DNA from: Sabellastarte sp. h YS-2021
Taxonomy: Eukaryota > Annelida > Polychaeta > Sabellida > Sabellidae
Assembly: GCA_964017235.1 (NCBI GenBank)
Contig: OZ024929.1
Location: forward strand, 163,851,609-163,915,608
DNA: 64,000 nt
Reading direction: 5' to 3'
The translations under genes were made by a program, and so were the position numbers. The notes under the pieces were generated by a model that did no database searches, was not told the origin of the DNA, and saw only the letters and a list, made by a program, of their open reading frames with translations. The stretch's first letter is position 1. Each line of letters starts with the position of its first letter. Below, in pieces: positions 1-64,000 of this stretch.

Positions 1-278
1 TGGCAGGTTTAGGCAGTAGCCTTGGGGAATTTTTTTGAATATGCTGCAGTGACATTTCAACCAATCAGAGAGGTCACATGACCAAAAATGTCTTTTTTCG
101 ATGGGGAAGCTTGTCCGGATGATAACTTGAAAGCAATTTTATCAATTCACCTGAAACTTGGCAAATACATTCATTCTATTAAAATCTGGAAATCATTAGA
201 TTTTGGCATTGATTGGTCAAGAAATGGCCGAGTAATTAATGATTAATTAATCATTACGAATTTTCCAAATAAGGAAAA
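1..278. other. Non-coding left flank of satellite A
   Basis: AT-rich sequence with no open frame of note and no recognised repeat unit. It runs directly into the first 169-bp satellite unit. It may be the diverged edge of the satellite or upstream intron of the kinase gene. Confidence 0.5.
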
Positions 279-1260
279 CACAAAAATGCTTATATCTCGA
301 AAACCGTGCTAGATAGAGCGATTTCGACGAAATTTTTGACCCGCAGGGTATCTCTGCGGAGTAGTTTTCCCAATTTTCAAAAAATTTTTGTCTCGTCCAA
401 AATGGCGGCCATTTTGAATTTTCGAAATTTTCGCAAAAATTGCAAAACACAAAAATGCTTATATCTCAAAAACCGTGCTAGATAGAGCAATTTCGACAAA
501 ATTTTTGACCCGCAGGGTATCTCTGCGGAGTACTTTTCCCAATTTTCAAAAAATTTTTGTCTCGCCAAAAATGGCGGCCATTTTGAATTTTCGAAATTTT
601 CGTAAAAATTGCAAAACACAAAAATGCTTATATCTCGAAAACCGTGCTAGATAGAGCGATTTCGATGAAATTTTTGACCCACAGGGTATCTCTGCGGAGT
701 AGTTTTCCCAATTTTCAAAAAATTTTTGTCTCGTCCAAAATGGCGGCCATTTTGAATTTTCGAAATTTTCGCAAAAATTGCAAAACACAAAAATGCTTAT
801 ATCTCAAAAACCGTGCTAGATAGAGCAATTTCGACAAAATTTTTGACCCACAGGGTATCTCTGCAGAGTACTTTTCCCAATTTTCAAAAAATTTTTGTCT
901 CGCCAAAAATGGCGGCCATTTTGAATTTTCGAAATTTTCGTAAAAATTGCAAAACACAAAAATGCTTATATCTCGAAAACCGTGCTAGATAGAGCGATTT
1001 CGACGAAATTTTTGACCCACAGGGTATCTCTGCAGAGTAGTTATCCCAATTTTGAAAAAATTTTTGTCTCGCCAAAAATGGCGGCCATTTTGAATTTTCG
1101 AATTTTTCGCAAAAATTGCAAAACATAAAAATGCTTATATCTCGAAAACCCTGCAAGATAGAGCGATTTCGACGAAATTTTTGATCCACAGGGTATATCT
1201 GCAGAGTAGCCATGCCAATTTTCAAAAAAATTTTGTCTTGCCAAAAATGGCGGCCATTTT
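279..1260. repeat. Satellite A: ~6 tandem 169-bp units (338-bp dimers)
   Basis: The phrase AAAATGCTTATATCTC recurs about every 169 bp (near 284, 453, 622, 791, 960 and 1129). Each unit also carries a GGTATCTCTGC word and ends near ATGGCGGCCATTTT. Units alternate between two types. Units 1 and 3 have CTCGAAAACC and GTCCAAAATGG, whereas units 2 and 4 have CTCAAAAACC and GCCAAAAATGG, so the real period of the first four units is about 338 bp. Unit 5 mixes the two types and unit 6 is more diverged. Several short minus-strand open frames here are translations of the repeat and not genes. The array stops abruptly at the start of satellite B. Confidence 0.93.
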
Positions 1261-4200
1261 ACTCACCTACTCAAAATGAGTAAATGCGAATTATCTCTAA
1301 AAGTATTGCAGACAGCCAATTTTTCTCAAATAACTCATTCACCTACTTTTGGGAGAGCTTTCACTTGGTGAAGTTTCAGACCCATAGCTAATTACTCACC
1401 TACTCAAAATGAGTAAATGCGAATTATCTCTAAAAGTATTGCAGATAGCCAATTTTTGTCAAATTAATCATTCGCCTACTTTTGGGAGAGCTTTCACTTG
1501 GTGAAGTTTCAGACCCATAGCTAATTACTCACCTACTCAAAATGAGTAAATGCGAATTATCTCTAAAAGTATTGCAGATAGCCAATTTTTCTCAAATAAC
1601 TCATTCACCTACTTTTGGGAGAGCTTTCACTCTGTGAAGTTTCAGACCCATAGCTAATTACTCACCTACTGAAAATGAGTAAATGCGAATTATCTCTAAA
1701 AGTATTGCAGATAGCCAATTTTTCTCAAATAACTCATTCACCTACTTTTGGGAGAGCTTTCACATGGTGAAGTTTCAGACCCATAGCTAATTATTTACCT
1801 ACTCAAAATGAGTAAATGCTAATTATCTGTAAAAGTATTGCGGATACCCAATTTTTATCAAATAACTCATTCATCTACTTGTGGGAGAGCTTTCACATGG
1901 TGAAGTTTCAGACCCATAGCTAATTACTCACCTACTCAAAATGAGTAAATGCGAATTATCTCTAAAAATATTGCAGATAGCCAATTTTTCTCAAATAAAT
2001 GATTCACCTACTTTTGGGAGAGCTTTCACTTGGTGAAGTTTCAGACCCATAGCTAATTACTCACCTACTCAAAATGAGTAAATGCGAATTATCTCTAAAA
2101 GTATTGTAGATAGCCAATTTTTCTCAAATTAATCATTCACCTACTTTTGGGAGAGCTTTCACTTGGTGAAGTTTCAGACCCATAGCTAATTACTCACCTA
2201 CTCAAAATGAGTAAATGCGAATTACCTCTAAAAGTATTGCAGATAGCCAATTTTTCTCAAATAACTCATTCACCTACTTTTGGGAGAGCTTTCACTTGGT
2301 GAAGTTTCACACCCATAGCTAATTACTCACCTACTCAAAATGAGTAAATGCGAATTATCTCTAAAAGTATTGCAGATAGCCAATTTTTCTCAAATAACTC
2401 ATTCACCTACTTTTGGGAGAGCTTTCACTTGGTGAAGTTTCACACCCATAGCTAATTACTCACCTACTCAAAATGAGTAAATGCGAATTATCTCTAAAAG
2501 TATTGCAGATAGCCAATTTTTCTCAAATAACTCATTCACCTACTTTTGGGAGAGCTTTCACTTGGTGAAGTTTCACACCCATAGCTAATTACTCACCTAC
2601 TCAAAATGAGTAAATGCGAATTATCTCTAAAAGTATTGCAGATAGCCAATTTTTCTCAAATAACTCATTCACCTACTTTTGGGAGAGCTTTCACTTGGTG
2701 AAGTTTCACACCCATAGCTAATTACTCACCTACTCAAAATGAGTAAATCCGAATTATCTCTAAAAGTATTGCAGACAGCCAATTTTTCTCAAATAACTCA
2801 TTCACCTACTTTTGGGAGAGCTTTCACTTGGTGAAGTTTCAGACCCATAGCTAATTACTCACCTACTCAAAATGAGTAAATGCGAATTATCTCTAAAAGT
2901 ATTGCAGATAGCCAATTTTTGTCAAATTAATCATTCGCCTACTTTTGGGAGAGCTTTCACTTGGTGAAGTTTCAGACCCATAGCTAATTACTCACCTACT
3001 CAAAATGAGTAAATGCGAATTATCTCTAAAAGTATTGCAGATAGCCAATTTTTCTCAAATAACTCATTCACCTACTTTTGGGAGAGCTTTCACTCTGTGA
3101 AGTTTCAGACCCATAGCTAATTACTCACCTACTGAAAATGAGTAAATGCGAATTATCTCTAAAAGTATTGCAGATAGCCAATTTTTCTCAAATAACTCAT
3201 TCACCTACTTTTGGGAGAGCTTTCACATGGTGAAGTTTCAGACCCATAGCTAATTATTTACCTACTCAAAATGAGTAAATGCTAATTATCTGTAAAAGTA
3301 TTGCGGATACCCAATTTTTATCAAATAACTCATTCATCTACTTGTGGGAGAGCTTTCACATGGTGAAGTTTCAGACCCATAGCTAATTACTCACCTACTC
3401 AAAATGAGTAAATGCGAATTATCTCTAAAAATATTGCAGATAGCCAATTTTTCTCAAATAAATCATTCACCTACTTTTGGGAGAGCTTTCACTTGGTGAA
3501 GTTTCAGACCCATAGCTAATTACTCACCTACTCAAAATGAGTAAATGCGAATTATCTCTAAAAGTATTGTAGATAGCCAATTTTTCTCAAATTAATCATT
3601 CACCTACTTTTGGGAGAGCTTTCACTTGGTGAAGTTTCAGACCCATAGCTAATTACTCACCTACTCAAAATGAGTAAATGCGAATTATCTCTAAAAGTAT
3701 TGCAGATAGCCAATTTTTCTCAAATAACTCATTCACCTACTTTTGGGAGAGCTTTCACTTGGTGAAGTTTCACACCCATAGCTAATTACTCACCTACTCA
3801 AAATGAGTAAATGCGAATTATCTCTAAAAGTATTGCAGATAGCCAATTTTTCTCAAATAACTCATTCACCTACTTTTGGGAGAGCTTTCACTTGGTGAAG
3901 TTTCACACCCATAGCTAATTACTCACCTACTCAAAATGAGTAAATGCGAATTATCTCTAAAAGTATTGCAGATAGCCAATTTTTCTCAAATAACTCATTC
4001 ACCTACTTTTGGGAGAGCTTTCACTTGGTGAAGTTTCACACCCATAGCTAATTACTCACCTACTCAAAATGAGTAAATGCGAATTATCTCTAAAAGTATT
4101 GCAGATAGCCAATTTTTCTCAAATAACTCATTCACCTACTTTTGGGAGAGCTTTCACTTGGTGAAGTTTCACACCCATAGCTAATTACTCACCTACTCAA

Positions 4201-4958
4201 AATGAGTAAATGAGAATTATCTCTAAAAGTATTGCAGATAGCCAATTTTTCTCAAATAACTCATTCACCTACTTTTGGGAGAGCTTTCACTTGGTGAAGT
4301 TTCACACCCATAGCTAATTACTCACCTACTCAAAATGAGTAAATGCGAATTATCTCTAAAAGTATTGCAGATAGCCAATTTTTCTCAAATAACTCATTCA
4401 CCTACTTTTGGGAGAGCTTTCACTCGGTGAAGTTTCAGACCCATAGCTAATTACTCACCTACTCAAAATGAGTAAATGCGAATTATCTCTAAAAGTATTG
4501 CAGATAGCCAATTTTTCTCAAATAACTCATTCACCTACTTTTGGGAGAGCTTTCACTCTGTGAAGTTTCAGACCCATAGCTATTTATTCACCTACTCAAA
4601 ATGAGTAAATGCTAATTATCTGTAAAAGTATTGTGGATACCCAATTTTTATCAAATACTCATTCATCTACTTGTGGGAGAGCTTTCACATGGTGAAGTTT
4701 CAGACCCATAGCTAATTACTCACCTACTCAAAATGAGTAAATGCGAATTATCTCTAAAAGTATTGCGGATAGCCAATTTTTCTCAAATAACTCATTCACC
4801 TACTTTTGGGAGAGCTTTCACTTGGTGAAGTTTCAGACCCATAGATAATTATTCACCTACTCAAAATGAGTAAATGTGAATTATCTCTTAATAGTATTGC
4901 AGATAGCCAATTTTTCTCAAATAACTCATTCACCTACTTTTGGAAGAGCTTTCACACA
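1261..4958. repeat. Satellite B: 133-bp monomers in an 11-mer higher-order repeat
   Basis: About 28 head-to-tail copies of a 133-bp monomer, each beginning ACTCACCTACTCAAAATGAG; the first starts are 1261, 1394 and 1527. Monomer-specific variants recur exactly 1463 bp apart, which is 11 x 133. Examples are GACAGCC at 1311 and 2774; TCTGTG at 1631, 3094 and 4557; and TTATTTACCT at 1791 and 3254. The array is therefore two full 11-monomer blocks (1261-2723, 2724-4186) and a third partial block to about 4958, which has lost one monomer after 4557. The blocks are nearly identical to each other while monomers within a block differ more, so block duplication is recent. Each monomer contains the small inverted repeat TACTCA-AAA-TGAGTA. 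Confidence 0.95.
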
Positions 4959-5193
4959 CGAAAATGAAAAATTGTGAATATCTCGGAAAAGCTATTTCTT
5001 CTGCTTTAATGCTCGGCGGGAGATACACACCGCGGCAGTGGTCTTGACAAAAATTTTTGTCTCCCCAAAAATGGTGGCCATTTTGAATTTTCAAAGTTTT
5101 TGCAAAACACAAAAATGCTTATATCTCGAAAACCGTGCTATATGGAGCGAAATCAACAAAATTTTGGACCTGCTGGGTATCTCTGCAGAGTAG
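4959..5193. repeat. Degenerate satellite A copy, left half
   Basis: After the last B monomer and a short unrelated stretch (about 4960-5045), family A reappears with ATTTTTGTCTCC, ATGGTGGCCATTTTG, CAAAACACAAAAATGCTTATATC and GGTATCTCTGCAGAGTAG. The copy is diverged from the main array. It is interrupted at 5193 by a 133-bp insertion. A-type DNA on both sides of the B array suggests that B expanded inside an older A array. Confidence 0.8.
5181..5193. repeat. 13-bp direct repeat, left (target-site duplication)
   Basis: CTCTGCAGAGTAG is repeated exactly at 5327-5339 and brackets the 133-bp hammerhead insert. In uninterrupted satellite A units (for example near 1195) the equivalent sequence occurs once, so this is a target-site duplication. 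Confidence 0.8.
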
Positions 5194-5326
5194 GAAAAAA
5201 TCTGCTTCCTGCTTATGCGTAGACTGAGGGTGGATAATAAGATAGTTTATCTGCCTTATATAATTTAACTGTGTGTAAATTGTATTTCGACTGCTAATAT
5301 TTTGTCAGTCTCATCAGAGGCTTTTT
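5194..5326 (-). mobile_element. 133-bp hammerhead-bearing insertion
   Basis: The insert splits a satellite A copy and is flanked by perfect 13-bp direct repeats, as expected for a mobile sequence placed by target-primed or similar integration. Read on the minus strand it starts AAAAAGCCTCTGATGAG, contains a hammerhead ribozyme, and ends in a run of six T followed by C at the boundary. It has no open reading frame and no recognisable tRNA-type B box, so it is not a classic SINE. Hammerheads of this topology are known from Penelope-like elements and metazoan retrozymes. This could be a solo retrozyme-like unit or a short terminal piece of a Penelope-like element. No second copy was seen in the window. 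Confidence 0.72.
5253..5321 (-). ncRNA. Type I hammerhead ribozyme
   Basis: On the minus strand all conserved parts are present in order. Stem I 5' strand is GCCU (5321-5318) and the core CUGAUGA is 5317-5311. Stem II is GACUG/CAGUC (5310-5306 with 5293-5289), a perfect 5 bp closing a 12-nt loop. GAA is 5288-5286 and A15.1 is 5285. Stem III is UACAAUUUA/UAAAUUAUA (5284-5276 with 5267-5259), 9 positions with one C-A mismatch. The cleavage triplet is AUA (5259-5257), followed by AGGC (5256-5253) closing stem I. Predicted self-cleavage lies between 5257 and 5256. Strands enter and leave through stem I, which makes it type I. Every nucleotide of the catalytic core that I could check matches the consensus. 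Activity is inferred. Confidence 0.88.
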
Positions 5327-5460
5327 CTCTGCAGAGTAGCCATGCCAATTTTCAAAATATTTTTGTCTCACCAAATATAGCGGACATTTTTAATTTTTTT
5401 ATTTTTTGCAAAACACAAAAATGCTTATATCTTGAAAACCGTGCTAGATAGAGCAGACTG
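5327..5460. repeat. Satellite A copy, right half, with direct repeat
   Basis: It starts with the second copy of the 13-bp direct repeat (5327-5339) and continues the interrupted A unit: AGTAGCCATGCCAATTTTC, a diverged GGCGGCCAT box, then CAAAACACAAAAATGC and ACCGTGCTAGATAGAGC. Family A ends here. Confidence 0.8.
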
Positions 5461-8040
5461 CGCTGACTTTGGTTGCCACAACAGTATAAGGCTAGAAACG
5501 AAGCATTTTCTTAATACTTTAGCACTCACCTTTATAGCCTTTTCGGGACGCTTTGTTTTTGCTATGCAAAAACATTATCTTTTTTTTTTGCGAGCGATCC
5601 TCTAGTTAACTTTAATAATCGAAAGTGTATATGTAAGGTTTCACTTTCTTGATGTCCAAAGTTAAGAAGTCTTTGGGGGTGTTAATGTAATTACTGCCAG
5701 TTGATGTCACTTTGGTTTTTGTCATGATTTTGGAATGGGAATTTTAAGAGGAAGTGAGATGGAATAGAAGCTCAAAATGAAGACAAATGTTGCCCTGTTG
5801 GTTTGAGACTGGCAAGGCAGCCTAACTGAATTTAGCTATTGTTAGGTTGAGGGTTTCTGTTGAAATCCCTGCATTCATTATAATCCCATATTCATTTGTC
5901 ATTCCTACTTTAACCCCTCCTGCCATGACAAGCTTTTAAGGAATCTCCCAAGAGAACCAGGCCTTAATTCCTAATCGTCTTTGCTCCAATGAGAGTCAAG
6001 ATGGCAGCCTTGCTGAGACTGGATATATGTTCATCTTTTGGGTGAGATAGGGAAAAGCAGGAAGCTTGTTAATGGACATCCCTTGCTCTTAGTGACTGGA
6101 AATGTGGATCAGAAAAATATATTAATTGCTGTTAGTTTTATTGCTTTTTCTATGTTAATTTACAATGTTTTGTTAAGTACTATTTCATATTTAAGATTAA
6201 AAGAGAATTTTAATATTTTTTCCTCCTGAAATATTTCTTGTAGGCTTTGACTGATGCAGGCTATCACTAAGATCAATGGCAAAGTATTTTGATTTTTTAA
6301 ATTTACAACTATAGGTACTACTAATTGACAAATTATAGTTTCTAACTTGGCTGAGACATTAGCTGAATCAATTTGAGAGTTTACACCAAATATAATAAGA
6401 GAATCAAAAGAAAAAATTTTAAATGGTTCTGCGCCAGAATGACAATTAGAAATCCAAAGTAATATCAACTGACCTATATTTATTTACTTAGGTTTTAGCA
6501 TCACTTTCAACAGTGATATCACAAGTAGTTTTATGGACAGAGGAAACCAGTACATACGGTTGGTCAAGGTTCTGTAATGCAAACTGCTGACCGTCCGTAA
6601 GCAACTACCAACTATCCCACATAGGGTCTGGGGTTCGAACTGCAGACCTCAGAGGTGGGAGGCAAGTGTGTTACCACTGCATCACCGTGGCCCCCTCAAC
6701 TGACCTATAACTCTTGATCTTTTACATAGATGATAATCAGAGGACCAATGGTTGAAGAATGAAAAGGTATTCAGTCCTGTGTGCAATACCTGAAGTGTAA
6801 CTGGTTCAAATTAATGCCTACGTTACAGCTTGTACTGAGTTGTATTTTATTCAGATGTACTAAGTATGTACTTTGTGCAGCTTATATTGATCCTGCTCTT
6901 TCTTCATTCTGTACTTGGTGTATTTTGTACTGAGCAAGTACTTCATTACACTGTACTAAGCCTTTACTTTGTTCATCCATCTTTAGGTCGTACTGTGTGT
7001 ACTTTTTGCAAAAAACCTGTACTGGATCTGTAGATTGACAGGCTATATGGGTGCTTACATTGTCAGGCTGTACTGAACCTGTTGTTCGTGGAGCCAGTAC
7101 TTAGCCTCAGTAAGGCTATGGCATCATCTTGCTTTATTTTCACTGGTCTGTGTTCATGGTGTTGGTGATGGATGATTACAGCTTCACAACCTCTGACCAA
7201 AGTCTCTTGTCTTTACATGTTTAATGCAAGATTGGATTAGTGCTGTACCAACCTAGTCCAGTGGACCATGTGGTGCCATACAAGGTTTTGAATTAAATAT
7301 CAAAAATAATGTCAAAAATATGTTTACAGCATGCATTCAAACTTACACCCAAGGATTAAACGATTCACTTAGATTCAAGCTAATTTTTATGTACAGATTT
7401 AGTGAGATAATACTCAATAATGCCAGTTGTTGTTGAGAAAACTAAGTTACTGTGTGTAAATAGAAGGACACTGAAGCAGTATTTTGAGGGTAGATGGAAG
7501 GAGAATGTTTTGTGAGTGATTTGATTAAATATCAGCAAATGACTGCATCAGTGGCGTCTTATGTGTCTTCTGCTCAGGCAACCAATTAAAATCTGATTTC
7601 GATTGTCAACCCAGTTCTTTTCATCTTATTCTCAGGGATCGGATTGGGCCAGATAAATAGCTTTCAATTACTTCCAGATCTTATTTAAAAAAAAAAAAAA
7701 AAAGATTACAAGCCAACTGCTGTGAATAACTTTCTTTCACCTGATTTAGCATAAGTGCATATATGATGTTACTTCAAGAGAATTAGATGAAGGGGCCAAG
7801 TCTGTCCCTTGTGTGCAATTAAAAAATAAAGACTAGTGCAAATGAATAGGGTCTATGTCCAGGATACTTGCTGTTTTATTGTGATAATATTATTTTTGGT
7901 TTTTGTACTGTCAAACAAAGGAGAAATGTAACAGTATTCGTATTTATTAATTGTTATAGTAATGTTTATATAAGTTTTGAGGTGATTATTTGACAGTCAT
8001 ACATGTCCTACTATTGGTTGTCTTCACCCAAGTCATTTTC
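5461..8040. other. Non-coding, probable kinase intron
   Basis: No exon of the kinase is recognisable here, although the N-lobe exons must lie upstream. The stretch includes one SINE (6485-6697) and a low-complexity section at about 6830-7090 where the word TGTACT recurs many times. It also holds an A-run near 7686-7702. Open frames of 60-102 codons on both strands show no family signature. Confidence 0.6.
6485..6697 (-). mobile_element. tRNA-headed SINE
   Basis: Read on the minus strand, the head begins GGCCACGGTGATGCAGTGGT (A-box-like) and continues to the B-box-like GCAGTTCGAACCCC about 45 bases later, as in a tRNA-derived pol III promoter. A body follows (CCTTGACCAACCGTATGTAC, TGTCCATAAAACTACTTGTG), then a tail ending AAACCTAAGTAAA. 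It is too long and too diverged at the 3' side of the head to be a functional tRNA gene. Confidence 0.72.
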
Positions 8041-8043
8041 CCT

Positions 8044-8378
<335 letters not shown>

Positions 8379-9181
8379 TAAGTTCTTGTTTTACATTGAC
8401 AACTGAAGGTGGTCTATGGAAGCATTCAGATTATGACATTGGGAGCCTGTTAGAAACTCTCTATATTTCACAATAACTTGTGAGAAACAATGAAGTAATT
8501 ATTTAAAATAATGTAAAGCCAATATGACTGATAAAAGACTTACTGACAGACATTAACATAAACTAAATAGGACAGTGTTATATTTAGGGATGAGACAGTG
8601 TAACTGGTATTACTGTATTGAGAGCATTTTACTAAAATATCAAAACAAAACATTAATTCCTACATGTCAATTGTCAGTGCATAAAATCATTGGAAATCTT
8701 GAAATATTATAAATATGCCATAAATCTAAAGAAATTCTCCCATTTTATCCAGTATTGTTTTTGCAAATGTAAAAACTTTGTAGTGATTTTTGATGAACCT
8801 ATTTTGTTTTCATCAGTTCATTTACTGTTGAAAGTCGGTTTTGAACATTTTTTCATTGGTGGGATACCGAAATGAAAAATCTGCTACCGTGTCATCCCTA
8901 GTTATATCACCCATATACTGTTGTACATTTTATATAAACTAATTAGGGATGGGTCAGTAGCCCCAGTGTCTCTGTATTGAGAACATTTTACTGATATGCA
9001 GTGACAAAATTTTGTTATGATTTTGTTGAACTGAACTGCCATGTATTGGTAAATAAGTGACAACACTTTATACCCTCCATAACCTTCCACCATAAGACCA
9101 GTGGTGGTCTTATAAGCATCAAGCTTGAGGTCCATCACCACAGAGACAGATCATGCTATGACTCATAGATATTACATTATA

Positions 9182-9560
9182 CAGTAGAACCTCGATTATC
9201 CGGCCCTCTTTCATCCGAATCTCCGGATTAACCAATCTGCATCCTTGTCTCCCTAATATATGTATACAATGCATGGTCTAGCAGGAGCGATAAAGGGGAT
9301 TTTACACATTCTCGATAACAATTGAATCTAGTGCTTTATAGAACATACTATACACAGAAACGCCTAACTTCTTTGATCTCTAATGCCATTGTTTCAATTG
9401 GGAAGAGATCAATACATTTACATGACCCTACTACACAACTTCTTTGATAATGCACCAATCAATGAAAGCGTGTTCGATTGGGTTTTGCGTTAGTAGTCTA
9501 CCAGAGTAGGTCGTTTCACAGACTGACAATGTGTATCGAGAAATTTAACCTCTGACATCT
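9182..9560 (+). mobile_element. pogo/Tigger-like MITE, left end
   Basis: It begins TA-CAGTAGAACCTCGATTATCC, the characteristic start of pogo/Tigger-type terminal inverted repeats with a TA target site. The interior contains GCGTGTTCGATTGGGTTTT near 9470, which reappears in a similar form at about 41230 in a second partial copy. I cannot place its right end. No transposase frame is present. Confidence 0.5.
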
Positions 9561-11984
9561 TTCTTCAAGGTCATGGTTGGTCTCTGAACATCGGCATATT
9601 TGCCTTGGCTCACTTTGCTATGGAAGTACATATACAAAAGCAGCAACAATATGGAGGACATGAGAAAAACTAAGCAGCAAAATGCTGTTAGTAAAATAGT
9701 TTATAGTTGTAAGTGTAACATTTACAAAGACCAAGCCATTTACTCATTTTTCTCACTGTTAAATAGCTACAACCTTGCCTTTTGAGTAGACCTCTAAAGC
9801 AGGCACCATCTTGTAGGTACAGAGAAAGTAGTTGAACAACATATTTTTGTGAAATGCTCTAAGTGCAGTCATTTCGGAGCTGTAAGCAATGCATTCAAAG
9901 TAGCTAATACCACTATTACTCACTTAGCTATGGATCTGGATCTACAAAAGCAGCAAAATATGGAAATATTGTTTCAGTAAAAGACCCCACAGCCCTTCAC
10001 ATCAGAGAAAACTACATGACACATATATGCACACACACATGCACCCCCACACAAAAGGCATATATAATCTCCCAGGATGACATAACCCATATATAGTCAC
10101 ATACCAAATTTAAAAGGTCTACGTAAAATATTTTTCAAGTAATCACATCTAAAAGGAAGTATCTGAGGAAGAAACAAGGCATTTTATTAAGTAAAGTAAA
10201 CTCAGTTTGACCTTGAAGCAAGGGTCAAAGGTCATATCTGACTCTTCCATATTTATCGCATCAGTGTAAACTGTATTAGAAAGCAGCCAAAAATGATAAC
10301 TATCGGCAATTTATGAAAATTACCATGATGCCCAGGTGAATCTTTACTGTGACTGAACTTAAAATATTAAATGAAATACTGTATTTTTACCTTAATGAGG
10401 TTGAGTTCGCTTGATAATTAGATGTATATTGGAACTTTATTGATAAATGCCTGCCGATTGTATGTTTTGTGCAAGTAACATATCATGATAATCATTCAAC
10501 TGCCCTAGATTTTCAGTTTTTAGTGTCATATTTGTGGGATTTTTTTTTGTAGTAGAAAAGAGCCTTTTTTTCTATTTTCTTACATCATTATTTTTCTGTA
10601 TTTGGAATCATATTTAACAGTGGCAATAAGTCTCACTAGTAAAATGGAAGAAACATGTGATTACTGGATCCTTTTATTTAGTATTTATCTTCTATGTAAA
10701 AACAGTGAAAAGTGGATAACCATTTATTTTTTTAAATCTGTAGATATAGGGTTTCCTGGTTTTCTGTTACAGTTAATATAAAAGGTGGCTTGAGGACCTG
10801 AAATTTAAAGTGAAATCATAGACAACTTACAGTGATAACCTTTGCAAGTCCAACATGAGGTTTAGATTCATTTATTGGAATGAGATTTAGAAGGATGAAC
10901 ACTGAATTTTCTTTATGACTGGACAGGGACACTTTTTTTCAAGGCCAACAGATTTTAATACATTTTTTGAAACCTTGATATATATTGTTGGATTACAAGA
11001 ATTAAGATTGTGTTACCCTATATTTATACCATGTCATGCACTTGAACATTTTTGTTGAGCATTGGAGAATGGGAATTCTGGAATATAAGACAAAGTGTAA
11101 ATGTTATTTATTTCCAGAGTTTATTTCCTCCTAATGGATAGGTCCACAAAAAACACCAGAGTTCTTCATCAAATGATGCTTACTCTAGTAACCTACAAAG
11201 TCAAAATTTCATCTATCAGTTTTCCAGGGATGAGTGACCTGTAAAATAGTAAACAGTGATTTAATATCTGGTTGTGTGATAAGTCCAAGATGGTTCAGGT
11301 CACATTCAGATGTCTTTAGCCTGTCAAAGTCTCAAAGTGTAAAAAAAAAATATTTATTGAGTTCAAAGAAAGAGAGCATTTCACATTTCGACAAAGGAGC
11401 AAATTCGTGTACATTGACTGTTCAGAAATCTTTTTGACAAACTTAAGTGTAAGTGAAAGTCACCAGTGACATATTTCCTTGGCGTAGATCACATACTGGG
11501 ATTAAAGGTTAAAAGGTTAACTGTAGCACCTTAGCTTTAAGTTTTCACCAACATAGACCATTGTGAACATTTTATAACTGCTATAGGAACTCAGATTCAA
11601 CTGACTAAATACTGCATTATACTTCTGCTTATCGAAGATTAACCAGTTTTGCTATCACCTTAAGCAACAGCAGCAGGCACCAAAGGGTTGTTTACTTTCT
11701 TAGCTCCTTTTAGTTAATAATGTGATTTTAACTGGTGAACATACGACAAAATATGATTCTAGTCAGTGTTTTATTGTGTCAAACTTGCTTTAGATATACT
11801 ATTTAGCATTTAGCGTGAGCTAGCAGTTAGCCTACAAAGGAATAACCTTGTTTCTTTTAAATGCTTAGAGAGTGTTTAACTGTTTCAGGAGTGACTTGTA
11901 TATATTGTTGTAACTTACTTATTGAATACTTGTGCACACTTTGATAGGATACCAGTATAATCGCTGAGGTTGTATCACCACAAA

Positions 11985-12085
11985 CCCCCAATACATTTCA
12001 CAAGGTAACACAAGCTAGATTTGAACCTATGACCATGGGGGAAGAGAACTGAGAAGTCGGTCTGTCACACACATCTCTGTATAAA
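11985..12085 (-). mobile_element. tRNA-headed SINE fragment
   Basis: On the minus strand a B-box-like GGTTCAAATCTAG lies at about 12009-12021, downstream of a tRNA-like head (GTGACAGACCGACTTCTCAG). The A box is poor and no body or tail was recognised, so this is a fragment. Confidence 0.4.
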
Positions 12086-12109
12086 CACTGTATCAAAATG
12101 TCTGGCAAG

Positions 12110-12570
12110 TGTACCCCTGTGTCATGGCTTTTATTGGAACACATGAGCCTCAGCATGGCTATTTCTTGCAGTTTTTAAGCAGTATCTGTACACAAACTAG
12201 TCCTGGGTTATTAATTGGCTTTTGTGTGGACACATGAGCCCTAGCAATGCTGAAAATTGGTGTGGTTACCTAACAGCTCACCAAACATGTATTCCAATCT
12301 CATATTTGAGCCCTAGCCAGTTTATATGTTGCACTGTTTACCAGAGTTGGTGAACTTTTTGTACAACATGGTAAGCAAAATACTCCTGTCTCATTAGTTG
12401 TGTTTCCTTTGGGACACTTGTCAGATCTAAAAGGTGTTTAACCAACATGTGTAAGAAAAGGTACTATTGTCTTATAAATTGGTTTCCATTTAAGACACTT
12501 GAGCCAGAGCAAGGCTGAATGCTGCAATGTTTACCCAACTTGTGAACACAAACTACTTAGCTGCTGGTGT
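12110..12570. repeat. Degenerate ~115-bp tandem repeat
   Basis: Recurrent phrases are GACACATGAGCCCTAGCAA, GACACTTGAGCCAGAGCAA and GAACACATGAGCCTCAGCAT. Each is followed by a GCTGAA/TGCA(A/C)TGTTTACC stretch and a CTCCTGTCTCAT/ACTATTGTCTTAT stretch. About four diverged copies are present, with irregular spacing. No coding potential. Confidence 0.6.
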
Positions 12571-13084
12571 GTGGTATGTTGGGCCCACACTGGCTGCTGT
12601 TGTTATCACTAGTGGGTTAATCTGACTGTGATTACTGCACTGTTGACAGTGAATAAATCCTGCTTGTTCTAATGACTTGAGGGTTCTGACCTGACATTCA
12701 GGGTGGTCCACTTAATGGGATTGACACAGGTACTGAAGTTAAATATTATGTACATCATAAAAAATACGGTGAATACACGGATGTGGCATATGGAAACTGA
12801 AGGGCAGTCAGAGGTGTAAGTCTTTTAGTCTAATAAAATGACCATTCATCAAATAAGGCACATCACTTTCAGAAATTGTACTCTCTTTAGAAAATATTTA
12901 CTCAAAACTCTTCTCTTAAATTATTTAACAGTCTTTCTTGTTACTCTGTAACACTAATATAACCCAACCCCAATGGAATGAAAAATTAACTTAACATGGG
13001 AAATATCCTTAAGAGCATCTCAACAAAACTAGACCTATGCATCGGAGAACCGATGCAAATTTTTATCCACTGGAAAGACCACTC

Positions 13085-13530
13085 ATCAAAGCCAGTGAAC
13101 CGTCGTTTGACCTTGAAGGAGGGGCCAAAGTTCAAATCTAACATCAGAAGATTCCTAGCCCAAGATTTCGTATGAGTTGGTTTCGCATTGTAAACCTCTA
13201 GGACCAATAATGAGCGATTTATAAGCACTTTTAACTTTGGTTATCCTCGTTTGACCTTGAAGGAGGGGCCCAAGGTCAAATCTGACCACATCAGAAGATT
13301 CCCAGCCCATGATTTCCTATATGTTGGTTTACCATCCCAAATCTCTAGAATCCGATAATAAGCAAGTTATAAGCACTTGTAAGTTTGGCTATCCTTGTTT
13401 GACCTTGGAGGAGGGGTCCAAGGTCAAATCTGACAACATCAGAAGATTCGCAACTCATGATTTCCTATAGGTTGGTTTCACATTGCAAACCTCTAGGACC
13501 AATAATAAGGGAGATATAGGCACTTTTATA
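13085..13530. repeat. Tandem repeat, ~148-bp unit, three copies (TGACCTTGA family)
   Basis: CGTTTGACCTTGAAGGAGG-type starts occur near 13103, 13250 and 13398. Each is followed by AAGGTCAAATCT, CATCAGAAGATTC, CATGATTTCCTATA and a CTCTAGGACC/GAATCCGATAATAA segment. A related array lies in the opposite orientation at 62935-63365, so this is a dispersed tandem family. Confidence 0.82.
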
Positions 13531-13894
13531 GTCCGCTATGTGGGTTACTTCGGCACTCCGTGGATGACCTTGAATTAAGAGCTTCAAGGTCAAATGAGTG
13601 CAAGGTTGTAGAGGACATGTATATCTGTTCTACATATCACTTATGAAGAGATTCAACCTTCTACCTATGAGATACAGCCAGTAGAAAAATGTAGATTATT
13701 TTCAAAGAAATGTCCGGGGCGGCCATCTTGTTTTTCAGAATGAGGCTATTTTCAGTCCCAGAGTAGCTTACCCCCCAATGAAGATATCCTGCAAATATGG
13801 TGAAACTAACTGATGTAGTTTTTCTCTTAGAGCGTTAAACGCCAAAATTCTCTACAAGCGGCGGCGGTGACGGCGGCATAGCGAATGCTAAACC

Positions 13895-14055
13895 AAAGTA
13901 TCCACAGGATGCCTCCGGTGGATCCAATTAGCAGGACATGAGGTATTCACAGTACCTTCTGGGTGTGACTCCCAAGTGGCAATGCTGAGGACCTGTCCTA
14001 AGATGATCCTGGCTGTTAAATGGGATGTAAAACCCCAAGTTTGACTTTAACTGAG
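13895..14055 (+). mobile_element. SINE body/tail fragment
   Basis: The 3' portion GGCTGTTAAATGGGATGTAAA followed by CCCCAAGTTTGACTTTAAC matches, with changes, the tail of the SINE at 19010-19215 (GGCTGTTGAATGGGATGGAAA). The upstream part is a diverged body without a clear tRNA head. Confidence 0.5.
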
Positions 14056-14319
14056 CATTCATGCGGTTGTGAAAGATATTTGTCTTATTTTAGAGGGATA
14101 TTCTGTATTGGCAATTGTAGACCACCACCCCCCAATAGGTTTACGACTGTGTCCTTGATTAGTTCAGACTGCAAAGCTATCTCTTATTAACATTCATAAA
14201 GCATCATTTCTATCTTTAGGTCTATCCTAGCAATCATATAATAAAATCAACCCATATATTGTGACTATTTTTCCCCCATTTGGGAGGTAGGTTTATGACT
14301 GACTGGTGGATAAGGAACA

Positions 14320-15275
14320 GCCATTTTGTACTCTCGTCTTGTAACCGAATTCATTGTTTTTGGTTCAAAAATACAGCATGAAAAACTCGACAAATCCTTT
14401 CCAGTTAATATTCTTGGCTATTTCCTCTCTCCTGTAGGAGTGGTCAGGAACCGTGGTGTATGGTTTGATAGTGATATTTCCTTTTTCGAGACATGTCAAA
14501 ATATCTGTAAGTCCTGTTTTGCTCAAATTAGGGATCTTAAGCATCTCAGAGGTTACCTGACACACCATGCTGCTCTTATGGCTGCGAATGCTTTGGTTGG
14601 GAGTCGACTTGACTACTGTAATTCCTTGTTTAGGAGTTTCTCAGTTCTTGATCTTTGTAAGCTGCAATATGTTCAAAATAGTCTGGCTAGAATTGTTACC
14701 AACACCACTAAGTATTCACACATCACTCCTGTTGGGAAGACTCTCCATTGGCTGCCTATTGAACACCGTTCCATACTCAAGACTGCCTTACTGGTGTACA
14801 AGTTCCTACATAGTGGTTATCCAAAATAGTTTTTGACCTTTTCTTAAAACCAGAAAAAGTGTTTCCAAAATAGTTTTGCACCTTTTCTTAAAACCAGACA
14901 AAGTGTCTTTAACACATGCAAAAGCCAAGCTGATGGTGTGTTCCATGAGGTCCCGACTTTGCCACTACAATATACAAGTCTTCTAAGCATTTTGGTCTCA
15001 GCTTTGCTTATGATGCTCCAAGGATTTCGAATGATTTGCCTGATGTTCAGCCACTTCTCTCCACTCATTCAGAAGGAAGCTCAAAACCTATCTTTTGCAC
15101 AACATATCAACCCTAACTTCTGCTTTTTCCTGTTTTCTTTCCGTGGCACTGACCCTTGCTATGCCTCAGCTTTATGATTATAGTTTGGTTTGGTTTCTGC
15201 TATTTTGTTTGGTGCTCCTAGAGTCTGTCTTTGGATGGAGATTAGGTGCTATAAAAATACTATTAGAATTATGAA
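14320..15275 (+). mobile_element. CR1-like LINE, 5'-truncated 3' end
   Basis: An open frame at about 14326-14829 encodes the thumb/C-terminal part of a non-LTR reverse transcriptase of the CR1/jockey-like type: VRNRGVWFDSDISF, GSRLDYCNSLFRS, LQYVQNSLARIVTNT, HITPVGKTLHWLPIEHRS and LLVYKFLHSGYPK. The frame breaks just after YPK, where a ~45-bp stretch is duplicated (14831-14914). More C-terminal coding follows in another frame (FHEVPTLPLQYTS and beyond). The 3' tail near 15240-15275 (GGTGCTATAAAAATACTATT) is typical of CR1/L2 ends. No endonuclease or catalytic FADD motif is present. It is a dead copy. Confidence 0.88.
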
Positions 15276-17514
15276 GTGGAACCAAGCACTCTGTTCAACA
15301 TATTTTAAGACATATCCTTGTATCACCATATCCTTTATTTATGGCTAAAGTCCCTTTGTAATAGGAAAAAAAATCGTAAACTGTAACATATACCCCGGTA
15401 CATATACTGGTTCTAACCTGAACTTGCTATCTGCGAGTGAACTAATTTTTCCTAACTTGTATGAATGTTTTGTGGATACAAAACCTTTTAATTTTTTGTG
15501 CATGTTTGAAAGGTATTTTGGTACAAGTCTGAGCCTTATGCATGGCTAGCATCTTTACTCATGCTGGCTTTATCATTGGCACCTTAGCCTGGCCTTCCAG
15601 GCTGTCTGAACCATAATTTAAATGTGAAATATTTTTGTTATAATGCACACTGTATCAGAGGCCTTGTCTAGTCTCAGCTAGCTAAGCCAAATAAATATAT
15701 GAGGACATTATGAAAAATAATTATAATGTAATCAAAGAGTTGTGTCCATACTATACATATAAACGCCTCTGGCAAGGCTAATGGCACCGCAAATAAAATT
15801 GACTTAAATGAGGACATATTCATGATATTGTCAGCATAGAGGTGGATTTTTCTTTCTGACTCAGCCAAAGAGGTTATATTATAGGTGGCATGTGTTTGTT
15901 TGTAAAATAACAGAAAATGTTACAGACAACTTTTTGATTAAATTTTTATTCAACATAATAGATCCTTGGATAATAGATGTTCTGGTGTATTTGTAATGGT
16001 GGTTAAAGTAAGGAAAAAAATATGTGCAGTGGTATTGCAGTGGAGCATTTGTATGCTTACAATGACAATAGCCTGGAGAGATATGCATAGCCTCAATAAT
16101 TTAATTCTCATCCAGCTACAAGTGAGGAAATTGTGAATGACAGCACAAGTGATGCTACTATTTTTCTGAAAATATCAACCACTGACACAGGCTAAGGTTA
16201 ACTTAAACACAAGTATTATCTTATGTTTTAGCTTGTAATTCTAGTCGTTAAAGTCTGTAATTATTGAGAACTAGTATATATTGAAGTACAAGAAAAAGAA
16301 ATACAAAAATAAGAATTAATGAAAGTAAAAGTAAGTTTGCTCTGCATAAAAAGAAAATCTATTCTTATGAATTTAGGGCCAGGATTTCAAGTATAAATTG
16401 GCTTCAAAAGTCGACCATCTGGATGACTGGTTGGACTTATTAAAATATTTTTGTTTGATAAACCACAAGACATTCTGTGGCCCTGAAAAAAATTAGCCTT
16501 TCTTAAATGTAAAAAAAAAATACATATTGAAATTACGTATGTTTTTGTCTTTCATTCACCATCATAACACAAATATGTCTGTAGAATGATCTGTTTAGAA
16601 TTTTAATGAACAAGAAAAGCAAGAAAGAGGTAATGCACTGTTGTTTTTGTGAGATTTTGATTACACAATTTTGTGATTTGTACCCATACAAGATTGAGCT
16701 AAGAATGTGTACCAATATGGATAATGTATCCATTGTAACAAGTTTCAGTATACCCATTAATTCCAGTACAGATTTCACAGTGTGTAGCAAACTTTCATGG
16801 AAAGAGAATTCATCCATAAACTTTTGAGTTTATGCTGCAAATGTTCAGTCTTCGGCCCACTGTATGACTTAAGAGGGAAGTTGCCAGTTACTTGTCCAAC
16901 AGTTCACTGTGTGCAGAATCTAGAAAAATAAATGTGCAGTCACCGTTCTCTTTCACCACTGAGACTGACCATCATGTGACCTTCACAGTGTCACTCCAAA
17001 ATAAGCAGTGCATGGGAACGGGTAAAAACCCTTGCACGCAGTTAGTGATGAGAAAACATACCAACAAAACTGTGTGTGTGTGATCCAGTTTCAGGTCATC
17101 TTTGAGAAGGAGCCAGCTATAGGCAGACCAAGCATGGTATGAATGTATGAGCCTTGATCTGACATAGAGTTTTAAAGTTATGCAAACAGACGTACAGACA
17201 AACAAACCTGATTACAATACTGTGGTCTTTCTCTTTTGCAGGTGAGGGTAATTAAATATAGTTTGAATTTTATTGATGAGCACATAAAAACTCTGTACCC
17301 AAGGGTTCAAGCTGACATTATAGAATGTAATATTTGCCCAAAAATGACCAGCGGCTCACACCTGGCTATATTAAACCTTCAGAATATAATTGGGTATATC
17401 CTGTTTTTATCAGTGTTATATGGTTGTTTGTTTGTATTAAAATATAATCTCTGTTTCAAATCTATTGGTACATCATTCCCAATTTTGATAGCTTTCTAAC
17501 CAAAACTAAACAAT

Positions 17515-17735
17515 CTGTTTCCTTCCATGGATTACATTGCTTGTTTAGCTTATTGGCCTGTGGTTGTATATTTTGACCACCAGTTTTGGGGACAGGAAGC
17601 CAATGAACTTGTGTTGAGGGTTTTAGGGAATTTAGTGAGTCCCACTTTTTTAGCAGATCTGGATTCAAACCCACAACCTTTGAGGTGAGAGTGAAATGGT
17701 TAAATGCTAGGACTCTCAACATCTCAGCTCCTGGC
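17515..17735 (-). mobile_element. tRNA-headed SINE fragment
   Basis: On the minus strand a B-box GGGTTTGAATCCAGATC lies at about 17661-17677, preceded by CACCTCAAAGGTTG and a weak A-box region. Downstream is CATTGGCTTCCTGTCCCCA. No clear tail. Confidence 0.5.
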
Positions 17736-19009
17736 CTGTTGTTATCGGAATTTTAGATTTACAGTAGTCTGACCTATTTATACTTTATAAAAATAATTAA
17801 ACTGTACCCATGGAAAAGTAAACATAGAATTTTTTTGCACAAAAGCTGTTGTGGTAGTATCCTTTTTGCACTCAGTGGTGATTTTTGGGCACAAACAATA
17901 GGTAACTCTCTGCCCTTAACGTTAGCATTGGGTCTTGTAGAGTACATTCATTGATAGACAGGTTTTGATGTAATCATTATAAACTCGGTGTTTTGTGACA
18001 TTTGGCAGAACATACTCCCTATGCACATCCTCTGATAATGAACTAATTTATGTGCATGTCAGGTTTCATCTACCTGAAAAACAATTTTTTTACTCCCATA
18101 ATAAAAATTATCCGTTTCAAATCTAGAAATTGTAGCAACATGTGTTATACATTTTTTCTGTTTGATGAACTTGAAAACTAATTCAAATGCTGTTGTACCT
18201 ACAGTTTAAACCTTTGTTATTTTAGTTTCAGTGGAAGTTTAAATTGTAGATTTATTTATGGATCTTTGAAAAAAATCACCATTATCTGTTTATCAAAACC
18301 ACTAAATTTTTTAGAACATTTTAACTGTTACTCCTATGGAAGCAGTAAGGTGGACTGTGCTATCCCATTAAATTACAATTGATTAACTGTATCTTGAGCT
18401 AAAACTACTGTAAACAAATCCAGAATCTCTCCTAATCCTCAGCAGAAATTGCTTTTTGTCTTCAATCATTAAGTATATAATCATTTGCATGTTTAATATG
18501 CATTAAAGACAACCATCAGTCCTGACTGTGGTAAAAATTGAGTTTTTATAAGAAATAATTTTTTTAAACAAGTTTGTAAATATTTTCGGGATGAAGTAAG
18601 ACAGGCGTCTTCCTGCAAGGAAATGATAAATGGGGTCCTGGAAAAGGGAAGAGGAAGGCAGCATTGTAAAACATAACACCTGATCTGGATTATCAGCAGA
18701 AAATAAAGCCAGAGATGAAGAAATTCTTGGACCTCATGGACCTGTAGGTACTGGAAACAGGGCCAACTACAAGATCCACTCAGTCCTATTTATGCACAGT
18801 TTTAAAGCTTAAACTTAGAGAAGGAATGTTTAATGTTTAATCTCATACGTCTCTTATTTGCAAGGCTCACCAACCTTGTGGTTGTTTTTTGCACTGCTGA
18901 CTGCTGATTACCAACAACAGTGTTGTGACTTCGCATTTACATGTTTTCTTATACCTGGCACTAGCCAATAAAGATTACCAGCCAAATACAGTTACCAATA
19001 CCAGGTTTC

Positions 19010-19215
19010 CTGGTGGCCGTGGTGTCGCCGATGTTTTAAAACTTGCTACAGTTGTTGCTTGCTTTAAAGGTCAAACTTCAGGTTTCCATCCCATTCAACA
19101 GCCAGGGTCACACTGGAACAGGTCCGCAACACTGTCACATTTGAGAGTCAAACCCACACAGAGGTGACAGCATGTCATCTTATACCAAACTTGCTAATCC
19201 ACTAGGCCACTGAGG
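19010..19215 (-). mobile_element. tRNA-headed SINE
   Basis: Minus strand: the head AGGTCCTCAGTGGCCTAGTG (A-box region) leads to TGGGTTTGACTCTC (B-box-like). A body follows, then the tail GGCTGTTGAATGGGATGGAAA and CCTGAAGTTTGACC. The same tail is found at 13895-14055, so the two belong to one family. Confidence 0.68.
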
Positions 19216-20047
19216 ACCTTCTGTTACTTACTTTAAAACTTTATGGAATTCTGCCAACAGTTAATTTAATTATGATGTTTGGGAAATCCTCAGTTTACTC
19301 AAATTTTGAGCAGTTTTCAGAAATTATAGACAAAGCAAAATATCTTCAAGGCAGTTTACTGAAGCATGCATTTCTATGTAGGAGAATATAGATCATTGTG
19401 ATATCTGTTACCTTGTGGGAAACATTTTGGAGCATTTTAAGAGACAGCAATATTTTTGAGTAAATCTTCAGTGTGTAATAACAAAATTACTGATTCTCAA
19501 GTGATTTTTTTTTAAAAGTTATTATTTTTAAAAGTGTCCACTTGCTGATTGCCCATTGCCAATTGTATACATACAGGTGAACCCAGTGAGTAGAACCTTG
19601 AGGATTTCCCTTATCCAGGAATTCCACATAACAGGGAACATTTCAGTAGAAATGGTCACAGAGGGATCTCTTATTCATTGTCACTTAACGGGGAAATCAG
19701 TTAGCAGACTTCTGCTTTTGCGGTTTTTGGAGTGTATGAACGTGAAAACACTTCTCACTATTTCATTGTGAGATAAGAAATCACTTTCTTTGATCACAAA
19801 TCTTGTGGTGTGAAATGTTGTGTAATGGTCACTTATTGTCACCTGAAGAAAACAGTGGTGATAACCTCGTCCATAGACTTGCTCCAAGTCTTTGTATTTT
19901 TTATTCCTCCAAATCTGACATACATGAAATCATTGTGAACCCATCATGATAGGTGGGGAAATTACTGAGCGATAGAATACTTTTGTCAGCCCCACATTCT
20001 GGCCAAAAAGTCATTCAGTCCTCATATAATACCTAAGACAAAAGGAC

Positions 20048-20392
20048 TTTTTATTATTATTATTATTATTATTATGTATTTATACTCAGCGCAATATCTC
20101 CATATACTACAGGACTCAAAGCGCTATTTAACCAATCCGACTGTACAGGTACAGCCCCAACTCACAAGTAACTGACATTCCCCTAACTTGAAGATAGAGG
20201 CTCAAGGATGACCATTTATCAACGTCCTTGAGGTTCTTTAACCTGCCACTGGGGATAGGACCCAATGACAGAGGACCGCCATTTTAAGTGGTCATCCGAG
20301 CCACTATGTATCTGCCTGTACCTGGGATTGAACCCACGTCCTCTGAGTTCCTAGACAAGTGTGTTACCCGCTAGGCCACAGTGTCTACCTCA
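20048..20392 (-). mobile_element. Full-length tRNA-derived SINE
   Basis: Read on the minus strand, the head GTAGACACTGTGGCCTAGCG continues to GTGGGTTCAATCCCAGG (B box), giving a complete tRNA-like promoter. A ~200-bp body follows. The 3' end is AAATAGCGCTTTGAGTCC and then GCGCTGAGTATAAATACATA, finishing in (ATA)n at 20050-20075. A 3' end of this sort, with a short simple-repeat tail, points to mobilisation by a CR1/L2-type LINE. This is the best-preserved SINE in the window. Confidence 0.85.
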
Positions 20393-22393
20393 TCCAGTTA
20401 GCTACTCAGAAAAATTGTACCTTTGTACTGTGGTTCTGAAATGTGTGGAATATATACTGTGGATGGCCAGACACCTCCATTTTTTACCTTTGTGACAGGT
20501 TTTCTGTTATCTGTTTGATGTCTGGTGTGTAATGGGCTTACTACACAGATTAGTTTTTTTATGTAAAGACTGAGCAAACCAATGATGTTTTACTACTGTT
20601 GTGTCTGCTTAGTCTAATCTTTTTATATTTCCTTCTTTATAACACATCACTGCACTTTTTTTTGTTAAAACTGCTCTACATTTTTTGTGCCCTCTTGTCA
20701 AAAAGCTATAAATCTCTGGGACAGCTGTGGTAGTATTTTATTTAAATAAAAAGAACCTCACTCCAGATTGTAGTATTTTGGGTCTGTTTCTAGTCATGGC
20801 TATGACATTAGTGCAAGGTTTATGCCTGAGGAGGTGACCCGAGTATCAGTAGGCTATCAGTAAAGTGTATGTGGGGGAAGGCACCACTTGATTATAATAG
20901 AAAGAACTGTGACCAATCAGAATGTGCACATAAAATTTACTACAGGCCCGAAGTAATAGACCTGAAATGATGGAATATTATGGGGGAATAACTGGGAACC
21001 CTTCAGGGGAGAAAGGGATGGCATATAAATGGCTTTTAGGTTTGAAAGTAAAATCAGTGTGAGGCCTGTTCTTGTGGCATAGCCAGTCATCCTTATCATG
21101 AGTTTGTAAACAGGAGACACACTTTGTCATGTGGGTTTGTAAACACTGTCAAATAGACCAACTGTTTTATAAAGTTATAAAGCAGGTGCATTTTGGGATT
21201 TTTTTTGGAAAAAAAAAAGAATGAAGTTTACATGGGGACCCCAGTTGAAAACAAGAGTGCTCCTCCGGGTGCTGTGTCAGTTGACACTTCACAACATAGG
21301 ATTTGGCCTGTCTGCTGACATAGATAAATATCAAAAATATACTCTATAAGGTAACAAAAAATAACCTTGAAATTGTTTTATCTCTGACATTTTTAGAGAC
21401 ATTTGTGTTTTTTTTAAAATATACAATAGAAATCACAAAATTCAGTCCCAAATTAAAATTCTTGACTTCTTCTAAATGATGCAAAACATGCATGATAAAA
21501 AATGAGCCATCTGGTATACCAGTATAATCATTACCAAAACTTTGGCGTAGCCTGTCGGGTCATAATATCTCAAAATTACTGTATATTTCTATCACTATTT
21601 TTGAGATCTTTATAATGTTTAAAGAAACAAAATAAAGTCACAAATTTCAGCCCAAGGTTTAAAGTTTTAAAATCTAATCTAATCTAATCTAAACAGCTTT
21701 GAAAAATAAGCCAAAGCGCAGTTGAGTCCTCAAATGAATTCCAAATTAACATCTCTTACATTTCTCAGATATGCATGATTTTCCAAAAATACTGTTGCGT
21801 GATTAAAAAACCTGTGGGCTAAAAATGAACTCAAAATTGCTAATATCACTCATTGTTGTGCAGATATTCAAGAATACATATGTTATAATGCAAGTTTCCA
21901 TTGTCGAGACTAAAAATGCCTCAAAATTATATTGAAAATTCCCCAAAAAAATTCAATAATGTAGTATCAGATAAATATCTTTAACAAATAAGGGGAAAAT
22001 AGTTGAAAACAGAAGTGTTGAAATGTTACATAGAAAAAAAACTTTGAGAAATCCAGAGCCGTAATTTGAAAGGTATGAAGTACTAGCAGTGTATTATCAA
22101 TATAAAAGTCAACATTAGAGTAGATTAGATTCCTCTACATCTGGATTGACATGAGTTGAGTGTATTGATACTGTAATCAATTGACTTATTGCCCAGAAAC
22201 AGTTGCTTAACTTAATACCATTGTGTCATTATATCTACTTGGCATCTTTCATAAATTTTCTCAGCATTGGGGAAAATGATTGTCATTTAAATATTTGTTA
22301 CATGCATTGGTAATTTAATTTTAGAGGTTTTACTGAACTCAGAGTTTTGAAACCCAGATTACAGTGTGGACACTCTGCCCGGATTGAGATGAC

Positions 22394-23001
22394 TTATGCC
22401 CTATTCACGCAACAGGCAGTACGTCCCGCAGTTAGAAGTTTTACTCGGCGGTGGAACCACCCCCAGGTCGTCCCATTTTGTCCGAGTTGTTCACACTACT
22501 GGCGGATGTTGGTCCCAGAGAAGCAACCTCAACTCACCATTTGTAGCCGTGTGACGAAGACGTGGCAAAATGACCAATATGTTAACTCACCTTATTTTGC
22601 CGGACGTTGGTCACCAAGAAGCAACCTCAACTCACCTTCGGTAACTGTCGGGCGAACATGTGGCGAAACAACCAATACCTTAACTCACCTTATGTCACCG
22701 TATTACACTGAAAGACGCCAGAATCACAACCTTATGTACGCCATGGAGCACACCTTCGGTTACCGTAATAAAAAATTCATTTGGACGTGTGGCGAAATCG
22801 TCTGCACATGCTCACTGACACGAAATCAGAGGAGAAAATTTCAAACTTTTGGAAACAGCAGTGGGACTCACAAGGTAATGGACATTCGCCACACTCTCAT
22901 AAGGTCGCATACGGATGTCAGAAGGTGATCCAAGGACAAGGACGTTTCACCAAACGCGGGTTACCGCAGGTAATACTGCCTGTAGTGTGAATGGGGTATT
23001 A
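22394..23001. mobile_element. Harbinger-like MITE with TTA target duplication
   Basis: The element body is 22397-22998 (~602 bp), flanked on both sides by TTA. The ends are imperfect inverted repeats: TGCCCTATTCACGCAACAGG at the left, and on the complement of the right end TACCCCATTCACACTACAGG. These continue into CAGTACGTCCCGCAGTTA versus CAGTATTACCTGCGGTAA. The TTA duplication is the PIF/Harbinger type. Inside, a ~115-bp direct repeat recurs (GAAGCAACCTCAACTCACC at about 22519 and 22618). The long open frame at 22347-22928 runs from outside the element into its repeats and encodes nothing recognisable. Confidence 0.72.
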
Positions 23002-23266
23002 TGTACATTAGTGTTGGGACTCACCTCCAATTTTCATGGTCGATTATTCGTCCATTTTTCCACCCGGTGATTGATCCCTGCATATTTGTTTATTATTATT
23101 TAAGAAACACTTTCCGGGATAAAGTACATGCCCCTCTGGTAAAAATAACGGTTAATCGAGCACACGTCTAATCGTCCACCCACTAATACACATGTATTTC
23201 CATACACTGTTGTACACTTGCACTTTCTGTTTACAAACTTTCAAATCTAACTCTCCCAGAATGTTA

Positions 23267-23543
23267 TGATAATGTTGAGCACCAACTCACGATCGGGAAC
23301 ATCTCGAGATTGTCCTTGCACAAAATCAAGATCCTGAGTTGAGGCAAACATCTCAAGATTGGAGTACCATTCCTCTAAATGCAGCCATGTTTAAAGCTAA
23401 TGAGAACTTGAGCTAATATCATCTTAAGTTTGGCAGCATATTCTGCACAAACTCGAGATGTTTGCCTCAACTCAGGATCCCGAGTTTGTGCAAGGACAGT
23501 CTCAAGATGTTTCCGATCATGAGTTGGGGGCCTAACAATAATA
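23267..23543. mobile_element. Foldback (long inverted repeat) element
   Basis: Arms 23267-23358 and 23448-23543 are inverted copies of each other at roughly 85-90 percent identity. Landmarks are CCAACTCACGATCGGGAACA at the left versus TGTTTCCGATCATGAGTTGG at the right, and CTGAGTTGAGGCAAACATCT versus its complement. The spacer is about 90 bp. Transcripts would form a long hairpin. No transposase. Confidence 0.85.
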
Positions 23544-23814
23544 AAGTTTGAACTGTATCAGTGTACTAATCTACATCCGACTTTCATGACTGCAGTTGAA
23601 AACCTTACGTTTCTATATTTCTAAAATTGAAGATGGTTTTATGATTAAGATATTTAGTGTTTATGTACAGTTTGATGTCCATCAATTAAGTCAATTGTGT
23701 TATGACATTTGATGCCCCAATTAGCATATCCTCTACTGGTGATATATCAGGTAGAATCCAACTAATAGGAGGGTGTTGAACAAGTGAATTGTCACTAAAC
23801 AGATTCACTGCTGT

Positions 23815-24310
23815 AACAGATTCACTTCGTAAGTTGTAGGAAGTTGATGCTTGGTAGGGACATTGGTTAGAGGATGTAGGTGTGCAATGTCATGCTTTGA
23901 TGTTGATTTGACCTTGTCGTAGTGACCTTGACGTATAAAATCTTGTCCGGGCTTTATCTCGGAAACCGTAATTTGTAGGAAGTTGTTAGTTGGTATGGTC
24001 ATTGGTTAAGGGATGTAGGTGTGCAACGCCATGGTGTGACCTCGGTTTGACCTTTGATCTGGCTGTAGGACCGTGACCTATAAAATCTTGTCTGGGCTAT
24101 ATCTTGGAAACCGTAAGGTGTGGGAAGTTGATACGTCGTAGGGACTTTGGTTGGGGGTTGTAGGTGTGCAACATCTTGGTGTGACCTTGATTTGACCTTT
24201 GATCTTGTCATAGTGACCGTGAGTTTTAAAATCTTGTCTTGGTTATCTCTTTGATTCCATAATGTGTAGAAGGTTGACACTTGGTAGGGACATTGGGTAG
24301 GGGGGGTAAC
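23815..24310. repeat. Tandem repeat, ~140-bp unit, ~4 copies (TGACCTTGA family 2)
   Basis: Units share TAGGTGTGCAA(C/T), TTTGACCTTTGATCT, ATAAAATCTTGTC(C/T)GGGC and ATCTCGGAAACCGTAA, followed by GGAAGTTGATAC and GTAGGGACATTGGTTA. Starts are near 23870, 24015 and 24160, with edge copies. The same unit, in the same orientation, forms a second array at 40925-41215. Confidence 0.85.
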
Positions 24311-27300
24311 CTAACTGTGGCTCTGCCAAAGTGTGTTCACCTGCCATATTTGAGACATGTTTCTCTTATGACAAAGATATATGGATTGCTGCAACTGATT
24401 ATTGTATGCACTTTTACATAATTGTGCTTTTTCTATTGACAGTTATTCTCCAATTAATAAGTTTTACAGCTTCATAATTTTTAGGGTACTGATTACTGCT
24501 GTCATCTTTCTGTTGAATTTTCTTGTTTTAATAATTTATCTTTACATACATTTTCTCTCTTGTACATGTTATTTTCTCTACGTAAACATTTTTTTGAGCT
24601 TTATATAACTGATCGACTGCTCTGAAAGTATCCAGATCTTTGTACTGTTTCACTACTTCTGTATCTTATGGTGTTGAAAACTATTTCCCCAGGCTGTGGG
24701 GTACTGGCATCTCTGATGCTATTTTGTTTTATTTACTTGTTTTACTGGGTTTAAGTTATCTTTAGTAAAGTTAATTTTGTAAAATCATGGTACACTTTGT
24801 TCGGTAAGTTTTGAATTTAGACTTAGCTCTACACTTTTTAGTGTGTATGGATATGATATATTGTGAATAAATCCACATTTATTTTCAAATATAGCTTCTA
24901 ATATAACTTGTTAGTGTACCAATTTTGATTCATTCCAGACACAGCCATTTTCACATAAAACTGACACATTTTAGTAACAGCTAATGTGAAGCAGATGTAA
25001 GAGAAGAGACTTGATTTGTAAACTTTACAACCTTAATGTGTGATTGAATGTTTCTGTCTCTCCATGCATAAACTTAATGGGTTTTCTTACTATGGCCTCT
25101 GATTCTCTATGGCCTGGTTACTGTAGCTTCTTTATTGCTGTGAAATAAGTCATGTTGATAATGTCCAAACTATGATTGTATTTCAGACAATAAGGTAAGA
25201 CTTTACACAGTCAACATAAATAGTAGTTCTGGGATCCCTAGAGATATTCTCAATATTTTAGTGAAGCGAAAACAAAATGAATTGATCAGCAGAAGTATTG
25301 TATCTGTCATAGTGTGCTTGCTTGTTGACTGTAATCAGTTGTTCATGATGTTATCAGTATGTTTTTGTCAGCAGGCATTGTAGTTACAATGAACCTGTAG
25401 CAGTTATACATATGTATAAGGGGTTGTTGTTGAGAAAACCAGTCTGTGCAGTGAGGGTGCCTTGGGTTAACCATTCAGTCAGTGTGTTTACTGCTGATTA
25501 CTTACACCAGTCCCTGACTACCACAATCAATGTCTCTCTCTCTCTCTCTCTCTCTGGTTCCGGCACAAAGATCTGTGACTCCAAAAGCCTCATTACAACT
25601 TTAAAAGGATTAGGTAAAAAAATCTAAGTCTTTACTCTCTGTGACAAGTTCCGGGTAGCATTTTTTATTTATTGTCAGTGTAAGCTATTGAGTACAATAA
25701 AAAATGTTATCAGAAACCCCCCTGTTTAGTTGTCTAGTAAGCTAATTGCTCCTTTACTGTATTTTTCTTTGTAAATAGCATTTTAATGTTACAGGAGTGA
25801 TATACCTGCTTTTCTAGTTCATTGATATAAAATTGTCATTCCTTTCAGTGGAGTTTTATTTGATTATCATATTATGATAAATCTAATAACACTGTTATTA
25901 TAACAGTACCATATGACACTAAATGAATACAATGAAATCTTCCCCTACTTATGACAACCATAACACCTATTTCTCCTTCAAAGGCAACAATTTCTCAGTA
26001 CACTGCAGCATGGTAAGGGCTTCAGTGTTCATATTGGTAGTGAACTGTATGTTTAAAATTTCTGTTTTTACTTTGCTTGGGTGGTATCAATGTATTGAGC
26101 ACAGATATAATACTTCAGGGAGGCCAGTTTTCTACCCCTGTAAATTTTATGGGAAGCCAGTTTTCTAGCAGGCCATTTTTCTGTTTTCCCTTATGCACAG
26201 ATGACCTCCGTCCCACCTTGAATTTCAAATGGTCTTGAATTGGCAACGGGTCAGTGACGTTTTGAAATCTCACAAGGTATATCATCATTTAGAACCATCG
26301 GTTCCTTCACCCCTAAAGTGCCCATAAAACTATTTCTGTGTGTGGAAAGAGATATCAGATATTCAATTCATACCTTTGTTTACAGTCAACCAATGTTATC
26401 ACAGAAAAAATTAAGAACAATAGTGTAGACTTTTTTAGCCATTTCATGAAAATAATAAAAAGGATTGGATCCCTATCTCCCATTTTAACTTCATACGGGG
26501 TAAAATTGGAATTTATTAACTTTAAAATATTTCATGAAGACATTTCCAATTTAAAAATATGACTCTTGTTCATGGTAATTTTCTGGATTATCAGTGATGT
26601 ACCAGATTCTGTTTTCTATCAAGGCTCCAGAACCAGTAATGACTTTGGAAAGTGGTCGGACCAGTGATTCATCTGAGCCTGGAAAAGGCTGAGTAGTTAT
26701 CTGTGCATACTGAGCAGTGTTATCAGTAGGAGATGTCAGGCTGGGACATGGTGGGCAGGTTGTGCTGGCTGTGTTATCACCCTATTCTTACTTCATTAGT
26801 GCCAAACCAGCTAGCTCCACTCCTCAGTTATTCATGTCAGGACTGGCCTGAAATATGGTGTAGTTTTTATCTCCACAGGGACCCCACACTGGCCATCCAT
26901 TTGTAAGGGACTCCCTCCTCTTTGAGGCCTTGGGATGGACAGGAGTATCTGAGTATATTTCTGGGTTCACACAGAAGGATTGAGGGATGAAGCAGAATAA
27001 ACCAGATTCATCTCAATCCAGGTTGAGTGTCCACACTACAGAGCATAATCTAAATTGAGAAATGACAAAAATCTAAGTACAGTAAAATCTCTACAATTAA
27101 CTTCATGAAATGCACGTAACAATTGTTTGAATGGTATTTATTTTTCCACTGATACCAAAATTGATGAAAGATTATAAAAATTTTCATGTACTTGGCATAT
27201 AGTTAAATAACCTACTGATATTGATACACTGTTAATAAGTTAAGCATTTTCTCCAAAGTATTAAATTGTATTATCCTACTTATATGCCCAACCTTTTTAA

Positions 27301-27337
27301 CCTGGATTAAAAATCTCTCCAGGTTTCAGCAGGATAG

Positions 27338-27531
27338 ACTAAGATATACCCTTGTCAAGTCAGATTTGAGCATTCACCTAATCCCCTATCTGCTTCAGTC
27401 AGTGTCAACCCGGGTATATTTGCTATCTGGGAGTTCAGACTAGTGATTCAACCCGGGTTGACACCGATTGAAGCAGATTAAGATTAGGTGTGAACACTCA
27501 CAATCCGGGTTGACAAGGGTAAATCTTGACC
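27338..27531. mobile_element. Foldback / MITE hairpin
   Basis: The left arm (27338-27415) and right arm (27451-27531) are inverted copies: ATACCCTTGTCAAGTCAGAT versus ATCCGGGTTGACAAGGGTAA, and TCTGCTTCAGTCAGTGTCAA versus TTGACACCGATTGAAGCAGA. They meet at CCCGGGT/ACCCGGG around a ~35-bp loop. Related fragments with CAATCC(A/T)GGTTGA-type words flank it at about 26975-27050 and 35785-35850. Confidence 0.75.
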
Positions 27532-27619
27532 CCACTCAAGGGGTGGATTCAAGCAAATTGAAGCAGATTCGCTCAACCCCCTTTGTGGTGTGAACCCTCT
27601 CAATCTGGTGTAAGCCCCC

Positions 27620-27765
27620 AAATTATACCCCACTTCATTTTATACCTGGGTAGATCCTGGGAGGGCCTAGAATCTACGCTGGGGTAGATTCCAAATTATA
27701 CCCCAGGGGTAGATTATGAACACCACCAGAATCTACCCCCTCCTCCCAGAATCTACCACCCTTGT
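27620..27765. repeat. GGTAGATT-rich degenerate repeat
   Basis: Words of the form GGGTAGAT(C/T) and their complement ATCTACCCC recur about six times in ~145 bp, giving a partly palindromic patch next to the foldback element. Function and family unknown. Confidence 0.5.
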
Positions 27766-28218
27766 GATTAGTGACATAAAGTTTTAGAATATCGGTAAAA
27801 GGAATGTTAATGGTATTTTAATTGTAAACTTAACCTTCAGACAGCTTTGTGCACTGTATATGGTGACATGGTTTTATTTTTGGGGTTTGCACACAACATA
27901 ATACTCAGAAATTTCATGCACATTATTTCAAATTGAAATATATGCATTAGTTATAGTTGAGTCAAGTTATTAGTTGACAATTAGTTATTAGTGAAGTGAT
28001 CCTGTTAAATTGATGGAACCTATTTTTATGTACACTGAGGCCCAGTTTCAGCTAGTCCCAAATTATGACAGAATAACAGGACTTCTGATGTACACTAAGG
28101 CCCAGCTTCAACTAATCCCAATCAAATCAAGATTCAAAAGGATAACTACACTTGTGGTGTGTATAATGAGGCACTTGATCTACAAGTCTTAATTGATTAT
28201 TTTATTACGCTACAATAG

Positions 28219-28366
28219 CTTACCATGTGGGACTTAATGCTGTTCTCGGGTTGCCACACCCGGGGCCAACGTCTTAGAAAAAAAGATCGTTCTTGTTAGC
28301 CACCGGATATACTGGTAGTTGTCGTCACGTGATAGCTTCTGACCAATCGCCCTACTTTCTCGTTGG
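28219..28366. repeat. DIRS left inverted terminal repeat
   Basis: About 148 bp, from GCTTACCATGTGGGACTTAA to CTACTTTCTCGTTGG. It is the reverse complement of 34430-34578 with about one difference by eye. Confidence 0.93.
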
Positions 28367-28589
28367 CCACGATGACTGGTAGCAGTTTGTAAATATACAG
28401 ACATTTTCATTTATTTCTCAGTATTCACGTATTGTTGGAGGCTAATATTTGGATATTTCTTTAAATATATTTCATAGATTATACTGTAAAATTTTTAATT
28501 TCACAACTTAAGTATTTTCCTTACAATCCGCGTGTTTTGAGTTTTCTCGGTTCAGGCAATTTCAATTGTACGTCTTTTTATTGCGTTAA

Positions 28590-30781
28590 AATGTCTCTTC
28601 ATCAAGCAAACCAAACCAAACCGAGAGCTCAGAAATGCCGCCATTTTTGCTTCAGTTTTGATACTCATAATTACTGCCCTACCTGTAGGGAGGCTGGCAA
28701 GGGAGATGACCCCTGTGTCACTTTTGAAGCACCCTGCCATATTTGCACGTCTCTCACTGATGAACAATTGCAAAAAATTCAAAACAGGAAGCGGTACTTA
28801 AAAAAGCAAAAAGCGGAAACTAGTTCCAAAGATGAACTAGATCTCTTGGGTGAAGGCGATGGGGACTCTTTTACTGGTTCTAATGCAGACCTTGAGAGTG
28901 CTGCCGATAACCTCTTTACCTCACCCCCCCCCCCCCCGTCCTCAACCTCTCGCCTTCAGTTCTTTATCACTAAAGACCCCAGCCAAGGCTGTTCCTCCCA
29001 CCCCAGGTACTGTTTTACAAAACAAAATTCAAAGAAATCTAGAGAAATCCCTGGGTGATTCCTTAAATATACATATCCAGCAGCAAATGGGTTCCTTCCA
29101 GGCATCCATGTTAGAAGCATTTCAATCACTCCGAGAGGAGTTGGCAGTTAAAAAGTCTGCCGAGGTTGATCCCTCGCCTCATGCTTCAAAAGCTAGTCCA
29201 TCCAGCAACTCTGCTGCTCATCTGGAGCTCATCTCCCCCCCCCCCCCCCCCCCCCCCCCCCCCAGGTTAAGTACTAATGCACAGTCCGAGGCAATGGATG
29301 TGGACATTGGTCCAGCACTCCCTCCTCGACTAGTACTTAACCAAACTTCCTCGGATCAGTACGTTGCCCCTTCTGAAGCAATACCGAAGGATTCCTTGTA
29401 CTCACACAAAAAACAAAGCCACAGGCAAACAGTAGCACCGAGCTCTGCCTCGGATCATCTGGATGAGGATTCCGACAAACCTCGGATCCATCCTAGACCT
29501 AAGAAACACTCTGACAAGAGCAAGCATAAATCTAGGTCCAGATATGTGTCATCTTCAGAGGAAGATCACTCCCCTGTGGCCTGACACAGGTCTTCTAAGC
29601 CCTCTAGGGCTCAGCCCTCAGGCGCAGCTTCTGATCAAGACCTCCCACAACATGATCCAGACCCCCCTTATTATAGGGAAGTAGCCCTGTCTGACATTCC
29701 CTCCCAATACTCTGAAGAGGTAGACACCTTCAGGCGCATTCTTTCTCTCCCTGACCCCAGGGACTCTATGCCTAGGTCTTCAACTTCAGAGTTGGGTCTG
29801 GATGACGAAAAAAGCCGTCAAGAGCTCAGACCTAGAGGTCCTTTCTCTATCCTACCACTTAGCTCAGTTATCAAGGATGCCTTTGATAAATTTCAACATG
29901 ATTTCAAAGCTGCCAATTTATCTGAGGGAAAATATGTCAAGCCTCCTCCTTCCACTTCTAAGTGGTATAAGGTTGGACAGCCCACTTTTCAAGACAAAAT
30001 CCAGGAGTTGAATATGGACTTTGCCAAGATCTGTATTACTCCTAGACCTCCTGGGGCACCAGTAGCCAAAGTCCCTATGCCAGTCCTTAAGGAGCTGGAA
30101 CATCAGGCTAGACAAAATATCTCAACCCTCAATTTCACCGCTGCCTTTGCCAAAACCTCTTCTTCTTGCAATGCTTCCTTGGAGAAGTGCCAACATAGCA
30201 TCAAGTCAGCTGTCAAGAAGATAAAGTCTTAGATCCAGAAAGGTGCCAATCCTGAGAAAGCAGCAAAGCGCGGATATGAGGAAGTTGCTGAGTACTTGGA
30301 TTTTTGGAACAAGACGGTTCTTGTTCAACATAGAGCTCTTACCTGTCTCAGCAAATCGCTAGCCCATATTCTCCAGAGGGAATTATATTCCATGGCTAAT
30401 ACCGGCTTGCTTAGGCGCGAAGCTGAAATGACTCTATTGCATCCCCAGCTAGGGGAAACGAGACGCCAAGAACTTAGGAACTCGTCCTTCTGGGACTCCT
30501 CCTTGTTCGAGTCTCAACTTGTAAAGGAAGGTGAGGACTTCCTTCTCAAAAAAGGCACCTCAAAAGATTCTCAGGGTTTTTCACCCTACCAGAATAAGCC
30601 CTTTCGTGGCCCCCACAAGAAAAGAGGCTCCTACAGGAAACGCCCCTATGGGGGCAATACCTCTCAAAGCAGTAACCAATCCTTTCCCTCGGGAAGAGGA
30701 AAACCCAACTTCAGAGGCTCCAGGGGTCGTTTTCGACCCCACAATAGGGGAAGGGGGCGTGGAAACCCCCCTTCGCAATGA
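28590..30781 (+). other. DIRS gag-like region
   Basis: Near its start is a Cys/His cluster (CRHFCFSFDTHNYCPTCRE, then CHICTSL) that resembles the zinc-binding N-terminus of DIRS gag-like ORF1 products. Ser/Pro- and Lys-rich low-complexity sequence follows. The end is Arg/Gly-rich (GRGKPNFRGSRGRFRPHN), as in nucleic-acid-binding gag tails. The region is open only in pieces (about three breaks), so this copy should not make a full gag-like protein. Confidence 0.72.
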
Positions 30782-32837
30782 CTCCTCCAAAGCCTCATTC
30801 AGTCCACCAGTAGGAAGTCGCCTCCGTTCTTTCAAGAGAGACTGGCTAACAAACAAATGTTCTCAAAACGTGTTAAACATTATCACCAATGGCTACGTTC
30901 TGCCATTCCGTTCAAAGCCAAACTTGATCAGATTTCCTCTGATTCTATCAGAGTACAAGGCCCAACAAAAAGACCAAGCCTTGGCCACTTGTATCCAGTC
31001 TCTCTTGTCAAAGAACGCCATCGAAAGGGTGGAAAACGTAAAATCTCTCGGGTTTTACAGTCGCCTGTTCCTAGTACCCAAGCCTCACCAAAGGTGGAGG
31101 CCAGTCATAGACCTAAGCAGGCTCAACACTTTTCTACATGTAGAAAAGTTCAAAATGGAAACCCCGGAGTCCATCCGGACTTCCCTGGTCCCAGGGGAGT
31201 GGGTATCGTCGATAGACCTGTCGGACGCATACCTTCACATCCCCATCCATCCAAACTCAAGGAAGTACCTAAGGTTTTGCTACAAGGCCCAGGTGTTCCA
31301 GTTCACCTCCCTACCTTTCGGACTGGCCACAGCCCCCCAGGTCTTTACGATGATCGTAAAGGAAGTGAAACTAATGGCCCTCTCAAGAGGACTCAGAATT
31401 CACCAATACCTGGACGACTGGCTGATCAGGTCCCAGTCCCAGGAGGAATCTCAAAGGGACACACAGGCAGTGGTAGACCTAACCCAATCCTTGGGTTGGA
31501 TAATCAACCAGGAAAAATCAGAACTGAAACCTACTCAGGTGTTTTCGTTCGTGGGCTACGAATACCACCTAGATTCAGCCCTTGTAAGACCCACTCACGA
31601 GAGATGGCTCAAACTTCAGGATTTGATCCTACGACTCAAGTCAAAACGTGTTTTGACTGCAAGATGTTTGATGTCTCTAATTGGGTTGCTAGCCTCAACG
31701 GAGAAAATGGTCCCGGAGGGACGCCTTCACATGAGGCCCTTTCAGTTTCATCTCAAGGAGCACTGGAGATATCCTCAGTCGCTGGACAACCTCCTTCCTT
31801 GGACAGAAGCCATTGTAGCCCACCTAGATTGGTGGCAAAACCCCTCAAATGTGATGAAAGGCGCAGACCTTCATCCCAAGGACCACAGTATCCAACTCGT
31901 TACCGACGCCTCAAACGAAGGTTGGGGCGCTCACTTAGATCAAAATTCTACAAGAGGGCTGTGGTCAGAGCGGGAAAAAAGGCTACACATAAATGTCCTG
32001 GAATTGAAGGCGGTCTCCCTGGCCCTTCGAGACTTCAAGGACCAGTGCCAGAATCAAACAGTGTTAGTTGCGACGGACAACTCAACAGTGGTAGCCTACA
32101 TCAACAAGCAAGGGGGAACTCGCTCAGCAGAGATGTGCGCTCTCCTGTGGAAAATCATGACCTGGTGCCATCACTACCATATAACATTGAAAGCCAGGCA
32201 CATTCCAGGGTGTCTGAATGTGATGGCCGACCTCCTATCCAGGTCCAACCAAGTGCAGTCAACAGAATGGTCCCTGCACCCTCAGGTCTTCAAACAAATC
32301 TGCCGAAAGTGGTTCACCCCTCATGTAGACTTATTCGCCACTCACCTGAATCACAAACTCCCTCTATATGTGTCTCCTATCCCAGACCCAAGGGCCTGGA
32401 ACATAGATGCTCTGAACATAAACTGGACCAACCTCACGGCCTACGCCTACCCTCCTACGGCTCTCCTTCACAAGGTGATCCAAAAGATCAAGCAATGCCA
32501 TTGCCTGATCATCGTGATAGCCCCAGGCTGGCCAGGGATGCCCTGGTTTTGGGACCTAGTGCAGCTCTCAACAGAGATCCCACTACAACTCCCAGTGTCA
32601 ACGACCCTACTCAAACAGTCCCACAACTATGTGTTCCACAACAATCCACAACAGCTGAACCTCCACGCCTGGTGTCTAGGAGCGGACAACTCCAAGAACA
32701 AGGCTTCTCTGTGGAGGTGGCAGAGAGAATTGCTGCCCCTCAGCGGTCATCAACAAGGACCATCTACAGGTCAAAGTGGGCCCTATTTGAAAAATGGTGC
32801 AGAGAAAATTCGGTGGATTTCTCCACTCCATCTGTGA
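30531..32837 (+). CDS. DIRS reverse transcriptase - RNase H - methyltransferase-like frame
   Basis: A 768-codon open frame. Residues ~165-345 are reverse transcriptase: WRPVIDLSRLN at ~189, SIDLSDAYLHIPI at ~227, LPFGLATAPQVF at ~261, and the catalytic YLDDW at 293-297. Residues ~455-570 are RNase H: LVTDASNEGWGAH, NVLELKAVSLAL, VATDNSTVVAY and LNVMADLLSR. Residues ~595-725 fit the Dam-like methyltransferase domain known in DIRS elements (VDLFATHLNHKLPLYVSP, IVIAPGWPGMPWFWDL). It copies the element's RNA into DNA in the family's life cycle. The first ~80 codons overlap the end of the gag-like region in another frame. The frame looks whole. Confidence 0.93.
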   Translation: MRTSFSKKAPQKILRVFHPTRISPFVAPTRKEAPTGNAPMGAIPLKAVTNPFPREEENPTSEAPGVVFDPTIGEGGVETPLRNDSSKASFSPPVGSRLRSFKRDWLTNKCSQNVLNIITNGYVLPFRSKPNLIRFPLILSEYKAQQKDQALATCIQSLLSKNAIERVENVKSLGFYSRLFLVPKPHQRWRPVIDLSRLNTFLHVEKFKMETPESIRTSLVPGEWVSSIDLSDAYLHIPIHPNSRKYLRFCYKAQVFQFTSLPFGLATAPQVFTMIVKEVKLMALSRGLRIHQYLDDWLIRSQSQEESQRDTQAVVDLTQSLGWIINQEKSELKPTQVFSFVGYEYHLDSALVRPTHERWLKLQDLILRLKSKRVLTARCLMSLIGLLASTEKMVPEGRLHMRPFQFHLKEHWRYPQSLDNLLPWTEAIVAHLDWWQNPSNVMKGADLHPKDHSIQLVTDASNEGWGAHLDQNSTRGLWSEREKRLHINVLELKAVSLALRDFKDQCQNQTVLVATDNSTVVAYINKQGGTRSAEMCALLWKIMTWCHHYHITLKARHIPGCLNVMADLLSRSNQVQSTEWSLHPQVFKQICRKWFTPHVDLFATHLNHKLPLYVSPIPDPRAWNIDALNINWTNLTAYAYPPTALLHKVIQKIKQCHCLIIVIAPGWPGMPWFWDLVQLSTEIPLQLPVSTTLLKQSHNYVFHNNPQQLNLHAWCLGADNSKNKASLWRWQRELLPLSGHQQGPSTGQSGPYLKNGAEKIRWISPLHL

Positions 32838-33904
32838 AACAAATCTCAGATTTTTTCATGTACCTGTACCAAGACCTAAACAGGCGCCCCTCGACCATTG
32901 ATGGTTACAGAACTGCTATCGTTGACACTTTGGGCCCAACGGCCCAACACATTGCGCACAATGCAGACCTTCATAGGTTACTCTCCAGTTTCCACAGGGA
33001 TCGTCCTAAAAGTTCCAGAAATTTACCCAAGTGGAACCTTTCTGTTGTCCTTAACGAGCTCACCAAAGCACCATTTGAGCCCATGAAAGACTCAGACCTC
33101 AAACATCTTACTCTCAAAATTGCTTTCTTGCTAGCCTTTGCCTCCAGCAAGCACCGCAGCGAAATCCATGCCTGGGTCGCTAACAAAGTAGCTAATTTAG
33201 GCCAATGGGAAAAGGTAGCCTTGTTCCCTTCTTCTGATTTCATAGCCAAAAACCAACTAGCAAGAGAAGGTTCTCAAAGTGTGTCACCAGTGACTATTCC
33301 TGCTTTGACTACCATTGTAGATAGACAGTTTAAGGAAGACAGGACCCTGTGTCCCGTGCGGGCCCTGAGGTTCTATTTGGACCGAACTAAAGACCTGAGA
33401 GGGTCTCGTTCTCTCCTTTTCATCTCCTTTAAGAAAGGACATACCTCAGACATCAGACCCGCTACACTCTCCTCATGGTTGAAACAAACCATTCTACTTT
33501 GTTATAAACAAGCAGATCAACAAGCCTTGGACTTGGTCCAAGTCAAAGCGCATGACATCCGGGCCTTCGCGGCCTCTAAGGCCTTTTACGGTGGAGTATC
33601 GGTGGACCAAATCATGCAAGCCTGTCACTGGACAGCTCACAACACATTCACAAATTTTTACCTAAAAGACCTTACTTGGTCGGACACCGACAACAATATG
33701 TATCTGGGACCCGTAGTGGCGGCACAACAAGTCCTAGATCCTTCCCCTCAGACCAGTTGTCCTCGGAAAGAAAAAAGGGGGGGGGGGGGGGGGGGGGCAC
33801 ATCCGCTACAACCAAGTCTTCAGGAGTCTCTCCCAGGATCTAGGTATTCCTTTACCTTCAAGATGTTACGGGTAAGGTCATTTTATTTTTCAATTATCAG
33901 GTAA
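32660..33904 (+). CDS. DIRS tyrosine recombinase frame
   Basis: A tyrosine recombinase (phage-integrase fold) domain lies between ~32700 and ~33690. The N-terminal SAM-like core-binding part starts at STRTIYRSKWALFEKWC and runs through STIDGYRTAIVDTLG. The catalytic part has Arg in SSKHRSEIHA (~33150), His and Arg in KAHDIRAFAAS (~33551), and the nucleophile Tyr in FTNFYLKDL (~33659). It would integrate the circular DNA form, in place of a DDE integrase. This frame is open without interruption from ~30857, across most of the RT frame. Long overlaps between these two ORFs are known in DIRS elements. The domain looks whole. Confidence 0.92.
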   Translation, partial: PPRLVSRSGQLQEQGFSVEVAERIAAPQRSSTRTIYRSKWALFEKWCRENSVDFSTPSVKQISDFFMYLYQDLNRRPSTIDGYRTAIVDTLGPTAQHIAHNADLHRLLSSFHRDRPKSSRNLPKWNLSVVLNELTKAPFEPMKDSDLKHLTLKIAFLLAFASSKHRSEIHAWVANKVANLGQWEKVALFPSSDFIAKNQLAREGSQSVSPVTIPALTTIVDRQFKEDRTLCPVRALRFYLDRTKDLRGSRSLLFISFKKGHTSDIRPATLSSWLKQTILLCYKQADQQALDLVQVKAHDIRAFAASKAFYGGVSVDQIMQACHWTAHNTFTNFYLKDLTWSDTDNNMYLGPVVAAQQVLDPSPQTSCPRKEKRGGGGGGAHPLQPSLQESLPGSRYSFTFKMLRVRSFYFSIIR

Positions 33905-34261
33905 TTTCTATTAAGGACTTAGTCAGTTGTCGTTAATCTCATATTTCAGGTTAAAAATTTCATGAGATGCCCGACCACTGGGTTGGTCAGTCACACGTGA
34001 AGGTCTAATAGGGACCCTTAGACCTCGAAGTGAGCACTGCTGCACTTCCGTCCTACTACCAAACATCTGGACAGTTTTAGCACTGTCCCTTTTTACTCAG
34101 GTTTTTGGCTCGTTACAGGCCCGATCTTCAGGATCGGGGCTCTGTAAAAGGGACTCAGACTGGCATTTCTGGCACTATTCTGTATATATTAATTCAAATC
34201 TTAGAAAAAAATTACATATCTTCCAGTCTCAGCTGTAATCCCGCCACCAGGCGGTTGAATT

Positions 34262-34372
34262 CAGCATTAAGTCCCACATGGTAAGCTATTGTAGCGTAAT
34301 AAAATTGGAAATTTTAATTACTTAAATGTAGCTTTTATAAGCTGCTACAAGCTTACCATGTGGGACTTAGGA
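34262..34372. repeat. DIRS internal complementary region (ICR)
   Basis: Bases 34262-34305 are the reverse complement of the left outer end (28199-28242), with CAGCATTAAGTCCCACATGG and GTAAGCTATTGTAGCG. Bases ~34305-34370 are the near reverse complement of the right outer end (34559-34622), with GGAAATTTTAATTACTTAAA. The two halves meet at AAAATTGG. This is the head-to-tail junction that DIRS elements use as template to complete their ends before circularisation. The two halves fix the element limits. Confidence 0.93.
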
Positions 34373-34429
34373 GAGTCCCACCCTGCCTCCCCGCTGTTTA
34401 CAGCTGAGGGGTAGGTATAATAAAAAATT

Positions 34430-34578
34430 CCAACGAGAAAGTAGGGCGATTGGTCAGAAGCTATCACGTGACGACAACTACCAGTATATCCGGTGGCTAA
34501 CAAGAACGATCTTTTTTTCTAAGACGTTGGCCCCGGGTGTGGCAACCCGAGAACAGCATTAAGTCCCACATGCTAAGC
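34430..34578. repeat. DIRS right inverted terminal repeat
   Basis: Inverted copy of 28219-28366, from CCAACGAGAAAGTAGGG to CATTAAGTCCCACATG. A further ~45 bp to 34622 is the right-specific outer end that is mirrored in the ICR. Confidence 0.93.
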
Positions 34579-34844
34579 TTGTAGCTTATAAAAGCTACAT
34601 TTAAGTAATTAAAATTTCCAAATTCAAAGAAATAACTAGAATACTTTTAAATCATAATAAAATAAACTGTTATTAGTGTGAGGGGTTTGCTTAGAAGTGT
34701 ATTTTAGCACATCATTTAACCCCAGTAATATCATTTGTCATAATTGAAAAATGGATAATAATTGTATGCATATCTTTTGAAATATTTCAGCTCTTAAGTA
34801 GTGTGATAAAACAGACAAATGTTTATTATCTATAATATTTATTA

Positions 34845-35720
34845 TAAAACGCCTTCCGTCCGTCCGTCCGTTCGTCACATTTTTGCATAAACCTTAATAT
34901 CTCATTCATTTATGAAGATATCTTCACCAAATTTGCAGGGAATGTTTATGACTATGAAAACCTGTCTCTGAAAAATTTTAGCCTCATTTTGAAAAACAAA
35001 ATGGCTGCCATAGCTAATTGTTTGAAAATCGTAAAATCAAATTTGCACAAAAGCTATATGGCTAGAAAAGCTAGCCTGATAGTAATTTTGACCTAGTTCA
35101 AAAAACAAAATGACCTCCATATCACATGTTTAAGGTTCGGAATGTGAAAACAACTTGTAGGAAATCATGGCCTGGGAATCTTTTCCAGGTGTCGAATTTG
35201 ACCTTTGAACCGTGCTTCAAGGTTTAATGTGGTCATCACACTAAAACGTCCTTATTTCTCCCTTACTATTGGTGCTGTGGCTTCAGATTGTAAAGACAGA
35301 CCATGAAAAGCAAAGGCTGTGGACGAGAGATTGTAAATGCCTTCCATACGTGTGTCTGTTTGTGCATCTGTTTATGCATCCGCCTGTGCGTCCGGTTGTC
35401 AGGTTTTAACATAAACCTTAACATCTCATTCATTTATAAAGATATTTTCGTCAAATTTGCAGGGAATGTTTATGGCGACAAAAACCTGTCTCTGCAAAAT
35501 TTTGGCCTCATAATGGCCGCCATAGCCAATTGTTTAAAAATCATAAAGTTGTTCTAAATCTCGAAATATTCCAGCTAGCTTCATTAAATTTGCACAAAAG
35601 ATATATGGCTAGAAAAGCTAGCCTGATAGTAATTTTGACCTAGTTCTAAAAGGAAAATGGCTGCCATATCACATGTTTAATGTCAAATGGGGTTATTCTA
35701 TTAAAAGGCCTTATATCTCC
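34845..35720. repeat. Two diverged copies of a ~500-bp repeat
   Basis: Copy 1 (~34850-35110) and copy 2 (~35335-35690) share AACCTTAA(T/C)ATCTCATTCAT, AAATTTGCAGGGAATGTTTATG, AAAACCTGTCTCTG, ATGGC(T/C)GCCATAGC and ATATGGCTAGAAAAGCTAGC. The anchor TTTGCAGGGAATG occurs at about 34933 and 35457. Copy 1 starts with (CCGT)n microsatellite DNA. Between them (35100-35290) is a piece of the TGACCTT repeat family. Confidence 0.82.
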
Positions 35721-38700
35721 CCTAATATTACTCTTAGAGGTTCAAAATGTGAAAACAACTGGTACGAAGTCAGGAACATGTACACTCAACCTGGATTGAG
35801 ATGAATCTGCTTCAACCCTCAATCCTTGTCAACCCAGATTGTAGTCTGAACAGGGTAAATAATAGTCTGGATTTGTCATGCCAAATTTGAAGGAGCTGTC
35901 TCCAGTGGTGGGATTCACATTGCTGTGGTAAATATAACAGGTTTTACGCCACACTTATCAGAGTCAGGGATCCTAGGGAGTATTTATTGATATTGAGGAC
36001 ATCCCTGTATTAGAGTGATTTACTGTTATCTGTTTGCAGTAGATACACATGTTTATGTTCCGTTCATACATTGGTAACCACATGAGCATACCAGACCTGT
36101 GGCATGCATAGGTCTTGCAGTGAAACCTTCTGACAGCAGAGGGATGGAATCTTCATGAGCAGAGTAAATACTTGAGAATACTTCACATCCTCAAATTTTA
36201 TGTCTATATATTGCTGGTTGCACCTGCTCTTTGACTAGTTACAGCTATTTTGTATATTTAATTTTCTGAAGAAATTTTCAACTTCACCTTATATTTAAGC
36301 ACTTGTTGCTAGTCAAGGTCTCTAATTGATGGCTTCCTTGCCAACAATCTAGTAATAGTTAATTCAAATTTTGCTATATGCAGCCATGCTGGGCACTTCT
36401 CATTTTGCAAAGGTAGATATAAATGTAGATTTCATTCAGAATGAAGTCTATAAATAATATATCTTCATTTATTTATTACAGTTTACATGGTTCATGTCAT
36501 GCGAAATGTGATAGGTTGAAAGAAATTTTCTACTGGTAAGATGCAAGACACACTGAACAAATATTATCTCCACCTGCCTAACAAACACACTCATCTGGTG
36601 CATCTTTTCATTTCTAAACTGTGGTATTTGTTACAGTTCTTGTACAAATAGCCCAATTTGATATTTAATACATTGTGCAAATAATGGCAAGCAAGGGTTT
36701 AATTTTGTACAGTTGCAATAACATTGGAAATAATCACTTGTGGTTTGAGAAGGCTAAATATGTGTATCAGCTAAAGGGTTGCCTGAACAACTGAGAAAGC
36801 TATTCATTTCAGACTCACTGCATACATGTTTTTATATAGACATGCATATTTATGCATGATTCAACACACACATGCTTTGTATCAATCTTTTAGACCCAAA
36901 ATTAACTTGATAATGCAAGTTATGCAACTCCCCTAGACTTGGCAGATGTCTGAACTACACAAAAACAAATTTACTTGACTTTCTTTTGTTTTGGCTCCAG
37001 GTTTTTGCAGAATTTGAAACGTCACTATAAATCTGTGTTTCCATGTATTGATAGCCAATAACTGACAGTAATACCATCATTTGTTGTATTTTATATCTGT
37101 CTGTTGTAACCAACAATGCCCAATTCATTTGCTACAGGACCAAACAAGTACTCAGAGAACACATATCTCCGCCAAGGCCTAACAACCTCCAATATCGCTT
37201 ACGAGTACATTGATACAAAATCCTGAAAAATTCCTAGATCCTGGATGATCTGGATCACCCCCAGATTCTCACCATCTGTTCTTGTGCCAGTGTCAGCATT
37301 TCCTGAGAATGTCATCAAAATCTGTCTTTAACTAAGTTATTTTGCAAACAGTCAGACAGACAGACAGTCAGACATACAGACAAGTCACCAATAACATAAC
37401 CTCCCCAGTGGAAGTAATTAGGTGACTACCATTAAATACTCACCAAAAAAATGTGTTATAAACCCTAAAATCAGTGGCTGGGGATCGTAGTCGACAGCCA
37501 ACATTTCTGTCCATTGAGTATTGTTTAGGTTCTAGAATATATAGTTCTATAGAATATACCCATGTTCACCCCCAAAAGGAATTTTGGTGAGATATTTAAA
37601 CCAGATTATTGCAGGCTTTGTGATAGGTAAGAATGACATAAAACTGATTTGAACCAATGAAAAATGATGGCTGCCATGGTTACTGATATTCGATAACAGC
37701 TATTTATTCTGTAAACTGAAATTTCACTTGGTAAAGTGATTCACTTAGAACACTATAAGGAAGGCTATATAAATCAGATAAAAGTTTTAGTGTATTATAT
37801 AAACTTTGTTAAGATATCTTTTGTCACTTATGAAGAAGATATGAGGGCAATATATAAATATCTGAACTCTTGGAAGACTTGCATAAACTGAGATGTACAG
37901 CAAAATTCTTGGGCACAAACCCCCTAAACAACAGAGTTTAAGACTACAGATATTCAAATATTTATCTATAGTAAAGTTGACAAGCTTGATCGCAGAGACT
38001 AATCAAGACTATGCACTCAATTTCTGTCTTCTGTATAAGAGACCTGAAAACCCCATAAACAAATGGAATGGTTTGAGTTAAAAAAGAGAGAGACAACCCT
38101 TGGTGGCCACCTGTGCTGTATTATCTTCTACAGACAGGTTATGTATGGTTTTTTTTCCACAGGAAGTTAGTAGATTACTGCCACACTTCACCACACTTTC
38201 AAGTTGTTGAGGATATCTGGGCACACAGTCACATCTGTTTGCATCTTACATAGCCTTTCTTATGCTGTAATGTTAACATGCATCAGTCAACCTTCAATTT
38301 TAAATATTATGTGACAACCCACAGACAGTTGCATCTGTTGATATCTTTGTAGCCTTTCTCAGACTGTTCTATCTAGTTTATTAAAGGCTTTATAACAAGT
38401 ATTGTAGGATTCATATGTATTTCTTCAAAGTCCAGTGTTCCCATGTGTTGAAATTTAATTTCCCCCAACAAATATTTATGAAAACATTTTAAAGTACCAA
38501 TTTACAAATTTTTTTTTGATTGCTGAATCCAGAAATTTTATTTTGTCAAAATTTATAATTGTCCAATAAGGAACACCAAGGTAACTCCATTTTAAAGTGT
38601 GATATCTTGTCCCATCATTTGCTGTAGTATGTGGTCTGTTTTCAGATCCCTATAAAAAGTTGGGGTCCAAAAAGTTTATCTTTGCATTTTAAGCTGTTGA

Positions 38701-40204
38701 AAATCACTGTGACACAAATCTGTGAAATGTGACTGTTTTTGGTAATGAAAGGTTCACTTTTTAAGATTTTTTTTCTGACCTATGTTATATTATCTGATTG
38801 ATTTTCTGATTTCTGTATATACTTGTAATATATGTATATTCAGTTAGATAAAATTCTTTGTGCCTTTCAATCAAAATGATCTGTGTTGAGTCCATGCTTA
38901 GACTGGCCTTGCTTAGGGCTACAGTGTCTTTATGATTGAGAATAATTTATTCAGTTTATATAGTCTACTCTTACTTGTACTGGCTTTCTTATCAGATACT
39001 GTCAAGACTGACTAATATCTCAAAAGATGTAGGAGTGCTTTATGATAACCAAGACTTAGTGCAATGGTGGAAATTGCTTGTGGTACAAATTTGAGGCTTA
39101 AGCAAGATTATGCCGACATAATTTAAATTTACCTACTTTAATCTTTGTTATCAAAATAAACTGGAGATAGGGTAATGGGTGACTTTAAGAGACCTTTGTA
39201 GACAGGGTTGTGTTAATCTGGTAGAAGGGAAGGTTACACAAATAGCTTTTGTATAGACAGTCATTGTGTGAGAACATTTGGCTGCCTTCTTTTAGGGAGA
39301 CACTTTGATGGTCCTTGTGTAATGGTTTAGAAAAATGAAGATGTCTTTCATTTATAAATATTATTGTGTTTTCAGAATAAACTGATTGTCTTCTGAATTA
39401 GTTCATCTCTTGCAAATTTATTTGTAAATGAGGTTTGAAGCATAAACTTGCTCTGGGATCATATTTAATAATTTGTTGATTTTATGACCATGCAAGTTTT
39501 TCTTGGCATGAAATGTTCAGTGATGATTGGGCTGGGTGTAGTAGTGTACATATATTTGTTGCCCTAGATTTGCAAATGTTTTTTATTCACATCTTGTCCT
39601 GGAGTTGTTTCTCAGTGCAGAAATATTGAAAGGGAAATACCACGCATTTCTTTTGCTAGTTTTGCTATTCATGTATTTGAATATTGTTTCACAACAAAAA
39701 ATATTTAGTTGTTTTAATTATCTGTAAAATCATTATATCTAAGGTACACAGAACCGGAATAAAACAGTTTATGCTTTAAAAACTTTCCTTTTATTCTTCT
39801 GTCATTGCTATGGTTCTACATTGACACTGTTAAAGTGCAAAGTTTGAGAAATTTCTTAACTACCAACTTTCTAATATTGTTCTTGTGATTGTCGGAACAA
39901 CTTACATCCGGTATGCACAATTGAAGGTGTCTTCTCTTTCACCATGCTAGATTTTGTGAACTGAAATGAATATTCTGATATATAAGTGACAAACAGCTAG
40001 TTTGAGGTAAGTTACTTAAAATTTAAAACTGATATCCATGGGTAATACCAAATATTTGAATATTCAACAAAAGCCATGACCAAAAGTTCAATATTCATTG
40101 TAAGTCATGTCACAATATGCATCATGTCATGACAGATAGTTAATAGGAAGGAGAAAAGCATTAGAGTTAGATTCTGTACTGAAAACAGAGTTACCTACTT
40201 ATTA

Positions 40205-40295
40205 TCTCCAACTACCATCTTCCTGACTTTAGGTCAGAGTCCGGTGAAGGGTAGGAGGTCAATGTGTTACCCTCTGTACCACCGTGCCCTCAACC
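40205..40295 (-). mobile_element. tRNA-headed SINE head
   Basis: Minus strand GAGGGCACGGTGGTACAGAG followed by GGGTAACACATTGACCTCC resembles a tRNA 5' half with an A box. The expected B-box region (CGGACTCTGACC) is degenerate. No body recognised. Confidence 0.45.
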
Positions 40296-40859
40296 ATTGC
40301 CTTATACATTATAGATCTCTCCAAAAAGATTTAACAAGAATTTATGCATTTGAGAACCATTTAGTAGCAAATATTTTGTTATTCTGGGCAAGGTACCTGT
40401 TCACATTCCCTGTAGATAGCTCTATATAAGGCTGATTCTATAACTGTGGTGAAGGTTGTTTGTAGGTTTAATTTCATAATAATGTGTAGTCACCAAGCTA
40501 TGAATACAGTGATGAGTCAGCTGCTGTAGTTCTTTGAAAGCATAGATCAAGCGCCCAGATAAGGTTACATCTGTGATATTTATTGCTCAAACATGTGTAT
40601 GTGTGCATTCATCTGAACATTTGCCAGGACTAATAGTAAATTCTAAAATCTCTTTTGTGATGCCCATGTTTTTATCAGTAACACATTTTAGGGATGACTT
40701 GCAAGTAAATCATTTTGTCATTGCTGTTTTAACTTTATTAATATTAATCAGATGTACTTTTGATCATACATGATCAGTTTTAGTTTGCTTTTACTACCAA
40801 ATGTAATATTGTAAAAAAACGCCAGTTAGACTTGACATTATAGGGCTGTGGGGGTATTG

Positions 40860-41215
40860 TTTTCACCCATGGTGTCAGGATGGGCAGGCGGTTGGGTGGG
40901 CGGGCGGCGGGAAAAGGTTTGTCTGGGCTGTATCTCAGAAACCTAAGGTTTAGGAAGTTAATACTTGGTAGGGACATTGGTTACGGGGTGTAGGTGTGCA
41001 ACGTCATGGTGTGGCCTTGATTTGACCTTTGACCTTGCTGTAGTGACCTTGACCCATAAAATCTTGTCCGGGCTATATCTCGGAAACCGTAAGGTGTAGG
41101 AAGTTGATACTTGGTAGGGACATTGGTTAGGGGCTGTAGGTGTGCAACGTCATGGTCTGACCTTGATTTAACCTTGCTGTTGTGACCTGGACCTATAAAA
41201 TCTTAACATCCAAAT
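40860..41215. repeat. Tandem repeat, ~140-bp unit, ~2.5 copies (TGACCTTGA family 2)
   Basis: The same unit as at 23815-24310: TAGGTGTGCAACGTCATGG, TTTGACCTTTGACCTTGC, ATCTCGGAAACCGTAAGG and GGTAGGGACATTGGTTA (near 40965 and 41112). The left edge (40885-40915) is GC-rich, made of GGCGGGCGG-type repeats. Confidence 0.83.
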
Positions 41216-41220
41216 ACATG

Positions 41221-41607
41221 TATCACTGAAGGCGTGTTCGCTTGGGGTTTTACAATAAATAATCTCCCGGAGTTTTTCAATTGACAAAATGTGGGATGAT
41301 CTTAATCTGAAATTGAAACCTCAACAATGCAAGTACCAACCGAACACACCCAGCTCAAGTCCGCGTAATATTTTAAATAAAAATAATAATATCCATGAAT
41401 ATGGGGCAAATAAGCGACAATTGAAGGGTCACTTATATTATATGACACAAATATATTAAATTATTTTATCAGTGATCACCAACGTCTATGTTTATTGCAT
41501 AAAAACGATATTTCTTCAATTATCGCCTACTTGGTCACCCATAGACCGTGAATTTGGCTTCCTTCATCTATCCGAACCCCTCGATTATCGGTTCTACTGT
41601 ACTCTGT
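41221..41607. mobile_element. pogo/Tigger-like MITE, right end
   Basis: The right end complement reads TACAGTAGAACCGATAATCGA, matching the start of the element at 9182. The internal GCGTGTTCGCTTGGGGTTTT near 41232 matches the earlier copy's GCGTGTTCGATTGGGTTTT. It is flanked on the left by tandem repeat DNA, so the left end is missing or buried. Confidence 0.5.
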
Positions 41608-44600
41608 ATCTGTGCTACTACTTTGAGAATCATTATTAACAACATGTATTACTTTAAAAAACAGGTCTTCTGAAATCAGTGAAAATAGGACTAAATGAAC
41701 AATTTGTTATCATAAAAATCTCATAATACTTGATTGTAGTGACATGAAAATGCAGTGATACTGTAATGTCAGTTTCATTGATTACTTTTCTGCTGTTGTG
41801 CTTAATTACCTCTACCAAGAAGGTATTATTTTCATGACCATTTGTCTGTTTGAAGGATTACACAAATACTATTGCTTGGATCTTCCTCAAAAATCAGAAG
41901 ATTTGTCTTGGTCCAACTTAGATCCCATTAAATTTTGAAAGTGATCTGAATCACCATCTGAATCTTGGATAACTACGTCTTCAATAATATATACTTCCAT
42001 ATACTACAAAATATGTTTCATCGGTAAAATTTAAACACAACCAATCATTGCTAAACTCATTTCTTGGTGAACTTTTTGACATAATAAAATCATATTTTAT
42101 GATAATATTGTGCATTCACCAGTTAAAAATCACATGATTAGCCGTAAATGCAAAACAAAGTAAACAGAAACACCTTGGGGATTTCCCACTGTTGTGAAGG
42201 CGATCATGAAATCAGCCAATAAGAAGTGAGGATACATGAAGCATGGCATGATGTGAGGGAGACGATTGTGAAAAGGTTTTAGATTATATTTTGGTTATAT
42301 TTCTGGTGATTTATGTCCATTATCTTGTTTTTATTTAATATTTGATTTTTTTGCGGTCTGGTTTACACTGTGGAATCTATGATCGGCAATGATCAATCTC
42401 TGTTCAAATGATCAAGATACATACATAGACAGTTAATATCATGGCAATCTCCTAGCACTACTACTAACTGTGCTATTAGTAATTTGTCATGTGAGCTACT
42501 AATTATTATATAAATTATTAGAAAGGTATTTTTACAGGAATTCTGCTCATTTTTATTGCATTAAAATCTATGCAGAAATGGCAGAGCAATCTTAAGTTAA
42601 AAAGTTTTTTTTATATTGTTATATTCTTTGGTGACACTGGATTTGGGAGTATATGTTCCATTCTCTTGGTAACTACAGACTAACGTTACTTATTATTCAT
42701 ACAAAACGGCCGATAATAAGTGAAACATCCCTCATAAGACACACACAAAAAAACACAATATCACTAATGAAAATGAAAAACATAATACATAATACATAAT
42801 GTACTTGTGCTACACACTTGTATAATCTTGTCATCTTCATTTGCAATATATTTTTTGAATATGTCATTCAGGAAATTTTCCTATTATCCAAAACATGATT
42901 AAGACTGATACAATGTGTGATAACACTTATTGGAATGTGGATGTTTTGTGGATTGACTATGGACTTAATTTAATATTGTTAATCAAAATAGAAAAAGAGG
43001 ACATACCCTACTGATATGCTCTAATAGACTACTCCTGTATTCACTGGGCGGCTAAACTGACTGAAGACACAAAACTCTTTCAGTGTTCATTCATCATTAA
43101 TCCCCAATAAACATGATAAAGTCTGAAACCAAATCTTTCTCTTTTCTTAAATCTTTGTACATGTGGCCTGACAACAATAAAAACTGCCTTCTTTAGTAAA
43201 CAGTATAAAGTGGCTGTTAGATAATGACAGGAATTCTTAGCATTGTTAAATTTGAGTTATATTAGCTATTGGATAGTGAAAATATTTTCATAATCCATCA
43301 AGTGCAGTTCAGTGTTTGATCAGTGTGTTTGATCAGTGACATGAAGGAGTGCTTTGCTGGGGGGGACACAGGGCTCAAAGAATTTTTCTGGACAGATTTC
43401 AGTCTTTTCCAATACCCAAGAATTGTGACAATAAATCTGCTACTCAGCTGCCATTTAGTATTTAGTAATTAAACAGGTCACATATTACCGATTGCCTGCA
43501 GATTGCTGATCACTGTCTATCCCTCTCTGTGATTTGAAGATTTTGCCTGACACTGATGGCAAATGATAGTTACTGTGCAAAAACTGAATCAGCAGATAAA
43601 CAATGTCAAGATACAAGTGTATTGCAGCCAGTTTGGTGTCAAAATATCCATCCAATACTGAAGATGAATAATGGATAAGTTTACTCTGGGTGTGTTTTAA
43701 ATGTGTAAAGGTCTGTTGCCACTTGAAAATATGAGACCATTACTGGGCTCAGTAAATCAAGGGATACTTCCTTTCATGTCTTCCTAGAATCTGTCATCAA
43801 GATAAATCTGGGTCCTGGTTGGTAACCCTCAAACTCAACACTGAACCACACTTATTCCAATGCCTGGCATGTGGTGAAGTTTGTCAAAAGATCACACAAG
43901 GGATTCTTAATGATAATTTTCCTTTCACCATTAGTTGGTGTTTCTGGTATTTGGTAATTTATGCTTTATTTACTACAGCCAGGGTAGTAGCATTTGTACT
44001 GCTGAGCACTAAAATGCATGAATGAGAACACTTTTTGCACAAGTTAAGCTGAAAAAGCAACAATTGTATCAGTGAAGAATTGATTAAATGTGTCTGTTGG
44101 AGTAGTTGGCTCATTAACAAGGCTTTTGAATGTGACTTTAAGTTCCACTGAAAGCTTTCCTATTCTTAGTTCCTCTGTATCTTTAGACTTTATTCACAGT
44201 ATCAATTAATCTCGATTGAGTATGTTTTTAAAAACAATAATACAGATTAAATTCAGACCGGAAGTTAGTTTTAGGTGTGACCTAATGTCCAGTATGGATA
44301 GTATGACTCCTCATTTTCCTCAGTGTGCAAAACAAGCATCTTCCAAAGTGTTTACTTTATGGGGGATAAATTTTTCTGTGGAGTTTTTTCACTGTAAACA
44401 TGTGCAATTATAATCTATCCTCGGGGAGAAATAGGCCAAAATCGGAGAAATAACTTGTGGATAATTATTCACTTCATATGAAATTAACAGCCCACAAACA
44501 AGAAAATTGCAGTCACATATCGTCTACAGTTTCTCTTATACCTACTGTTTTCTTTTCTTATTACAGTAATTTTGTGTTCAGATATTTGTTTGCAGAATGT

Positions 44601-45222
44601 CTTCAAATAAACCCAAGTGGTGGATTTGTAAACAGGAGTTAATACTGTTAATGTATTTATACTCCCTGACACTAGGATGTTAAAAGGCCTATGTGTAAAC
44701 TGAATAAACATCATTCAGGAATCGTTTTTTTTGTATGCTGGTTATTAATAAAGCCTGGGAACAAGTAAGATAACGTTACATACTGAATACAATAACAACC
44801 CTTTAGAAAGGATTAGTCAAATAATGTACATTTTCATGGCATAAAAGCCATGGTTCTCTTTTTTTGCCAGAGGCATTTCTTATTGCTACGTGGACAGGTA
44901 ATATTATCAGTTATACACATTATTACTGGCTCTACTGGTATCCACAGATGATATGTACATTTTCAACCCCCAGACTGAATTGATTATTACCACTGAGTTT
45001 AATCTAAATATTTTTCTGTTATATCTAGGGATTATAAACTGAACAGTATTCCTTGTTAACTATTTGATTGGTTCAGGGTGAATCAGATAATTATTTCATT
45101 CTGACAGGATGTTTGTTAAGAAATTGAATGCCATTTCTTGTCACATATTTTTCTGCGTCTGAAATAAGTTACCAATAGCACTGGTTGTAGAGCTGTAGAT
45201 ATGTAATTTATATCACCCACTG

Positions 45223-45345
45223 AGTGAAATAGTCTCACCCTGCATGATCTGAGGTTGTTAATGACTCCCAACTTAAGGATTACTGTAAACAACTAAATAA
45301 TTCACCAGTGAAATAGTCTCACCCTGCATGATCTGCGGTTGTTAG
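45223..45345. repeat. Direct repeat pair, ~37 bp, 84 bp apart
   Basis: AGTGAAATAGTCTCACCCTG followed by CATGATCTG(A/C)GGTTGTTA occurs at 45223 and 45307 with one difference. This could be a local duplication or the remnant of an insertion or excision just left of the MITE at 45379. Confidence 0.75.
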
Positions 45346-45378
45346 GACTAGGGTCTGGCACTGATTACGTGATGATAA

Positions 45379-45977
45379 GGGGCCAGTCACACATAGCCGG
45401 ATGCACCACGGATATAGTCCACGGTTCCATATATGGTAACTGATAGGGATACACAAGGGATGGGGGTGGTCATATAAAAGATTTACAGAACTGCCAAGGA
45501 TCTGCTACAGACCGCTATGGACAGGTTTGCGGATGAAAAGATTGCACCAAGGATTGGTCTTATGACTGTTTTTTAATCTACAAACCCTGTCCATAACAGT
45601 CCATAACAGATCTAGTTAGATCCAGCAATGTTTTTATGGATTTTTTTTGCCGCAGAAGCGTCAAGGATGTAAGGGATGCCACAAGGACATCCAGGATGGG
45701 TATACAGACAATAAGGACACTCACGAATGAGCTATGGAAGTGCTACGGATATCAATTACAGATAAGATCCGCAAAGCCTTTACGGAAAAATCAAGCAGTT
45801 TGATTTTTCCGTGGCGTCCCCATGGACACATGGCATCCGTGGCAGAAGCCACAAGGACATTATGGATGTTACGGATGGCTGTACAGACGGAAAAGATGAT
45901 CTGTAAAGCACTCAATATTTTCCAAAAAGTAATCCTGCCGCGATCCGGCGGTACATCCGGCTATGTGTAACTAGGGT
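45379..45977. mobile_element. ~600-bp MITE, copy 1
   Basis: The ends are inverted: AGTCACACATAGCCGGATGC at the left, and on the complement of the right end AGTTACACATAGCCGGATGT, each followed by ACC. The interior has GGTAACTGATAGGGATACAC, AAGATTGCACCAAGGATTGG and GTCAAGGATGTAAGGGATGC, and no transposase. A second copy is at 50752-51345. Target duplication is unclear, so I do not assign a superfamily. Confidence 0.8.
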
Positions 45978-46728
45978 CTAAGAGTGGCTCATTTGACATA
46001 AAACCACACCAATCTCTCCTGCCATGGAAGAGACACGACAGAAAACTCAAAACTTGACCTTAATTTTGTATTGCTTGATGCTACAGTCATGGGTTCTAGT
46101 TAATTTGTGATTACACTTTTTGCACTCAATGGATACCATTTACTGCTACATGGTGTCTTCCTATTTATTACCATATCCATTTTTTTTAAATAGTTAATTT
46201 CTGATTCCATGACACAGATCACAATGGTCAGTGCTCCATCCTGTTACTTGTTATTTTATATTTGTGTGGTACCATACACCACGTGCTGATGGCCAATAAC
46301 ATCTAGATTGTTTTTCCTGACAGAGGTATCAGCTTCAGCTATCTAGTTTGTGAATATTTATAAAAAATTGCAGAAACACAAATGTGAAAAATATTTTGAC
46401 TTGTCTGTAATTTTTACTGTTATAAGATGAGCCAGCGATATAGGTGGAGCTTAGAAACACTAAAATTGGTGGCCAGGCATGAGTGATCATTCTTGGCATG
46501 GCAGAAAAAATGCTTTAAAATAGATTGTTAACTTTATGCTTGAGGATCGGACAAATATCCTCCGGGGCAGATATTGAGGACATTGCAACTTTCACTGTTC
46601 ACTTTCACTAGCCGGCCTTACTTATGAAATCTGTCAGTTCAGCTTGTAAAGTAATAATGATGAATGGGGTGATTTGTTTGAGTAATTGTGTATGAGAGGA
46701 GTGAGTAATGGGGGTAGTTTTTGATACA

Positions 46729-46815
46729 CTCCCTAGGTGGCACAGTAGTCTCTTTGTAAAACTGTCTGGATGCCTTTGCAAGGAGGGACCTGGCTTCACC
46801 CCAGTGGCATCTCAA
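46729..46815 (+). mobile_element. tRNA-headed SINE head
   Basis: On the + strand, TAGGTGGCACAGTAGTC (A-box-like) is followed by GGACCTGGCTTCACCCC, a weak B box. Only the head is recognisable. Confidence 0.45.
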
Positions 46816-47324
46816 ACTATTTATTTTCATTATGTAATTGTGACAATAATGCTGATATAAGGTTTTAACTTTGTAGCCGATTTTTAATGGGGCTTGTTTA
46901 CCAGGCTATGGAAAAATCTTTTGCCCCTGATGGAAGACATGTTGATTTAATCAAAAATAGAAGAACACAAACAAACCTGGAGAACTGATATGTGCTTTTC
47001 CCCCCTTTTTTCAGATATCTGAATTTTGTTAGCCATAAGTGGAATTATAATTTTTTTTTTACATGTGGTAGACTGTTCCATAAAGTATATCATAGAATTT
47101 ATTTTCATGTGTACAGCGGAGTAGCTGTCCTTTAAAGACCTTTTGTTTAGCCTTTTTATCTGCTCTACAAACCCACATAATTTATTCAGAGATTAAATTT
47201 ACAGTTGTTTCAGGATTTGTAGATAACTAACATAGATTCTGTGGAAGAAGATTATTTCCCATCATCATACTTATTTGTGTTATTTAAGTATTAGTATTGT
47301 TTCATTTTTCTTCTTTTTTCACAG

Positions 47325-47470
47325 AGGAATCGTCATCTATGCAATAGTAATCGGTAAACTTCCATTCTTCACCCCTTACAAAGACGAATACCAAAGACAA
47401 CGAATGCAACAACAAATTCAGAAAGGGCTTTCATCCTACCACGACCGTGAGATGCAGATACTTCACTCAG
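47325..47470 (+). CDS. HUNK-like kinase, exon encoding start of C-lobe
   Basis: This is the second visible exon of the kinase. Its first base completes Leu of DIWSL, then GIVIYAIVIGKLPFFTPYKD encodes kinase subdomain IX and the start of X. A charged, Gln-rich stretch follows (EYQRQRMQQQIQKG, SSYHDREMQILHS). The polypyrimidine tract and CACAG acceptor are strong, and the donor is G|GTAATG. Entry phase 2 and exit phase 1 match the neighbours. The GxxxYAxxxGxLPF pattern fits HUNK and related AMPK-family kinases. Two copies of one MITE family flank it at 45.4 and 50.8 kb. Confidence 0.93.
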
Positions 47471-49048
47471 GTAATGGTTTGAAAACAATACCACCAGGCC
47501 TAGTTGTTAAAATTCCACCCAGCTGATACATGGCTGGAATAGCTCCAAGTTTGTGAATGATTTAAATACCACCCTGCTTATCACTGGTGTGACTGCCACC
47601 CAGCTTATCAAGGGTTTAAATACACCCAGATTATGAGTAGCTTAAATAAGGCACTTGTATGTAGCTGAGATATATAGTTAAAACACTTAGCAATGTAGCA
47701 AGGAGGCATATTCAATTGTAATAAATGAACCATGTTTAAAATGTTCTGTACAATTTTCTTTTTTGCATTTTTTTTTTTAAATCTGTACAAATGAAAATGG
47801 ATTTGCGTGTTTTAAGTTTACGCATTATTATTACCGCATTCAACTCTCTTGTCACACCTGTCATGATGGGTTTGAATCCGACTTGTCCGTATTCACAGGC
47901 ATGACCCTTGCTGTGAAATCATACCAAATTTTACAAATTTCATCTATTTACCTGGTATTTTATTGTTAACCCCGTGATTAAGTTCAGACCTTCTAACACA
48001 GTTCACAGCAATGTGTGTTTTGGTTTGTTTGACAACACTTTGACGTTGCTCTGACCTTTGATGGCAGTGAAATGATCTTGGATTTAAAATTTTTCTTTGA
48101 ACCATAAACAACACAAGTCCATATCTGGAAAAGTTTATAATTCATTCAAAGGGATGTGTAAGCGGTAACTTTGCACCTGTTAAGGGGGTCCTCATTTTCA
48201 CCATAACTTTTATAATTTAGGTTTTCTGTCATGTGATCCAGATAAAAAAAGAAAAAGAAATCCGTTTCGGGAGAAATTGCAGGAAAACTACTGCTATTCA
48301 GCCCCTGTGGGTCCTTTGTAACAGCCCCGCCTCCTGTATTCTACCCCTTCTTCCCTCCTCTTTTATTAAAAACAAACTCAGAGAGAAACTGAGGGAAAAA
48401 AGAGGGGCTTGTCTTCAATTATCTTGCCAGGGGACAATTGAAAATGGATGTTGGGGGACTGTTTCAATGCAGTAATGATCAAGGACAGTTATACATCTCT
48501 CTGAGAGGAAATTACCACGACACTGGTTTCTTTGGGTTCTTTTGACTGGGATCTCTGTGTAATGGTCGGCATGCCTTTTCCCCCTTCTGTTGTATCTCTT
48601 TAAAGGGAAAATAGTGAGAGAGTGTGTTCATAATGAAGGGTTAGATCTCCATATCTACACAACTAATAGCAAAAATTATGAAGGAAATGCAGCAAATGTT
48701 TAGTCATTTTCTAAAAAAATGAGTTTCATTGATTTGTGAGGTCCAATTGTTTAGTAAGGTGTTTTTGCCATCATACCAGCAATACAATGTAACTGGTTTC
48801 TGCCATTTTCCTGGTTTCCTCCATGTTGCTGGTGTTTCTGTGAAATAGCTTCAGTGGATTCTGCTTCTTATCTAGGCTCTACTATAATATACTTTGTTCA
48901 ACAAAGAGTTTCTAATGTTAAGCTGGTTTAGGAAATTATCTGTTAGTCTGCTGCATCAGATGGACACCTTTTTGGTACAATTCCCGTAAACTGCCCTTTC
49001 ATGACCCTGGAGAGCTTCTGTAACTGGTGGTGCGCGGAAAATTGTCCG

Positions 49049-49140
49049 GTGGACAACTGGCCGGTGACTTTTTTGAGGGATAGGACTAGGCTGGTGACTT
49101 GTTAGATGTTGTTTTAATATTGTGTCAAATGAAATAAAAC

Positions 49141-49177
<37 letters not shown>

Positions 49178-49519
49178 TTTTTTTTTAAAAAAAATTTATT
49201 GACACAAAACATAATATAGCAATACATCAAAACATTACATTATCATTAGCACTGTCATAAAAATAAACAAATAATAGGGCCTTTAGTTCTTTTATGAACA
49301 TGTTAATCCGAAAGCCTTTAGCATTAAATGTAACAATCCTGAGCAGTTATCAGAGACTAAACTTAGCAGCTATTAGAAATTCTGAGTAGGAATCAAAGCG
49401 CTTTTGGTTCTTTTATGAACATACATTTAATACAATTTGGCACAATATTAAAACAACATCTGAAAAGTCACCGGCCAATTGTCCTACCCCTCAAAGAAGT
49501 CACCGGCCAATTGTCCTGG
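49049..49519. mobile_element. TIR element with repeated 18-mers and a C36 run
   Basis: Arms 49051-49128 and 49436-49519 are inverted copies. Each arm holds two versions of GGACAATTGGCCGGTGAC or its complement, joined by TTTGAGGGGTAGGAC-type sequence, then AGATGTTGTTTTAATATTGT. The interior has a C36 run at 49142-49177 followed by T9, and a direct repeat of GGTTCTTTTATGAACAT type. No open frame. Confidence 0.78.
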
Positions 49520-50574
49520 ATTCGTTACTGGCACATCAACTGTTCTCAGGAACTCCTTGTTTCAGAGCAGTAGTTTGTGATCCATTCCTATTCTAAACAG
49601 ATCCCAACTGTAGTTTGAAGTTGAGCACTACTCTGTATCCTTCAGCATTGCTTCAGCTGAACAATACAGTTAAGGTAGTAGGCCCCTCTGTTTACAGAAT
49701 GTGTACAGGGGGGTTTAATGGGGATTTAATCCAAGGTAGTGTGGTATTATTGGACAATCTCTTCACTGGTCATTAGCCCCCTATCTGGGGGCTAATAAAG
49801 CTATCAATGTCCTTTTTATTGATCTCTCAGGTGAAGGTTGCTTCTTGTACTGTTCTCTGGGTTAATGGTGGAATAACAGTCTGGCATAATATGATATACT
49901 CCAGAGGTTGGACCCTAATTGGCCCACTGGGTGAAATAGTCACCCAATCTGCTTCTGTTCTGAAAGACAGGGTCTTTTTTTGTTGCCCTCTGTTTCCTTC
50001 CCTTAATACTGTGTAACCCTTACTCAAGTTCTGAATCCCAAACTTTTAAGTGGGAATTTAAGCTGAGAGAGTTAACATAAGCTTACCATTGTTTTTAGGT
50101 AATTTTACAATGTGTCATAGAGTGACATACCACATACAGCATTAAGTGTCTGTTAACCTGTTTAGTAGGTGTGCGATGAAATGGGCAAAGGCAAATTTAA
50201 TCAGCAACTACTGAGGTTTTAAGTTATTAAGATTCCTGTGTATTTTGAGCAAGGGCGTGGGTTAGGTGATCTACAGTAACCTTGTAGACAATGGTTTTTG
50301 GGTGTTCTTGGTTTTTGCGACAATGAAGTAACAAATTGACGGCTGTGTATAGTTTTAGCCTGCTCAAAATTGCTACTAAGTGTTGGGGGACTTTAAATCT
50401 ACCCAGAATTTGGCAAGCAATTGACCTTGAATTAGTGAAAAAGGTTTTTTTTCACCCTTGCAGTTGGTTTATTGTGTTCAGTGTCAATAATTTAGGTGAT
50501 ATTTTGCCCTCTGGTTGTTCCTTTTCTGAAAGAATCCACCAAGAATCCTCAAAAAGGGTGTAATGTGTGTGGTT

Positions 50575-50735
50575 TGACTGGGGGTAGTGGGTGACACACT
50601 TACCTGCTACTTCTGAAGTCATGGGTTCAAATTGTACCCATGGCAATGGCAGTTGCTTGCTGATCTCTGGTGTTAGTCATGTGTGAGTTAACAGTGAGTT
50701 TTCTACAGGTTAATATCCTCCCCGCCATTTGCATG
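50575..50735 (+). mobile_element. tRNA-headed SINE
   Basis: On the + strand, GGGGGTAGTGGGTGACACAC (A-box-like) is followed by CATGGGTTCAAATTGTACCC (B box) at the usual spacing, then a body with GGCAGTTGCTTGCTGATCTC. The 3' end is lost or diverged before the MITE at 50752. Confidence 0.7.
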
Positions 50736-50751
50736 TTGTGATTTGACCTAC

Positions 50752-51345
50752 GGGGCCAGTTACACATAGCCGGATGCACCACGGATATAGCCCACGGTTC
50801 TATATATGGTAACTGATAGGGATGCACAAGGGATGGGGCTGGGTCATGTAAAAGATTTACGGAACTCCCAAGGATCTTCCACGGATCTGCTATGGACAGG
50901 TTTGCAGATGAAAAGATTGCACCAAGAATTGGTCTTATGACTGTTTTTTAATCTGAAAACCCTGTCCGTGTTAGTCCATAGCAGATCCGGTTAGATCCAG
51001 CAATGTTTTTATGGATATTTATTGCCACGCAAGCGTCAAGGATGTAAGGGATGCCACAAGGACATCCAGGATGGGTTTACGGACAATAAGGACACTCACG
51101 GATGAGATACGGAAGAGATACAGATACTAAGGTCTGCATGGCCAGGTTTGATTTTTCCATAACATGCTAGGGGTCTTATCTGATCCTTGGGTTGTCACTA
51201 CAGATCGCAACATGCCGCTACGGATCTCACAAGGACATTACGGATGATCGTACGGACGGAAAAGATGATCCGTAAATCACTCAACATTTTCCATATTAGG
51301 AATCCTGCCGCAATCCAGCGGTACATCCGTGAATGTGTAACACAA
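50752..51345. mobile_element. ~600-bp MITE, copy 2
   Basis: The same family as 45379-45977, in the same orientation. The left end is AGTTACACATAGCCGGATGC. The right end is more eroded (GTACATCCGTGAATGTGTAA). Internal phrases GGTAACTGATAGGGATGCAC and GTCAAGGATGTAAGGGATGC are shared. By eye the copies are about 85-90 percent alike. Confidence 0.8.
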
Positions 51346-54300
51346 TGTGTTAAGGTAATGTTTAGCCTAAATTAAAAGAAAAACATCAACCAGTTTTTAT
51401 ACAGACAAAATTTTGGGTTGTAAATGGTTTGGCAGTTTAACAGTTTAATTTACAATCTACTTTGTTTCTAGGCAAAGTGTTACAAGTTTTTACTTGTGTT
51501 TGAAAGGTCAATTGAATCAGATCGCACTTTGCTGGTGATTTCAGGGACGTGATTCTCTTTCCTGTGCTGTCTGTCAGTTTTACTTTTTGTCCACTACTCC
51601 AGCATGGAGGCTGGTACTCTATAAAACTTATGACACACGTTTCTTCAGTAGCCAGGTGAACCAGACACAAAATGAAAGTACATATATTTTGAAATTTTAC
51701 TGTGGTACAAATACAATTAGTGGGAGGAAGATACAATTTTAGTGTATTGATTGATGATGAGGTTGCTCTGCAATACAAGAAAACCTTTTAACTAGAAGTT
51801 TGATTTGTGGAATTCATTTAAAGTTGGAGTAAATGTAAGGTCCTGGGCAATGAATTATTCCCACCATTTTGACTAATATATGTTAGTTCCTTGTGACTAG
51901 TGACAACAAACACATTAAGACTGGGTTCAGTGTGACGGAAGAATGCAATTTAACCGATTCTGCTGGTCCAGTTGGCGTTAGTGTTGTGGTGTAATGAGGC
52001 AGTACTGGGTGTAATGGCCGGGGAAAGTGGGGGTGGGTGACCTCTGGGGTCAAAGCTGTGGTGAGGTGATAACGAGATAGAGGGACCCCCTCCACTGATG
52101 GATGGCCTGCAGAAATTGGGTGTGTGCAATCAGCTTGAAACTGTCCCTTTCTTCAAGAATAGTTTGTTGAAGGAGGATTTGGGAGGGGAGTCACACACTG
52201 TAGAAATCTGCTGGAAGGGTAAGGATGAAAAATGAGGCAGATATGTAAATGGCAGGGTGTGTATTGATGGTATTATTGCTGCTGAGAGGGGCTTATTTCT
52301 TTCCTGGCATTATGCAAAAAAAAAATGACAAAAGTCCAAAAGTGGCAAGAAAAGCTAATCTCTGTCTGTTCAATAAAATGTTGATTTATTTCCTGGTGAA
52401 AGTAAGGCCTTTGGATTTTGTTCTCTCTAACAAACTGGAAAGCAATAGCATTGTCCTTATTGGTAGGACTGTTTATGTATTCCAATTGCAGTGTAATGTC
52501 CCATGCCATTCCCACTTTATTCTGCATTCTTCATTTACTCCTGTCAGATATAAAACTTGCACCGATTGTGTGGTGATGGATGCACTGTTGAAAAAACTCG
52601 GTCAGTGGTAAAAGTGTTGGTATCTCCTCAGACTTTTCTGAGAGGTCCCTTTTGCACAAACTATCACCATGGCCATACAATTGATATTCATAGAGTTGGA
52701 AGAAGGGGTGATGGGGTTTTCTTGACCCCAATTGACACAGCCTTATTCAGGGGTAAATGGGAACCTTGGCCAAATGTAGCTTTATGACAAGCCTAAGTCT
52801 TCCATCTCAGGGATGCTGGGTGAAGATATGATGCCAGCTATATGGGCTATCTGTATGAAACCAATCTAGAAACACAGATCCTGTGGGATGTGGAGACTTT
52901 TTTTTGACTGTTGTCTGAAAAATGAATATCTCTATAGTATATGGAGAAGGGTAGCAAGGCTATTGATATTCATTGGACACTCCACAATATTCCTCATGGT
53001 CAGTGCTGAACCTTGGGCTGTCTGTCAATCTGTCTTGATCATAAGAGGTCCCCTTATCTGTAAGAGAACTGTAATCCCTAAGCTGTGCCAGTATTTTTGT
53101 CCTGGAAACAGTGGAAATAATATATTTGAGGAAATCTGAGAGAGGGTTATGAGAACTGGGGGGGTTGATTGGGAGGGGGGGGGGGGGGGGGTGGTGCAGG
53201 AAAAGGGTACAGAATTAGCAACTAGTGCATAAACATGACAATTACACCAGTTCTCAGGATTTAGATAAGCTATTATGTAATGAACAAGGGATTTCATGCA
53301 TATTTTGTTTGTGTCACCCTTGATCAACTCACTGTGTAATCAGCTGTGTGTGCATGTAGGGATTGCTTATGCACACTGGATGTTGGGAGGTTTATCTCCA
53401 GGGGAGTGAGGGGTTTGTGGATTTATTCTCTTCAATAGGCATTTTTGTTTTGGGTTCTTGCTATTACCACTCACGTTATGTTCTTCCTTCTGTTGTTGTA
53501 ACTCCTGGCCCCAAGGGGCAGCTTTGGATGCCAGGCCAGAGATTAATTACTTCTTCAAGACCCCTGTATTCCTCCTCCTCAATTCATTAGCATCTCTCAA
53601 TTAGTCTTGATGGATATAGTTCATGATAAGCCATTGAAGATTTCATAATCTGTCAGAGGGAGAGCTTTGATATCCTCTGTCACAGACCAGTGGGGCTTGC
53701 TTTGATTCCAAGGCCCTCCCCAGCTCTGTGAATGCAGGTGGAAAATTGGAATAGATGGGAAATCTGCTGGCTTGGTTGTGTAAGGTACTCTGCCCTCAAA
53801 TAACCCCAAGGTCAGGGGGCTGAATTAACTGAACAGGAGGTTCTGTACCCCAATATGCCTGCAGGGGGCCTTTTAGAGGTTTCATTTTTTTTCTTATGCA
53901 TTCACTTTGTTCTAGTTAGATTCTTAATTAAATGAGTGATTAGCAAATTACTAGCTAAAAGTTTTCTTCCAAGAAGTCTGTTAGATTAATGCACATTTTT
54001 CTTTTCTTTGGACAGATTTAGTTTGAAGCTATGAAATCCTCTACCTTTGAAATAGTGGCTTGTTCTCTGAATTGAATACGTCAGCATGTCTTGACTTGGT
54101 GGACACTTTCTTGATGTTCTTTGCCACAGGAATGTAAACTGAACAGAATTAAACAGTGTTAATAAAATACGAGAAATCCCAGTGTGTCTTAATGTGTCAC
54201 ACAAAACACTCACATTTAGATGAATTTTATAATTAGGACTAGTTACAAAACAAAATGTTATAATACAAACATCATACTTTATGCATCTCACCATTGTGCA

Positions 54301-57300
54301 GAACATCTTCCCAAGTCTCTTCAATGTACTCAGCAAATTGTGCAAATTTGTGGACTTTGGTAATAGTTGGAGCAGTGAAGCTGAAGTTGATGAGCAATAG
54401 GGAACAAATGGCTGTTTGATGAAGCTACTCTAAAGGTGATTGATAATTAGAAGTCAGGTGAATTATTGGACAACACTGAGTAGAGGAGGGGAGCAGGTAA
54501 TGTTTGCTTTTAACAGATGGAAGTCTCCCTTTGATATGTTAATTGGCCATTGCAAGCAGCATCTGTGGCTGAAATTGAAGATTAAAAGCTCTACATAATT
54601 CTTCTTTTTTTCTTCCCTTCTTATTAATTCTCTGTAGAGTCAGATGAACATCTGATGGGTTTTTCATTTCTCACTTCCTTTCCCCCTCCCAATGAACAGG
54701 ACTGAAGCCACGCCCTTCCTTATAAATGGCATGAATTTGTTGACTGTTAGGCTTGTTAAACCAGTGCAGTGTCCACAAATTTGTGCCATTAATTTTAATA
54801 ATACTGAGCTTTGTATAGAACCGATTATAAACTTTTCCAGATGAACAGATCTCATTAATTCAAATATTTATAAAAATGAAGCTCTTGAAAATGCTACTTT
54901 GTGCCTTTTGATACTAAAAAATGTTGACATTTAGAATCTTGTTGCCTTTTTTGTGAATGGCTAATCCCCACAACAGTTCATATCATGTTACAATATCTAG
55001 AATTAGTGATGGAGGAAACTAGTGCTGTAATAACTTAATCCATTGGTTCACCAACACCTGTGACACTGTATGCATATCGTCAGTCAAATGACTGTCCCTT
55101 TTTCTTGACTTACAGCCATTTCCTTTTTATTTTCTAACCCTTCAAACAAAAAGGTTTTTCTTTTTCAACAACTATCATGTTTGGCATTCATTCAGGTCAA
55201 AGCTTGTGGTATTTTATAACTGGATGATTTTTTTTTTTACTTTCTTTTGCATTAGGTGCAAGTGAATACATGTATATTGTTTCACTGTGATAATGTCATA
55301 GCTGTAAACCCAGCAACCAGTAACTGAGCAGTTTGTATCTGAACCTGTCACCAATAGATATAGAAGTAAATGATCCTTAATTTAGAATATTGCTTTGTTC
55401 TGCACCTCAGCATCCTTATTTTTGATCCAAGTTTGATCATCTTTTCCAGATTGTGTTCAGTTTAATGAGCTGGACAATCTTAATATCTTTATGCTAATAT
55501 TTTAATTGGTTTTAATTTAATCACTTACCTTACTGTAGAATTGTATAACCAGTCTTTCTTTCAAAGGAAAAATGTCATCAAAGAATGTTTTATTTCAAGA
55601 GCAAATATTGAAGCAATTGCGCAAAAACATTTAGAACCATATAAGTTTATTTCAAATAGAATCCAATTTATTGAAACTGATTTCACACAAAATCATTGTC
55701 TATTCTTGCATCCAGTAACTAGGCTAACTAGTAACTGTTGATGACAGTAATCAAGTCACAGTCTTCTTATTTTGATATTCATGGTTAATATTGTGACATT
55801 TTTAAAAAAAGCTTAGAAAGTGAATGGTGTCAGTGGGCTTAAATGTGACAATTTTGTTGGTATTAAATGTAGTTGGGGTGTATGCGGACAACTTCATATA
55901 ATGTAACAATGATAATATGAATGTCTCTTTGTTCACACATACGTTCTTTGGTGTTGGGATTTTTCTGTTTTGCTGATTTCTAAAGAGTTGCTCTGGCTCT
56001 TGACAGTCATATCAGATACACCCCTACCAACAACTTCTGTGGAATTTTCAAATGTATTTTCAGTGTCTTCCTCCTTTTTGTTTGCATTTCAAACATATTA
56101 GAAGTTATTTTGAGGTGTCTAAATGAGTAGGTGGACATTTGGACCCGGCTGAATTAAAAATGTAGCCTGGTATTTGGGTTGTGTAAATTCTTTAAGTTAT
56201 GTCCAGAAACAGCCTTTAGAATACAGTTGGTACTCAGGGCCAGTATTTTGGAAGTGACCTGCTGTTTGGGAGTTCCTCATTCTCTCCCAGAATCTTAACT
56301 TGTGGTCATTTCTCAATGACTTACTCTTGTATAAACTATTAATATAAAGTAACTGTAATATGTAGAATTTATTTTATTTTTATACCAAAATTCAATAAGA
56401 ATCACACATAATTAATGTCCCCATTAAAAACACAAACAGTACTTTTGTACCTTTTAGCATTTTATTGCTAAAACTTTTTAGGTTTATTTTTTTTTTTTTG
56501 TATTATTCTTAACTGGACCAATTTTAATTCAAAATTCTGTGTCAGTAAATTTGTTTTCTTCACATATTTTGTGTGGCTAAAATGTATGTTCTCTATTATA
56601 ATGAGAATTTGATTCACAACAACATACATTGTGGTTCTGAAGAACTAATAAAAATAAACCCAAAAACTTGTGATAGATTGGCAGAATTAGCTCACAGATG
56701 TATATTCATGTTTACCGTATAAGATACAATGTAACAGATGGAAACTTAATCTTTCTGAGAAACATACATAGGAAGATCTCTGACATAAGAAATGATTAAA
56801 TTGTAACAATCACACAAGACATGTCTTGGCTTGTGTTCAGCACTAGGGAGTCTATGGTATAATAATATATATGTAACATATATATAAAGCTACCAAAAGG
56901 AAGTGGGAGCCCACAACAGATGTTTCAAGTCTATACATGTTCCCTTTAAACTTAAAATTCAGATTGTAAGCCCCAAAATGTAATTATATGTAAGGAGGTT
57001 GTTCCGGTGCATCTCATCCTATATATGTACATATATACTACGCCGTATATACTATTGATGTTTTTAAGTCACTCTGTGTTTCATATGAACACATGTGTAG
57101 GGTAGTCTTATGTTCATGTTTCTGTAATAGGTAAAATCTTTAACATAATGTACACTAAATCCCATTAGATTTTCACCTAGCATATAATGGAAATCTGTAT
57201 TGCCATGTTACTCCATGTTATTATGACACATCCATCCATGTTACATTTTAAAAATAGACATAGTCACAGATTTCCCATGTAGTTTTGATAGTAGACATCA

Positions 57301-57885
57301 CAGCAATATAAAACGGTCACAGTATTTGTCTATATACTTCTAGTGTTAGCAGTATTTCTCACCTCTGATGCCCAATCGCCGATACCGATTGTGTTCCCGT
57401 GAATGGTTTTGTTTAAAGTGTTTCTTTATTCCTGACTTCAGTTGACACTAGTGGGTGGCTTACACTGCTGATCCTTGTTTACCAGCATGTAGCAAAAAAT
57501 AGGCAAGTAAATAACAGACAAATGACAAGAAAGGTTCTGCTACATATACTTATAAACATGTATGAAGTCAAAATATTCCTCTTATCATGTTGAAAGGATT
57601 GGTGAAAATATCAGCAAAATGCATGTGCTAACAGTAAAGCTATGACTTAAATATAAACTATTATAAATTCAAAACCAAAGAAACAACAAGTAAGGTTTTG
57701 TTGTTACACTGATTCATGTACCTAGGTGATCGACAATTGGGCTTCAGCAATTAGTGGTGAGAAAACTCAAGTCTCGGCATACACGTTTCCCTAGCCTACT
57801 GACTATGGTGTACAGGGAAACGCACACACATTGTTTTTCCTCCATTCGGACACCATCTGTATGTTTAACCTGCTCCCATTTGTAG

Positions 57886-58040
57886 AGTGCAGAAACCTTC
57901 TACACCAGATCTTAGAACCTAACCCTGATGCGCGCATCCCTCTCTGTGACATAGAAAAACACTCCTGGATCACCAAAAATGGCAAATACCCCTTCTCTCC
58001 CTACGTCCAACCTCCCAAAGACAAACAACTCAGGCATCAG
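57886..58040 (+). CDS. HUNK-like kinase, exon with C-lobe end
   Basis: The split codon G|AG gives Glu, then CRNLLHQILEPNPDARIPLC covers kinase subdomain XI with its conserved Arg in PDAR. DIEKHSWITKNGKYPFSPYV follows, then PPKDKQLRHQ. The W in HSWI matches the conserved HxW at the end of AMPK/CAMK kinase domains. The LLEPDPxxR-type phrase followed by ~W(L/I) is close to HUNK. The acceptor is TTTGTAG, the donor CAG|GTAATG, and the exit phase is 0. This exon ends the catalytic domain. Confidence 0.93.
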
Positions 58041-61000
58041 GTAATGGGACACTTTCAGTTCAAATCCTCTGTGTGTTGTCATGTTTATAGTGTCTCTTTT
58101 AGTAGAACAAACACACTTGGACCAAATAACGGATTGTATTAGCATTTGGTGAACAGAAAGGTAATCTATTTCATGGATCAGTTTTCTTGTTTCTGAACAT
58201 GCTGCAATATATATTTCTGATAATTATGAATCATGGCTTACGATATAATACTTGGAAGAAATGATGTTAATCCCCCTGGTAATGTATGTGATTGTCATCA
58301 GGTTTAGTCCATAAATCCTGTTTTGGGCAAGTGTGTTTGATAAGTTTATTGGTTAGTTGAATCTGTGTTATTAGAAATCACTGTTGTGTATGTCACTGGC
58401 AAATTTGTCAAGGATAAAAAAACTTTGTTGTGAAAAATGTTTTATTTTTGGAATCAAAAATCTAGGTTAGTAATTTGGAAGTACGTTAATCCAACTTCAC
58501 CAGGTTCAAAATCTATTTCAACATTAACTTTAAGAATGAATGAATATTTGCCAAAAAAACAAGGACCAGATTTGTTTTGGTCAACATGCACAAGCTGCAA
58601 ATCAGTCAGAAATAGGAGTAGTGTACAAGTCATGAAAGTAGGAGATAAAAATAAGTAATCTCTAGATGCACGAGTCTTGGAGAGAGCTCACTTACATGTA
58701 GAATTGAAAGCATCGAATTTGCTGCCATTTGTCAAGTTATATGAAAAATATCACAATATATATAGTTCAATTATGGATATATTAAAATATGCTCCATATG
58801 CAAAAAGTACAACTATGTGTTGTACTCACATACACAGAGTGCATTCAGCCAAAAATCAAACAGCAGTAAAAATATACTTGTACCTGACATAATGTACTGA
58901 GAGTTATATGACCAAAGTGGCTTTCACATGGTGAAATTTTTGTATTTCTTGTCTGAGTAACATTACAAAAACAATTCAGTGTGCCAAACTTTTGAAGAAG
59001 TTTAACATCAAGTAATCAATCAAATTGAACAAAATGTCTTGAAAAGACCTTTTTCAAAGCACATATATTGAGATTTATTCATATAGTTGCCATTAAAGAG
59101 TGCAGCAGTTATTTTAAATACTGGCAAGTGAGATTTTGGAAACAGTATTTAAAGTGACACGTTCCATATAAATATTGAAATTCTGGAGGCCATAATGATT
59201 GATATTAAATTATTGATGCATGCATGATTTCTTCTATATTTATCAATCTTCTCATTGGTGTTTGTTTTTTTGTTCTACATATATGTGCTTATGTTTCAGA
59301 GTTCATGTTTTGGTCTAATTCTACTTAGAGCCTCACTAATATGTTATCTTGATTATCCCCCCCTTAATACACACAAACACAAACATTATTATTTTATTGA
59401 GTTGTTTGTTTTTGTTTAGCATTGTGTGTCTGCATTCAGTATGCACATTTGTTTCCCCAATAATTAAAAAAAAATTAGTTTTATGTTTCTGCTATATACA
59501 GTCAGCTAAATATAACCCTTCTCAGCCTTCTGCATCCGTAATTTGCCATTTATCAATTATTTATCAGTGCGTTCATCACATTACCTCACTGGTCAGATAT
59601 AATGCACACTGACACAGATTTACTTTGAATGCTGCAATGTAGTGAAATGATGTTTGCATTACCATCCAAGTTCAAAGGTAGGTTCACAATGCACTCATTC
59701 ACAAAAATCATATATTCACTTGTTGGCACTAGTGTACCACAGTTCATAATGTACTCCATTTAAGAATTAAAATTTTAAGACACTAAGTCTTAGTTATTTC
59801 ACAAGTATTTTTCCGCTCTTCAAGTTGGGTGCATGTTTGGGGGTTGTTTTTGCAGGTGTATCATTTGTAAATCTAAGTTTAGCATGTTTTGTTGTCTAAA
59901 AGTTCTTGATTTATTTTCTAAAGTTTCTCCAAATATTATCACAGATTTTTTAAATCAGATTTTAAAGTTTATATAGTTCACTTCTACTTATGCCTACTTC
60001 TAGTTAGACCAATGCCTAGCCACAGAGAGCTTTGAGGATGCCCTTTGAAGTGAACCTCTTATAAAGTTATGTTATCCTTTGTAAAGATGTAATCTAATTA
60101 CAAGTAGTCATCAGTGTTAAATTATTTAATGTACATTCTATTCAGTGCTAAAATAAATAGTTAAAGAAAATAACAAGTCCCTGAATGAGAATACAATAGG
60201 ATTAACATGCTGCCTAAAACTTTCTCACAAAGAAGTGAATTGTTTTCTACATGGCATCTAAAATGAAAAAGGCTGAAAGGTTTAGCCATCCTGACATTTT
60301 ATTAATATGCCTTGTGGAAACTGATAAAAAATCAGCAGATTAAAAAAGATAGTGTTTTTGTTGACAAATAAATATATAGTTAAACGTTTTCCCAATTGTA
60401 ATTATTTCCCTGATTTTAATGAAAACGTTAGCATAGGCACAGATGGACAGTTTCCACAGTTTTCTTTGTTTGATTTGATTACTATTGATAACTGTAACTA
60501 TTGTGTGAAAATTCAAACTTCTGGTCAAAGTACAAATTTCTTTTTACGACCCTATGGCTTAGTGTGAACCAGTAGAAGTAAAACTTTGCTATGTATAAAT
60601 GGAATTAGTTTTGAGATCCAAACTTGTGATTCAGTAGATACAGTTGGAAGTGTAAGAGCAGACACACTGGATATTAGAGGGCTGTTCCATTATTGCATTA
60701 TGTCCCCAGTTGAATACAATCCTTTGTCTTTACTGTTCGGGAAGTTGATCTTTTCATTCGGAACAATCTTAAAGCCATTGCAAACTACAGTTGGCATGAT
60801 TGTGTACGGATGTTTGGGGGCTTCCCAAGTGCTTCCCTATTGGAAGCATTCAGTAGTCCCCTGGGAACAGTTTGCGACAATATTAAACTGTGTGAATTTG
60901 TCATAAACTGCCCCAATCCTTATCCTGCAATCAGGAATCCACCTTAAACCCATCTTATACCTATCATACCATCCATAAAGTCATCTTTTTGATCTTACAG

Positions 61001-61388
61001 CGTTCTTAAACCTATCTTAACATTCAAAAAGAAATGTTTTCCATCTTATGTCAATGTTTAAGGTTTGTACACCAATCGGATGAATCAGGAAACAATCTTT
61101 TTGGGAACCTATTGGAAGACGTCATGAAGCAATCACAACCTTAATTGGAAAGCTGTTAGGAAAATATCAAGAACTTATCGTAAACTACACCCATGGATCA
61201 TGAATGTTTTTATTTTTTCCAGATGGGAAGTAGGTTTAGGATCAGATCATTATAATGGCACACCCTCCCCCTCAGAAGTTCTAGTTGTATGTAGTCTGCC
61301 CTGCAGTATTATGGAGTGTTGCACATTCTTCCTGTCAATCAGTATACCTGTTTATGTGTGCCAATCAGTCGATTGTTTTGTTTGTCAG
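58041..61388 (+). other. ~3.3 kb intron of the kinase gene
   Basis: Donor GTAATG, acceptor TTTTGTTTGTCAG at 61388. AT-rich sequence without recognised mobile elements. Open frames here are short and unrelated to known families. Confidence 0.75.
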
Positions 61389-61518
61389 TGTACCTCAGAG
61401 CTGGCTATCATGACTGGACACAAGCGGATGATGGTGGAAGAGACTGTGAAAGAACACAAGGCTGATGAGCTGTCTGCCATGTTCAACATGCTCATGGACA
61501 AAAAGAAAAAACAGAGAG
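61389..61518 (+). CDS. HUNK-like kinase, exon with UBA/AID-like tail
   Basis: It starts in phase 0 with CTSELAIMTGHKRMMVEETV and continues KEHKADELSAMFNMLMDKKK, ending KQR plus one base of the next codon before GTAAGT. The pattern of Met-rich helices after the kinase domain (IMTG...VEETV...DELSAMFNML) fits the UBA-like autoinhibitory region of AMPK-related kinases. In HUNK the equivalent segment likewise begins near HMTEKLGY and ends LLNKK. The alternative acceptor six bases downstream (CCTCAG) would break phase, so 61389 is preferred. Further coding exons must follow beyond the window. Confidence 0.82.
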
Positions 61519-61559
61519 GTAAGTAGGCGAGACTAATACTCACCAACGTTCTTATTCTG

Positions 61560-61870
61560 AGCATACTCTTGAGGCCTGCACCATTAATATAGTCATAGGA
61601 GACAATGTGATAATATTATCAGAACTTCTCTGACATATCTTCTCTATATGAACTGTATGTACCCTTTGACAAGATCATACAATAGAGTATGACAATATAA
61701 TGACAACGGCTCAGGCATAGTTTTTGTATATGAAGTGCACCATTAACAATAACATATAACAATATAATGAGAATTTCTCTTACATATTTTCTGTATATGT
61801 GGTGTATGCACCATTCGTAACAGCATACAAGACAATATGACACTACAATTAGAATTTCTTAGACATAGCT
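61560..61870. repeat. Degenerate ~85-bp tandem repeat
   Basis: Phrases of the form ACAATATAATGA(G/C)AA, CTC(T/A)(T/G)ACATAT(C/T)TTCT and GTATATG(A/T)(A/G)GTG(C/T)A recur about 3.5 times. No coding potential. Confidence 0.62.
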
Positions 61871-62149
61871 TAAGAAAATTGGCATACCCATCTTATTTAT
61901 TTCTGGAGCGATTTTGAAAAATAAATTTCCTATTTTGTTTATTTTGAAGAGGACTTGCATCAGCATGTATCAGATGGAATTTTACCTTTTCACACCTCAG
62001 CATGTATGAGCTAGACTTAAAGTTGATAAGGATGGGTAGCAGAAGTTATTGTATCCCCGGACGATACTTAGGATTCAGTATGGTCATGGCGATTTCCTTT
62101 TGGACGCGATAACTTAAAAAATATTTTAGTTAGACCATTCAAATTTGGT

Positions 62150-62640
62150 ATGTGGGTATATATGGGCAATGCCATGAACGCTATTGTTTTGTCACCTTGA
62201 CCTTCAATTTCAAGGTCACTGGTGGCCTCTCAAAGGTCAGATTTTGGCCAATTTTTCACACTTTGGCCCAGTTTTCACATACAGAAAGTTAGATCATCCT
62301 ATGGCTGGTATATATAATACATTAAATATGTCTTCTGTAAGCATGCAGAAATTTGACCGTGAGGCTCTTCTTTGAAGGTCATCCACAGACCGCCAAAGTA
62401 CCTCACCGAGACCATTTTTGGCCTTTTTGGAGATATTTTCACACTTAATGCTGACTATATTGCATGGAAACTATTGAAAATGGCTTTGAGGTTGAGTACT
62501 TGATGGAGTACCAGCATCCAGTTTGTTGACCTTGGGCTATTGTTTTCAAGGTCACCTTAGGCCTGCTAAAATGACTCAAAATGGTACCTTGGACTGTGAG
62601 GCCATATACCTCCTTCAGTATTGGCTGTTACCGCTCTAAC
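62150..62640. repeat. AAGGTCA-rich degenerate repeat
   Basis: ACCTTGACCTTCAATTTCAA followed by GGTCACTGGTGGCC recurs in altered form (TTGAAGGTCATCCACAGACC and TTTCAAGGTCACCTTAGGCC) at roughly 160-bp spacing, with TTTTGGCC words between. It resembles the TGACCTTGA repeat families elsewhere in the window. Confidence 0.6.
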
Positions 62641-63365
62641 AAGTAAAAAATATTATACCTAGTCTTCTCAATTTTGCAGGATATAGTCATAACCATAAAA
62701 TCTTGCCTGGGAATATTTTTGGCCTCATTTTGAAAAACAAGATGGCCGCCAGGGACGTTTATTCGACTTAAAGCAAGGACTTTTGTTAGCCCTCTAGAGC
62801 AAAGGGTATTACAGGTAGAGATCTCAAATTCGCAGAATATGTTCCGTATTACAAAATCTTGACTGGAAATATTTTCGGCCTCATTTTGAAAAACAAGATG
62901 GCCGCCATGGGCATTTTTTTTGTCAGTCATGAAAAGTGCTTATATCTCCCTTATTATTGGTCCTAGAGGTTTGGGAATGAAAACCAACCTATAGGAAATC
63001 ATGGGCTGGGAATCTTTTGGTGTGGTCGGATTTGACCTTGGGCTCCTCCTTCAAGGTAAAACAAGGATAGCCAAACCTAAAAGTGCTCATAACTTGCTTA
63101 TTATTGGTCCTAGAGGTTTGCAATGTGAAACCAACTTATAGGAAATCATGGGCTGGGAGTCTTTTGATATTGTCAGATTTGACCTTGGACCCCTCCTTCA
63201 AGGTCAAACGAGGATAACTTAAAAGTGCTTATAACTCACTTATTATTGGTCCTAGAGGTATGGGATGGTAAACCAACATATAGGAAATTTATGGGCTAAG
63301 AATCTTTTAATGTGGTCAGATTTAACCTTGGACCCCTCCTTCAAGGTCAAACGAGGATAGCCAAT
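62640..63365. repeat. Tandem repeat arrays (AAGATGGCCGCCA and TGACCTTGA units)
   Basis: Two units carry GGCCTCATTTTGAAAAACAA followed by GATGGCCGCCA (near 62730 and 62880). Three to four units follow with TTATTATTGGTCCTAGAGGT, GGAAATCATGGGCTGGGA, GATTTGACCTTGGACCCCTC and CTTCAAGGTCAAACGAGG at ~140-bp spacing (62950, 63095, 63240). The second part is the inverse-orientation counterpart of 13085-13530. Confidence 0.82.
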
Positions 63366-64000
63366 ACATTTGTATCTTTCATTAAGCAAACATTTTGTTT
63401 ACTTAGTGTCAGTACAAGTTGCCCCCATAAACACATATGCCCCCTCCCCACAGGGGGTATATTTGTGTCAATCATAATACTCTGTATGTCACGCTTCAAC
63501 CATGTCCCGTCCAGGGATACACTGTGTCGAGACGCAATCTCTAGTTTGAATAGGGTTTTGACTGGAACATGTATGAGGCTAAAGTATGAATACAATTGTA
63601 TAGCCTAAATACAATTTCACACAGTATATGAATGGAAATATGAGAAATTCACATTGTGGTTAAACTAGAATCCAATTACTCGCTTTGTTTACCAATGAAA
63701 ACACTATTTTTATATCAAATAACTTTGTTTACAGATATGAATTTTTTAATTTGTTAACAGAAGACCTCATAAGTTTGTTGTTTAATGAAATGTCGGGCAA
63801 AAACAGTAATTTAGGTTTCATTTTAATTTTTATCCCTATTTATAGCTTGTATAAGCGCTGAAACAATAACCCTGATCTTGGGAGCCACTGAAATCCATTT
63901 TTTTAGTGTGTCCTTGGCCACAATATTTCTCTAAGCATTAATTTTGTTGACCTATGATGTTTTTAAATGATGGTTAGAGTCTGGCAGAAAGATTAGTAGT

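Follow-up and report, generated by a model that had tools for sequence, protein, structure and literature searches.

A putative retrozyme-like insert carrying a type I hammerhead motif within a satellite A unit

We describe a 133-bp insert that interrupts a satellite A unit between two identical 13-bp repeats, and whose minus strand carries a full type I hammerhead motif. We consider it reasonably probable that a small retroelement without coding sequence, resembling a retrozyme, left the insert as a solo copy, which may be 5'-truncated. In the mechanism that we propose, RNA of the insert would have been copied into the satellite A unit by a reverse transcriptase acting in trans, which may have come from a LINE or a Penelope-like element, and this insertion would have left the 13-bp target duplication. 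The ribozyme is predicted to cut the nascent minus-strand RNA after its AUA triplet, between positions 5257 and 5256. Throughout, positions are those of the window, by which we mean the whole 64-kb stretch of DNA that was analysed.

A non-coding insert in satellite A

The insert, its presumed target duplication and the surrounding satellite sequence are placed as follows.

5049-5454, strand unspecified: satellite A sequence interrupted by the insert
5181-5193, strand unspecified: left copy of the target-site duplication, CTCTGCAGAGTAG; position 5180 matches too
5194-5326, minus strand: insert, 133 bp, GC 34%, no ORF; the minus strand reads AAAAA...TTTTTTC
5327-5339, strand unspecified: right copy of the target-site duplication, identical to the left copy, CTCTGCAGAGTAG

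The first-pass annotation, made from the letters of the window, had proposed an insert at 5194-5326 that splits a satellite A unit between perfect 13-bp repeats, and its coordinates proved right. When the flanks are fused over one copy of the 13-mer, the resulting empty site can be aligned with six satellite A units, none of these alignments having a gap at the junction. The flanks themselves (5049-5454) match the array units at 275-1260 with ~80-85% identity over long matches. The T at 5180 equals the T at 5326, so that the direct repeat and the insert measure either 13 and 133 bp or 14 and 132 bp. The insert is a single unit with no internal repeat or tandem arrangement, and no second copy was found by blastn within the 64-kb window, where the remaining matches were short (best E 0.022).

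The insert had also been called free of any ORF, which is borne out by a longest stop-free stretch of 37 codons. No tRNA was found in it. A/T runs occupy its ends on both sides, and poly(A) is terminal on neither strand. A further claim, that it lacks a tRNA-type promoter, stands for the minus strand, on which the search for A and B boxes recovered 8 of the 16 box letters and all 300 shuffles did equally well, but it does not hold in full for the plus strand, where 12 of the 16 letters make up a weak A/B-box-like pair that 15 of 300 shuffles equal.

The window as a whole has a GC content of 37%. Its satellite A array extends from 275 to 1260 with a period of 169 bp and 5.8 copies, and is directly followed by a satellite with a 133-bp period (1259-4955, 27.8 copies). 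A relationship between the insert and the latter satellite was rejected, as the two share only their length and blastn gave no match at E 10. Tandem repeats of ~147-148 bp occur at 13103-13525 and 62932-63364, with units that look mutually reverse-complementary, and there are pure poly-C runs of 29 bases at 29235-29263 and of 36 bases at 49142-49177. Overlapping long ORFs at 28465-33904, one of them with reverse transcriptase and RNase H domains (Pfam), suggest a DIRS-type retrotransposon by their order and by a tyrosine-recombinase-like end judged by eye. Another ORF, at 14314-14829, resembles the end of a LINE reverse transcriptase by eye and has no Pfam match. Finally, the UBA domain of the kinase MELK was weakly matched in the window (20.3 bits, where the curated cut-off is 27), and there is a kinase-like exon whose best E against solved structures was 0.0069. 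With these, the reverse transcriptase ORF and the satellite arrays, the window has the look of animal DNA.

The hammerhead motif and its rarity

Read 5' to 3' on the minus strand, the elements of the motif are arranged in the following order.

5318-5321, minus strand: 5' strand of stem I, GCCU
5311-5317, minus strand: core CUGAUGA
5306-5310, minus strand: 5' strand of stem II, GACUG
5294-5305, minus strand: loop II, 12 nt
5289-5293, minus strand: 3' strand of stem II, CAGUC
5286-5288, minus strand: core GAA, followed by A15.1
5276-5285, minus strand: 5' strand of stem III, A15.1 first
5268-5275, minus strand: loop III, 8 nt
5258-5267, minus strand: 3' strand of stem III, U16.1 last; 9 of 10 pairs
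5257, minus strand: H17, an A; predicted cleavage between 5257 and 5256
5253-5256, minus strand: 3' strand of stem I, AGGC
5194-5252, minus strand: tail 3' of the ribozyme, 59 nt; predicted competitor of stems I and II once transcribed

The core and helical features of a type I hammerhead are all present, namely CUGANGA, GAA, the A15.1-U16.1 pair and UH in the core, three flush helices and an open stem I. Pairing is complete in stem I (4 of 4 positions) and in stem II (5 of 5), while stem III, with A15.1-U16.1 counted, departs from it at one C x A position. The complete minus-strand hammerhead reported in the first-pass annotation is thus confirmed by the sequence, with an intact core, three formed stems and an AUA triplet, and self-cleavage is predicted from it. 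Loop I cannot be defined, because stem I consists of only 4 pairs ahead of A5 at the end of the insert.

A full type I descriptor matched the window at the insert alone, and descriptors for minimal and type III hammerheads matched nowhere in it. In random sequence generated by a first-order Markov process with the dinucleotide make-up of the window, a strict descriptor that allows G-U pairs found 8 motifs in 4.18 Gb with both strands searched (1.2e-4 per 64 kb), its Watson-Crick-only form found none in 4.18 Gb, and an earlier, looser version found 1 in 146 Mb (4.4e-4 per 64 kb). These chance figures, of 1e-4 to 4e-4 per 64 kb, are strong but not final, since the thresholds of the strict descriptor were chosen after the match had been seen and the scanning of many windows would turn up rare coincidences.

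The covariance-model check proposed in the first-pass annotation gave a mixed outcome. With Rfam, no significant score was obtained: at gathering score there was no match in the full window, a search with 321 bases yielded five weak matches with no hammerhead among them, and a 96-base stretch matched the RAGATH-1 hammerhead only (13.6 bits, E 3.7). However, this says little about the insert, because Rfam 15, run at gathering score on 20 control loci from IMG/VR, likewise listed no hammerhead and only 17 tRNA matches; 19 of these loci hold descriptor-positive motifs, L060 being the one that does not. The control indicates that type I hammerhead motifs can escape curated models applied at gathering score, and a negative Rfam search alone is poor ground for dismissing findings of this kind.

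With a custom covariance model, by contrast, the insert was recovered. The control collection was drawn from IMG/VR viral contigs by pattern scans that gave at least 120 and 29 stretches, selected on core and stem II only, and in the resulting 150 loci the descriptor recognised 134 distinct type I motifs among the matches listed. Type I hammerhead motifs are easily found in these contigs, and several with a shared stem I occur in L107, L094 and L067. The model was built from 43 of the motifs, with one misaligned row (L011) retained in the alignment. It picks the minus strand of the insert, which with default filters is the sole match in the window up to E 10 (18.0 bits, E 0.02) and with filters off the top one (20.5 bits, E 0.0042, against 13.9 bits and E 0.29 for the runner-up); these E-values are rough, and the training and control motifs are predicted ribozymes of viral contigs. 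On the 20 control loci the model marked 28 places in 19 of them with 20.8 to 58.9 bits, several of these places being training sequences, which means that they do not amount to an independent test. It missed L149, whose descriptor-positive motif has a loop III of 35 nt. Under default filters the insert ranks below all 28 control places, the lowest of which is the one at 20.8 bits.

Predicted folds of the two strands

The minimum-energy fold of the 73-nt ribozyme domain is the hammerhead, and its pairs, the C x A position aside, have predicted probabilities of 0.51-0.99. In stability the domain does not stand out, 106 of 1000 shuffles being equally good. In a transcript growing from the first base of the insert, the ribozyme helices are predicted to hold at lengths of 76 to ~100 nt and then to be lost to pairing with the tail. 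The predicted probability of stem I falls to 0.01-0.02 in the full 133-nt minus-strand RNA, and with the duplicated target placed upstream it is 0.00-0.19 at twelve transcript lengths. The ribozyme is therefore probably weak at this locus, with a stem I of 4 pairs and with both the duplicated target and the tail predicted to disrupt it. Two ideas that touch on this interference were rejected. We do not propose that the tail evolved as a lock on the ribozyme, as 294 of 1000 shuffled tails pair equally well, and neither a tandem nor a hypothetical circular RNA is predicted to restore the ribozyme, as the probability of stem I stays at 0.003 and 0.011 in the copies of a 2-mer and at 0.01 in a circle.

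The main point against reading the insert as a ribozyme is that its plus strand is predicted to fold better, for which we have no good explanation. The plus strand reaches -31.6 kcal/mol, with a z of -2.4 to -2.5 as opposed to -0.3 for the minus strand; 17 of 1000 shuffles do equally well for the whole plus strand and 10 of 1000 for its 73-nt part, against 339 of 1000 for the minus strand. Its predicted structure comprises four hairpins beneath a closing stem, its terminal T5 run resembles a Pol III terminator, and the lone mismatch of stem III on the minus strand becomes a G-U pair. Together with the weak A/B-box-like pair, these features would suit an insert that is read from the plus strand and was retrocopied from some unrelated small RNA with structure, or from a SINE-like unit, and on which the hammerhead is a coincidence. 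We regard this as unlikely, though it is the alternative that we take most seriously. It asks for a complete core among three flush helices to have arisen at the chance rates given above, and for the custom covariance model to have settled on the wrong strand. Moreover, no Rfam family fits the plus strand, no tRNA was found in the insert and the fold bias is modest.

Relation to retrozymes and Penelope-like elements

If the minus strand is the relevant one, metazoan non-LTR retrozymes offer the closest comparison. In the excerpted text of one account they combine a type I ribozyme with low GC and target duplications of more than 4 bp (PMC7229834), and a 15-bp target duplication is given for Nematostella repeats in an excerpt of another (PMC4918200). 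The insert is like these retrozymes, as far as that partial description goes, in its type I hammerhead, its non-coding sequence, its low GC (34%) and its duplication of 13-14 bp, and unlike them in being a single unit rather than a tandem one and in measuring 133 bp rather than ~170-400 nt (PMC7229834). In the same excerpts, a helix III of two pairs with a tetraloop is called similar to invertebrate motifs, as opposed to the 10 positions of helix III in the insert, and the ribozyme is said to stay free in most circles of metazoan retrozymes (PMC7229834), whereas that of the insert is predicted to be blocked. More generally, the excerpted retrozyme literature speaks of tandem units and of RNAs of ~170-400 nt in linear and circular form, and proposes that LINEs or Penelope-like elements mobilise such units (PMC7229834, PMC4918200, PMC3088659, PMC11167929, PMC7761336).

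The insert was not filed as a metazoan non-LTR retrozyme, for it has neither the tandem arrangement nor the size of 170-400 nt. Our comparison suggests that it is most likely either a variant that works like a retrozyme or a truncated copy of one. The idea of a minimal retrozyme-like element, put forward in the first-pass annotation, is supported in part, namely as regards the type I motif, the discrete non-coding insert and the target duplication. Among the matches listed in a search of the open-licence literature, we found no report of a 133-bp hammerhead element.

Other sets of sequences share the motif with the insert and little else. The type I hammerheads of the IMG/VR contigs have the same core, and in some of them, according to the descriptor, helix III has 8-12 pairs; they differ from the insert in a stem I of mostly 5-7 pairs and in a shorter loop II. 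Comparison with the 150 IMG/VR loci by blastn gave three short matches (E 0.45) and no likeness beyond the motif. Pattern scans for relatives of the insert returned nothing in one search of viral_contigs, a single locus (L001) in another, which was rejected by eye as a match without paired stems, and nothing in genome_contigs. By blastn, the insert hit six phage records at E 1 or worse, with at most 23% covered, and no plasmid. The hammerhead repeats of Schistosoma are likewise short animal repeats with a type I hammerhead, but the excerpted source notes a full tRNA sequence within them (PMC4918200), and none was found in the insert.

It would also be tempting to see in the insert a piece of a longer element, either truncated at the 5' end or a solo terminal fragment, be that element Penelope-like, a Terminon or a retrozyme of normal size, the last of which is a sub-case of the explanation that we prefer. 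Truncation at the 5' end is usual in target-primed copying, and the 5' end of the minus strand lies just 5 nt beyond stem I, as though the outer part of that stem had been lost. Because of this position, 5' truncation of a longer element would leave the same picture, and within the preferred explanation the 133 bp may represent a whole unit or such a truncated copy. Hammerheads of Penelope-like elements and Terminons were reportedly treated by Cervera and de la Pena in 2014. More stable variants have been reported from fungal and protist Penelope-like elements, and thus the argument from minimal variants that follows holds for the animal ones.

In the excerpted sources, type I hammerheads are ascribed to Penelope-like elements (PMC11167929, PMC7761336), and the insert would resemble them and Terminons in tying such a hammerhead to a retroelement. 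However, the hammerheads of Penelope-like elements and Terminons are described there as minimal variants without helix III or loop-loop contacts (PMC7761336), as opposed to the long, nearly complete helix III seen here. Because of this description the Penelope reading fits badly, and we disfavour the suggestion in the first-pass annotation that such an element might have left its solo terminal piece here. The minimal-hammerhead descriptor, as noted, had no match in the window, and Pfam searches with 10 of its 37 ORFs of at least 90 aa recognised no Penelope coding sequence. Taken over all the longer elements named, we hold the fragment explanation to be rather unlikely.

Within the retrozyme-like reading itself, it seems decidedly doubtful that the insert is a full, independently mobile ribozyme element of 133 bp, smaller than the reported animal retrozymes and endowed with a stable helix III. 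On the folding predictions, RNA of such an element starting at the first base would cleave only at ~76 to 100 nt, because the tail made later would lock the ribozyme, and this lock might then protect the finished RNA. A resemblance of the duplicated target to the ribozyme core was also considered as a guide to insertion and was dropped, as a rough hand estimate puts the chance expectation at about one such match.

It is highly improbable that the insert was never transposed and merely replaced a stretch between neighbouring satellite A units, with the repeats being the units' own motif: the 13-mer does belong to satellite A and is met again within the array, unit 1028 having the identical 13 letters, but the two flanking copies are identical while only 1 of the 15 pairs among units 352, 521, 690, 859, 1028 and 1197 (352 with 690) matches throughout the 13 bases. 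This speaks for a true target duplication as the simpler reading, and the replacement would require two exact breakpoints.

What the retrozyme-like insert means depends on its completeness. If 133 bp were the full unit, the lower size limit reported for animal retroelements with a ribozyme would drop, and the insert would provide a simple test case for whether such elements need the hammerhead in order to move. Here the excerpted report on a Penelope-like element, in which hammerhead cleavage was dispensable for insertion in vitro (PMC11167929), serves as a warning that a ribozyme inside an element need not drive its movement. If the insert is instead a truncated copy, it would be an ordinary trace of a retrozyme family in one more animal lineage.
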